A stretch of DNA of 42,347 nucleotides, taken from the IMG/VR virus record IMGVR_UViG_3300012926_000001, positions 1 through 42,347 of that record; one strand, written 5' to 3'. Every line of letters begins with the position of its first letter. The stretch's first letter is position 1. Position numbers and translations under genes: made by a program. Below the pieces are notes generated by a model. It had not been told where the DNA came from, searched no databases, and saw nothing but the letters and a program-made list of their open reading frames with translations. Source of the DNA: a virus. This document shows positions 1 to 42,347 of the stretch, piece after piece.

Positions 1-123
1 CCCGACGGCCCGTTCGTGCTCTATGCGGAGCATGCGGCGCGCGTGAAGGTGCTCGAAATGGCACTGACAGCCTGCAGCAACGAATGCTTGGATGAGCACT
101 GCAATGTCTACAAGATCGTGCAA
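1..123. repeat. Left copy of 123-bp terminal direct repeat
   Basis: Bases 1-123 are identical to bases 42225-42347. The repeat lies inside one small reading frame that continues through the join, which is what an assembler overlap of a circular or circularly permuted genome gives. A true short terminal repeat of a packaged genome remains possible. Confidence 0.97.
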
Positions 124-156
124 CGCGCCCTCGCACTCGCACTGGAGCCGAAATGA
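1..156 (+). CDS. 3' part of small phage protein spanning the genome join
   Basis: The reading frame is open from base 1 to the TGA at 154-156 and is the continuation of the GTG-started frame at 42177. Joined, it gives a 67-residue protein. It carries a short G-P-F-V motif followed by a helical stretch (AEHAARVKVLEMAL) and three cysteines, and resembles the small accessory proteins encoded just downstream (153-509, 1330-1806, 2076-2507). Its stop overlaps the next start as ATGA, the usual coupling in this operon. Function unknown. Confidence 0.75.
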   Translation, partial: PDGPFVLYAEHAARVKVLEMALTACSNECLDEHCNVYKIVQRALALALEPK

Positions 157-509
157 GCATTAGGCGATTCGATCCGTGGAAAGACCGTGGCGGATGGCAG
201 CATCTCATGGAGGAAGGACCCGAAGGCCGATACGTCGCTTTCACTGATTACGAGGCTCGCCTAGCGGAGCATGCGGCGGAGGTGGCTGAGTTGCGCAAAC
301 ATCTCGACAGCGCATATGACACGCTGGACTACTTCGGCCACTCACCGCCCTATGACGGCTCGCAGGCGAGAGCTGATAAGGCGCGTATCACTCACCTCGA
401 AGCCGCCCTCACTCTCCTCACCAACGGCATGAAGTATTCGGCTGAGGTGGTGACGATTGCGCGAGAGGCGCTGGGGGCCTCTACGGAAACGAAAGGAGAA
501 CAGGGATGA
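153..509 (+). CDS. Hypothetical small phage protein with G-x-Y-V motif and coiled coil
   Basis: This 118-residue protein is not a known enzyme. Residues 20-35 hold a G-R-Y-V-x-F-x-D-Y segment seen in many accessory phage proteins, followed by heptad-like alanine/leucine-rich helices (about residues 33-52 and 78-110). It starts inside the stop of the preceding gene (ATGA) and ends inside the start of the deaminase gene (ATG at 506), so translation is coupled. It belongs to the early rightward operon. It may be a small host-takeover or regulatory protein, but nothing in the sequence proves this. Confidence 0.7.
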   Translation: MSIRRFDPWKDRGGWQHLMEEGPEGRYVAFTDYEARLAEHAAEVAELRKHLDSAYDTLDYFGHSPPYDGSQARADKARITHLEAALTLLTNGMKYSAEVVTIAREALGASTETKGEQG

Positions 510-1159
510 GTGAGCGTTGGGATAACCATTTTCTCGGGATGGCACTGTATCACTCGAAGCTCTCCAAAGATCCGGCTACGCGAGTCGGTAGCGTCATCAT
601 TGGCCCTGACCGAGAGATTCTATCGGCTGGCTTCAACGGCTTCCCACGCGGCATTGCAGATACGCACGAGCGCCTACACAACCGCGATACCAAGCTCAAA
701 CTGGTAGTCCATGCCGAGATGAACGCCTTACTGGCAGCCGCTCGCACTGGCATGCGGTTGAAAGGTTGCACACTCTATCTTGCCGCGACCGATGACACCG
801 GTTTGGTATGGGGTGGGCCGCCGTGCACACGCTGCACCGTCGAAATAATCCAGGTTGGTATCAGCGAGATCGTGAGCCATCCGGTCAAGGCCGCTGCGTC
901 TAAATGGCACGAAGATCTGATACTTGCAAAATCGTTGATCGAGGAATCTGGAATCATCTATCGCGAGGTTCCATACTTCGCGCATGCGCAAAGAGCGCTG
1001 AATTCCTGCCAGCCAATTGTGGAAGAGCAGCGGGGTGGTGCCACGATACGGCACTCTGGTTCGGAAATGGCCTGTGAGTCACAGAAGTGGACACCCTGCT
1101 GGTGCCCCTATTGCGGTGAGCCACACAGCCCAGCCATACGCGAGACAAAAGATGGCTGA
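506..1159 (+). CDS. Deoxycytidylate (dCMP) deaminase family protein
   Basis: This is a zinc-dependent cytidine/dCMP deaminase fold protein. The first zinc motif H-A-E-M-N lies near residue 69 and the second, P-P-C-T-R-C, near residue 105. Together they supply the His and two Cys ligands and the catalytic Glu. In phages such enzymes convert dCMP to dUMP to feed dTMP synthesis. At 217 residues it is longer than the usual 140-170. The extra C-terminal part (about 160-217) carries a C-W-C-P-Y-C-G cluster that looks like a second small zinc site. A strong Shine-Dalgarno AGGAG precedes the ATG, which overlaps the upstream stop. Confidence 0.92.
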   Translation: MSERWDNHFLGMALYHSKLSKDPATRVGSVIIGPDREILSAGFNGFPRGIADTHERLHNRDTKLKLVVHAEMNALLAAARTGMRLKGCTLYLAATDDTGLVWGGPPCTRCTVEIIQVGISEIVSHPVKAAASKWHEDLILAKSLIEESGIIYREVPYFAHAQRALNSCQPIVEEQRGGATIRHSGSEMACESQKWTPCWCPYCGEPHSPAIRETKDG

Positions 1160-1337
1160 ACCAAATGGAATCGAGAGGCAAGCAGCGATGGACGAGGCCG
1201 CCGCACAGACGCTCACGTATCGTGAGGGCATAGATATGGTGAAGCCCACTGAAGCCTTTGGTATGTGTTACTACGCGTTTCTGGCTGGTATTCGCTTTGA
1301 ACGCAAACAGTCTGACCGGGGAAAGAAGCATGGTTAA
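1152..1337 (+). CDS. Hypothetical small protein
   Basis: This is a 61-residue frame starting at the ATG at 1152, eight bases before the end of the deaminase gene. The frame is open further upstream, but that part only shadows the deaminase. The product has an alanine-rich helix and a G-M-C-Y-Y-A-F-L-A-G-I-R-F segment, with no recognised domain. Its stop overlaps the next start (ATG at 1330). Assigned as real because it fills the gap in a tightly coupled operon. Confidence 0.6.
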   Translation: MAEPNGIERQAAMDEAAAQTLTYREGIDMVKPTEAFGMCYYAFLAGIRFERKQSDRGKKHG

Positions 1338-1806
1338 GCGACTCTACGCCAGCACGGTACTTTTGAGCGAGCCGAATACGGGCGCTGAGTTCTGCGTGGT
1401 TGCGGCCGATGATTACGACGCCCTCGCCGCCAAAGTTGCAAGCATGGATGGCGAATTGAATCAGGCGGCTGACGAATCCGCCTTCAAGGCGGCCCGCATC
1501 CGTGAACTGTCGGAATCGTTGCTAGCAAAAAGCGCCAAAATAGGCGAACTCGAAGCGCTATTGCGTGAAGTACAGACGCGATGGTGGCCGGGATGTGCGC
1601 CAATGATGGCGCGTATCGGTACCGCCCTGAGCGGGGCGAGGACAGCTTGCGCTGCACCGCACGAGGCGGGCGCGGTCTGCCCTCAGTGCGGGTTCGTGGA
1701 TAACTCGCGCATGAACTCGGCGAGGATAGCCAAACCCTGCACCTGCGGCTCTCCCTCTGGTCCGCACGAGCCAGATTGCACGGTGTTGGGGGAGGGGAAA
1801 GTATGA
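1330..1806 (+). CDS. Hypothetical protein, coiled coil plus C-terminal Cys-rich region
   Basis: A 158-residue protein. The start is placed at ATG 1330 because a purine-rich GGGGAAAG site lies just upstream and the start overlaps the previous stop. Residues 15-35 contain the V-A-A-D-D-Y-D-A-L motif shared with 2076-2507. A heptad-rich stretch at about 30-85 should form a coiled coil. The last 50 residues hold C-P-Q-C-G, C-T-C-G and a further Cys, a likely structural zinc site. No enzymatic motif is visible. Confidence 0.7.
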   Translation: MVKRLYASTVLLSEPNTGAEFCVVAADDYDALAAKVASMDGELNQAADESAFKAARIRELSESLLAKSAKIGELEALLREVQTRWWPGCAPMMARIGTALSGARTACAAPHEAGAVCPQCGFVDNSRMNSARIAKPCTCGSPSGPHEPDCTVLGEGKV

Positions 1807-1982
1807 GCCTCGATTGGCCGTGTCTCCAACGTCCGTGCGCGCTATGCGGTGAACCAATGGGCAAGCATGTCGTGCCTGGCCCGAAGGATCATGAGGCGAG
1901 GCTAGTCGGCGCAATGGGTCTCGTGTGCCCGTCGAATCACATTCACGAAGAATCGACTGTTGCCGACAAGGTGAAATCGTGA
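1803..1982 (+). CDS. Hypothetical small Cys-containing protein
   Basis: A 59-residue frame preceded by a very strong GGGGAGGGGAAAG ribosome-binding site and coupled to the upstream stop by ATGA. The product has C-L-Q-R-P-C-A-L-C-G near the N-terminus and a later Cys and two His, suggesting a small metal-binding fold. No known family is recognised. Confidence 0.65.
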   Translation: MSLDWPCLQRPCALCGEPMGKHVVPGPKDHEARLVGAMGLVCPSNHIHEESTVADKVKS

Positions 1983-2182
1983 CTCAGAAAGCACAAAGGC
2001 TAACGAATGCCCCAGGGGGCCGTACAAATCTCGGCACAGGGCAGTTTGGTTCCTCGTGGAACATTGGGAGGCGGGATGGTGAAGCGCTACAACGGCCAGT
2101 TAGCGATTTACACGGATCAGGGAGTCGAGGAGTTCCTCAATGGCACGTTCGTCGCTGCCGCCGACTACGATGCAATGGATAG
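1979..2182 (+). CDS. Possible small GTG-started ORF
   Basis: A 67-codon frame begins with GTG overlapping the preceding TGA (GTGA), the spacing used elsewhere in this operon. Its second half overlaps the better-supported gene starting at 2076 in another frame, and its composition is Arg/Gly-rich like a shadow. The first 32 codons fill an otherwise empty 95-bp gap. It may be translated only to couple ribosomes to the next gene. Confidence 0.3.
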   Translation: MTQKAQRLTNAPGGRTNLGTGQFGSSWNIGRRDGEALQRPVSDLHGSGSRGVPQWHVRRCRRLRCNG

Positions 2183-2507
2183 TGCGGCAACCGCCCTCGG
2201 CATCCATGTGCAGCATTGCGAGTCCCGTATCGCGGCGCTGAAGGCTGCGCTGCTGCGTGCTCACGAAGCGATGATTGGCATCAACATTTTCGTGACGTCG
2301 CGGGAAAAGATCAACCATCCTACCGGTACCGAGTGGTGGCATGCTGAAATGGATGCGGTCGGTGCCGCTCTCGCACCGCGCAAACAATTTGGATGTGATT
2401 ATTGCGAGGCGTCATTTGATACCGTTCCGGAACGGGCTACTCATGAAAAACTGCATCGTGAGGAAACTAAAGCCGCTCTCGCACCTGAATCACCTAAAGG
2501 GGGATAA
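2076..2507 (+). CDS. Small protein with a classical C2H2 zinc-finger motif
   Basis: A 143-residue protein. Start chosen at ATG 2076 because GGGAGG lies just upstream; the longer frame from 2007 has no such site. The N-terminal half contains the G-T-F-V-A-A-A-D-Y-D-A motif shared with neighbouring small proteins. Residues 107-127 fit C-x2-C-x12-H-x3-H, with the conserved Phe four residues after the second Cys. That is the spacing of a eukaryote-type C2H2 finger rather than the shorter loop of bacterial Ros/MucR proteins. Nucleic-acid or protein binding is an inference. Confidence 0.75.
   Translation: MVKRYNGQLAIYTDQGVEEFLNGTFVAAADYDAMDSAATALGIHVQHCESRIAALKAALLRAHEAMIGINIFVTSREKINHPTGTEWWHAEMDAVGAALAPRKQFGCDYCEASFDTVPERATHEKLHREETKAALAPESPKGG
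2491..2506 (+). repeat. 16-bp repeat around stop/ribosome-binding site, copy 1
   Basis: CACCTAAAGGGGGATA occurs here and again at 2783-2798. In this copy it ends just before the ATG at 2508 and its last bases lie in the stop of the preceding gene. It supplies a strong AAAGGGGG ribosome-binding site. Confidence 0.85.
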
Positions 2508-2789
2508 ATGAAAGCCGAACACAGCGTCTATGTCGATTGCAGCATGTACGACTACGGTACCCCTGAAATACCCAATGAATTGCCTCACCCTCGGGACATT
2601 CCGCCCCAGGAAGGCACTATCAACTACGTTCAGGTGCCCCAATCACTCTATGATTCTTGGTGGCTACTGTACGAATTCGCGACAACCGAAGCACGTGATG
2701 CGTTTATGGCGAAGCCGCCCGCAGTGTTTCGCAAGGCGCACATGTATGAACGCGATCAGGCGTTTTTCGATAAGTGGACGGGCACCTAA
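2508..2789 (+). CDS. Hypothetical protein
   Basis: A 93-residue protein rich in Tyr, Pro and Trp with no recognised domain. The ATG follows directly after the stop of the preceding gene and is preceded by AAAGGGGG. The gene ends in the second copy of the 16-bp repeat. Its low similarity to the surrounding paralogous proteins suggests a separate origin. Function unknown. Confidence 0.7.
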   Translation: MKAEHSVYVDCSMYDYGTPEIPNELPHPRDIPPQEGTINYVQVPQSLYDSWWLLYEFATTEARDAFMAKPPAVFRKAHMYERDQAFFDKWTGT

Positions 2790-2798
2790 AGGGGGATA
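2783..2798 (+). repeat. 16-bp repeat, copy 2
   Basis: Second exact copy of the sequence at 2491-2506. Here it spans the TAA stop of the gene ending at 2789 in a different reading frame and provides the ribosome-binding site for the gene at 2801. Confidence 0.85.
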
Positions 2799-2800
2799 GG

Positions 2801-2989
2801 ATGCGAATCGTTACCGAAATCATCCAGCGGACCTATTGCGAGTGCGGGGCGGAACTGTTCTCGGCTGATGATTGGTCGCGGCACAATCGACAGCATATGC
2901 TCGAATATTGGAACGCCACACCCGAACGTCGCCGCATCTTGCAAATGACCGAAGGCTGTCTCAAGGAGCCAGTTGAATCACGGCGCTGA
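2801..2989 (+). CDS. Small protein with C2H2-like zinc-finger motif
   Basis: A 62-residue protein. The ATG at 2801 follows the AAAGGGGGATAGG ribosome-binding site. Residues 13-32 fit C-x-C-x12-H-x3-H with a Phe and Trp in the core positions, so it is a second finger-like protein in this operon, with one residue fewer between the cysteines than the classical form. The basic C-terminal half could contact nucleic acid. No function is proven. Confidence 0.7.
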   Translation: MRIVTEIIQRTYCECGAELFSADDWSRHNRQHMLEYWNATPERRRILQMTEGCLKEPVESRR

Positions 2990-3013
2990 GCTGGGCTGCG
3001 TCTTGGAGGGGTA

Positions 3014-3352
3014 ATGCACTACAAATATCAACTCATCGCGTTCTATCAGCTAATCCGTAAGCTGCTGTTTCGGCCCATCGTCACTGGATTGCATGAGGGC
3101 GAGACCTTCATCCTCGATCATCTGCATATCAAGGATGCCCAATTGATCGACTGCACCATCATTTATGGTGGCGGCTCGGTCAAGATGGAGGATTCCAAAA
3201 TAGACGCTGGCAGCGATGGCGCAATTGTGGTGTTCGGCAAGGCCGCGAATACCCTGAAGTATATGCAGATATTTGACGGGCAAAAGATCATCTTTTACAC
3301 GTTCCCCAAGTCATTTAGAAAGCTGGTGGATCCTACGGCGCCAACTGAATAA
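3014..3352 (+). CDS. Conserved hypothetical protein, short beta-helix-like repeat region
   Basis: A 112-residue protein with a strong GGAGGGG site upstream. The middle (about residues 28-70) has regularly spaced short strands (F-I-L-D, L-I-D-C-T-I, V-K-M-E-D-S, A-I-V-V-F) typical of a small right-handed beta-solenoid seen in proteobacterial hypothetical proteins. It is the last gene of the rightward operon and overlaps the convergent spanin gene by 20 bp. Confidence 0.65.
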   Translation: MHYKYQLIAFYQLIRKLLFRPIVTGLHEGETFILDHLHIKDAQLIDCTIIYGGGSVKMEDSKIDAGSDGAIVVFGKAANTLKYMQIFDGQKIIFYTFPKSFRKLVDPTAPTE

Positions 3353-3788
3353 CCGCACTCAATTGTGCGGCGTCTTGGGAACAGGCTGTGAGGACGTCCC
3401 CAAGAGCTGATTCAACGCTTGAATGGCTGCTGGGGACCGGGGCTGGTGTTTCAGTTCCGCTGGCCACGCCTCCGGCTTGGGACACGGCACAACTACCGCC
3501 GGCGGCACGGATGTACAGCCGATGAGCAGTACCAGCGGCAGCATAGGCAAGGTCAGGCGAATCTTTGATGGCGTCATAATTGTCGATTACTCCCTGTAGA
3601 CGAACGTGATCAGCCGTGGCCTGTTTTTGCTGTGCCAGGATGGCTTGGGTGGCGGCCTCGGCCATCGCCGCGTGGTCGCGCTCTAATGCGGCCCTAGGCC
3701 CATTGCCGCCCAAGCGCCAACCAACACAGAACGCGGCGACAAGGACGATGACGAGAAGGCCAGCTTTCGCATCCAAAAATGGGTTCAC
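3333..3788 (-). CDS. Rz: Rz-like inner-membrane spanin
   Basis: A 151-residue protein with an N-terminal membrane anchor (about residues 9-26) followed by a helical periplasmic domain (about 32-80), the arrangement of phage i-spanins. With Rz1 it bridges and fuses the inner and outer membranes in the last step of Gram-negative host lysis. The Rz1 frame is embedded inside it, and the endolysin and holin candidates lie just upstream on the same strand. The long Ala/Ser/Pro-rich C-terminus is needed to keep the Rz1 frame open. Confidence 0.85.
   Translation of the reverse strand: MNPFLDAKAGLLVIVLVAAFCVGWRLGGNGPRAALERDHAAMAEAATQAILAQQKQATADHVRLQGVIDNYDAIKDSPDLAYAAAGTAHRLYIRAAGGSCAVSQAGGVASGTETPAPVPSSHSSVESALGDVLTACSQDAAQLSAVIQLAP
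3359..3577 (-). CDS. Rz1: Rz1-like outer-membrane lipoprotein spanin
   Basis: A 72-residue frame lying completely inside Rz in another frame. It starts with a basic signal sequence and a lipobox L-L-I-G-C with the lipidated Cys at residue 21. The mature part is proline-rich, as expected for Rz1. Fully nested Rz1 within Rz is the lambda-type arrangement. Confidence 0.88.
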   Translation of the reverse strand: MTPSKIRLTLPMLPLVLLIGCTSVPPAVVVPCPKPEAWPAELKHQPRSPAAIQALNQLLGTSSQPVPKTPHN

Positions 3789-4018
3789 AGGTCGTCCGTT
3801 CCGATGCCCATCTTGCCGAGCAACCGCTTCATGGCCGTGAACATCCGCCCGGCTAGGTTCTTGCTGATGGCCCCATCGTTGCGCACAGTGGCGATCTCGT
3901 TGCCGATATGCGCCCGGGTCTCCTGGTTTTGCACCGCCAAGCTGCGCATGATCTCGATCTTGGCTACGCCAATGGCGTGGAGCACTTCATCGGTACGGTC
4001 TTCCTTCTCGTCAGTCAT
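3785..4018 (-). CDS. Hypothetical small protein in lysis cassette
   Basis: A 77-residue charged, helical protein with no membrane segment. It overlaps the Rz start by four bases and follows the holin-like gene at 4035. It may be an antiholin-type or regulatory partner, judged only from location. Confidence 0.6.
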   Translation of the reverse strand: MTDEKEDRTDEVLHAIGVAKIEIMRSLAVQNQETRAHIGNEIATVRNDGAISKNLAGRMFTAMKRLLGKMGIGTDDL

Positions 4019-4034
4019 CGCCTCTTTCTCTTCG

Positions 4035-4370
4035 TCACTTGCCTATTCGGGCCAGAGCAATGCCCACGATGCCGATGACGATCGCGCCCAAGAACGTACC
4101 CAAGCCTCCCCAGACGAGCTTTTCGATTCGACCTACATCCTTGACCAGTGGTGCTATCTCCTTTTGTATCATCTCTGCGATGGTCACCCGTGATAACTGC
4201 CTCTCATCTATTTTAGCCAACCGCACATCGATTTTCGCGAGCTTCGAGTCTAAGTGCCGAAAACTCGACTGCACGTCGCGGCGAAACTTGGAGGTCTCTC
4301 CGCTGACCGGTGCTTGGACGCTTTGAACCGCGTGCTCTCCGGTATCGTCACGGTCATATTTCGGGTCCAC
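4035..4370 (-). CDS. Putative holin-associated membrane protein (XhlA-like layout)
   Basis: A 111-residue protein. The N-terminal 75 residues are charged and coiled-coil-like (D-S-K-L-A-K-I-D-V-R-L repeats), and one hydrophobic helix sits at the C-terminus (about 85-107) ending in a short basic tail. This layout matches XhlA-type lysis proteins. It lies between endolysin and spanin genes, which supports a lysis role. It could alternatively be a tail-anchored structural protein. Confidence 0.6.
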   Translation of the reverse strand: MDPKYDRDDTGEHAVQSVQAPVSGETSKFRRDVQSSFRHLDSKLAKIDVRLAKIDERQLSRVTIAEMIQKEIAPLVKDVGRIEKLVWGGLGTFLGAIVIGIVGIALARIGK

Positions 4371-4628
4371 TCACGGGTCCGGCGCTGTCGTGTTGCCGCT
4401 GATTTGCGCCGGGGTGAGGGCCGGATGCGTGCCGGTCGCCTCCGCAATCGCCGTAGTAGACTCGTGCACCTCTTTGGTCAACTGCGTGTTGACATCGAGC
4501 TTGCGACCGTTCTCGGCGGATTTGCGCAACTGGATGACCTGCGTGATCTGCAGCGCCAAGTTGCCGATGACCGTGACTAAGCCCGCCACCGCCGCAATGG
4601 TCGCCGCCAGGTCGACCGAGAGGGTCAT
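4371..4628 (-). CDS. Putative holin or small membrane protein
   Basis: An 85-residue protein starting at the ATG at 4628, which overlaps the stop of the gene before it (ATGA). A hydrophobic segment spans about residues 6-33, followed by a charged soluble C-terminus. One membrane segment next to an endolysin gene fits a holin-class protein, but the sequence is not a close match to a family I can name. The open frame continues upstream to 4856 but that part shadows the neighbouring gene. Confidence 0.6.
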   Translation of the reverse strand: MTLSVDLAATIAAVAGLVTVIGNLALQITQVIQLRKSAENGRKLDVNTQLTKEVHESTTAIAEATGTHPALTPAQISGNTTAPDP

Positions 4629-4825
4629 GTGTACAACTGCCCACCGGTCGTCGCTGGCATGTCGCAGATGGTGGTGCTGTATGGCACCCACGGATTCTGC
4701 GGATGGAAATAGGGAAGCGGTTGCGGCATGTAAGGCTGCGGATACCATACCGGCACATACACCGGCCGCGCCTCCAACTCGCGCACCCGCTTTTCCAGTT
4801 CCTCGATCTTGTCTTTCATCGTCAT
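4625..4825 (-). CDS. Small coiled-coil/proline-aromatic protein
   Basis: A 66-residue protein beginning M-T-M-K-D-K-I-E-E-L-E-K-R-V. A short coiled coil (3-19) is followed by a Pro/Tyr/Trp-rich tail (20-50). Start chosen at 4825 because GGAGGAGG lies six bases upstream. Such short proteins occur in the lysis or tail region of several proteobacterial phages. Function unknown. Confidence 0.65.
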   Translation of the reverse strand: MTMKDKIEELEKRVRELEARPVYVPVWYPQPYMPQPLPYFHPQNPWVPYSTTICDMPATTGGQLYT

Positions 4826-5334
4826 GCGAATCCTCCTCCGGCTCCACTGTATGCATTCAATAACTGCGCGAAGGTGCGCTGCGGCTGGCTCGCTGGATTT
4901 CCAGGTAGACTCGCCCACTCGCCACTGCACTTGCTGATTGCCGCTGCGATCTCGCCCGCATAGATCAGATCCAAGGCCCCGCGCTCCTTGATGAGCTGCA
5001 CGGCGCAATCGTCTTGGGCATCGGGCCCGAAGTTCTGCAGATGCAGAATGCCTTTCAAGCGCACCCAGGTCGGCTTGATCAGTTGGTACCTCCCGGCCGC
5101 CGTGCTCCAGCAGGGCGGATGAAGGCCAGCGGCGATACACTGCGCGTCGGCGAGCTGCTCACCCTTCCACTCTGGCAGATTGTCGGGCGGGCGCGGTTCA
5201 GCCGGGTGGTAGTTTAAGTCACGGATGACGTGCTTGAAGCCAAAGCAGCAACGGTATGGTTCTGGCGTTCTGTCGCTTCCTTCAGCGTGGGACAGCATTG
5301 TCAGGAAACCCTGTAAATTTGCGGTCATTTGCAT
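4822..5334 (-). CDS. Endolysin, lambda R-type lytic transglycosylase
   Basis: A 170-residue protein aligning by eye with lambda gpR along its whole length: F-L-T-M-L-S-H-A-E-G-S-D near the N-terminus with the expected catalytic Glu at residue 18, A-A-G-R-Y-Q-L in the middle, and K-E-R-G-A-L and W-A-S-L-P-G in the second half. The family cuts the MurNAc-GlcNAc bond of peptidoglycan with formation of anhydro sugar. No signal peptide is present, so export depends on a holin. An internal ATG at 5328 has better spacing to an AGG site and may be the true start. Confidence 0.92.
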   Translation of the reverse strand: MQMTANLQGFLTMLSHAEGSDRTPEPYRCCFGFKHVIRDLNYHPAEPRPPDNLPEWKGEQLADAQCIAAGLHPPCWSTAAGRYQLIKPTWVRLKGILHLQNFGPDAQDDCAVQLIKERGALDLIYAGEIAAAISKCSGEWASLPGNPASQPQRTFAQLLNAYSGAGGGFA

Positions 5335-5336
5335 AC

Positions 5337-7439
5337 CTACAGGTTAGACTCGGCTATCCAGTCGACCCCAAGTGCGTTGGCCGCTCCAGTCGTCACCCTG
5401 CACCAGCCCTTTGCCGTGCCCACGGTCACACCCATGTGCACCGCGTGATCGCCGATAATCCAGCTGCCCGCCGTTGGCACGCTGGAGAAGTTCGCCTCGA
5501 CATTGAATCCGGTGCCAGAATTGCTCATGAACGAAGCCGTGGCCCCCGTGGTGTTGCCCCAGTTCACCGATTTGTCCAAAAAGCTGTTGGTGGTGGTGCC
5601 TGCGGTAAAGACCGCCACCGCCCCGCCTGAATTGACGTAGCCGCCGGACACCCGCACCTGCGTGCTCGCCTGGACCGAAAGACCCGGCGCCGTGCCGCTC
5701 GCGTTCATGGTGACGCCGTTCAAGGTCGCGACCGTGCAGCCGTTCAAGCTCACCGCGGCCACCCCGGCGACGTTCGACACGTTATTATAATTGCCGCCCG
5801 TGACGGTCAAGCGGGTGACCTTGAACGTGCTGTCGACCGTGACTTGCAGAGCGTTCGCTGTGTTGGTGTTCAGGGCCGAATAGTTGCCCCCCGTCAGGGA
5901 AACATCGTTGATATTGGCACCGCTCGTGAGGATGAGTACCGGCGCTCCCGTGCCGAAAGCCTTGACATTGTTCGGGCCGATATCGACGTTGCTCGAGGCG
6001 GCCACCCGAATGCCAGCACCCAATACCGCGTTGCCGCCCGGGCCGCTCGCATTGTTGGTCGATGGCATGTTGACCGAGTTCCCAGTGATCTCTGCCCCGC
6101 CTGGGCTCGACGTCACCAAAATCCCATCGCCCTGCGTCATGCCGCTCACATTGTTATTCGCGATGATCGCTGGGGTCAAGCCTGCCCCCACTTGGCTTAC
6201 GCCAATGCCAGCTGGGGCGAGCGACCGAGTGAGCGTCGCCGTGCAGCAGTTGAAAATGGTGTTCCCAGTGATGACCAGGCCACCGTTGCCGATGCCGACG
6301 CAATAGATCCCAGCGCCCGCATCTGCAAACGCAGAGCCTGAGATGCTCTCGACGTAATTGTTCGTGATCTGATTGTTGCAGTCGGTCGCCGGCGGCGGCG
6401 AGCCCGCGCTTCCCGACATATAGTGCACGATGCCGTAGGCGATGTGGGCACCCACCCGGTTGCCGGTGATCAAGTTACGGCGCGGAAAGCCGGTCGAAGC
6501 GGTCGCTTGATCCGGATCCTGCAGTTGGATGCCGAAGCAGTTGGTGCCACCAAAGCACTGGTTGTTCGAGATGACATTCTCGACTGCCCCCGCGGTGGCC
6601 GAGGATAGGCAGTAGATCGCGATGTCGCCGAAGTTGCCGTTGCCCTGGAAATTGTGGGCATAATTGTTGTCGACTTTGCAATAGTTCGAGCAATCGAGCC
6701 ACACGCCAAAGCCCCACATCCCGGTCATCTCCACCCGTTCGACCGTGCAGGCGGTGCTGTTCAAGAGATACACTGCAGCGGGATGGCCACCACCTGCAAC
6801 TGCGGTGTTGACGATTTTCACATCGCGCAAGGTCGATTTGGTAACACCCGACATCTTCACCTGCACCTGTGTGCCGGTGCTCACGGTCAAGATAGAGGCG
6901 GATCCATCCCCGTAGAAGGTCTGCCCCGATTGCATGTTCAAGGTGCCGGAGCATTTGTACGTACCGGCCGGGAGATATACCCGATTGTTGCTCAAGAGCG
7001 CGTTATTGATGGCGGCCGTGGCATCGAGAACACCGGCAGGATCTGCCCCGTACCTCCACGCATGGCCCCACGGGTAGGCATAGGTTGAGGGGGTGACGCC
7101 GGCGGCCACCTCCGCCGCGCTCTGCGGAAAGAGCAACTGGCCAATGTCGGCGGCCGAGAGGTAGGAGGATTGGTAGTTGTCTGCGCTCCAGATTGTCGTT
7201 GTGCCATCGGGAGTCTTTAGCGCGAAATTGTAAGCACCGGGCCCGAGTCGCACAGTGGCCGAGCCGGTAGAATCTAAGGTTATTGGATTTGTGTTAGCAA
7301 CGGTCCCGGCAGCATCACTGTATGTAATTTTTGGAGTAGTCGTACCTCCGGCCCAGGTGTAGAGTAAGTACCCCGCAGCAGGTAAGCCTGCGGGATCGAA
7401 CTGCCGAAAGATCGGCGTAAAGAGAAAAGGAATTGCCAT
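5337..7439 (-). CDS. Tailspike protein with right-handed beta-helix
   Basis: A 700-residue protein starting at ATG 7439 with GAAGGT upstream; the frame is open further but without a start signal. The N-terminal 100 residues (F-T-P-I-F-R-Q-F-D-P-A-G onward) form the particle-attachment type domain common in podovirus tailspikes. From about residue 130 there are G-A-D-P-A-G-V-L-D-A-T-A-A-I-N and Y-L-P-A-G-T-Y motifs followed by many Asn/Gly-rich coils typical of pectate-lyase-like beta-helices. It probably binds or cleaves host surface polysaccharide. Confidence 0.88.
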   Translation of the reverse strand: MAIPFLFTPIFRQFDPAGLPAAGYLLYTWAGGTTTPKITYSDAAGTVANTNPITLDSTGSATVRLGPGAYNFALKTPDGTTTIWSADNYQSSYLSAADIGQLLFPQSAAEVAAGVTPSTYAYPWGHAWRYGADPAGVLDATAAINNALLSNNRVYLPAGTYKCSGTLNMQSGQTFYGDGSASILTVSTGTQVQVKMSGVTKSTLRDVKIVNTAVAGGGHPAAVYLLNSTACTVERVEMTGMWGFGVWLDCSNYCKVDNNYAHNFQGNGNFGDIAIYCLSSATAGAVENVISNNQCFGGTNCFGIQLQDPDQATASTGFPRRNLITGNRVGAHIAYGIVHYMSGSAGSPPPATDCNNQITNNYVESISGSAFADAGAGIYCVGIGNGGLVITGNTIFNCCTATLTRSLAPAGIGVSQVGAGLTPAIIANNNVSGMTQGDGILVTSSPGGAEITGNSVNMPSTNNASGPGGNAVLGAGIRVAASSNVDIGPNNVKAFGTGAPVLILTSGANINDVSLTGGNYSALNTNTANALQVTVDSTFKVTRLTVTGGNYNNVSNVAGVAAVSLNGCTVATLNGVTMNASGTAPGLSVQASTQVRVSGGYVNSGGAVAVFTAGTTTNSFLDKSVNWGNTTGATASFMSNSGTGFNVEANFSSVPTAGSWIIGDHAVHMGVTVGTAKGWCRVTTGAANALGVDWIAESNL

Positions 7440-7461
7440 AAATAATACCTTCGTACTCGCG

Positions 7462-7587
7462 ATGCTGATCAAGCCCTTCGCGCTGCTTGCCTTATGTGCA
7501 TTGGTGCTCGCGCCCGCACGGATGGCCGTGCAGCGCAAGATGAAAGACGGAAAGCTGAAGCGGCTCTTACTGCGCCGAATTTCCTAG
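7462..7587 (+). CDS. Possible 41-residue membrane peptide on the opposite strand
   Basis: This plus-strand frame lies in the only sizeable gap of the tail cluster (7440-7566) and overlaps the end of the next minus gene by 21 bp. The product has one hydrophobic helix (K-P-F-A-L-L-A-L-C-A-L-V-L-A) followed by a strongly basic tail (Q-R-K-M-K-D-G-K-L-K-R). No minus-strand gene fits the gap. No clear ribosome-binding site is visible, so the call is tentative. Confidence 0.4.
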   Translation: MLIKPFALLALCALVLAPARMAVQRKMKDGKLKRLLLRRIS

Positions 7588-9411
7588 CAGCGCGCTCGAG
7601 GTGCCCAAGGTGCCAAAGAGGCCCTGACGCGCCCAGATCGCTTTGGCCACCGTGGGATCGATGCCCATCTGCAGCAGCCGCTGTGCCTCTACGGGATTCA
7701 AGGCAGCGTTGGCGACTTTGCTCAAGACCTGCTGTTCACCCGCTTTGGCCACGAATTGAGCGGGGCGCATGAGAGACTGCATCAGGGTATTTTTCGCGAC
7801 CCCCTCGCCCCAACTCTCCGGCAGTCCCATCGGTCCCAAGACCTGGCGCAGCATGTTTTGACTCACCAAGTTCTGCGCCGTGTTCGATCCTACGCCGCGC
7901 CCCAAATCGGTGGCATTGACCCGCCTTGCCAACTGCTGGCCGATCTGCGTGATGGTCTGCATCTGCTGCGGGGTCATGGTGCTTGCAAGGGTTGCCGCTT
8001 TGTTGCCGGTCACATCGGCCGCAATCACATCGCCGCCCCGTACCCCCCTGGCAAAGGACTCGCCGCTCATGCGCGGGATATCGACGCCGAAGTCGGCGAG
8101 TGCCGGGTTTAGGCGATTGGAAAGCTCTTGGCCGATCTGCATCTGATTGATCGGCCTGGAGGCAGCGGCATAGGCCGCATCGGCCGCGCGCAGTTCGGGC
8201 ACGTTCGCCTGCGTCCAGTTATTCAATTCTCCCAAGGTGCCCTTGAGCGCTCCCACTTCGTGCGAGCCCATGCCCATCTGCGGCCCTGAGCTCGCCATGT
8301 CCGCGAGGGCCATTTTCAAATACTGAATGTTCTTGCCGTTAAACGTTGTTCCGCCCAGGGTATTCGTGCCCAGGGTCTCGCCGCGCTCGGCGGCCAGCGT
8401 CGTCGCCCGCCCGGCAGCGGCTTGCAGCGAGGGGCGTTGCAGGAGTGCATTCAAGGCCGGATCCGCCGTGGCCGTCGCCCGCTCGGCTGCGGCATAGAGC
8501 GGCGCTGAGACTGCGGTACGTGCGGCCTGTGCCGTCTGCATGTCGGCCGGCGTGCCTGCAATGTTGCCCAACGCCCCCTGCAGCGCCTGCCGGTTTTGGG
8601 TCATGCGCTGGGTCATTTCGTTCAAGGTGGCCGGATTGACCGAGAGTTGCCGCTCGAGCTGCGAGATCCCGGCATTGCCGGAGAGCTCGGCGGTGGTCGG
8701 CTGCACCCCAGGCAAGATATTGGCGCTGTTCGCGCGGATGTTCGAGAGCACATCGGCCACCGCCGCATCGCCGCCGGCAAAGGTGCGCAAGGTCTGCGCC
8801 GCGATGGCATCCTGACCCCGGTTGAAGAACGGCTGTACAGTCGATTTGAGAGCATTGTAGCCCACCCCCACTGCCCTACCCACCCCAAGGCCGATCGGCC
8901 CAGCCAGGGCTCCTAGGCCCGTATTGGCGAAGGTTTCGCCAGTGCTCACGGAGGGCTGCAAGGCGCCGGACCCCGCGCCGATCGCCGCGGCGCCGGCGAG
9001 CGTCCCGGCCCCCGGAATGAAGGCGGTGGGCAACAAGTCGGCGACGGTGCCCGCGATCATCCCCGCCCGGCCTGCGCCGGTCTGCATCAAAGGAGCGTCG
9101 AGGGCGCGCGATTGGGCGACGTCCTGGCGCGAGACCAAGCCCGCGTACTGGCCCGCACCGCGGCCTAGGTCATAGGTCGCCTTGCCCGCGCCCGCGAGAA
9201 AGTTCTGAAAGCCGCTCGGGGAAACCGGGCTTTGCGCCGCCTGGGCTGCGGGTGAGCCGGTGGGCGCCACTTGGCCATTGCCGAGCACGTCATAGGATTG
9301 CGGCCGGTGCGCGCCGGTGACCTGCGCGATAACAGCGGAAGGATCCGCATCATCAGGCCCTTCGATCTGATATTTGGAGCCGTCGGGGCCGACAATCTGG
9401 TATTTGGCCAC
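7567..9411 (-). CDS. Putative internal virion / DNA ejection protein
   Basis: A 614-residue protein. The N-terminus has two near-identical short repeats (Y-Q-I-V-G-P-D-G-S and Y-Q-I-E-G-P-D-D), then a Gly/Ala-rich hydrophobic stretch (about 110-190) that could enter membranes, then a long Ala/Gln-rich helical region. This composition and the position beside the DNA-transfer type proteins fit the podovirus internal proteins ejected with the DNA. The start overlaps the stop of the upstream gene by one base. Confidence 0.7.
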   Translation of the reverse strand: MAKYQIVGPDGSKYQIEGPDDADPSAVIAQVTGAHRPQSYDVLGNGQVAPTGSPAAQAAQSPVSPSGFQNFLAGAGKATYDLGRGAGQYAGLVSRQDVAQSRALDAPLMQTGAGRAGMIAGTVADLLPTAFIPGAGTLAGAAAIGAGSGALQPSVSTGETFANTGLGALAGPIGLGVGRAVGVGYNALKSTVQPFFNRGQDAIAAQTLRTFAGGDAAVADVLSNIRANSANILPGVQPTTAELSGNAGISQLERQLSVNPATLNEMTQRMTQNRQALQGALGNIAGTPADMQTAQAARTAVSAPLYAAAERATATADPALNALLQRPSLQAAAGRATTLAAERGETLGTNTLGGTTFNGKNIQYLKMALADMASSGPQMGMGSHEVGALKGTLGELNNWTQANVPELRAADAAYAAASRPINQMQIGQELSNRLNPALADFGVDIPRMSGESFARGVRGGDVIAADVTGNKAATLASTMTPQQMQTITQIGQQLARRVNATDLGRGVGSNTAQNLVSQNMLRQVLGPMGLPESWGEGVAKNTLMQSLMRPAQFVAKAGEQQVLSKVANAALNPVEAQRLLQMGIDPTVAKAIWARQGLFGTLGTSSALLGNSAQ

Positions 9412-10922
9412 TACTCCACCCGCGTCACGGAGAAGCCGCCGATCTGCTTGGTCTCGCCCACCGCATGAGCTTGCCCCTGCACGCCCGTGGATTTGGCCAG
9501 ATCGTTGATCGTCAGGTGCGGATTCTTCGACTGCTGCAGGTTCAGGATGTCTTCCTGCGTGAACGGGATCGCTTTCGACATGCGGTCATTAATGGCGCGA
9601 ATCTGCTCTTTTTGCGGCTCAGTCAACCCCGGTTGCGTCAGAATGGACTCCAAGCCCGCCTGCGAGATCTGCCGAATCTCCGCCATGCGCTGCAGCTTGT
9701 TGATTTGCGTATCGCCTGGTTTGAGCTCCACCTGATCCATCTGCGCGGTAAGGGACCCAGGGGGCATGTTGCCCGCCGCTTCGATGGCGGCCAAATTGCG
9801 CTTGACGCCCGAGACCATGATCCCATACGCCTTGGTATCTTCCTGGCTGACCTTGTTGGTCAGCGCGTTCTTCATCGAGGTCAGGATGCCACCATGCTGC
9901 GGATTGGCGATCCCAAACCACCCCGAATCGGTATTGATGCCGAGCTTCATGAGGTTTTCAGCTGACTTCGTCACCTCATTCCCGGCGAGAGTCAACCGAC
10001 CTACCATCTGTTGCACACGCCCCATGCCCTGCCCGGGCTTGGCCGCTTCCGGTGCGCCCACGTTGAGGCCGGTATCATGGCCCGGCACGATCCATTGTTT
10101 CTGTGTCGTGCCATCGGGTTGCGGCACGTCGACCAGTTGCGGCTTGCGATTCTCCGAGCCTTTCGCCGCCAGCTCGTCACGTCGTAATTTCAGTTCGGCG
10201 GCCTGGTACGGGCTCATCGCATCCGGTGAACCGGCTACGATCTGACCGCCCTGATAGGCCGCCTCGCCCGGCTTCAAGGTGCCTGAGAATCCAAAGTCCT
10301 TCGGCGGCTGGCCCAATTGCGCCGACAGCTGTGCATGATAATCGGACGCTGCACGCTGGGCATTTTGCACGGTGAGCGCGGTGGGATCGGCGGCATTTAA
10401 GCCATGCTGCTGCGCCCAGCCTTTCCACTGCTGCAGCAACTGCGGGTTGTTCGCAATGACGATATTCGCTTGCGGATCGGTCGCGACCCGTTCGGCTAGG
10501 TTCATTGGTCCCTGCAGCTGCAGTTTCTTCTGCTCAAGCGCGTTCTGCTGGCCCAATTGAGCGGACTTCAAGGGATCGCGCCCCTGCAACACATCCAACG
10601 CCATCATGGTGTTGACATTGGGCGACTGGTAGCCCTGAGAATCACTGGCGCTGACTGCGCCCTGCGGGCCGTTCTGAATGCCTCCAGACTGCCCGCCGGT
10701 CGATTCACCGGTTGGCTGTGTCTGTCCCGCCAACTGTCGCGCATATTGCTGAATCAGCCCCTGCTGCGCCATCGTTTGGCGCAGCTGATCGATTTGCAGC
10801 CCGCGTATCTGCTGCTCCTGCGGTGCTGCAGCCGCTTCGGTCGCTCCTTGCTGTCCGCGCAGATAGGCGCCCAAGATATCGGGGTTTTGGAGCTGGGGCA
10901 AAGCAGAGGAAAATTCAGCCAT
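9411..10922 (-). CDS. Putative internal virion protein
   Basis: A 503-residue, Gln/Ala-rich, mostly helical protein. It starts M-A-E-F-S-S-A-L-P-Q-L-Q-N-P-D-I-L-G-A-Y, a style common among internal virion proteins of P22- and BPP-1-like phages. No enzymatic motif is seen. It is packed between the other two candidate ejection proteins, six bases after 10929-11711. Confidence 0.65.
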   Translation of the reverse strand: MAEFSSALPQLQNPDILGAYLRGQQGATEAAAAPQEQQIRGLQIDQLRQTMAQQGLIQQYARQLAGQTQPTGESTGGQSGGIQNGPQGAVSASDSQGYQSPNVNTMMALDVLQGRDPLKSAQLGQQNALEQKKLQLQGPMNLAERVATDPQANIVIANNPQLLQQWKGWAQQHGLNAADPTALTVQNAQRAASDYHAQLSAQLGQPPKDFGFSGTLKPGEAAYQGGQIVAGSPDAMSPYQAAELKLRRDELAAKGSENRKPQLVDVPQPDGTTQKQWIVPGHDTGLNVGAPEAAKPGQGMGRVQQMVGRLTLAGNEVTKSAENLMKLGINTDSGWFGIANPQHGGILTSMKNALTNKVSQEDTKAYGIMVSGVKRNLAAIEAAGNMPPGSLTAQMDQVELKPGDTQINKLQRMAEIRQISQAGLESILTQPGLTEPQKEQIRAINDRMSKAIPFTQEDILNLQQSKNPHLTINDLAKSTGVQGQAHAVGETKQIGGFSVTRVE

Positions 10923-10928
10923 ACATCC

Positions 10929-11711
10929 TCACGGTTGCGGTGGTGTCCAGATGTAACCGCCCTGATTGATCGCACCGCCGCCGCCGGCGCCCGAGTTGAC
11001 GTTGTAGCCACCGGTCGGCGTGTTCTGGTTGTAGTAGGCCTGTGATCCCTGCCATTGATTCTGCAAGTTCTGCTGCTGGCTGTAGTTGCCGTAGATCCCG
11101 GAGAGGCCCGAAAGGCCCGCATTGATCGCATTACCCTGATTGATGTATCCCGAGGCTTGCGCGTTGCCTGAATAAATCTGCGCACCCGTCACTTGATTGG
11201 CCGCATTCTGGCCCGCCGCTCCAGTCGCCTGGGTCGCGGTCTGTCCCAGGCCCGCCAAGCTCTGCAGGCCGTTCAGGTACTGATTACTGGCGTTCGTCGC
11301 ATAGCCCTGGCCATACTGCGTCAGCGCCTTCTGTGCGGCTCCTGAGTCGAGTAAACCCTTGGCGGCAAGGTTTCTCTGCACCGCCTGATTGCCCTGTTGC
11401 AGATTGAATTGATAGCCGGGCAGGGATTGGATGAGCTTGTTGTCCGCCGCTCCCGCGTTGGGGTCGACCTTGCCATCTGCACCGGGTAGGCCGTAGTAGC
11501 CCTGCAGCGCATTGAGCGCAGAGCCGCCCGCTTGACGCCACGGCGCTTGATCGGCGCGCGTCTGGTCGTACATGGCGAGTTGGGTGTTGCTCGCGGTCCG
11601 CGCGGCATCGCGCTGCGCATCGGCGGCTTTGCCTGCGCCGCTTGCCGAAATCGCACCGCCTGCGATGGCTCCGCCTGCGGCAATGGCTGCTGCAGCGATG
11701 AATACACACAT
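10929..11711 (-). CDS. DNA transfer / ejection protein (p32-like)
   Basis: A 260-residue protein with a hydrophobic, Gly/Ala-rich N-terminus (residues 3-28) followed by Q-T-R-A-D-Q-A-P-W-R-Q-A-G and later L-L-D-S-G-A-A-Q-K-A-L motifs that recur in phage proteins annotated as DNA transfer protein p32. It is Gln/Asn/Gly-rich with a C-terminal Gly run. It is likely part of the ejected protein set that conducts DNA through the cell envelope. AAAGGAT lies upstream of the ATG. Confidence 0.75.
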   Translation of the reverse strand: MCVFIAAAAIAAGGAIAGGAISASGAGKAADAQRDAARTASNTQLAMYDQTRADQAPWRQAGGSALNALQGYYGLPGADGKVDPNAGAADNKLIQSLPGYQFNLQQGNQAVQRNLAAKGLLDSGAAQKALTQYGQGYATNASNQYLNGLQSLAGLGQTATQATGAAGQNAANQVTGAQIYSGNAQASGYINQGNAINAGLSGLSGIYGNYSQQQNLQNQWQGSQAYYNQNTPTGGYNVNSGAGGGGAINQGGYIWTPPQP

Positions 11712-11713
11712 AA

Positions 11714-12184
11714 TTAGATCCTTTTTTCCATGACGATATCGTCGCCGACATAGCCTCTGGCTTTCAGCACTTGATAAATTGGCCCATCAATGTGCGTCGG
11801 CCAGCCAATCATCTGTACGTTCAAATCTTTCATCGCCCGTTCGAACTTATCCGCAACGATGGCGGTATAGGAGCGATACTCTGGCTCGATATAAATCGAA
11901 TCGCCGTACCCACAGAGAATCTTCTTGTGATGCAGACTGTGGTGGGTAAAGCCGACGACATAGCCCTTGAGCGACTCATCGCGCAAGGTCACCAATACCA
12001 CCGATCCTGTGTTGGCAAAGCGCTCGTACACTTCGAAGTTCGGTTCGATATCGAAGTCACGCTCGCCGAAATATGCGCACGTCTCTTGCTTGATCAGCGT
12101 GCTTTCGTTCCAGCACTTTTGCGCGAGAGGTAGAATCTCAGCGGCGAGGGCGAGGCTGAACGGCTCTTGCTCGATCGCGATCAC
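11714..12184 (-). CDS. GNAT-family acetyltransferase-like protein
   Basis: A 156-residue protein that starts with GTG at 12184, overlapping the previous TGA (GTGA). The frame is open much further upstream, but that part is Arg-rich shadow. The core has V-L-V-T-L-R-D-E-S-L-K-G-Y-V-V-G (strands 3-4), S-I-Y-I-E-P-E-Y-R-S (acetyl-CoA binding region) and Y-Q-V-L-K-A-R-G-Y near the end, matching the GNAT fold. Acetyltransferases embedded in podovirus tail modules are known but their substrate is not. Confidence 0.75.
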   Translation of the reverse strand: MIAIEQEPFSLALAAEILPLAQKCWNESTLIKQETCAYFGERDFDIEPNFEVYERFANTGSVVLVTLRDESLKGYVVGFTHHSLHHKKILCGYGDSIYIEPEYRSYTAIVADKFERAMKDLNVQMIGWPTHIDGPIYQVLKARGYVGDDIVMEKRI

Positions 12185-12519
12185 GTCTGCTGGATCCCGC
12201 TCGCATTCATGCTGATTGAGGTCGCGGCACTCGCAAAGCACTGGATCGTGTCGCCCGTTTTCAAGACGACGCCGGAGAATTCGGGCGAGGTATACGCGGT
12301 ATGCCCCGCGATCGAGAAGGCATCCAAGATCTTGGCGGCATCCGTGACCGATCCGCCCGCCGGCACGATATAGGCCGTCACCGCCAATGCACCCGCCGTC
12401 GTATTGGTGAGCACCACATGACGAATGATGATTTGCGTCGTCGCCGGACAGGTGTACTGAATCGCGACTGCATTGGGTAATTGCACTGCCTGAATCAGCG
12501 GAATCGCGATCAAACTCAT
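12181..12519 (-). CDS. Small structural protein
   Basis: A 112-residue beta-rich protein with motifs such as I-I-I-R-H-V-V-L-T-N-T-T and A-Y-I-V-P-A-G-G-S, typical of small tail or virion decoration proteins. The start is placed at ATG 12519 because it overlaps the upstream stop (ATGA); a GTG six codons earlier is also possible. Confidence 0.65.
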   Translation of the reverse strand: MSLIAIPLIQAVQLPNAVAIQYTCPATTQIIIRHVVLTNTTAGALAVTAYIVPAGGSVTDAAKILDAFSIAGHTAYTSPEFSGVVLKTGDTIQCFASAATSISMNASGIQQT

Positions 12520-12830
12520 GGGGATTCCCAGGGCCACCAGGCCATGATGTTGCCTTGCTGTGCATCGGCTTCAGCCACCGCCGCCGCCGCCGCTGCTGCT
12601 GCTGCTGCCACCTTCGCCGCATTCGCAATGTTGAGCGCCGATATGGCGATGGCCTCAATCGCTGCCGCATCGGCATTCTCATAGGACTGAAGGTCGTTAG
12701 AATTGGTCAGGCTCGGACCGATTGATTTGGCCATCAATGCTAAAAACTTGTACCAGTTCCGGTCCATTTTGCCGTTCTTGTCGATAACATCGATTTCAAG
12801 CCGCGGAATGACAATTGAAGGGGCGCTCAT
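12516..12830 (-). CDS. Phage protein with poly-alanine tract
   Basis: A 104-residue protein beginning with S-I-V-I-P-R-L-E-I-D-V and K-M-D-R-N-W-Y-K-F-L, a short motif common in podovirus proteins encoded next to gp10. Residues 73-92 are almost all Ala, encoded by runs of GCG and GCA codons (around 12576-12612). The tract predicts a long helix. It may be a tail needle or plug-associated protein, judged by position only. Confidence 0.65.
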   Translation of the reverse strand: MSAPSIVIPRLEIDVIDKNGKMDRNWYKFLALMAKSIGPSLTNSNDLQSYENADAAAIEAIAISALNIANAAKVAAAAAAAAAAVAEADAQQGNIMAWWPWESP

Positions 12831-14347
12831 GCGGCCAACGCCTCACCGCGTCCTAACGCATTGACCCAATGCACGCGAGAGCTCATGGTGGTGGCAAAGC
12901 GGATGACGATGTTGCGGCCCATCCCCATGTGGCGCCAGCGAGCGCGCCAGTTGGTCTCCCCGATATCGCCCATCGTCTGAAAGCGCTTGTACCCCCATGT
13001 TCGGCCGCCATCCTTCGAGATCTGCATCCACACTTGGGGAGTGGCTGGCGTAATGACCTCGCCCCCACCACCACCAAAGCCATCAAAGGTCGCAACGCCT
13101 GAGTCAAAGGTGATATCGCCCGAATCCCAGGTCCAATTAGATTCACCGCCAGGCAACACAATGGGCGCGACTCCATCGCCCGTGGTTGCGATCAGTTCCA
13201 GATAATCCATGCGCACGCGCTTGTTTTCCGAGTCCGGTATCTCGAACGCCCGCTCGCGATAGATCTCGGTGCCGTTGTCATTGCCGACATCGAGGCTCAT
13301 CTGATAGAGCGTGCCGTTCTCCCAATCCCCCACGATGTGCGCGTTGTTGAAGAACGCATGACAGTTCGCACGATGGCGGTGCAAAAGACCGGTGGTATCA
13401 TCCAGCCACTTGCGCTCATGCCACCAATTGGTCGCGACGTCATATACCCAAGAGGCATCGGCCGATGGAAAGGTGATCCAGTAGAAGGTATGCCCCTCCT
13501 CCTGGTAGGCAAAACCGATGGCATCCGAGATATCGCCATAGCCATTGATCGCAGTTTCGAGCGCATGGGTCGAGATGCGCTGCGGAATATAGGCATTGGC
13601 GCGATAGATGACGCCTTTGCCGTTGCGGTCCCTTCCCAACCAAAACACCGAGTTATCGAGCTTGGCGGGTGAGAACATCGCGATGCAGCCCTGTTCGATG
13701 AACCCACCCGGCGAGCGCTCGAAGGGAAAGAACTGCGCGCCGGTATCCGACCAAATCTCGGTCGAGTTCTCGCCGAAGAGCCACACCTCGCGATGATCCG
13801 CCAAGACGCTGACCAAATCATCCGGCGTGCCTTCGGCATCTGCGATATCGAGTGGATCGATGCTGCTCAAATCGGCAAGTGCCGTAATGCCGAACTGCCC
13901 ACCCGTCGAGGTGGTGAAAATCACGTAGTTGTCCATTTCAGAGAGAATGGATTTCTTGGGCGAGCCTGCAACCGGCGCAACGCTTGAGCCAGCAAAGGCC
14001 ACCCAGTGCCAGCCGTCTTGGTGCGCGAAGGCGACTTGACTGCCATTGTCCGTAATCGACACGGGACCTGAGAAATTGGGCAGCGCCCCCAAATCGGTCG
14101 ACACATAGCTCGGATCGATGCGATATGCATGGCTGCCGATGACGGCGTACAGCATGCCGCCTGCCACGCGCAGGCCTCGCACCTCGCCCAAGGCACCCAA
14201 GAGCGCGATGAGGCCGGGAGTGCCATAGAACGCGCCCGCCTCGCCTGCATTGCCCTCGGTGCCCTCCGCATACATGTTGATGAGCGTCTGCGAGGCCAAG
14301 ATCGGCGAGCGCGAGGTGTACGCCTGGCCTAAGAAGGGCAACTTCAT
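12827..14347 (-). CDS. P22 gp10-like packaged-DNA stabilisation / tail protein
   Basis: A 506-residue protein with hallmarks of the P22 gp10 family: Q-T-L-I-N-M-Y-A-E near residue 20, F-Y-G-T-P-G-L near 40, V-R-G-L-R-V near 57, and a WD-like beta-rich body (W-L-F-G-E-N-S-T-E-I-W). The family caps the portal/adaptor assembly, closes the head after packaging and forms the tail hub. It is followed upstream by the gp4-like adaptor gene, as in P22. Confidence 0.88.
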   Translation of the reverse strand: MKLPFLGQAYTSRSPILASQTLINMYAEGTEGNAGEAGAFYGTPGLIALLGALGEVRGLRVAGGMLYAVIGSHAYRIDPSYVSTDLGALPNFSGPVSITDNGSQVAFAHQDGWHWVAFAGSSVAPVAGSPKKSILSEMDNYVIFTTSTGGQFGITALADLSSIDPLDIADAEGTPDDLVSVLADHREVWLFGENSTEIWSDTGAQFFPFERSPGGFIEQGCIAMFSPAKLDNSVFWLGRDRNGKGVIYRANAYIPQRISTHALETAINGYGDISDAIGFAYQEEGHTFYWITFPSADASWVYDVATNWWHERKWLDDTTGLLHRHRANCHAFFNNAHIVGDWENGTLYQMSLDVGNDNGTEIYRERAFEIPDSENKRVRMDYLELIATTGDGVAPIVLPGGESNWTWDSGDITFDSGVATFDGFGGGGGEVITPATPQVWMQISKDGGRTWGYKRFQTMGDIGETNWRARWRHMGMGRNIVIRFATTMSSRVHWVNALGRGEALAA

Positions 14348-14349
14348 CT

Positions 14350-14967
14350 TTAGGCGACTCGGGTTGCGAGCTTCGAGCCGCGCGTCACGCGCCGTCGCTC
14401 CTGCTCATTGGCCGATTGCGAAAGTTCCGAGTACTTGGCCTGCCAGATGGGCAAGCGTGTCAGCTCGCCCAAGAAAGGCGCTGATTCGGAAAGCGCCGCA
14501 TAGATGAACAAATCGGGATGACGATTGAAGAGCGCATTGAGACCGGTCGAGATATCGGCGAACCGTTTGTAATACCGTCCCGTAATCGCGCCCGACTGCG
14601 GCGGGTAGAAAATCATTGCATCGCCCTCGAAGGTATAGTGCGTCACCTGGCCCGATAGCGTGCAACCGATTTGGATGTAGTTCTGCACCGTTTCCCATGG
14701 CTGATAGGTCGCGGTCTTGAATTTTGGCGTGTATGGCGCGCCCTTGAGCTCGAGGTAATCGGCCGGCAGGGGCGCTGAGTTGTTCACGGCCGTGATCGAG
14801 AGCGCGGTGTCCTGCGTGCTTGAGCGAACGTCGCGATACACTTTAATCTCGCCCACACCAATCATGGTATCCAAAATGGGCACCGACAAATCCGATGTCG
14901 AAATGTCATCGCCATCTAAAAGCGATTGCACTCGGTTGCGAAAATCAGCATAGGAGCTAAATATCAC
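14350..14967 (-). CDS. Head-tail adaptor protein (gp4-like)
   Basis: A 205-residue protein with P-L-P-A-D-Y-L-E-L-K, T-H-Y-T-F-E-G-D-A and R-H-P-D-L-F-I-Y-A-A-L-S-E-S motifs that recur in the phage adaptor family joining portal to gp10. The C-terminus is basic. It lies two bases before gp10 in the transcript and overlaps the glycosyltransferase gene by 11 bp. Confidence 0.82.
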   Translation of the reverse strand: MIFSSYADFRNRVQSLLDGDDISTSDLSVPILDTMIGVGEIKVYRDVRSSTQDTALSITAVNNSAPLPADYLELKGAPYTPKFKTATYQPWETVQNYIQIGCTLSGQVTHYTFEGDAMIFYPPQSGAITGRYYKRFADISTGLNALFNRHPDLFIYAALSESAPFLGELTRLPIWQAKYSELSQSANEQERRRVTRGSKLATRVA

Positions 14968-15694
14968 CGATTCTCTCCTGTGATCGCTTCACCATGGCCA
15001 GCGGATCTTCACCCGCACACTCCAATGCCCGCAGCAGCGCTGAATGCCAGTGCCAGGAGCCGCTCCAATCGGCATAATGCTTAATTCCGGGCGTTCCAAG
15101 GGTGAAATGGTACAAATGCGCATTCGATGGCGGCTGCTCGCCCACCAGATAGTTCCAGCCCGGTGAGATCTCGCCGATCTCGCTGTCTTTTAGCCACGTC
15201 AGGCGGTGCAGATCCTTCGATGGCGTCTCTTTGATGTACGCCTCATATAAAACGTGGTTCGCTGGATGCTCGCAGTTCCACAGCATGACGCTCGATTGAT
15301 TTTTCTTTGGATAGTCGACATTGGCTGACTCCATCGATGTTCCAATGTACTTGCGATTGTGCCGCGTGGTGTAGTCGTGCTTGACCACTCCGACCGCTTT
15401 ATCAAAGAGCGCCGTCCTCCACGCCCACAGTTGCGCGATGTCGATATCGACCACCATATCGCCATCGAGAAAGATTGCCCATCCGTCATAATTGCACAGA
15501 GAAGGCACGAGAAAGCGCGAGAGCGTGAAGGCATTGGTGCCGTCGCGCTGCCCGTCGAAGCCTTCGAGCATGTTCAGGGCGAGCGGATGAAAGCTCACCG
15601 GCACGGATGCTTTCTCGATGATCGATTGGCAGCAAACGTGATACGCCGCGGCCTCGCGCTGATCGAAGCCGAGGTAAATCTTCACGGTGTCCAT
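14957..15694 (-). CDS. Glycosyltransferase, GT-A fold (GT8-like)
   Basis: A 245-residue protein with I-Y-L-G-F-D-Q-R-E at the N-terminus and A-I-F-L-D-G-D-M-V near residue 75, where D-G-D is the metal-binding DxD motif of GT-A glycosyltransferases. Late Trp/His-rich motifs (W-S-G-S-W-H-W-H) follow. It lies in a three-gene block of sugar and methyl transferases inside the structural operon and could modify virion proteins or host surface glycans. It starts at the stop of the methyltransferase gene. Confidence 0.8.
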   Translation of the reverse strand: MDTVKIYLGFDQREAAAYHVCCQSIIEKASVPVSFHPLALNMLEGFDGQRDGTNAFTLSRFLVPSLCNYDGWAIFLDGDMVVDIDIAQLWAWRTALFDKAVGVVKHDYTTRHNRKYIGTSMESANVDYPKKNQSSVMLWNCEHPANHVLYEAYIKETPSKDLHRLTWLKDSEIGEISPGWNYLVGEQPPSNAHLYHFTLGTPGIKHYADWSGSWHWHSALLRALECAGEDPLAMVKRSQERIGDI

Positions 15695-16269
15695 CAGAGA
15701 AGTGTTCCGTCCTGCGCTTCCAATCGAACCTTAGCAGTTGCCACCACGAAGAAGCCCGATTCACTCGATTGCTGCAGGCTTTGCACCTCCCAGCGCTCGA
15801 AGATCTTCGGCATCCACCAACTCATCGGCTGTTGGATCAAATGCGCGTTACGCCCGTCGCTCAACACTTTTTGCGCAGGGCCCGTATCAATCGATAGGAA
15901 AATGACACCCTCGGCGAGCGATGCCAGATGATCGAGAACGCGCTCCAGATAGTCGGGCTCGATGTGCTCCAGAACATCAATGCACGCCACCATTTGGGCC
16001 GCCACCGGCTCTTTGGCGAAGCGAGGGACAGCGGGGTCATATGCCTGATACTTTAATTTATGATCAGCTTTGAGGTTCTTCGCGAGATTGCACTGACTGC
16101 CGCAGCCGTAATCCAGGACGTGCGTAATCCCCATGCGGTTGATGATTGCGGATACCACCGGCGCATAGCCGATGCTCGCGGTCCCGTAGTTGGTCGTTGC
16201 GTGCAGGTGTTCCTGCTGCGCCCGGTATTCGTCTGAAATAAGAGGCGAGTTCTGTAGCTGTACGTTCAA
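15694..16269 (-). CDS. SAM-dependent methyltransferase
   Basis: A 191-residue class I methyltransferase. Motif I is V-L-D-Y-G-C-G-S near residue 51, and a motif IV-like A-C-I-D-V-L-E-H-I follows near residue 95. The predicted start is TTG at 16269, eight bases after GGAG. The conserved N-terminal L-I-S-D-E-Y-R-A motif shows the early part is coding. Its first 206 bp overlap the end of the TPR-glycosyltransferase gene in another frame. The substrate is unknown, perhaps a sugar given its neighbours. Confidence 0.8.
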   Translation of the reverse strand: MNVQLQNSPLISDEYRAQQEHLHATTNYGTASIGYAPVVSAIINRMGITHVLDYGCGSQCNLAKNLKADHKLKYQAYDPAVPRFAKEPVAAQMVACIDVLEHIEPDYLERVLDHLASLAEGVIFLSIDTGPAQKVLSDGRNAHLIQQPMSWWMPKIFERWEVQSLQQSSESGFFVVATAKVRLEAQDGTLL

Positions 16270-17599
16270 TTTCTTTGCTCCATGAGCCGGTCTTCTGCTG
16301 TCTCACCACCCGCAAGGATTCATACCAGGGAATGGAATCTTGGCTCTTGCCGTAGCGCCATTGGGTGGCTTCAGGGACGAGAACGGTCACCGGGACACCC
16401 AATGCCCCAGCCGTATGTGCCGCGGCCGTCTGAATGCATACCACTGCGTCCAATGAGGCAATGAGTGCCGCGGTATCGTCATAATCTTGAGTCAACGTGC
16501 CCCACGCGTATTGCTTCAAGTCGACGTGATACTTCTTGCGAAACGCTGCGATCTCATCCGCTGAATCCTTGTACTGCAGCGACACAAAGTGCGCATCGAG
16601 CGCAAAGATCGGCAGCCAGTCTTCCAAGCCAATGCGCCGATTACGCGCATTGGTCCGCGGCATCCCACCAGTCCAGGCGATCCCGATCACTGGCTTGCCT
16701 TTCTGTGAAAAGAGCGCCTTCCACATCTTCACGCGGTCCGGGCAGGCAGCAAGATACGGGGTACCGGGAAAGGACTCGTCGGTGGTCCGGAAATACTCCC
16801 CGATCTGCCCCAGCGGCAAGGACGCGTCGATATGCCAGTCTGCTTTGTCCCACTTCGCCTCCGTTGCTCTACGTGTGCCGTAGACTTTCACCTGCGGGAA
16901 GGAGCGGCGGAAGAGCCCCTCAAGCCGCGCATCGCAGTCAACGATCAGCTTCGAGCAAACATCCGCCGCATCGGGGATCATGCTCGCAAAGCTGATCTCA
17001 TCGCCGAGACCTTGGTCACCATATAAGGCGACCACCTTGCCGGGTGTCCCATCCCACTCCGGCTCATCCTTGTACTGGGTGCGTGGCCGCCAGTCTGAGC
17101 CGATCGTATTGCGATAGCCTTTCCAGCCTTCCCACTTGCGCTGCGCGAGTAAGCAGAAGCCTAGATTCGCTTTCGCATCGATGTCATCCGGATACTTTGC
17201 GAGTACCTTTTCGATGTAGCCTTGCGCCTTGTCGAACTTGCCGTCATCCAGATACAGCGCGCTCAAATTGACCCACAGCACCTTGCGGTCAAAGTCGGAC
17301 TTGGAGCACTCCAGCGCCTTGAAGTAATGCTTTTCCGCTTCCTCTACCAGCCACATCTGTGAGGCCGCATGGCCCAGATTGGTCCAGGCTGGCGCATCCG
17401 AGGGGCGCAGCTGTGTCGCCGCGCGTGCGTAGTGATAGGCCACGGGGAGCGCACCCATGGCGCGCGTGATGTAGGAGCCCGTGACCAGCGCCTGAATATC
17501 CATCGGATTGTCGGTCAGGAGCTTGGCGATGATCTTGTAGCCCTGCTCATGCTTGCCCTCGCGCGAGAGATCAGCGGCGATTTGGTATGGATTGATCAT
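16064..17599 (-). CDS. TPR-repeat protein with C-terminal glycosyltransferase domain
   Basis: A 511-residue protein. Residues 1-150 form about four tetratricopeptide repeats (for example W-T-N-L-G-H-A-A and K-A-N-L-G-F-C-L-L). Residues 190-450 resemble a GT9/GT-B domain, with Y-G-D-Q-G-L-G-D-E-I-S-F-A, I-G-I-A-W-T-G-G and a sugar-nucleotide region containing Q-T-A-A-A-H-T-A-G-A-L-G-V-P. The domain should end near residue 453. The last 58 residues run out of frame through the methyltransferase start and look like read-through sequence. Confidence 0.8.
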   Translation of the reverse strand: MINPYQIAADLSREGKHEQGYKIIAKLLTDNPMDIQALVTGSYITRAMGALPVAYHYARAATQLRPSDAPAWTNLGHAASQMWLVEEAEKHYFKALECSKSDFDRKVLWVNLSALYLDDGKFDKAQGYIEKVLAKYPDDIDAKANLGFCLLAQRKWEGWKGYRNTIGSDWRPRTQYKDEPEWDGTPGKVVALYGDQGLGDEISFASMIPDAADVCSKLIVDCDARLEGLFRRSFPQVKVYGTRRATEAKWDKADWHIDASLPLGQIGEYFRTTDESFPGTPYLAACPDRVKMWKALFSQKGKPVIGIAWTGGMPRTNARNRRIGLEDWLPIFALDAHFVSLQYKDSADEIAAFRKKYHVDLKQYAWGTLTQDYDDTAALIASLDAVVCIQTAAAHTAGALGVPVTVLVPEATQWRYGKSQDSIPWYESLRVVRQQKTGSWSKEIERTATELASYFRRIPGAAGTPARNDQLRDREHRLCAGGIRNHQPHGDYARPGLRLRQSVQSREEPQS

Positions 17600-17762
17600 A
17601 CTTCTTTAGGTAATAAGCGCGTACCTCGGCAACTTCACAATGTTTATGGTGGTTAGCGCCGATTGGTTCATTGCAAAAAGCGCAGCGACCGCCTATTACA
17701 CGATTGATAAAGACGTTCGCAACAATGCGGTCAGCCAACGATGATTTTTTCTTTGGCGCCAT
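17571..17762 (-). CDS. Small zinc-binding-like protein
   Basis: A 63-residue basic protein with C-A-F-C at 27-30 and H-H-K-H-C at 38-42, a likely zinc knuckle. It overlaps the upstream gene by 32 bp and the glycosyltransferase start by 29 bp. AGGG lies close to the ATG. It is small and unfamiliar; the Cys/His cluster is the main evidence. Confidence 0.55.
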   Translation of the reverse strand: MAPKKKSSLADRIVANVFINRVIGGRCAFCNEPIGANHHKHCEVAEVRAYYLKKYDQSIPNRR

Positions 17763-18081
17763 GATTGCCCTGGGTGAGCTTCAAATGTTTGTAGTTAGAA
17801 TTGATCTCCGCGAACATGCGTGCTTCGTCGTTCTGATCGAATACGTTGATGCCCTTCGCGCGCATCTGCAAGATCACGATCGGCGGCAATTTGGCGTAGC
17901 ACCACCAGCCCTGCTTGATGCCGCGTTGACTCACCGAGGTGTCAGCGGCCATCTCTTTGGAGTAGTCCAGGACCGGCTCAACGTCGGCGGTGCGAATGAG
18001 CGTCATTTTCTGCTCAATCTCACTCCACGCGGTGTCGGTGCGAATGCCGGAAAAGGGGTCAAATTCGAAAAACTCGCTCAT
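17731..18081 (-). CDS. Conserved phage structural-region protein
   Basis: A 116-residue protein with F-D-P-F-S-G-I-R-T-D-T-A-W, D-V-E-P-V-L-D-Y-S-K and K-H-L-K-L-T motifs that I recognise from hypothetical proteins encoded downstream of capsid genes in podoviruses. No enzymatic signature. It starts inside the stop of the Ig-domain gene (ATGA). It may be a head completion protein. Confidence 0.7.
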   Translation of the reverse strand: MSEFFEFDPFSGIRTDTAWSEIEQKMTLIRTADVEPVLDYSKEMAADTSVSQRGIKQGWWCYAKLPPIVILQMRAKGINVFDQNDEARMFAEINSNYKHLKLTQGNHGAKEKIIVG

Positions 18082-18536
18082 CGGACGGTGAGCCGTGCTT
18101 GAGCCGTGGTCGTGCTGCCAACGGGATTTGAAACCACGCAGGTGTACAAGCTATCGTTGTCGCTCTGCTTCACATCATTGAGCTCGAGCGTATCGGTGGT
18201 CGCGCCCTCGATGTCCTCACCGTTGCGCTGCCACTGATACGAAAGCGGGTCATCGCCTACTGCATCGACTAGGAAAATCACCGGATCACCGCCCTTTTTG
18301 GCAATCACAGATGCCGGTTGCACGGTGATCTTGGGCTCATTGCCGGTATGAATGACGTTCGCAATCGCATCGGAACGCGTGACCACTCCCCCTACGGGGT
18401 GATTCTTCACGCCCTCGAAGATCATCGCCAGGTCCTCCTTGTTCATGCGCACCGCGGATGCGGGCACGAAATAATACGCACCATCGACATACATCACGTG
18501 GCCCTGATCGGTCTTCACTACCTCGTAAGAATCCAT
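18078..18536 (-). CDS. Ig-like domain protein, probable capsid decoration
   Basis: A 152-residue protein. Start chosen at ATG 18536 because AAAGGGGG lies just upstream; the longer frame to 18596 lacks a site. Residues 70-152 form an I-set type immunoglobulin domain (P-A-S-V-I-A-K-K-G-G, Y-Q-W-Q-R-N-G-E-D-I, Y-T-C-V-V-S-N-P-V-G). The N-terminal half is a separate small domain. Ig domains on phage capsids often mediate weak binding to surfaces. It is encoded right after the major capsid gene. Confidence 0.78.
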   Translation of the reverse strand: MDSYEVVKTDQGHVMYVDGAYYFVPASAVRMNKEDLAMIFEGVKNHPVGGVVTRSDAIANVIHTGNEPKITVQPASVIAKKGGDPVIFLVDAVGDDPLSYQWQRNGEDIEGATTDTLELNDVKQSDNDSLYTCVVSNPVGSTTTAQARLTVR

Positions 18537-18592
18537 CGCATTCCCCCTTTGAAAGAAAGGCCGGTGTGAAGTCCCGGCCCAGTGGCGAAAAA

Positions 18593-19510
18593 TCAAGTCA
18601 GCGCAACGATCTTGGAAGATGATTGCCAGTTACGACTGACAAGGGTTCCCTCGCTTATGATTTGATATTTCGTTCCGTCGCCCGTACGCGCCAGCTCGCG
18701 CGCCATCGGCCGCCGCAAGAACGCGATCGCCCAATAGTTCGGATCGAGGCACAACACCACAGAAGTGCGCATATAGCGATGCAAGACCACCGTGTGCCTC
18801 CCATAATCGGAGACATACACGTTCGCTGCCCCAATGATCGGCGACTGCGTGGAGGCGTCCACATTGACAAAGCGGGTCGCGATGGAGGTGAAGCCATCGA
18901 TTGCCGTCTTGTTGTTTGCGGTCGCCAAGATGGTTGACGGGTTGCCGCCATTCGACCACGCACCTTGCAATGCTGCGTCCAAGTTGCCCTTGGTAATGGT
19001 CGCAGTCGTGGTGCCATCCGTGGGCGCGGTACCCGGCACACCCGATGCCGTCACTGGAGTCGTGCAGGTATTGGCCGTGGTCGTTGACATGACCGCGGTC
19101 GATGCTGTGACAGTGGTCCCGACCGCGGCGTTGTTCAAGAACCCGCCGATCCAAGTCTCCATGCCGGCCATCGAGCGACCGGTGGTTGCACCACCTACAG
19201 TCCCAATGGCGTTACGCGTTAGTGCATACTCGTAATCTCTTTTCAGTTCGCGCATCTTGACCATCGCGCCGCGCGCTACTTCACTGCCACGCCCTGCCTT
19301 CTTCACGGCTTCCAAAGTGTCGGACACCAGGAAAGTCTTGGAGAGAATCTGGCAGTAGTTGCCATACCGGCTCGGAGAAGTGAGGGATGTAAAACTTGCA
19401 TCGTCACCCTCGACTTGGATATTGGCGCCGGCGGCTGCAAGTACCTGCCCCAGCCATTCATGCGTAGGAGCCGTGGCATCGATCTTGTCCAAGTTGCTTA
19501 CAGCCCAAGT
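18593..19510 (-). CDS. Major capsid protein, main (third) exon
   Basis: 305 codons of a DUF5309/SU10-type HK97-fold capsid protein: A-P-T-H-E-W-L, E-G-D-D-A near the start, K-R-D-Y-E-Y-A-L in the middle and L-V-S-R-N-W-Q-S-S near the end. The N-terminus expected for the family is missing here and is found upstream at 20387-20523. I place the exon start at A19510, directly after the terminal G of the group I intron, giving T-W-A-V-S-N-L-D-K-I fused in frame to P-E-D. A GTG at 19543 would also open this frame but lies in intron sequence. The joined protein is 339 residues. Confidence 0.85.
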   Translation of the reverse strand, partial: TWAVSNLDKIDATAPTHEWLGQVLAAAGANIQVEGDDASFTSLTSPSRYGNYCQILSKTFLVSDTLEAVKKAGRGSEVARGAMVKMRELKRDYEYALTRNAIGTVGGATTGRSMAGMETWIGGFLNNAAVGTTVTASTAVMSTTTANTCTTPVTASGVPGTAPTDGTTTATITKGNLDAALQGAWSNGGNPSTILATANNKTAIDGFTSIATRFVNVDASTQSPIIGAANVYVSDYGRHTVVLHRYMRTSVVLCLDPNYWAIAFLRRPMARELARTGDGTKYQIISEGTLVSRNWQSSSKIVALT

Positions 19511-20386
19511 CAATGTTGTTACCTCGCGGGCATTTAATCCCACGATTCTGCAATTCTCATTGCAGTTCAGATCATATCATCAGCCGGAAAGCTATTCTGT
19601 TTCGAGCAGTTCTCTGCGTGAGCTACTACTCTCAAATTATCCTCTACATGCAGACCACAAACTGTGGCCCCACGAAGCGGATATATATGATCCACAGAAT
19701 GCTTTATTCCAGTTTCGGTACTAAGAAATTGAGCAGCAATATAGAAGGCTTTGATCGCACGCTCATCAGCCCATTTCGGAGTTGCGCAAACTTCTGCCGC
19801 TCTCCGTACTGAACCGTTGTAATTGTGTTTCGCCATTTCTATCAGGCTTGTCGCCCGCTTGGCTCGACGTCTCGCAATGACTTGCTTGCTGACCTTCTGA
19901 GTATATATGCGCTTTTGCGCAAGTATTCTCTCTCGGTTTTCGAGATAATATTTCTTCTTAGCCTCATCCAATCGCGCTTTATTATTTTCTCTCCATTCCT
20001 TACTACGCTTCGCTATGTGCTCTTTTCTTGGTTGCACATACTCGCGTTGTTTAGCAAGAATGCTCTCGCGATTGGTTCGATAGTGCTGCTTCTTGTACGC
20101 GGTTAAGCGCTCAAGATTGTCAATCCGATACTGTCTCTGATACTCGGCTGTCGCGCGCTCGTGGAGTTCCATAGTCCGTTCTGGACCGTCTACTCTGATC
20201 GTTGAACCTTCACCACATTCCTGTGGCGCTTGGCTGCTGATTATCCCTAAAGACTCATTCTCAAACGTTCGCATTTGCCGTTACCAGCTGTGCTGTAGTT
20301 GAGCCTTATTTTACGGGGTTTTCCAGCAATTCACGCGATTTTTTGGGAGGAGGACTACTTGCGAAAATAATCGTAAGTCATTGAAA
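19511..20386 (-). mobile_element. Group I intron in the major capsid gene
   Basis: 876 nt on the minus strand. The 5' exon ends GGAGGAT and the guide GTCCTCC at 20349-20355 pairs with it over 7 bp, with U.G at the splice site. CAAGT at 20357-20361 pairs with the 3' exon ACTTG (P10). The intron ends in G. Core segments follow: ATTGCTGGAAAACCCCG (from 20330), TAATCAGCAGCCAAGC (20228-20243) and GGTTCAACGATCAGA (from 20208), matching group I conserved elements. Two hairpins (CTGCAA/TTGCAG and CGTGGG/CCCGCG) near the 3' end fit P9-type helices. An HNH gene lies between core and 3' end. Confidence 0.9.
19567..20172 (-). CDS. Intron-encoded HNH homing endonuclease
   Basis: A 201-residue protein. 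The N-terminal two-thirds is a basic helical array of repeated Y-x-x-N-R-E-R-I-L-A-x-x-R units. The C-terminal part has the nuclease signature S-V-D-H-I-Y-P-L followed by N-L-R-V-V-A-H-A-E-N-C-S-K-Q-N, as in HNH enzymes. The frame is open up to 20274, but the first 34 codons of that longer frame coincide with the conserved intron core, so I place the start at ATG 20172, just after the core. Role: spread of the intron into intronless capsid genes. Confidence 0.85.
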   Translation of the reverse strand: MELHERATAEYQRQYRIDNLERLTAYKKQHYRTNRESILAKQREYVQPRKEHIAKRSKEWRENNKARLDEAKKKYYLENRERILAQKRIYTQKVSKQVIARRRAKRATSLIEMAKHNYNGSVRRAAEVCATPKWADERAIKAFYIAAQFLSTETGIKHSVDHIYPLRGATVCGLHVEDNLRVVAHAENCSKQNSFPADDMI

Positions 20387-20523
20387 ATCCTCCGGAAATA
20401 GGTCCCAAATTACGTCCTCTAACATTTTCATTGACGTAATTCTAAGAGGACTTAGAGATCCTCTCTTATGCCACCCCCGGAGCTGACTCCGAAGGTGAGC
20501 GTTGAATTGGTTAAAACAGTCAT
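20387..20523 (-). CDS. Major capsid protein, 5' exons
   Basis: The ATG at 20523 has AGGA upstream and begins 22 codons (20458-20523) ending G-I-R-E-D, the start of the family's G-x-R-E-D-L motif. A 35-nt insertion (20423-20457) with an early TAA follows. Then 12 codons (20387-20422), L-E-D-V-I-W-D-L-F-P-E-D, continue the motif up to the intron. Removing both insertions gives G-I-R-E-D-L-E-D-V-I-W-D-L-F-P-E-D-T-W in frame with the main exon. If the 35-nt piece is not removed, translation could restart at ATG 20431 or 20425, which share the frame of the second exon. Confidence 0.8.
20423..20457 (-). other. 35-nt insertion with group I-like boundaries (coreless mini-intron or bypass element)
   Basis: It breaks the capsid frame between GAT (Asp) and TTA (Leu). 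The upstream exon ends in T and the insertion ends in G. Its first 13 bases, CTCTAAGTCCTCT, pair with the ligated exon sequence AGAGGAT-TTAGAG over all 13 positions, the only wobble being U.G exactly at the splice point. That is the geometry of joined P1 and P10 helices of a group I intron. No catalytic core fits in 35 nt. An internal AATTACGTC also pairs with the downstream exon GACGTAATT. Confidence 0.7.
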
Positions 20524-20534
20524 TTACGTGTGTC

Positions 20535-21425
20535 CTATTTTGTGAACATGCCACTCAAGCGTGCCTCGATTACGCGGGCTACTTGGCCCGAGTTGTTCGT
20601 CTCTTTGGCAGCTTTCATGGCCTTGTTGAAATTGAGTTTCTGTGCGACTTCGGCCGGCATGCGATTGCTCGCAGCCCCCGGCTTTAAGGTCTTGGTCGCG
20701 GTGTCGACCCTGGCTGTACCTGCCTGCACCTTGTCGAACTGCATCGCTTTCCACAGGATTTTCATGGAGCGTGGGTCGAGCAACACATTGTCGATTTCAG
20801 GTTCTGCGAGTCCTTCGCCGGATGCGAACTTGCGCACCTCGGCTTCGGTTTGCTCGTTAAAGCCCTGAATGGACTTGGCGGCCAGCTCGCGGGATTTCCC
20901 GCGCAAGTCTTTGATGCGATCGGCCACGCTCTGATTGAACTGTGCGCGCTTCTCGCTGATCGACTGCTTGATCTCGGTTTTGCGTTCCTTCAAGTTGTCG
21001 ATTTCCATCTTCTGACGAAATACCGCTTCCATGCCCATGTTGGATAGGTCGATTTTCGCAACCTGCGCCAGGTACGCATCGATCATTGCGATCTGCTGCA
21101 TATCGGGCTGGATGGTGTCCGCAAAGATTGCGTCCATCTGCTTGGTCTGCGAAATCTCGCGCAGCTGGTCGACAGATTTTCGCTGTTCGGCCAGGTCCTG
21201 CGTCTTGCGCGTGTAGTCCTCGTTCCTCATGAAAGCGTCTTTCAGCTTCACGGGCACTTGATACTTCGCACCATCCCACTCGAGTTCGGCGAGGCCTGAA
21301 TCATCCGTGGCGACTGCGTCGACCTGGGTCTCCGCTTCGGTCGCACCTGGAAATCCAAACTTGCTCGCAATACGGTCCTGAATCGACTGCGTTTCGGCTT
21401 GGTCGATTACTGTTTCATCAGCCAT
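20535..21425 (-). CDS. Putative capsid scaffolding protein
   Basis: A 296-residue acidic, mostly helical protein with long coiled-coil segments (about 75-215), encoded between portal-side genes and the capsid gene, the usual place for scaffold. The N-terminus is Glu/Asp-rich, and a conserved-looking Y-Q-V-P-V-K-L-K-D-A-F segment occurs near residue 55, with a basic C-terminus that would bind capsid protein. No protease motif is seen. Confidence 0.8.
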   Translation of the reverse strand: MADETVIDQAETQSIQDRIASKFGFPGATEAETQVDAVATDDSGLAELEWDGAKYQVPVKLKDAFMRNEDYTRKTQDLAEQRKSVDQLREISQTKQMDAIFADTIQPDMQQIAMIDAYLAQVAKIDLSNMGMEAVFRQKMEIDNLKERKTEIKQSISEKRAQFNQSVADRIKDLRGKSRELAAKSIQGFNEQTEAEVRKFASGEGLAEPEIDNVLLDPRSMKILWKAMQFDKVQAGTARVDTATKTLKPGAASNRMPAEVAQKLNFNKAMKAAKETNNSGQVARVIEARLSGMFTK

Positions 21426-21431
21426 GTTGAG

Positions 21432-21629
21432 CTACCTTTCTTTGGTCAAATATGAGAAATCGCGCAACCGCGATTGACGCAATTCATCACATTCTGTTAT
21501 CAAATATTGGATGACCCTGAGAAGATCCTCTCGCGTCATGTCCTTTTCCCATTTCATTCCCTCTGGGAATTCGAAAGTAAAGGTCAGCGGAACAGGTTTA
21601 CCATCGGAGAAATGGGTCATCTCATTCAT
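21432..21629 (-). CDS. Hypothetical small protein
   Basis: A 65-residue protein beginning M-N-E-M-T-H-F, starting inside the stop of the upstream gene (ATGA). The longer open frame reaching 21824 is shadow sequence. It has a beta-rich N-terminus and a helical C-terminus. Located just before the scaffold gene; function unknown. Confidence 0.6.
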   Translation of the reverse strand: MNEMTHFSDGKPVPLTFTFEFPEGMKWEKDMTREDLLRVIQYLITECDELRQSRLRDFSYLTKER

Positions 21630-21907
21630 CGGAATAAGTTCCTGAGTGGGTTCTTCCTGGCCTCTTGCTCGATGCGAAATGCATCCACCTTGCCGGTGTT
21701 GAGCGCAACCAGTACATTGGCCTTCACATCGCGCAAGAGCTTCAAGCACTTGCGCAAATCCTCCGCCGTTGCGGTATCGGCGATCGGGCATTTCTCGATG
21801 CGGTCGAGGATCGCGAGCCGGCATAGCTCGAACGATTCGTCGTACATCGGATTATCGAGGATTGCTTTGGCACGATTCGCGCGGTCGATCGCTTGAGCGG
21901 GGGTCAT
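21626..21907 (-). CDS. Hypothetical helical protein
   Basis: A 93-residue helical protein (M-T-P-A-Q-A-I-D-R-A-N onward) with a E-D-L-R-K-C-L-K-L-L amphipathic helix. Coupled by four-base overlaps to its neighbours. No recognised domain; perhaps a small head-assembly factor given its place between portal and scaffold. Confidence 0.65.
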   Translation of the reverse strand: MTPAQAIDRANRAKAILDNPMYDESFELCRLAILDRIEKCPIADTATAEDLRKCLKLLRDVKANVLVALNTGKVDAFRIEQEARKNPLRNLFR

Positions 21908-22119
21908 GGCTTATATCCAACGCCGTTAGCGTCTACCCATACAAACCGATATCGCCACCAGTGGCCCGCGTTGTTTTCACCGCGCACCAGAAAAAGCCGG
22001 TACCCGAATAGCTCAACCGTCCAATATCGCTCGGCAATCGGAGGCTTCGTCAGAATGCGACCGTGCCCAAACTTAGGCATCGCATAAAAGGCGCATCCTT
22101 CTGGAATATCCACCTTCAT
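21904..22119 (-). CDS. Hypothetical small aromatic-rich protein
   Basis: A 71-residue protein rich in Trp, Tyr and Gly (H-W-W-R-Y-R-F-V-W-V-D-A-N-G), likely a small beta-sheet fold. It overlaps the portal stop and the next start by four bases each. Function unknown. Confidence 0.6.
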   Translation of the reverse strand: MKVDIPEGCAFYAMPKFGHGRILTKPPIAERYWTVELFGYRLFLVRGENNAGHWWRYRFVWVDANGVGYKP

Positions 22120-24485
22120 TGCAGTTCCATATGGCCGTGGCTGTTCCTGACCGCTTTATGGCTCGCCAAGACCTTGCCCGCATGATCGACGATATCCAGG
22201 CCCTCGAGCTCACCCTTGCCGTTGTGCCTTAAAACCTTCTTGCCGCTCGCAATCGCCGCATGGTGCTTGATGGTCGCGATGACCTGGTCCAACGCATCGT
22301 TCGTAGCGCCCGCAGACAGGCCGTGCTGGGCGATCCCGTTGTGGGCATCAGATACTGCCTTCTGCGTCGCATTCGTCCCTGAGACCGTCTTATCGAGCTT
22401 GGCGTTCAAAGCATCAATCGATGCGGTGTGACTCGCCTTCATGGTCTCAATTGCAATCGTGTTGGAATGATCCACGTGCTTGGCGATGATGGCGGAGCCC
22501 GCATTGGCATCGATCGCGTACTTCTCCAACTGCGCCTTGCGCTGGCTTTCCACCTCGCGCTGCAGGATATCGGCCGCCTTTTGCTTCTCCTGGGATGCGG
22601 ACTTGATCTGCTCGACGACGATCTGCGGGGGCGGCGGTGGCGCAGGACGGGGCGGCATCTTCTGCGGATCGGTCCAAAAGCGGTCCGGTGAAGCAAAGTC
22701 ACTCGCTTTGGTCAATTCAACGAGCGTGTTGTAGTAGTTCTCAGGCGTGCAGACCGGCAAGCCCAACTGCAAGGCCTCGGCCTGCTTGGTGAGCATCAAC
22801 ATCAGCCGATTGACCATCTGGTCTTTGTTGCCAGCGGAAAATGCCACGCAAATCTTGAAATCATTGCGCTTGCGCCAAGAGCCCGGATCGACTTCAACCC
22901 ACTGGCCCAACAATTGCACCGATTCGCGCTTGTGCCCCATTTTCAGGACGTTTTCGTGCACGATCGAGAAGAGATCCTCGATGGCAAAGGCCAGAACCCG
23001 CGCGATCTGCTCCACCCGCTGCGCGGCCATCGAGGTCATCTGATTGACCGTGCCGGGCTGGGCGTTATTCAAGGTCGACTCATCCACGCCCATGAAGCCG
23101 TTGTTGACTCCAGTCCTGTTCTCGCGCACCGTATCCATGTACTGTAAGCCAGCCACCGCTTGCGGAAACACGAACGGCACTTCCTCATAGCGAATCTGGT
23201 TGATGTCGGTCGCTCGTATGATTCCATCGGGGCGGCGCACCATCACATCATCCATGTTGACGTAGCTCTCGTTCACCACTTTTTGCGGATAGAGCGCTGC
23301 GTACATGCTATCGAGACCCATGCGCAGGATATCGGTCTTGATCTTCTGAATATCCATCACCATGTCGGCGATTGAAATGCCCACATGGCGATGCGAGACC
23401 GGACAGGCAACCCCGGAAGCGACCGGAATGCGCGAGACTTCCTCCTTATCCAAGATCCTTCGCCCCACGCGCAGGATCTGCAGCAATTCGGCAATGCCAT
23501 CGCCATCGGCATCGACGCGGATCCAGATCTGACGCGCCTTGACCCGCCGCATGGAAGGATCGGAAGGCTTGTAGCGCTCGAGCCTGCGCTCGCCGAACTG
23601 ATCGCGCGCCATGTCTTCTTGCGTGTAGAGCTCCGGATCATCCGCAATGTCGGTCGGGATATCGTAGCCTTGGGAACGTAGTTCCGAGAGCGTCAATTCC
23701 TCCCAGTATTCAAAGTAGCCGCAATCCTCATTGATGCGCCAGTTGAAGGAGCGCTGATCGACCTTCACCCGCTCCGGCGGCAACACCTTGATGCACAGAT
23801 CCTTCTTGCTTGCCGTGCGTCGTATCGTGCAGTCGTAGAGCATCGCCGGGGTGGTCATCGGCTGGCCGTTTGCATCCACAATCGGCTGGCCATTGCCATC
23901 CACCACCGGATCGGGCGCCAAATCGGGCGCAGGTTTCGTCGCCGACTGGATCAACTGACAGTTCGGATCCATCAGGAGGTAGGAGACGCCCTGCTTGGTC
24001 TGATCCTCGTACTTCTCGATTTCGACCGTGCGCTTTTTATCCTTGTACACCAGGATGTAGGCGTTTTTGGTGAGCAATGTGTCGGTCGCAAACTCTAAGA
24101 AAATGTCGAACCATGGGTGCTTCTGCGTCACCAGCCAGTTGAGATACGCGGACTCCTGCTTCGCCGGATCCACATCCTGTTCCGCAATGGGAGTTAAGTT
24201 GACCACATCATCGCCATTGGCAAAGATGCGGCACAGGGAGGGCAGTATCCACTGTACTGTCTCAAACACCGTGCGATCGATGACCGCGGACTGCCCATCA
24301 GGGACTTTGGAGATATCCTTGCCCAAATACAGATCAATCGATTTGGCGCGCTCAGCCGAGAGTTCCGCGGTCAGGTTCGACAGGTTCGAGCCGTAGGAGC
24401 GGCTGTCGGCGTCGTCGATCGCCGCAATCAGCGCAACATCATCCATCGGCTTTGATTGCGTCTGCGGTTGGTCGGAGGAGGCCAT
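22116..24485 (-). CDS. Portal protein (P22-type)
   Basis: A 789-residue portal protein. It has the family's N-terminal helical crown/wing region, the D-A-D-G-D-G-I-A-E segment near residue 325, and the N-R-T-G-V-N-N-G-F-M-G-V-D-E stretch followed by M-T-S-M-A-A-Q-R-V-E-Q-I-A-R near residue 475. The final 160 residues add a Lys/Gln-rich coiled coil and a short beta-rich tail, making it longer than P22 gp1. It forms the dodecameric DNA channel at one capsid vertex and docks terminase and adaptor. Confidence 0.9.
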   Translation of the reverse strand: MASSDQPQTQSKPMDDVALIAAIDDADSRSYGSNLSNLTAELSAERAKSIDLYLGKDISKVPDGQSAVIDRTVFETVQWILPSLCRIFANGDDVVNLTPIAEQDVDPAKQESAYLNWLVTQKHPWFDIFLEFATDTLLTKNAYILVYKDKKRTVEIEKYEDQTKQGVSYLLMDPNCQLIQSATKPAPDLAPDPVVDGNGQPIVDANGQPMTTPAMLYDCTIRRTASKKDLCIKVLPPERVKVDQRSFNWRINEDCGYFEYWEELTLSELRSQGYDIPTDIADDPELYTQEDMARDQFGERRLERYKPSDPSMRRVKARQIWIRVDADGDGIAELLQILRVGRRILDKEEVSRIPVASGVACPVSHRHVGISIADMVMDIQKIKTDILRMGLDSMYAALYPQKVVNESYVNMDDVMVRRPDGIIRATDINQIRYEEVPFVFPQAVAGLQYMDTVRENRTGVNNGFMGVDESTLNNAQPGTVNQMTSMAAQRVEQIARVLAFAIEDLFSIVHENVLKMGHKRESVQLLGQWVEVDPGSWRKRNDFKICVAFSAGNKDQMVNRLMLMLTKQAEALQLGLPVCTPENYYNTLVELTKASDFASPDRFWTDPQKMPPRPAPPPPPQIVVEQIKSASQEKQKAADILQREVESQRKAQLEKYAIDANAGSAIIAKHVDHSNTIAIETMKASHTASIDALNAKLDKTVSGTNATQKAVSDAHNGIAQHGLSAGATNDALDQVIATIKHHAAIASGKKVLRHNGKGELEGLDIVDHAGKVLASHKAVRNSHGHMELQ

Positions 24486-24718
24486 CAGCTGGTTCCGTTC
24501 AGTTTCTTATCTACAACGCTGCCGGCAAAGTAGGTCGAGAGCACTAAGGTCGAGAGCGCGACATACACGCCGCCATCGATGATGTGCTTGAGCAAGGCGA
24601 GCGCACCGATTCCCTGAATGAAGCCCACCAGCACGAACTTGCGCGAGGTATAGCGCTCCAAGAGGTCAGTCCATGCGGAGCCCGTGGGAATGACCGAAGT
24701 GTTGCCGTGCTCGTCCAT
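24485..24718 (-). CDS. Small membrane protein
   Basis: A 77-residue protein starting at ATG 24718, overlapping the fibre gene stop (TGATG). Two hydrophobic stretches (about 29-46 and 51-68) predict a helical hairpin in the membrane. It ends on the first base of the portal start. It might act in superinfection exclusion or as an extra lysis protein, but only topology supports this. Confidence 0.6.
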   Translation of the reverse strand: MDEHGNTSVIPTGSAWTDLLERYTSRKFVLVGFIQGIGALALLKHIIDGGVYVALSTLVLSTYFAGSVVDKKLNGTS

Positions 24719-25983
24719 CAGCGCAGCCGGCGCTTCAATGCTCGAATTTCTTGTTGCTGCTCCTGGGTCGCGCGCACCAAGAGCGCGATGATGCATTCCT
24801 GCCGGTAGGATTTAGGCGTCTTCATATCATTTTCATAGACCGCACATTCCGGTGCGACTTGGGCGATGTTCTCTGCGATCAATCCTGTTTGACGAGTGCC
24901 GAAGTTCGGATCCGCGTTGGGCTTTTCGCGTTCCTTCATTTTGAAACTCGCGACTTCCATGCGGGCAATCTCAGGGATGACACTGCTGCCAATATCATGA
25001 ACATCTTTCTTGAATCGCAGGCTTGAAATCGTGCAGGCCGAGGTCTGCAGAGTCAGCACGCCGCCGGCCGCCATGCAGACGAAATCCGCATTAGTGCCGG
25101 TCGTCACGTTGGGTAGCGTGAGCCCCCCTGCGATGGTCGTCGTGGCAGTCGATGGAGTTCCCGTACCCGTGGCGCCCCACACGTAGGTGCTCCCCGTGCC
25201 GCCTATTCCGATAATATTTGCAGTGCCGGAGGCTGCGCAGTCGAGGCCGTAGCCCAATAATATATTGGTGCTGCCTGATACACAGGTCGCGGTGCCGTTC
25301 GCTACCACGTAGGTGTTATGGTTGCCGGTTGCGTTTAATCCAGCGTTGGAGCCTACGTATGTGTTATTACCTTGCGCGACTTGAGCATGCCCCGCAAAGA
25401 ATCCGACCGCGACATTGGAACTCCCCGTCGTCTCTGCAACCAAAGCGTTGAAGCCGACGGCCACATTGTTGATCGCTAGCCCGAGGGAAGTGCCGCCCAA
25501 TGCGCCGTTGCCGACTGCCGTATTATTATTCGCACCCGAGGTTCCATACTTGAAAGTGCCGACGCCAACCGCAACGTTGCCTTGAGTCGCGATTGACTGC
25601 CCCATGGAGTCAACGCCCACGGCGGTGTTATTGGTGCCTGTGGTTTCATTGCGCTGCGTGCCGACGCCCAAGGCAGTATTGAAAGTGCCGGTGGTCCATG
25701 CGGACCCTGCCGACCAGCCTAAAGCAGTATTCTCGCTATTGGTGCCCGCTGCGGTCATTCCCACCCCAATGGCGCCGCAGGTATTGTAGCCGACGCAGGT
25801 AAAGAAGCCCTTGAGCATCGCCGTAATATTGGCATTCGTGGTCGTCTTCCCCGCTCCCTGGCCAATGAAGATCGATACGCCGCCACCCGGATCGGTGACC
25901 ACCCGTTGCGGCATCTGCTGCACCTGCGATGAAGCGAGTAGCGAGAAGGTCAAACCGAGGGCAAAGATAAATAGTTTTTTCAT
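24718..25983 (-). CDS. Trimeric fibre protein with YadA-like repeats and S74 chaperone domain
   Basis: A 421-residue protein. The first 23 residues look like a secretion signal (M-K-K-L-F-I-F-A-L-G-L and a small-residue cleavage region). Residues 70-270 hold many N-T-A-V-G / N-V-A-V-G repeats of the YadA/Hep_Hag left-handed beta-roll type. The C-terminal 110 residues form an intramolecular chaperone of the S74 family, with S-S-L-R-F-K-K-D-V containing the self-cleavage Ser and Lys, and ending in a coiled coil. Likely a trimeric receptor-binding appendage. Confidence 0.82.
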   Translation of the reverse strand: MKKLFIFALGLTFSLLASSQVQQMPQRVVTDPGGGVSIFIGQGAGKTTTNANITAMLKGFFTCVGYNTCGAIGVGMTAAGTNSENTALGWSAGSAWTTGTFNTALGVGTQRNETTGTNNTAVGVDSMGQSIATQGNVAVGVGTFKYGTSGANNNTAVGNGALGGTSLGLAINNVAVGFNALVAETTGSSNVAVGFFAGHAQVAQGNNTYVGSNAGLNATGNHNTYVVANGTATCVSGSTNILLGYGLDCAASGTANIIGIGGTGSTYVWGATGTGTPSTATTTIAGGLTLPNVTTGTNADFVCMAAGGVLTLQTSACTISSLRFKKDVHDIGSSVIPEIARMEVASFKMKEREKPNADPNFGTRQTGLIAENIAQVAPECAVYENDMKTPKSYRQECIIALLVRATQEQQQEIRALKRRLR

Positions 25984-26462
25984 GCGAACTGCCATTGATT
26001 ATTGATGTAGGTCAGGCGCGCGGCGCTCAAAGGCTGCAGCACCGCATCGATACCGTTCGTGTTCGAGAAGCGATTTGCGGCCGATGAGCCGGCGGCCAGA
26101 TGAGCGAAGGTGAGCGTATCGGTCGCGCTCTGATTCACCCACAGGATCGTGTGGCCGGCGCGCACATTGGTCGCATCCAAGCCGTTCAAGGTGGCTCCGC
26201 CCGATGCCGGGGTGGCAAGGATCTGCGCAGTGACCCCCGGTGAATAGCCGTAGAGCGTCGATGCGCCCGCGTTATTGACAGGACCGGTCGCAATGGCTGC
26301 GGTCACTGTCTGGCCGTTGGTGGTGGAGGCAGTCGAGGGATAGGCAACGGCCGCACCATTGGCAATCTGCGTGGTCTCATCGGCCCCAGCGAGCGTATAG
26401 ATCTCGCCCGCCATGTACATATGGCTGTTGATGAGCGTGTTTTGAATGAATAGAACGCTCAT
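25980..26462 (-). CDS. Structural protein, possible decoration or tail protein
   Basis: A 160-residue beta-rich Ala/Thr/Gly protein. It has an N-terminal strand pattern and a A-G-H-T-I-L-W-V-N-Q-S segment of the type seen in phage appendage and decoration proteins. It starts inside the preceding stop (ATGA) and precedes the S74 fibre, so it may attach that fibre to the virion. Confidence 0.6.
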   Translation of the reverse strand: MSVLFIQNTLINSHMYMAGEIYTLAGADETTQIANGAAVAYPSTASTTNGQTVTAAIATGPVNNAGASTLYGYSPGVTAQILATPASGGATLNGLDATNVRAGHTILWVNQSATDTLTFAHLAAGSSAANRFSNTNGIDAVLQPLSAARLTYINNQWQFA

Positions 26463-26599
26463 GCAGTCTTCCTCGACAATTCAAGCGTGCGTTTCTGCTC
26501 AAGCGCCTGGAGGCGCACCAACAGATCGTTGTAATCCTTGCGCAAGGAATCGATTTGCGCCTCAAGCGCTTTGATTTGCGCGAATTGAGCCATACTCAT
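26459..26599 (-). CDS. 46-residue coiled-coil protein
   Basis: A short gene linking the terminase stop (ATGA at 26596-26599) and the start at 26462. The product (M-S-M-A-Q-F-A-Q-I-K-A-L-E) is a single long heptad-patterned helix with a basic end. The tight overlaps on both sides support translation. It may oligomerise with a structural partner. Confidence 0.65.
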   Translation of the reverse strand: MSMAQFAQIKALEAQIDSLRKDYNDLLVRLQALEQKRTLELSRKTA

Positions 26600-28674
26600 A
26601 CGGACGCCCTCTTGGGGTAAATCAGTGGTTTTTGGAACGAATCGTTGTTGTGCAGCTTCTCGGCCACCATTGCGAGGTAGCGAAATGCGTCTGCACCGTG
26701 ACTGTTATGGACTATGGCGCCATTGGCCAGACAAAATTCATGGACCTCTGGCACATCCAAGCACCATGTATCAACGCGTTCGATGAGCGGGGTTACGCTC
26801 TCGATAAGCGCGGGCTTTACACGTGTTACCGCAATACTTTTGCGCTGTTTTGGATTGGCGATCCAGTCCCATAAATTCTTTGCCGCAAACAAGGCAAGGT
26901 CGCACAGTCCTTTTCCATTTCTTCCAATTTTGAGTTTTTCTGGCATTTCTGCTGTGCCATGCTCTGCCAGCTTCAGATCGATGCCATTCTGCAGCGATCC
27001 GCAATGCTGATGCGCTCGGTGAATGGGCTGGTCGTTTTGCCCAAGATGCCGAAAGATGTTCCGAGGCCGGTATACATTCGAGGTTGGTAACGCAATTATT
27101 TTCTGTGTTTCCATCTCGGTGATGGATGTGACACCCCACCGGAATAGGCCCAAAAGCCAACTTCCATACATCACGGTGCAAACGTGAGCCACCGCGCGCG
27201 TAGTAATTCTCTTTAGGCCATAACCGATAGAGATACCCATCGAAATAAATGGTGAAGGGATCGAGCACGATAGGATCTGCGAATCCGTCTGCAATTCTTC
27301 GGCGGATCTCCATCCGTTCGCCGTCTTGAATAAATGCTCCGGCGTGCACCTCACCGTACTGCCGTCTTTGAACCGCACCTCCACAAGTGGGGCATTTCTG
27401 CGCGTGATCCTCGGATTCACATAAGGTTTGAAACCACACGATGTCATGACCTCGCCTTTTTCGGGGAGGTCCATTATCGGACACATTCCGTAACGCGTCC
27501 ATACCAATTCATGCGGGTGCAAACAGAACTCATCATGCATCGGCGTCGCCGGCTCATCGGTCGAGGGCGGAATGATGCGTTTGTAGCGCTTCAAGCATTC
27601 ACGCAAGCGAACCGTCTTCTCCCGGTCGAAATAGCAGCGGCCGAAGATCACGCGCGCTTTCTTGATGCCCATCTCGACATCGGCTTTGGGAACGATCTCA
27701 ACGGATTTGAGAAACTTGCGCAAAATGCTCTGCGGGCTCTGGCCGGTGAGCTTGTAGCGCTCGTCCGAGCCATCCCATGGCAGATAGTGCGTACCCCAGT
27801 TGTAGGGCAGCGCTTTTAAGCGCGCGCCGTACTCGGTCATCGAGCGCAGGTTATCCTCGATATAATCGACGATGCGCAGCTCCGATTTATTGGTCTGCAC
27901 GATGATGATCGAGGTCTGATCGTTGAAGCCCAAATCCCACACGCTATGAGTTTTTAGCTCCTCATCCGCCGGCAGATTGCAGACGCGCTTGGACTGTGCG
28001 AGCGCGGTCATCTCGCGCGTGTAAATGGCACCCTGCGCAGCCGGGCGGCAGTGGCCTTCCCACACATTTTCATATTCGGCCTGATCGGTGCGCTTCAAAT
28101 GCTCCATCTCATCGCGCAGTTCCTGCGTGAGCCACGGATTATCGCGCCAAGAGACCGGAATCAAGATCGAATTGGGAGGCGTGTTCTCGATGAACCGCAC
28201 ATAAGTGTCATCGGTGTCCAAATCCGGATTGAAGCTGATCCAGATCTCCGAGCCTGCCTTTCTGATCGTCGGGATAAGAATCGACCACGAGCGCTTCGTG
28301 ACCGTCTGCCCCTCTTCCACCCAACATCGATCAGCGCCCTCGAACGACTTGATCGAATCGACGGTAAGCGCCGAGAGGCCGGCAAAGATGAACACCGTAC
28401 CGTTGATGCCGCGGATCTCGGTCTGCTGCACCTCGTAATGATTCGTCAGGCCTAACTCGATGATCTGATCGGATAGCAGCCGGTGCACTGAATCGCGGAT
28501 CGAGCGCTGCGTCTCGCGCGCACAGAGCACGCGAATTGGATCTTTCCAGCCTTGCAACAAGAGCGTGCGCGCAATGCCCCAGCTTTTAGTTCCGCCGCGC
28601 CCGCCGTAGAGCACTTTGTAGCGCGCTGCCTGCCACAGCGGCTCAAGTTTTGCCGGCAGTTCGATCCGGGCCAT
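26596..28674 (-). CDS. Terminase large subunit precursor containing an intein
   Basis: 692 codons. The ATPase half has Walker A G-G-R-G-G-T-K-S at residues 24-31 and a Walker B-like W-V-E-E-G-Q near 118. The nuclease half has W-D-L-G-F with Asp247. An intein occupies residues 384-657, just before the S-H-G-A-D-A-F-R-Y nuclease motif. After splicing, the mature protein is 418 residues, a normal TerL length. It cuts and pumps phage DNA into the prohead through the portal. It overlaps the TerS gene by 32 bp. Confidence 0.93.
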   Translation of the reverse strand: MARIELPAKLEPLWQAARYKVLYGGRGGTKSWGIARTLLLQGWKDPIRVLCARETQRSIRDSVHRLLSDQIIELGLTNHYEVQQTEIRGINGTVFIFAGLSALTVDSIKSFEGADRCWVEEGQTVTKRSWSILIPTIRKAGSEIWISFNPDLDTDDTYVRFIENTPPNSILIPVSWRDNPWLTQELRDEMEHLKRTDQAEYENVWEGHCRPAAQGAIYTREMTALAQSKRVCNLPADEELKTHSVWDLGFNDQTSIIIVQTNKSELRIVDYIEDNLRSMTEYGARLKALPYNWGTHYLPWDGSDERYKLTGQSPQSILRKFLKSVEIVPKADVEMGIKKARVIFGRCYFDREKTVRLRECLKRYKRIIPPSTDEPATPMHDEFCLHPHELVWTRYGMCPIMDLPEKGEVMTSCGFKPYVNPRITRRNAPLVEVRFKDGSTVRCTPEHLFKTANGWRSAEELQTDSQILSCSIPSPFISMGISIGYGLKRITTRAVAHVCTVMYGSWLLGLFRWGVTSITEMETQKIIALPTSNVYRPRNIFRHLGQNDQPIHRAHQHCGSLQNGIDLKLAEHGTAEMPEKLKIGRNGKGLCDLALFAAKNLWDWIANPKQRKSIAVTRVKPALIESVTPLIERVDTWCLDVPEVHEFCLANGAIVHNSHGADAFRYLAMVAEKLHNNDSFQKPLIYPKRASV
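26704..27525 (-). mobile_element. Intein in terminase large subunit
   Basis: 274 codons. Block A begins with Cys1 (C-L-H-P-H-E-L-V-W). Block B is C-T-P-E-H-L-F with the T-x-x-H pair. Block F is V-D-T-W-C-L-D-V-P-E-V-H-E-F. Block G ends V-H-N followed by Ser+1 of the host protein. All residues needed for protein splicing are therefore present. The middle ~130 residues have no intein-like sequence in this frame because that DNA encodes an HNH endonuclease in another frame. The insertion site is the conserved nuclease motif. Confidence 0.9.
26771..27313 (-). CDS. HNH homing endonuclease nested out of frame in the intein
   Basis: A 180-residue protein in a frame different from the terminase. Residues 20-90 carry the HNH fold (R-L-H-R-D-V-W-K-L-A-F-G, then H-I-H-H-R-D-G-N and N-L-E-C-I-P-A-S-E-H). 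Residues 140-165 form a C-x2-C...C-x3-C zinc ribbon. The start is placed at ATG 27313, where the Asp/Gly-rich domain begins; the frame is open to 27502 but that part overlaps intein blocks A-B. No strong ribosome-binding site is visible. It presumably cuts intein-free terminase genes. Confidence 0.85.
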   Translation of the reverse strand: MEIRRRIADGFADPIVLDPFTIYFDGYLYRLWPKENYYARGGSRLHRDVWKLAFGPIPVGCHIHHRDGNTENNCVTNLECIPASEHLSASWAKRPAHSPSASALRIAAEWHRSEAGRAWHSRNARKTQNWKKWKRTVRPCLVCGKEFMGLDRQSKTAQKYCGNTCKARAYRERNPAHRTR

Positions 28675-28957
28675 TCACGAAGACCACTTCATGCTTGTGC
28701 TGCAACGGGGAATCCTCATCGCCGCCGACCGTCACCGACTGCGCGGGCTTGCCGTCCAAACGATTGGCAATTTCAGTGATGCTGTCCCAATCGCCAGCGA
28801 GCGCGCCTTCGACCACGCGCAAGGCGATTTTGTCGAGTGCTTCACCAACAGCGATCGGAGGGTCAACAGAGACGAATCGAGCGAGGGCTTTGTTCAAAGC
28901 ATCCTGCCATCGCTTGCCCTTGGCGCCATTGATATTGCCTAATGGCGCGCCGGCCAT
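28643..28957 (-). CDS. Terminase small subunit-like protein
   Basis: A 104-residue protein starting M-A-G-A-P-L-G-N-I-N-G-A-K-G-K-R-W, the style of short TerS proteins in podoviruses, and containing I-A-N-R-L-D-G-K-P-A-Q, another recurrent motif. It precedes and overlaps the TerL gene. It should recognise the packaging site. The call rests on motif style and gene order. Confidence 0.75.
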   Translation of the reverse strand: MAGAPLGNINGAKGKRWQDALNKALARFVSVDPPIAVGEALDKIALRVVEGALAGDWDSITEIANRLDGKPAQSVTVGGDEDSPLQHKHEVVFVNGPDRTAGKT

Positions 28958-29015
28958 TGGTCTAATTCCAACATATTGATTTTACCGACTGCCATTACGC
29001 TTGGTCGGCTCCGAT

Positions 29016-29228
29016 CTATCGCGTGGTGTGCCCCGGGGTGGGGTTGTAATTGAAGCCTGAGCCATCCTCAAAAGGCATGGGCTGGCTGTTGAACTTTGAA
29101 TCGCCACCGCGGGCGAAATCCTTGCCGCTCGCCTCTCCTGGCATGGTGCGCGCTTTGGCGGTGCCGAAATGCGCTTCGACCGCGGCAGTCATGGCGCCGT
29201 GTTTTGATGCTTCGATATATTCGCTCAT
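29016..29228 (-). CDS. Hypothetical small protein
   Basis: A 70-residue Gly/Phe-containing, low-hydrophobicity protein that is probably disordered in its second half (D-F-A-R-G-G-D-S-K-F-N). It lies between the Fn3 appendage gene and TerS with its own purine-rich site. No family recognised. Confidence 0.55.
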   Translation of the reverse strand: MSEYIEASKHGAMTAAVEAHFGTAKARTMPGEASGKDFARGGDSKFNSQPMPFEDGSGFNYNPTPGHTTR

Positions 29229-29245
29229 GGGTAACTCCCTGTTTT

Positions 29246-31096
29246 TTAGGAATAAAATCCAATCGCCGAGAAGTAGGTGACATTGGGCGTATTGACGCTC
29301 GTCTCCTTGATCGATACGCCACCGATGTTGGCGGGCAACGAGCCAAACAGGCTCAAGGGCATGTTGTGCACCGTGAACTGCGAATTGCTCAAACCGAAAT
29401 CGTGCTGCGTGGTCGACGATGAGGTCGCAACCGCATTGCCCGTCGCCACTCCTGCGGTATCGTAGAACTGCACCTGGAAGCCGTAGCCGAGCTTGGTGGG
29501 CATCACGCCGAAAGTGAGGGTGGTGTAGGGGGTTAAGGTGAAACTCGGCGTGGTGAGCTTCAGCGTGCCATTAACGACGGTTGCCGAGAGCTTGCAGCCT
29601 GTCATGGTCTTTTGCGCAGGCGCCGAGGCCCAGGGCTGACTGCCGACCGTCTGCGAGCTCGAGAGCGTAAAGGTCGGGAACGTGCCGCTGACGATCGTCG
29701 GTGCCGCACTGCCGCCAAGATTCGATTGCCAGCAGGCGGTATCGCCGATGTTGATCGAGCCAGAGATCAGGGCGCTCACGCTCATCGTCGTGCCAGAACA
29801 ACTCGCGGTGAAGCGCGATGCAGCATTGGCTGGGTTGTTGAGCGAATACAGACCCGCGTTGATCGACCCGGGGAGCCAAGTATAATCCGCGGTGGCATTG
29901 ACGGAGGCATCCGTCCAGCCGGCCGCTGGCGCCCCTGTTCCCTGAAAGGCCCAGGCGAGATTGCCGCCAATCAGCGTTACATTGTCAACGGCGTAGGTGA
30001 TGTTATTGCCGTTCGAGCCGACCGCGAACTTGTAGAAGTTCTTCGCCCCCAGCATCGCCAAACTCGAAAGCGGCGCCGTCACCGTGGTCCAGGTGTTGGC
30101 CGGGATCGCCAGGGCGGCCGAGCCCTGGGTGACGCTGGTCGACCCGCCGATGTCATTACCCGTCGCGCGGCTGTAGTGCGAACTCACATACATCGAGCTT
30201 GGGGTCGGTGTATAGAGCGAGAAGCTCAGCTTGGTGTACGGGCTGTCATCAAAGCCATTCGGCGGAATGGTGTTCCACATGGAACCTGGCTGCCAGCCGC
30301 CGCCGAAGGCGCTATTGGTGGCCACCTGCAGGCTTACCGTCGAGCCGGGGCATACCTGGACGGTCGAATTGCGCGTGATGGTCGCGCTGAAGGATAGATC
30401 CGTGCTCACCGGGAACTGCGGCGCCAAGGTACCATTGGCGTAGAGCACGAAATTGCCGCTCGCCGCGGGAATCACCGAATTCGACGCGCCCGAGGGCAAG
30501 CTCGGCCCAATCGCGTTGTTGGCCACCGCTTTGAAGCTGTAGGACGTGCCATTGACCAGGCCATTGACTGCGACCGGGCTCGAAGCGCCGGTGCCGCTGA
30601 TATTGCCCGGCGTCGAGGTGATGGTATAGCTCGTAATTGGGCTACCACCGGTCCCATTCGGCGTGAAGGTGACGCTCGCGCTCGCGTTGCCCGCGGTTGC
30701 GGTGCCGATGGTGGGAGCGACCGGTACATCGGCCGGGGTCACGCTGTTCGAGACGCCCGACTCCAAGCTGTTGCCGACCGCATTGGTCGCATGCACCGTG
30801 AAGCTGTAGGCCACCCCATTGGTGAGGCCGGAAACCGGGACCGGACTTGCCGCAGCCGTGCCGGTGAGGCCCCCAGGGCTTGCGGTTGCGGTAAAGCCCA
30901 TGATCGGCGAGCCGCCCGTCGCATTTGGGGTAAAACTCACCGAGGCGCTCGCATTGCCAGCGGTTGCGGTCCCAATCGTCGGAGCGACCGGCCTGGTCGG
31001 CACCGCGGCCGCTCCCTCGAGCACCATGAGCGTGACTCCATCCTCCTTGACGATGGAGCCAGAGCTGCCCTCGAGCTTCATCCGCGTGAGGGTCAT
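29246..31096 (-). CDS. Virion appendage protein with two fibronectin type III domains
   Basis: A 616-residue protein starting at ATG 31096, which overlaps the previous stop (ATGA). Residues 30-125 and 126-210 are two near-identical Fn3 modules (each with G-T-A-T-A-G-N-A-S-A-S-V and Y-S-F-T-V or Y-S-F-K-A). The remaining 400 residues are beta-rich with carbohydrate-binding-like stretches (W-T-T-V-T-A-P-L, Y-K-F-A-V-G). It is probably exposed on the virion and binds cell-surface sugars. No catalytic motif seen. Confidence 0.75.
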   Translation of the reverse strand: MTLTRMKLEGSSGSIVKEDGVTLMVLEGAAAVPTRPVAPTIGTATAGNASASVSFTPNATGGSPIMGFTATASPGGLTGTAAASPVPVSGLTNGVAYSFTVHATNAVGNSLESGVSNSVTPADVPVAPTIGTATAGNASASVTFTPNGTGGSPITSYTITSTPGNISGTGASSPVAVNGLVNGTSYSFKAVANNAIGPSLPSGASNSVIPAASGNFVLYANGTLAPQFPVSTDLSFSATITRNSTVQVCPGSTVSLQVATNSAFGGGWQPGSMWNTIPPNGFDDSPYTKLSFSLYTPTPSSMYVSSHYSRATGNDIGGSTSVTQGSAALAIPANTWTTVTAPLSSLAMLGAKNFYKFAVGSNGNNITYAVDNVTLIGGNLAWAFQGTGAPAAGWTDASVNATADYTWLPGSINAGLYSLNNPANAASRFTASCSGTTMSVSALISGSINIGDTACWQSNLGGSAAPTIVSGTFPTFTLSSSQTVGSQPWASAPAQKTMTGCKLSATVVNGTLKLTTPSFTLTPYTTLTFGVMPTKLGYGFQVQFYDTAGVATGNAVATSSSTTQHDFGLSNSQFTVHNMPLSLFGSLPANIGGVSIKETSVNTPNVTYFSAIGFYS

Positions 31097-33702
31097 CCGG
31101 CGCCTTGCGAACTTGAGCAACGCACCGAGACAATCACCAACCCAGTGCCATCAAAGCCGGTGCCCCCCGTCGCCGTCATGCGAATGGTGCGGATCGTCCC
31201 GGCATTGGTCGTGACCGGGCCCGCATTGGCAATCGTGGTACTGACCGAAGGACTGATGGTATTGGCAAGCGCGGCTGGGGTGGCTGACCAGCCTAATGCC
31301 CAACTGGTCAAGCCTCCGGAAGTTCCCAAAGCGGTGGCGATGGTGGCGGTGAAAAGATCGGGATTGTGGGTCGCCGGAACCGCAATCGGCAGATCAAAGG
31401 TCAAGCCCGCCGGCGGCGTTCCACTCCACACTTGCGACCATTTCTCTTCCACCGCACCATTCTGGCAAATGGACTCAAGGCCATTGCTCAAGTCCATGAT
31501 CCGGATGCGATTACCAATCGCCTTGCCGCCCTGCATGCTCAACATGCGCTGCTTGTAGCCGGAATAATTGGCCCCGAGGCCGTTCTGTGCGGTCGCGTTC
31601 ACGAAGTTGGCGATCGTCCCGGCGACGGTCTGCGCGCCGGTGGTTGCGTTCGCGTAGGAAACCGAGCCAGGAGCCGAGGCGGTCACCGTGAAGGTACCGT
31701 TGTAGCCCGCGGGGGTTACGCCTGCGATCGTGACCTGCGTACCGACGGTGGCGATACCGGAAGTCGTCGCGAAAGTAATCGTCGCGGTCGAGCCCGTTCC
31801 GGAAGCTCCCATGGTCGCGGTTGCTGCCAGAGCACCTGCGCCCGTAGCAGCCCAAGTGCAAGTCGTTGCTCCATTGGTCAAGGTCGCATAGCGCACCTGA
31901 TTGTCGTTGAATTGCAAGAGGTACAGGCCGGTCGAATGCGTCCAGTTCGAAGCGAGCGCCGTGCTCGTGCCCGTGGGTGGGGTTGCGAACACGACTGGAT
32001 AAACCCTAAAGCCATGCACCCGGACATTCACATCGGAGTTGGTCATCACCGCGCTGCCCTGCAAGGAGGCGGAGCCGCGGAAGGTCTGATCACTCGAATA
32101 CGTATTGAAGTAATAATCCGCATCGATCGTCATGAAATTGCCGGCGATGCTAAAGCCGGGTGAACCGGTGCTTGGCCAATCGGGCAGATATACCTTCACG
32201 CCCTTAAAATCACAGTTCTGATTGTTGTTGTTGCCCATGTCGGCAATCGGGAACACGGTGGGCGCCGGATTCAAATCGCGCGCCACCAAGTTCTCGATGG
32301 TCAGATAGTTGTACGGCGCCCCTGAGGGGAAGCGCAGGCCCCAAATCGGCAGACCGTTCGAGGTGACGACCGATGAGTCGTACACGAATGACAGATTTTT
32401 CATGGTGCCATACCCGTTCGGGTAATTGTTCGTCAGGCAGTCCATGAAGCCATCGGGCCGCAGGCTCGTATAACCATCGATCACGGTGTTCAAACACGGC
32501 GCCATTTTCAAAGACACCATGCTGCCGCTCGTAGTGGAGCGGCGGGTCGCGCCGCCCACGTAAATGCCATAGTCAAAGCAGTTCACCACCTCGCGCGTCC
32601 AGCCGGTGAAGGAGGGGTCAGGGTCTGAGATGTAGAGCAAGTGCGGCGGGGGAAACCAGCTCAAACTGCCACCCGCTCCCGTTCCATCCGAGTGCTGCAG
32701 ATCCGAATACCGATAACCCTTCAATCCGTGAATGCGCACCCCACCGCGGCAGAAGATGCCCATATAGCAGCCGTCCAGGCGCAAATTGATGATGTCGACG
32801 TCAGTGGGCAGCACCGCAGTCGAGGCGTTAATTGCTTGGTTATTATTAGTGACCAAGGTGTTGGGCGCCCACTGCTCATCGAAGGACATGCCGAACGGAA
32901 TGAAATTGGCAGCATTCGCGCCTTGCGGCACATAGATGCTCACGTTCTCGAAGCGCCCGCGCGCCAAGGCCCCTTGACAGCGGAAGATCGCCGAAGGATT
33001 CCCATGCCCCGTGTAGAGGCAACTGCCGCTCCCGGTGAACGTATTGCCGAAGTTGGCAATCATGTCGTTCTTCATGATGACATCGTTGAAATGCGCGGTC
33101 AGTGCTGGATACGGCGCTGCTAGATCATCATACGGCGCAGCGCCCACGTATTTGACGTTCAGATTGCGAATGACAAAATCGGTGGTGTGCAGGAGGATGA
33201 AGGCAGGGATGTAGGAATTATCGACGATCAGTTCGCCCGAAGGGGTGCCGACGATGTTCGTTCCAGTGCGCAGGAAGATGCACTTCGAGTCATCGATGCC
33301 GATGGTGAGCTTGCATTTGCAGTCGACGATGAGCGGCTTGCCGGTCGAGAGCGAGAGCGCGTAGGCTGCGGTAAAGCCGGCCCAGCTATCGGTGACTCCC
33401 GTGGTATCGATATTCGGCTGCGTCGACAAGGTGATTTGAGAAATGAAGCCAAAGCGCCGGCCTAAGAACGTGACGGGCGCAATGACGTTCCCAGCGCTCT
33501 GCACCAAAGGGAAGGTTTCGGTGGCATCCAAGGGCACCGCGGGGGTGAACTGACTGAAAGCGCTGCTGAGCAGCGGCGCCCCAAGACCCGCAATGGAGGC
33601 ATCGAGCGCGGCAAACTTCGAATTGATGGCCGTGCCACCAACGCGCGCCTTATCACCATCTTTGGTGCCGACACCAGTACCTACATTGACGACATCGCTC
33701 AT
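31093..33702 (-). CDS. Large tailspike-like beta-helix protein
   Basis: An 869-residue protein. The first 60 residues (M-S-D-V-V-N-V-G-T-G-V-G-T-K-D-G-D) are a virion-attachment type sequence. The body (100-560) has Asn/Asp/Gly-rich coils typical of parallel beta-helix spikes. Around 640-710 lies a short Ig-like module (G-T-Q-V-T-I-A-G-V-T-P-A-G-Y-N-G-T-F), and the C-terminus is beta-rich and probably trimerises. It is a second receptor-binding protein in addition to 5337-7439. Confidence 0.78.
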   Translation of the reverse strand: MSDVVNVGTGVGTKDGDKARVGGTAINSKFAALDASIAGLGAPLLSSAFSQFTPAVPLDATETFPLVQSAGNVIAPVTFLGRRFGFISQITLSTQPNIDTTGVTDSWAGFTAAYALSLSTGKPLIVDCKCKLTIGIDDSKCIFLRTGTNIVGTPSGELIVDNSYIPAFILLHTTDFVIRNLNVKYVGAAPYDDLAAPYPALTAHFNDVIMKNDMIANFGNTFTGSGSCLYTGHGNPSAIFRCQGALARGRFENVSIYVPQGANAANFIPFGMSFDEQWAPNTLVTNNNQAINASTAVLPTDVDIINLRLDGCYMGIFCRGGVRIHGLKGYRYSDLQHSDGTGAGGSLSWFPPPHLLYISDPDPSFTGWTREVVNCFDYGIYVGGATRRSTTSGSMVSLKMAPCLNTVIDGYTSLRPDGFMDCLTNNYPNGYGTMKNLSFVYDSSVVTSNGLPIWGLRFPSGAPYNYLTIENLVARDLNPAPTVFPIADMGNNNNQNCDFKGVKVYLPDWPSTGSPGFSIAGNFMTIDADYYFNTYSSDQTFRGSASLQGSAVMTNSDVNVRVHGFRVYPVVFATPPTGTSTALASNWTHSTGLYLLQFNDNQVRYATLTNGATTCTWAATGAGALAATATMGASGTGSTATITFATTSGIATVGTQVTIAGVTPAGYNGTFTVTASAPGSVSYANATTGAQTVAGTIANFVNATAQNGLGANYSGYKQRMLSMQGGKAIGNRIRIMDLSNGLESICQNGAVEEKWSQVWSGTPPAGLTFDLPIAVPATHNPDLFTATIATALGTSGGLTSWALGWSATPAALANTISPSVSTTIANAGPVTTNAGTIRTIRMTATGGTGFDGTGLVIVSVRCSSSQGAG

Positions 33703-33720
33703 TCGAGGGCCTTAAGAAAC

Positions 33721-33744
33721 GACAAAACCGGCACGAAGCCGGTT
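33721..33744 (-). terminator. Rho-independent terminator
   Basis: On the minus strand AACCGGC-TTCGT-GCCGGTT is followed by TTGTCGTTTC. A 7-bp GC-rich stem with a T-rich tail lies between the GIY-YIG gene and the large spike gene. It may need antitermination by the Q-like protein encoded just upstream for late expression. Confidence 0.65.
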
Positions 33745-33773
33745 GGATGGGGAAAAATGGATATGTATCGGTT

Positions 33774-34259
33774 TTACGCTTTCCCGACTGCGGCTAGAAA
33801 GTCGGCATAGGCCGGCCCTTTCTGCTTGAACATTCGATAAAATTTGGCCTTGCGCTGCTGACCATCCAAAATCAATGATTTGGCGTCGACATGTGTCCAT
33901 GTCAATTTGGGTCTGCCAGGGTGTCCGTTACGGATCAGCACGTCCTTGCAGACCGCCTTGAAGTCATCGAAGTCATCAGCGTCGACCTTGAACCATTCGA
34001 GCGTGTGATGCCACGCGGTGGCCGCGATCTGCATCTGCGACTCGACGCTTGAGGCTTTGTCCTTGGAACACAAATCAACCCACGCGAGCGTGAGTGGTGT
34101 CACCGGATTGCCGTTGCGGATCTCCCCGAAGCGCTTCACCGGATTCTGCGACATTCCGATCTTGACGTAGAGCGGTCCGTCTCCATCTCGACAAATCAGG
34201 GTGTAAACGAAGTAACCGCCTAACACACCACTGGAATTGTAGAGCCGCAAGTTTGGCAT
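33774..34259 (-). CDS. GIY-YIG family nuclease
   Basis: A 161-residue protein. The G-Y-F-V-Y-T-L ... Y-V-K-I-G pair (residues 15-36) is the GIY-YIG signature, followed by R-F-G-E-I-R-N-G-N-P with the catalytic-type Arg. The C-terminal half is a basic DNA-binding type region. Such free-standing nucleases are common selfish genes in phages. It sits between the Q-like regulator and the terminator before the late genes. Confidence 0.85.
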   Translation of the reverse strand: MPNLRLYNSSGVLGGYFVYTLICRDGDGPLYVKIGMSQNPVKRFGEIRNGNPVTPLTLAWVDLCSKDKASSVESQMQIAATAWHHTLEWFKVDADDFDDFKAVCKDVLIRNGHPGRPKLTWTHVDAKSLILDGQQRKAKFYRMFKQKGPAYADFLAAVGKA

Positions 34260-34268
34260 CGTTGGATA

Positions 34269-34682
34269 TTACGCTGTGGCGAAGGTCGAACTCGACATAC
34301 TGTTTTCGCTATTCCGTATGCTAATCGTATATAAAGCGCGCGCTAGTTCACCTTGTGAGGAATCAAGGCGGTCGTAGTAGGTCTGAATGTGAATTCCGAT
34401 GGTGCGCGCTTTGGTCTTTCCCTGCCCCACCACGACGTAGTGCACGAAGAGGATTTCGCGGTGCGGCTCCTTCAAGGTTTTGACCGCGTTGTTGATCTCG
34501 AGCGCATCGGGGGCGAGGACTTCCGGGAAGTGCTGCACGAAACGCCCCGCAGAAGCTCCCAGGGAGCCCTCAGCGATCATCTTGCCGAGCATGGTGCGTG
34601 AGGGCCATCCGTCTTGCCCGCACATCACCCAGCGCAGCTGCGCGCCCCAGGAGCGGCAGCGTTCGTGAATATAATCTATCAC
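34269..34682 (-). CDS. Q-like late regulator / HTH protein
   Basis: A 137-residue protein starting with GTG at 34682. The C-terminal half (P-H-R-E-I-L-F-V-H-Y-V, T-K-A-R-T-I-G-I-H-I-Q-T-Y-Y-D-R-L) resembles the sigma-region-4-like helix-turn-helix of Q-type antiterminators and related phage regulators. The position at the head of the late region, upstream of a terminator, fits late-gene activation. Function inferred, not shown. Confidence 0.65.
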   Translation of the reverse strand: MIDYIHERCRSWGAQLRWVMCGQDGWPSRTMLGKMIAEGSLGASAGRFVQHFPEVLAPDALEINNAVKTLKEPHREILFVHYVVVGQGKTKARTIGIHIQTYYDRLDSSQGELARALYTISIRNSENSMSSSTFATA

Positions 34683-34729
34683 TGGAAGCTCCCGCCTCTG
34701 CGGTTGGGATGGTGATGTTCGAGCCTCAT
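34679..34729 (-). CDS. Possible 16-residue leader peptide
   Basis: ATG at 34729 with GGGAG eight bases upstream; the TGA overlaps the GTG start of the Q-like gene (GTGA). The product is basic and His-rich (M-R-L-E-H-H-H-P-N-R-R-G-G). It may serve translational coupling only. Confidence 0.35.
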   Translation of the reverse strand: MRLEHHHPNRRGGSFQ

Positions 34730-34753
34730 AGATTCATCTCCCTCACGTGAAAA

Positions 34754-34831
34754 CCAAACCACACCCAACCGAAGCGGACCTTACCAACGCCAGACCCCAC
34801 CCGACATCACCACAGCTCGCCAGACCGCGCC
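34754..34831 (-). repeat. Pentamer array B (GGYNN on minus strand, 16 units)
   Basis: On the plus strand the doublet CC (or rarely GC/CA) recurs every five bases from 34754 to 34831, with one six-base unit near 34790 shifting the phase by one. All 16 doublets are preceded by a purine. On the minus strand this reads GGY followed by two free bases. The array begins a few bases after the stop of the gene at 34836-35444. Confidence 0.9.
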
Positions 34832-34835
34832 CGAA

Positions 34836-35444
34836 TCAAAGCCTTTCGAAATTTGTCAAATCGAAGCGCCCATAGGTGGGGCGGAAATCACCCACACCGA
34901 CCAACTTTCCCGCCATTCCCAGTACTTCACGGAAGAACGCTGGATCGACGTATTCCGGCAGGTTGATCATGAAATCCATGTCAGCCGTCCAGCCGTGTCG
35001 CATTGCCGGCCGCACCCGAGTGATGCCATTGCGCTGGACCGTGACGCGGCGGCGATCCTCATAGTCCCACTGCTTAGTGCCCAAAGAAGCGAGCGGCGTC
35101 ATGCTGATAACCGCGGCCTTGAACAAATCCATAGCGCTTTTGCGCGGACTGCGCGGGTCCTGGCGGAACTTCGCGGCCACGATGATTGAGCCGCGAACGT
35201 ACTCGCCTGGCAGGCAGAGAAATTGATTCTCATTGCGCCAAACGTAACTTTCTATATTATCGGTCTTCTTCGCGGCGCTTCCTTTGCGGGCCGCGGACTT
35301 CTCTGCTACTGCTTCGTTGTTCCATCGATGAAAGAGCATATCGGACGTGCCGGTCAGCTGAACCCTGACCGTGTACGGTTCGCTCAACTCAATCTGTTCC
35401 TTTGCGCCATTCGACACTGGCGCCAATTTCACTACTGCATTCAT
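34836..35444 (-). CDS. RAMP/Cas7-like protein of unknown function
   Basis: A 202-residue protein. The first predicted strand (Y-T-V-R-V-Q-L-T-G-T-S-D-M-L-F-H-R-W, residues 24-41) and the late motif G-V-G-D-F-R-P-T-Y-G-R-F (183-194) resemble the beta-strand and glycine-rich loop of RAMP-superfamily (Cas7-type) RNA-binding proteins. Related phage proteins share the G-x-G-D-x-R-P-x-x-G-x-F end. GAGGG precedes the ATG. Two pentamer arrays with the same GGYNN rule lie directly upstream and downstream. RNA or ssDNA binding is an inference from motif and context. Confidence 0.6.
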   Translation of the reverse strand: MNAVVKLAPVSNGAKEQIELSEPYTVRVQLTGTSDMLFHRWNNEAVAEKSAARKGSAAKKTDNIESYVWRNENQFLCLPGEYVRGSIIVAAKFRQDPRSPRKSAMDLFKAAVISMTPLASLGTKQWDYEDRRRVTVQRNGITRVRPAMRHGWTADMDFMINLPEYVDPAFFREVLGMAGKLVGVGDFRPTYGRFDLTNFERL

Positions 35445-35470
35445 AAAAATCCCTCGTTTGTTAGTAAAAA

Positions 35471-35592
35471 CCTTGCCCTACCACACCGGACCCTGCCTCG
35501 CCCGACCTCACCACGCCATGCCTAACCCGTCCCGACCATGCCCTGCTATGCCCCGGCAAACCGGGCCGCACCTAGCCCTACCGGGCCGGACC
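35471..35592 (-). repeat. Pentamer array A (GGYNN on minus strand, 25 units)
   Basis: On the plus strand a CC doublet falls at every fifth base from 35471 to 35591 without a single phase break: 25 doublets, 23 exact CC, one CT, one GC. Each is preceded by a purine except one. The other two bases of each unit vary freely. On the minus (transcribed) strand this is (GGYNN) x25, placed between the VRR-NUC gene, whose last codons it includes, and the start of the RAMP-like gene 26 bases beyond. Confidence 0.95.
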
Positions 35593-35997
35593 AAATAAAT
35601 AATTCTCAATTGCTACCTTCGATTCATCAAAACCCTTGCAAATTGCAGCGGCATAACCCACCGCAATCATCTTGGCCTGAAATTCTTTTTGCTCCTCGCT
35701 CGTCACCGACAGTTCAATCCTTTTCATTTCTAGCCAGAGGCCCGCATATCGAAATGTGGGCAATGCCAAAATATAATCGCTCGCACCGACTTTGAATCCG
35801 GCCCGCTTCCAAGAATTCATGGTGATCGCGCGCGCTCTAGCGTCACCGATCAACTTCACGCGGTTAGGGATCATCACCAAATAATCCGAGAGTCGAAGGC
35901 CCTTGTGCCGCACCAACGATGCCCATTGGATCAAATTTGCGCACTCGTCATCCTCGGTGGGCAGTGGGGCTTTGAGCTTGAAAACTGGATTTCTCAT
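35578..35997 (-). CDS. VRR-NUC domain nuclease
   Basis: A 139-residue protein starting at ATG 35997, overlapping the upstream stop (ATGA). Residues 75-139 show the PD-(D/E)xK-type VRR-NUC pattern: G-A-S-D-Y-I-L-A-L-P with the Asp, then L-W-L-E-M-K with the Glu and Lys, then S-E-E-Q-K-E-F and a final G-F-D-E-S. Such single-domain phage enzymes are thought to resolve branched DNA. The last four codons and stop are made of array A units. Confidence 0.85.
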   Translation of the reverse strand: MRNPVFKLKAPLPTEDDECANLIQWASLVRHKGLRLSDYLVMIPNRVKLIGDARARAITMNSWKRAGFKVGASDYILALPTFRYAGLWLEMKRIELSVTSEEQKEFQAKMIAVGYAAAICKGFDESKVAIENYLFGPAR

Positions 35998-36188
35998 GAT
36001 CCAGCACACAGCCAAAGGATCGCCCACAGCACGGCCAATGCGACCAAGGGACCGACGAACAGGAACACAACCGCCAGCGGTGATACGCTCCAGACGAACC
36101 AAGTCAAAGCGATCACCGCAGCGCCGATAATGGCCAATGCCAGCCAGGTGAGCGTGCGGTCATCGGCTTTGAGGTGGAAGGCTTTCAC
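35994..36188 (-). CDS. Small two-helix membrane protein
   Basis: A 64-residue protein starting with GTG at 36188 (GTGA overlap). After 13 polar residues come two hydrophobic helices (about 14-33 and 36-61). The longer frame to 36308 overlaps the HTH gene and is not needed. Possibly an exclusion or regulatory membrane peptide; no family recognised. Confidence 0.6.
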   Translation of the reverse strand: MKAFHLKADDRTLTWLALAIIGAAVIALTWFVWSVSPLAVVFLFVGPLVALAVLWAILWLCAGS

Positions 36189-36349
36189 GGTGTTTTCAGC
36201 CAGCCTGTTCCATTGGGCGGCAGCGGCAAGCGCACCCAATCCATGATGGTCGCTTGCGAGACACCCAGCCGCTCGCCGATTTGCACCTGCGTGAATCCCT
36301 GCTCCCACAAGCGGATTGCCCTGCGCACTCGATCAGGCCGTTTGCGCAT
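36185..36349 (-). CDS. Small helix-turn-helix protein
   Basis: A 54-residue protein. R-A-I-R-L-W-E-Q-G-F-T-Q-V-Q-I-G-E-R-L-G and V-S-Q-A-T-I-M-D-W-V form a clear homeodomain-like HTH. ATG at 36349; a GTG at 36361 in frame is also possible. A promoter-like sequence lies 60 bp upstream. It could regulate the middle or late genes or act in DNA packaging or replication. Confidence 0.7.
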   Translation of the reverse strand: MRKRPDRVRRAIRLWEQGFTQVQIGERLGVSQATIMDWVRLPLPPNGTGWLKTP

Positions 36350-36407
36350 GCCACGATTCACGCCGCCGCCCGATACACAGGCGCAACCCTGTCCGTAAGC
36401 GCAGACT

Positions 36408-36436
36408 TACATACAAAGTGGTTAATTTTTGTACAA
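36408..36436 (-). promoter_or_regulatory. Putative sigma-70 promoter
   Basis: On the minus strand TTGTAC (36431-36436), 17 bases, then TATGTA (36408-36413). It lies upstream of the HTH gene at 36349 and would start a transcript through the nuclease, RAMP-like and Q-like genes. Confidence 0.5.
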
Positions 36437-36481
36437 TGCGTGTCTGGAGGGCTGGTACACCGCTTATCGTCACTGCCGCCC

Positions 36482-36527
36482 AAGACTCCGGGGAGCAGGT
36501 TCGGCCCCCTAGCCTCCCCGGAGTCTT
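36482..36527. other. 13-bp perfect inverted repeat
   Basis: AAGACTCCGGGGA (36482-36494) pairs perfectly with TCCCCGGAGTCTT (36515-36527) around a 20-base loop. It follows the stop of the gene at 36537-37061 and precedes the promoter at 36408-36436. No strong T run follows in either direction, so it may be a weak terminator, a processing site or a protein-binding site. Confidence 0.6.
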
Positions 36528-36536
36528 TCATCCGAA

Positions 36537-37061
36537 TCATTTGGCAATTCTCATGCGGTTGGCGAGGTCGCTGATTCGAGCATCCACCCTTGGCCGTTCC
36601 ACTTGTGGATAGTCTGGTGAATGTCGCCGACCTTCGGCCGATATGCCTTGTCGGGCGAGTTCGACGCGGGTTTCGAAGCTTCCAACTGGCTCACCCGGTG
36701 ACGGAGTGAGTCCATATCTTTTTGCAGCTTCCTTCGCCACCACGTAACGTCGCTCATCTGCCGCTCGAATGCGGCCACGCTCGATTTCCTCTTTGGTTTG
36801 CGGTGGCTCGAACTTGAGGTCTTCGAGATAGATTTCATCCTCGAAGAAACGGGCGGGCGTGACGACGAAAGAGGAGCCTTCCGTGCCCGCTTCTTGGCAG
36901 TATTTCGCATAGCGTCTGACCCCTTCCATGATCTGCTCCCAATTCGTTTCAAAAAGCGCGCGTCGTAATTTTAAGAACACCCTTGGCCAGCTCATCGGCC
37001 CTGACCGTCTCGGATACTCACGCTTCAACTGCTCCAACCAATCGACTGGCATTTCGTTCAT
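36537..37061 (-). CDS. Possible replication-linked protein
   Basis: A 174-residue protein. The N-terminus (D-W-L-E-Q-L-K-R-E-Y-P-R-R-S-G, W-E-Q-I-M-E-G-V-R-R-Y, V-V-T-P-A-R-F-F) resembles the C-terminal region of phage replication initiators and DnaT-like proteins. The remainder is charged. No helicase or primase motif is present. It is the best candidate in the window for a replication role, which is weak evidence. Confidence 0.55.
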   Translation of the reverse strand: MNEMPVDWLEQLKREYPRRSGPMSWPRVFLKLRRALFETNWEQIMEGVRRYAKYCQEAGTEGSSFVVTPARFFEDEIYLEDLKFEPPQTKEEIERGRIRAADERRYVVAKEAAKRYGLTPSPGEPVGSFETRVELARQGISAEGRRHSPDYPQVERPRVDARISDLANRMRIAK

Positions 37062-37120
37062 GGCGCACGACCTTTGCCAAATTCGACCGCGCGCACTGAC
37101 TTGATTAAATCCTTAAGCAT
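37058..37120 (-). CDS. Possible 20-residue upstream ORF
   Basis: ATG at 37120 with AGGAG seven bases upstream (37128-37132). It ends in TGA overlapping the ATG of the next gene (ATGA). The product is basic (M-L-K-D-L-I-K-S-V-R). The perfect ribosome-binding site belongs to this short frame rather than to the downstream gene, which suggests coupled translation. Confidence 0.5.
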   Translation of the reverse strand: MLKDLIKSVRAVEFGKGRAP

Positions 37121-37373
37121 TTCAAGACTCCTGATCTCAAGACATGGACCCGAGAGGAGCTTCGGAAACACCCCCCCACCCCCCTCTTAACGAGTTGGGT
37201 GAGAGAGAGCTTTAATGGACCGTCGTATCACTTACGGTTTCCACCTCTGTGCTTTCGTTTACCCTCGCGCACAGACCTAGCCCCCAGCGATTTGCTGTGA
37301 GACCTGAAACTTGCTACGCTTTGCACCTGTTCTGGTTGCGTAGTGCCGTTTCCCCGGCCCCTCAGCGATCAAT
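37121..37373. other. 253-bp non-coding stretch with hairpin
   Basis: No convincing gene. It contains a G-rich run on the minus strand (around 37168-37186) and a long imperfect hairpin at 37306-37352 (GAAAC and CTACGC arms pairing with GCGTAG and GTTTC). It separates the repressor transcript, which ends at the terminator next to it, from the next minus-strand genes, so a promoter or small RNA is likely here. I could not pick a convincing promoter. Confidence 0.5.
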
Positions 37374-37407
37374 AAAAAAGCCCTAGGCCAAAACCTCGGG
37401 CTTTTTT
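37374..37407. terminator. Bidirectional Rho-independent terminator
   Basis: AAAAAAGCCC and GGGCTTTTTT flank an inner AGG/CCT pair and a short loop, giving a strong hairpin with T runs on both sides. The TAG of the gene at 37383-37817 lies inside it. It should end the leftward transcript from the promoter at 38084-38112. Confidence 0.85.
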
Positions 37408-37817
37408 GTTTCAATTCCTTTCACCCGCGCGATCCAAAACTTCATCCGGTCGCAGCACGTCCGCCGTTCGCTGTCCGAGGTGGAGCGCATAAGGCTTTGA
37501 TAGGCCTCATCAATGGCCGCTTCGATCGCGTCGGGATCATGAATAATGGGGGGCGGGACACTCGCCACATCGGCTGGCCTAGCCTTTGCGCCCCTAGAGA
37601 CAGGCCCCATGCCTATGACATGGCCCCGGTTGAGGTTCCCTGCCTCAGCGCCCTCGGCGGCCGACGCTGGCGGATTCATAACCTCGGGGCACTTTTGTAA
37701 ACGGTCGGCCGATGGCGAACTACGGTGTTCATGGGATGGCGCACAGACAGATTGACGCGCACCATTAGAGTGCGGTTGCGCGGGCGGTGGGATTGTGGAG
37801 GCCGCAAAAGACCTCAT
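37383..37817 (-). CDS. Hypothetical protein
   Basis: A 144-residue protein. The first 85 residues are Pro/Ala/Ser-rich and probably disordered. The last 55 (D-A-I-E-A-A-I-D-E-A-Y-Q-S-L-M, R-R-T-C-C-D-R-M-K-F-W-I-A-R) form a conserved-looking helical domain. It is transcribed with the HTH regulator just upstream and ends within the terminator. Function unknown. Confidence 0.6.
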   Translation of the reverse strand: MRSFAASTIPPPAQPHSNGARQSVCAPSHEHRSSPSADRLQKCPEVMNPPASAAEGAEAGNLNRGHVIGMGPVSRGAKARPADVASVPPPIIHDPDAIEAAIDEAYQSLMRSTSDSERRTCCDRMKFWIARVKGIETKKPEVLA

Positions 37818-37833
37818 GCCGACGCAGTTCCCA

Positions 37834-38076
37834 TCATGCCGCTACCGTGTCATCGGCCGGCGGCGCTACAGGCTTTTTCTTGCCCCCATGGCGGTGCTGC
37901 CAAAGCTGAACGAGCGCCATCCCAATATTGAACGCAGGGTTCTCGGTTTCACCGGTCTTGATGCGGTGAATACTCGATTGCCCGACGACAACGCCATACA
38001 ATTCAAGGGCATCGGCGATTTCCTGCTCGGTCATGCCATCCTTAACGAGACTTTTGACGATGCCAGTGGGGTTCAT
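37834..38076 (-). CDS. Helix-turn-helix regulator (CI/Cro-like)
   Basis: An 80-residue protein. M-T-E-Q-E-I-A-D-A-L and G-Q-S-S-I-H-R-I-K form an XRE-type HTH, followed by a short helix and a Lys/Pro-rich tail. There is no protease domain, so it is not a RecA-cleavable repressor. The gene faces the rightward operon. Its predicted transcript starts almost at the ATG and no ribosome-binding site is present, like leaderless lambda cI mRNA from PRM. It probably represses the divergent promoter. Confidence 0.8.
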   Translation of the reverse strand: MNPTGIVKSLVKDGMTEQEIADALELYGVVVGQSSIHRIKTGETENPAFNIGMALVQLWQHRHGGKKKPVAPPADDTVAA

Positions 38077-38083
38077 GGGGCCG

Positions 38084-38112
38084 ATACTACGACACTACAA
38101 ATATTTATGCAA
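38084..38112 (-). promoter_or_regulatory. Leftward sigma-70 promoter for HTH regulator
   Basis: On the minus strand TTGCAT (38107-38112), 17 bases, TAGTAT (38084-38089). The expected start point falls at about 38077, immediately before the ATG at 38076. Confidence 0.65.
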
Positions 38113-38128
38113 TGAATCATAAAAGACG

Positions 38129-38157
38129 TTGACAGTTATGCGAACGCGCATTATAGT
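38129..38157 (+). promoter_or_regulatory. Rightward sigma-70 promoter for early operon
   Basis: TTGACA at 38129-38134, 17 bases, TATAGT at 38152-38157: a near-consensus promoter. The transcript would start near 38164 and cover the plus-strand operon to 3352 through the join. Confidence 0.85.
38138..38151. promoter_or_regulatory. Putative operator palindrome
   Basis: ATGCG-AACG-CGCAT is a perfect inverted repeat lying exactly between the -35 and -10 boxes of the rightward promoter. A dimeric HTH protein bound here would block RNA polymerase. Confidence 0.5.
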
Positions 38158-38190
38158 CGCCCCATGGTCACCCAACACATGGAGCGAGAG

Positions 38191-38424
38191 ATGGCTTACG
38201 GAATGTTTCTACCTGATGGCAACACCCTGGTTCCCACCGGCGTGTTCAACGCGATGCTCGATGATCTGCGCAATCAGTACCTCGACAACCGAGACGCCGC
38301 TCGCGATCGCAGTCGGTCACGCGACATGCGGTTGTTCTGCGCAAAGCTTGCCACCGTGTGTCGGCTGGCGCTTCGCTCCATCGAGCGCAGTCCTCATTGC
38401 CGCGCGCAGACGAGGATCACATGA
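38191..38424 (+). CDS. First early-operon protein, hypothetical
   Basis: A 77-residue protein. Start chosen at ATG 38191 because GGAGCGAG lies in the leader just before it; the ATG at 38164 would sit at the predicted transcript start. It has a hydrophilic N-terminus and basic C-terminal helix. The first gene after the early promoter is often a regulator or host-takeover factor, but no domain is seen. Confidence 0.6.
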   Translation: MAYGMFLPDGNTLVPTGVFNAMLDDLRNQYLDNRDAARDRSRSRDMRLFCAKLATVCRLALRSIERSPHCRAQTRIT

Positions 38425-38642
38425 ATCACTCAGCCCTCGGCCAAGCCCTCTTCGAGGTCTGTCAATCTCAGAACCTTCGGATGCTGGCCATCCAGGAAGC
38501 GGCGCGCACCGATGCGAAGCTCGATTGCCTCTACAAAATCTGGTTGCTCGCGACCGACACATCGGAGGATGAGCCGCGACATGTGCTCAACGAGGTCATT
38601 TCGCGCATCGAGAAGCTGGCGAAGGGTGGGTTGGGGCTATGA
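38421..38642 (+). CDS. Hypothetical helical protein
   Basis: A 73-residue protein, all-helical with acidic centre (T-S-E-D-E-P-R-H-V). ATG 38421 follows GAGGATCAC and overlaps the previous stop (ATGA). No recognised family. Confidence 0.6.
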   Translation: MNHSALGQALFEVCQSQNLRMLAIQEAARTDAKLDCLYKIWLLATDTSEDEPRHVLNEVISRIEKLAKGGLGL

Positions 38643-38830
38643 GATACCTCATCGTCTCCGATGGCGGCCTATTCTTCATAGGCGATGGCCAGTGGTCAAA
38701 GGAATATCCGGACGCAAAGCTGTTCCCAAACTTGCAAGCCGCGCGGCGCGTTGACGACAAGTTGTTGCGCACGACGGAGATCTACAGCGAAGAGGCCTAC
38801 GCGGAAGGCAAAGAGCCGGTGTCGCCATGA
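38639..38830 (+). CDS. Hypothetical small protein
   Basis: A 63-residue protein with a beta-rich N-terminus (R-Y-L-I-V-S-D-G-G-L-F-F-I-G-D-G) and acidic end. Coupled by four-base overlaps on both sides. Function unknown. Confidence 0.6.
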   Translation: MRYLIVSDGGLFFIGDGQWSKEYPDAKLFPNLQAARRVDDKLLRTTEIYSEEAYAEGKEPVSP

Positions 38831-39012
38831 CCGCCGGCAAAATCGCCTTGGGCTGTCTCGTGCTCGCCGTGCTGCTGCTGCTGGCCGATGACTTGGCGGC
38901 GCGCATTCCCGACTGGTACCGACGCCGTAGGCGGGAGCGCGAGATGCGCAAGTACAACCTCGCGGCCTTTCGCGGGGCCCGCAAGTTCGATGACCCTCGG
39001 TGGCCATCGTAA
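38827..39012 (+). CDS. Small single-pass membrane protein
   Basis: A 61-residue protein with one hydrophobic helix at residues 5-23 (I-A-L-G-C-L-V-L-A-V-L-L-L-L-A) followed by a very basic stretch (Y-R-R-R-R-R-E-R). Probably membrane-bound with its basic tail in the cytoplasm. Role unknown. Confidence 0.65.
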   Translation: MTAGKIALGCLVLAVLLLLADDLAARIPDWYRRRRREREMRKYNLAAFRGARKFDDPRWPS

Positions 39013-39329
39013 TGGGCCGCATCACGCAGCGGCTCGCCGACGAACTGGCCAAGGTCGCCACCGACAAAGGCAAGCTGATCGAGATCGGCTGGATCAGCGC
39101 CCTGCTGTACGTCGTCCCGAAGGATGCGTCAGAGACGCAGGTGAATGAGATGCATAAGGCGTTCTTCCTGGGTGCGCAGCATTTGTTCACCAGCATCATG
39201 TCGATCCTCGATCCGGGCGCCGAGCCAACCGAAAAAGATCTGCGCAGGATGGACCTGATTCACAACGAACTGGAAGTCTTCCGCAAGGAAGTGACAAGTC
39301 ATCATACCGCACCGGAGCGCAGCCAATGA
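39012..39329 (+). CDS. Conserved phage hypothetical protein
   Basis: A 105-residue protein; start at ATG 39012 overlapping the previous stop (TAATG). K-A-F-F-L-G-A-Q-H-L-F-T-S-I-M-S-I-L-D and E-K-D-L-R-R-M-D-L-I-H are motifs I recognise from early-region proteins of proteobacterial phages. Mostly helical. No function assigned. Confidence 0.7.
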   Translation: MGRITQRLADELAKVATDKGKLIEIGWISALLYVVPKDASETQVNEMHKAFFLGAQHLFTSIMSILDPGAEPTEKDLRRMDLIHNELEVFRKEVTSHHTAPERSQ

Positions 39330-39523
39330 CAGTAGATATCCCCCCGCGCCTCTACAGCGCGATCTTAGCCTCTTTGGATTTGGCCATCATGCGTTCCCCC
39401 GAGACCGGCTCGCTCAAAGGCGAATTCAGCGAGGCGCTGTGCTTTTTGGAGTCAAACCTGCACCAGCGCTTGGAGCGGGTCAGCGCTGAGCTGTCGATGT
39501 TTCATCGGCGGCAGGCGACGTGA
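39326..39523 (+). CDS. Hypothetical helical protein
   Basis: A 65-residue helical protein (A-I-L-A-S-L-D-L-A-I-M-R-S ... L-H-Q-R-L-E-R-V-S-A-E-L). Overlaps both neighbours (ATGA, TGATG). Function unknown. Confidence 0.6.
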   Translation: MTVDIPPRLYSAILASLDLAIMRSPETGSLKGEFSEALCFLESNLHQRLERVSAELSMFHRRQAT

Positions 39524-39678
39524 TGAAGATCAAAACGAATTTCGATCCGAAGCCTATCCCGATGCGCCAGTTCGATTGGGCCGCATGGGACGACGATACG
39601 CTCGATTACGATTCGCGCATGGGCTGGGGCGCAACGGAAGAGCAGGCAATAGCAGATTTACAGGAGAAGATGGAATGA
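39523..39678 (+). CDS. Conserved 51-residue phage protein
   Basis: This short gene fills the space before the ERF gene. Its product has K-P-I-P-M-R-Q-F-D-W-A-A-W-D-D-D-T and ends G-W-G-A-T-E-E-Q-A-I-A-D-L, a small conserved family in many siphoviruses and podoviruses, often near recombination genes. Its stop overlaps the ERF start. Confidence 0.8.
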   Translation: MKIKTNFDPKPIPMRQFDWAAWDDDTLDYDSRMGWGATEEQAIADLQEKME

Positions 39679-40541
39679 ATGCAGTAGTCACAACCGAACA
39701 GCCGGCCGATTCCATGATGAGCATGATCGAGCGAGCCGCGCGCGATCCTGCGGTCGATATAGACAAGCTGGAGCGGCTTTTCGCATTGCGCGAGCGGATG
39801 GTCGCGGAGGAGAAGAAGACCGCCTATAACGCCGCTATGTCGATTGTACAGGCCAAGATCAAGCCTGTGTACCGCGACGCGATGAACCAATCTACTAATT
39901 CAGCCTACGCGCGCTTAGAGACCATCTCGGATGCCATCACGCCGATCTACACGGCTGAGGGGTTCTCGCTTTCATTCGACACCGCCGATTCACCGAAGGC
40001 CGATCACATCCGCATTGTCTGCGAGGTAATGCATTCGGCCGGCCACTCGCAGTTCAAGCACTTCGACCTGGCGCTCGATAACGTTGGGCTCAAGGGCAAC
40101 CCGAATAAGACCGCGATTCAGGCGAGCGGTTCAACCATCTCATATGGCCGTCGCTACCTAAAATTGATGGTATTCGATGTGGTGCTCACGAACGAGGACA
40201 ACGACGGGCAAGCGCCGGAGCCGAAGATCCACGAGACCAAGGGCGACTCGCTCAATGTCGTTCCCATCGAGGAAGCGCAACCCTGGGCCGACAAGATGCT
40301 CGCAGCATTGGCCCTGGTGAACACAGAGAAGGTTGAGCCTGGCGTGCAGCTATTGCGCACCGAACGGATGCGAGCGATGAGGGTTCTGGACCTGCACGAT
40401 GAAATCAAGGGCAATAATGACCTGTACATCGCTGCGAGTCATCTCTTGCCTTCGAAGGCGCGCAGTGCTTGGAAGAAGTACAAAGCGATGGCCGAAGAGA
40501 TGCAGGAACAAGAAATGGCGAGCGATCCCCGCAATGGGTGA
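39675..40541 (+). CDS. erf: ERF-family single-strand annealing protein
   Basis: A 288-residue protein starting at ATG 39675, with CAGGAGAAG a few bases upstream. The core has Y-A-R-L-E-T-I-S-D-A-I-T-P-I-Y, F-S-L-S-F-D-T and G-S-T-I-S-Y-G-R-R-Y, the ERF signature. Family members form rings on ssDNA and anneal complementary strands for recombination-dependent replication or circularisation. The C-terminal third is a variable helical region. It is followed by the NinB-like and Ref-like genes, making a recombination module. Confidence 0.88.
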   Translation: MNAVVTTEQPADSMMSMIERAARDPAVDIDKLERLFALRERMVAEEKKTAYNAAMSIVQAKIKPVYRDAMNQSTNSAYARLETISDAITPIYTAEGFSLSFDTADSPKADHIRIVCEVMHSAGHSQFKHFDLALDNVGLKGNPNKTAIQASGSTISYGRRYLKLMVFDVVLTNEDNDGQAPEPKIHETKGDSLNVVPIEEAQPWADKMLAALALVNTEKVEPGVQLLRTERMRAMRVLDLHDEIKGNNDLYIAASHLLPSKARSAWKKYKAMAEEMQEQEMASDPRNG

Positions 40542-41004
40542 GCAGTCCTTCGTCCTGCCGCGCCTGCTCTCGCGTGAGCGTGCGATCGAGCGCATCGCCT
40601 CGGTCCTCAGGGGTCTATCGCAGGACCGCGCCTGGCGCGTCTCCGTGGCCGAGCACAAGCCATCGAGGAGTGATGCGCAGTGCCGCTATTTGAATGGCGT
40701 GTGCTACAAGATTTTGGGCGATGCGATCGGCTATGAGCGGGACGAGGTGAGCGAGTTTCTGTGCGGCACGTACTTTGGCTGGAAGACCAAGAAGGTACCG
40801 AAGAAGCCGAGTAACCCGATGGGACTGGAGAGCGTACCGGTGCGCACCACCACGACCAACGCCGATGGCAAACGCTCGGTCCTGGGCAAGCTCGAATTCG
40901 CCGATTACGTCGCGTTCTGCCAGCGCTTCGCCGCTTCCAAGGGCGTGTTCATTCCTGATCCTGACCCGGATTACGCGGCTCACCGCGAAGAGAAAGCGGC
41001 GTGA
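40534..41004 (+). CDS. NinB-like recombination protein
   Basis: A 156-residue protein starting at ATG 40534 inside the end of erf. R-S-D-A-Q-C-R-Y-L-N-G-V, Y-E-R-D-E-V-S-E-F-L-C and the late E-F-A-D-Y-V-A-F-C-Q-R-F segment match NinB/Orf-type recombination mediators. In lambda this type of protein loads recombinase onto SSB-coated DNA. The match is by motif only. Confidence 0.7.
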   Translation: MGEQSFVLPRLLSRERAIERIASVLRGLSQDRAWRVSVAEHKPSRSDAQCRYLNGVCYKILGDAIGYERDEVSEFLCGTYFGWKTKKVPKKPSNPMGLESVPVRTTTTNADGKRSVLGKLEFADYVAFCQRFAASKGVFIPDPDPDYAAHREEKAA

Positions 41005-41342
41005 TCCGCACCGGACAAACCCGCCATGCCAAGCGGTATGAGCGGTTGCGGGCCATCGGTTGCATTTGCTGTCGCCAAGAGAGCCCGTCAATCAGCACTC
41101 TGTTGCCGGCCGAAGTGCATCACCTCGTAGACCGCGGCTATCGCAAGCACTCAGGCGGCAATCAAGCCACGATCCCGCTCTGTGGGTGGCACCATAGGGG
41201 TGAGCCGATCATCGATCATTCGGTCACCTGGATGCGCGGGATGTTCGGCCCCTCGATGCGGTTGGAGTCGAAGCTGTTCACAGAAACGTATGGATCGCAA
41301 CGTGAGCTATTGGCCCGCGTCAATGAGATGCTGAAATCGTGA
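41001..41342 (+). CDS. Ref-like HNH nuclease (RecA-associated type)
   Basis: A 113-residue protein. C-I-C-C near residue 23, H-H-L-V-D-R-G-Y-R-K-H near 42 and A-T-I-P-L-C-G-W-H-H-R-G near 58 match the phage P1 Ref family of HNH nucleases that act with RecA filaments. It overlaps the NinB-like gene by four bases, consistent with a recombination module. Confidence 0.78.
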   Translation: MIRTGQTRHAKRYERLRAIGCICCRQESPSISTLLPAEVHHLVDRGYRKHSGGNQATIPLCGWHHRGEPIIDHSVTWMRGMFGPSMRLESKLFTETYGSQRELLARVNEMLKS

Positions 41343-41641
41343 CCCTGCAAAGCTACCTGCCGCGTCCTCTCACACAGATCGAACAGGAATCAGTTATGAC
41401 GAGAGTTGAGTTGATCCGCAAATGTGCGCTCATCGAGCGTGAACGCGACCTTGCGCGGGAAGAGGCGCTGCGCTATCGGGACCGGCTTTTGGCCATTTGC
41501 GCGGCGTGCCCGACATGTGACGGCAGCGGTGTGCTCATCGTCTCGGTCGACGATAGCGAGGTCATTCTCAAGTGCGATAAACCGATCGTGAAAACGGAAC
41601 CGTGTGATGACTGTGCTGACTTGAGAGAGCTTCTTTCATGA
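41339..41641 (+). CDS. Hypothetical protein with zinc-binding cysteines
   Basis: 100 residues if GTG 41339 (GTGA overlap) is used, 81 if the ATG at 41396, which has AGGAA upstream, is used. A charged coiled-coil helix is followed by C-P-T-C-D-G-S-G and later C-D-D-C, a DnaJ-like cysteine pair arrangement that would bind one zinc. Function unknown. Confidence 0.6.
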   Translation: MTLQSYLPRPLTQIEQESVMTRVELIRKCALIERERDLAREEALRYRDRLLAICAACPTCDGSGVLIVSVDDSEVILKCDKPIVKTEPCDDCADLRELLS

Positions 41642-42180
41642 GCTGTAACGTCGAGGGGTGTGAGAGCAAGATGCACGCGCGCGGCATGTGCGGCAAGCAC
41701 TATCGGCGATGGCACGATAACGGTCATACCGAATTGACGAATGGCGCTGGCTGTCCAGACGTGTACGAGCGTTTCGCCTTCAACGGGAAGCGCGCCGAGT
41801 CTGGCTGTCTTGAGTGGAGCGGCAAGCTGCAAAAGACGGGGTATGCGCGCACCAAATACGAAGGCGCTCCGCAAATGGTCCATCGCGTGGCATGGCAAAT
41901 CACCAATGGACCGATTCCTATAGGTCTGTTCGTCCTGCACAAATGTGATAACCGAAAATGTTTCGAGATTTCCCATCTATTTCTTGGGACGCTCAAGGAT
42001 AATTCCATCGATTGTGCAGCAAAACGCAGGCATCCCCGTGTCCGTCTTACTGAAAGCGACGTGACTGCTATCAGGGCAAGTCGTGAGCCTGGCGATGTTC
42101 TTGCGGAAAGGTTCGGGATCTCCCGCAAACACGTATATGCAGTTCGACGCCGCGTATATTGGAATGAGGCGCAGCCGTGA
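41638..42180 (+). CDS. Free-standing HNH homing-type endonuclease
   Basis: A 180-residue protein. An N-terminal zinc motif (C-N-V-E-G-C ... C-G-K-H-Y-R-R-W) is followed by the HNH region (V-H-R-V-A-W, L-H-K-C-D-N-R-K-C, H-L-F-L-G-T-L-K-D-N) and a C-terminal HTH (V-L-A-E-R-F-G-I-S-R-K-H-V-Y). This layout is common among mobile phage endonucleases. It sits inside the early operon with a four-base overlap upstream. Confidence 0.88.
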   Translation: MSCNVEGCESKMHARGMCGKHYRRWHDNGHTELTNGAGCPDVYERFAFNGKRAESGCLEWSGKLQKTGYARTKYEGAPQMVHRVAWQITNGPIPIGLFVLHKCDNRKCFEISHLFLGTLKDNSIDCAAKRRHPRVRLTESDVTAIRASREPGDVLAERFGISRKHVYAVRRRVYWNEAQP

Positions 42181-42347
42181 AAAGGTATTACACGAATGAA
42201 CTCGATTCTCGCGTCTTCGAGCACCCCGACGGCCCGTTCGTGCTCTATGCGGAGCATGCGGCGCGCGTGAAGGTGCTCGAAATGGCACTGACAGCCTGCA
42301 GCAACGAATGCTTGGATGAGCACTGCAATGTCTACAAGATCGTGCAA
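42177..42347 (+). CDS. 5' part of small phage protein spanning the genome join
   Basis: GTG at 42177 overlaps the preceding TGA (GTGA). The frame reads V-K-R-Y-Y-T-N-E-L-D-S-R-V-F and runs off the window end into the repeated sequence. It is completed at 1-156 to give 67 residues. Confidence 0.75.
   Translation, partial: MKRYYTNELDSRVFEHPDGPFVLYAEHAARVKVLEMALTACSNECLDEHCNVYKIVQ
42225..42347. repeat. Right copy of 123-bp terminal direct repeat
   Basis: Identical to bases 1-123. See the left copy for interpretation. Confidence 0.97.

Follow-up and report, generated by a model that had tools for sequence, protein, structure and literature searches.

A probable VIPR locus in a tailed phage, with guides that decode to motifs of AlpA-type regulators and VRR-NUC nucleases

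We found that a RAMP gene bracketed by two arrays of GGYNN units, in the genome of a tailed phage, very probably represents a VIPR (Viral Interference Programmable Repeat) system with targets in competing mobile elements (probability of roughly 0.92 for the whole explanation, targets included). VIPR (SUSP1, Pseudomonas fulva prophage) was described in April 2026 as a phage RAMP with vrRNAs of 9-16 YNNGG repeats, in which the NN pairs recognise DNA with one base skipped, leading to transcriptional repression; its targets lie mainly in satellites and prophages (PMC13142463). The present locus was assigned to VIPR because its sequence-testable features mostly fit that publication. A preliminary description, made from the DNA letters, had presented the locus as a candidate new system, a claim superseded by the SUSP1 work. 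Its central reading otherwise stood up on every point open to checking. Among the roles it had considered was that of a guide in which GGY is fixed and two bases per unit are free, and this option agrees with what was experimentally shown for the homologous SUSP1 Vipr (PMC13142463).

VIPR has been in the literature for only months, and the locus puts its code to the test on a phage sequence that was picked out with no awareness of that publication. What is new here is the set of decoded targets: the array spells known protein motifs and has exact DNA matches in a regulator of mobile elements. The locus is a worked example of how guides are chosen and, apparently, of how self-targeting is avoided. 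For comparing guide contents across phages, about 100 more loci are available (among L002-L140).

Results

Two GGYNN arrays flank the vipr gene

The window, by which we mean the whole 42,347-base virus record that was analysed, contains terminase, portal, major head protein and scaffold genes, as expected of a system found mainly in phage or prophage genomes. Its vipr gene (34836-35444, minus strand) encodes a 202-aa Cas7/Csm3-type RAMP protein of phrog_4652, with the position, strand and length previously given. Upstream of the gene, on the same strand, an array of 25 units (35468-35592) runs in a single unbroken phase, with an exact GG in 23/25 units and a pyrimidine in 24/25, and the vipr start codon lies 23 nt past its end. 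The downstream array (34751-34831, minus strand) directly follows the vipr stop codon and comprises 16 units (GG exact in 13/16, pyrimidine in 16/16), divided into two runs by a slip of one base between unit 9 and unit 10. The tandem GGY/NN repeats on both sides of vipr that typify VIPR are thus present, as 25 + 16 units. The totals reported earlier, 41 units on both sides of the gene and on its strand, with 36 of 41 exact doublets and 40 of 41 third-position pyrimidines, were reproduced exactly; the five-base step ascribed to all of them stood for the upstream array, and in the downstream array it holds only within each of the two runs.

The best 12 consecutive units scored 36/36 and the best 24 scored 69/72, as compared with maxima of 29/36 and 47/72 when the window was shuffled 200 times under a first-order Markov model; in the remaining window outside the arrays, the top 12-unit score was 24/36. 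Promoter and terminator scans at the arrays gave nothing above chance, and a search for a structured 3' tail behind each array was negative (folding z of -0.28 and 0.55). Rfam returned no match at the gathering score, its sole match being sub-threshold and elsewhere.

The Vipr protein is predicted to be a Cas7-type RAMP

The 202-aa product matched phrog_4652 (9.5e-17), a family of unknown function in PHROGs, and had no match in Pfam. Its family profile matched PDB entry 36pp_D, 'SUSP1 Vipr protein', at 2.4e-38, and the window protein as a single sequence did so at 3.8e-4, the latter match spanning the late GVGDFRPxxGRF stretch to which the preliminary description had drawn attention. The AlphaFold model (91 aligned sequences) reached a pLDDT of 93.6, and the solved structures most similar to it were RAMP subunits of the Cas7/Csm3 type from type III and VII complexes, at Z about 12. 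The structure prediction and Cas7 comparison that had been called for therefore bear out a RAMP/Cas7-like product: as modelled, the window protein is a Cas7-type RAMP, and together with the 36pp_D matches this fold agrees with the ancestral RAMP that characterises Vipr.

The likeness to class 1 CRISPR Cas7 (Csm3, the backbone of types III-A and VII) extends over about 160 residues of the fold, whereas sequence identity is only about 10-15%. Unlike class 1 systems, the window locus has neither a CRISPR array nor a cas operon: no interspersed repeat-spacer array was visible around vipr, a tandem repeat scan revealed short repeats elsewhere only, and the repeat unit of the window is five bases long, with three of them fixed.

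Arrays accompany vipr homologues across phages

A protein search retrieved 19 relatives, 18 of which had a same-strand array within 150 nt. The preliminary description had proposed looking for a periodic GG signal near homologues, and had regarded homologues consistently devoid of pentamer arrays as evidence against its reading; arrays are in fact kept beside the homologues. The reverse search, with ten exact GGYNN units as the query, yielded at least 120 loci. Among the 120 loci listed for the array pattern alone, 86 encode a vipr homologue, which in 73 of these 86 lies within 150 nt of an array; among the matches listed, the nearest array was on the strand of the gene in 110 cases and on the opposite strand in 2. 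The usual distance between gene and array is 4-15 nt past the stop codon or 20-30 nt ahead of the start. Of 109 control loci (0.92 Mb), which had been collected for unrelated purposes, one carried an array; this one (L214:4-201) is located at a contig end and is probably another VIPR locus.

No neighbouring gene was common to the clade within 3 kb of vipr, and no vap, an accessory gene that some VIPR types may lack, was found beside it, in 28 clade loci. Likewise, none of seven nearby window genes tested recurs at other vipr loci, including a locus with 87% identity (L002), and vipr and its arrays therefore appear to move as a unit. In phage DSL-LC04 (OR003939.1) the homologue is annotated as a helix-turn-helix regulator and the array precedes the gene; within the arrays of this phage (L141:7660-7980), one stretch lies between the arms of a long inverted repeat, TTCTTAGTGGGGC ... 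GCCCCACTAAGAA. At L067:7605-9162 and L109:1965-3536, arrays some 300 GGYNN units long (about 1.5 kb) were seen near a vipr homologue.

Guide B decodes to an AlpA motif

From the first unit to the last, the NN pairs of the upstream array run CC CC AG TA GC CC TT GG AT AG AT CG CG, followed by TA AT GT GA CG GA AG CC GT AG AA TT. Under the published rule of one skipped base (PMC13142463), and in the codon frame of the opposite strand, this series decodes to (K/N)(F/L)LTGLSRST(I/M)YRR(I/M)L(I/M)PNGAYLGG, a string that seems to hold at least two abutting guides, which we denote A and B. No good self-target exists in the window, the best candidates matching 15/22 and 16/24 bases.

Guide B (units 11-22; 35483-35542, minus strand) decodes to TGLSRSTIYRRM, pointing to AlpA-family regulators. 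The first half of the decoded array corresponds to the AlpA signature: the 25-residue peptide matched Phage_AlpA in Pfam at E = 0.016, and the reversed peptide matched nothing. Scanning IMG/VR with units 12-19 gave 9 matches, one of which (L148) extends over units 11-22 with 24/24 bases and lies in an AlpA gene adjoining a P4-type integrase. When 84,980 genomes were scanned with units 12-22, 14 matches came up, all in Paraburkholderia or Caballeronia; every one of the 14 extends to units 11-22 (24/24 bases) and is mismatched on both sides. About 0.03 matches would be expected for 22 fixed bases at uniform base composition, although this is no clean probability, as the pattern was chosen after L148 had been seen. 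In one of these 14 (L165), the matched gene is an AlpA gene (1.7e-19) near VirB4/TrbE-type and transglycosylase genes, a neighbourhood that suggests a conjugative element.

In a sample of the bacterial family, 10 of 398 genomes matched guide B with up to 2 mismatches, and the pattern read backwards matched 0/398. With a skip of 0 or 2 nt, guide B had no match in 12 genomes of the Paraburkholderia group, a comparison that is circular and carries little weight because these genomes were preselected by a match with the 1-nt skip. The genome matches do not prove a Paraburkholderia host, because AlpA is a common motif and the pattern was chosen post hoc. Through guide B and its AlpA matches, the locus displays a further VIPR trait, an NN code that addresses DNA with a 1-nt skip and often points to rival mobile elements.

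Guide A matches VRR-NUC genes and may avoid the phage's own copy

Guide A (units 1-11; 35538-35592, minus strand) decodes to LIPNGAYLGG, as found in VRR-NUC-type nucleases. Units 2-9 had 10 viral matches, 6 of them antisense and in frame in VRR-NUC genes, and units 1-8 had 6, a single one of which fell in a VRR-NUC gene (L190; Pfam VRR_NUC, 8.1e-10). No match covers all eleven units, the candidate targets matching 8-9 contiguous units only. A unit-reversed control had 3 matches, none in a VRR-NUC gene, and guide A had no match with 3 mismatches in the 12 genomes of the Paraburkholderia group mentioned above. On these matches, guide A is probably aimed at the VRR-NUC gene of related phages.

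The phage has a VRR-NUC-like gene of its own (35578-36102, minus strand; phrog_824, 7.7e-26), the 3' end of which (FGPAR, stop) sits inside the first units of the upstream array. Its product is 52% identical to that of L159 and reads MIPNRVKLIG where relatives read MIPNGAYLG. This altered site is an apparent instance of self-avoidance, as judged from a single case that could also be drift.

NN codes in the downstream array and in other loci

Nine units of the downstream array had no viral match, and eight other units had 67 matches, which fell in a wide range of genes and in no case exceeded nine units. Eight units of this array (34751-34831) agree in 14/16 bases with an unrelated VIPR locus (L139:600-1458), the maximum in shuffles being 13.

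Two other loci with far-diverged Vipr proteins (L007:2455-3192 and L021:3968-4577) share nine consecutive NN units as exact reverse complements, as if aimed at one DNA site from opposite strands; none occurred in shuffles. These shared units are an independent sign that NN pairs name DNA sites. The decoded stretch, VKTTQRYA(H/Q), looks like the part of tyrosine recombinases that surrounds the catalytic tyrosine; in Pfam the peptide had no integrase match. The decoded peptide of L067 gave a weak HTH_17 match (E = 0.014). An all-against-all search for targets within the locus set (2.6 Mb, both strands) was rejected as a source of candidates, the 1-nt skip giving no excess over other skips or shuffles; the array targets probably lie outside that set.

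Discussion

Taken as a VIPR system, the locus would work as follows. The arrays would be transcribed into RNA on the vipr coding strand, and Vipr subunits, by extension from SUSP1 and the shared fold, would coat this RNA, each subunit gripping the GGY of one GGYNN unit and leaving its NN exposed. The NN pairs may then find their sites in double-stranded DNA, passing over one target base for each unit, as in the published rule, which fits here, such that a guide would read codon positions 1 and 2. Bound Vipr could block transcription of the target, as was shown for SUSP1. Guide B would act against an AlpA-type regulator of integrative elements, and guide A probably targets VRR-NUC in related phages; by analogy, repression of competing mobile elements is the most likely function of the system.

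The locus resembles SUSP1 VIPR in its homologous RAMP, in the GGY/NN arrays that lie beside the gene on its strand, in its phage genome, in an NN code whose skipped base falls at the codon wobble position, and in targets within rival mobile elements. It differs in that neither a conserved accessory gene near vipr, in 28 members of its clade, nor a structured tail was found, and in that the guides abut in one continuous array; a structured 3' vrRNA tail was described for the SUSP1 clade (PMC13142463). We tentatively raise the possibility, to which we give clearly less than even odds, that this clade is a minimal form of VIPR, with one gene, no accessory protein or structured tail, abutting guides that lack processing signals, guides placed on conserved codons of shared genes, and a changed copy of the target in the phage itself.

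The decoy, autoregulatory, ssDNA-replication and G-quadruplex roles offered in the preliminary description all leave the decoding of NN to known gene motifs unexplained. TRAP, the trp RNA-binding attenuation protein, binds about 11 GAG-NN repeats in leader RNAs, reading triplets at a five-base spacing with two free bases between them that carry no information. Its fold is different from that of Vipr, yet the similar spacing, with one array 23 nt before the vipr start and the other directly after the stop, would suit a RAMP that binds GGYNN RNA solely as autoregulation or decoy, the NN pairs being meaningless. We consider this very unlikely, since the NN pairs are non-random and decode to motifs of AlpA and VRR-NUC genes that are matched exactly at the DNA level, since L007 and L021 have a nine-unit reverse-complement code in common, and since arrays of up to 1.5 kb go far beyond autoregulatory need. 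That the array is instead a DNA feature, serving ssDNA binding in replication or forming G-quadruplexes beside an incidental RAMP gene, is hardly credible: the strand is G-rich and recombination genes (Erf, NinB, VRR-NUC) are nearby, but the array tracks the RAMP gene and its strand family-wide across unrelated neighbourhoods, and folding of the array strand did not exceed that of shuffled sequences (z of -0.55, in a folding model that does not cover G-quadruplexes).

A different objection accepts VIPR and attributes the AlpA and VRR-NUC targets to a coincidence of conserved motifs and codon bias. The post hoc choice of patterns, the lack of a full-length match for guide A and the E of 0.016 for the decoded AlpA peptide speak for it; nevertheless, we regard it as improbable, as 24 fixed bases lead to one gene family with mismatches beginning exactly outside units 11-22 in 14/14 genome matches, the backwards guide-B and unit-reversed guide-A controls brought up no counterpart in AlpA or VRR-NUC genes, and the phage's own VRR-NUC copy differs at the guide-A site.

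Phage context

Along half of its length, the terminase resembles that of F116-like Pseudomonas phages at 53%; even the best matches of the portal are below 31% identity. On the plus strand, 39576-41004 holds recombination genes, first one for an Erf-type annealing protein and then one for a NinB-like protein. Downstream of the VIPR locus, a 161-aa protein (33774-34259) has weak MUG113/T5orf172 (GIY-YIG-like) matches, and an 869-aa protein (31093-33702) that matches a phage pectate-lyase family is a likely tail spike.
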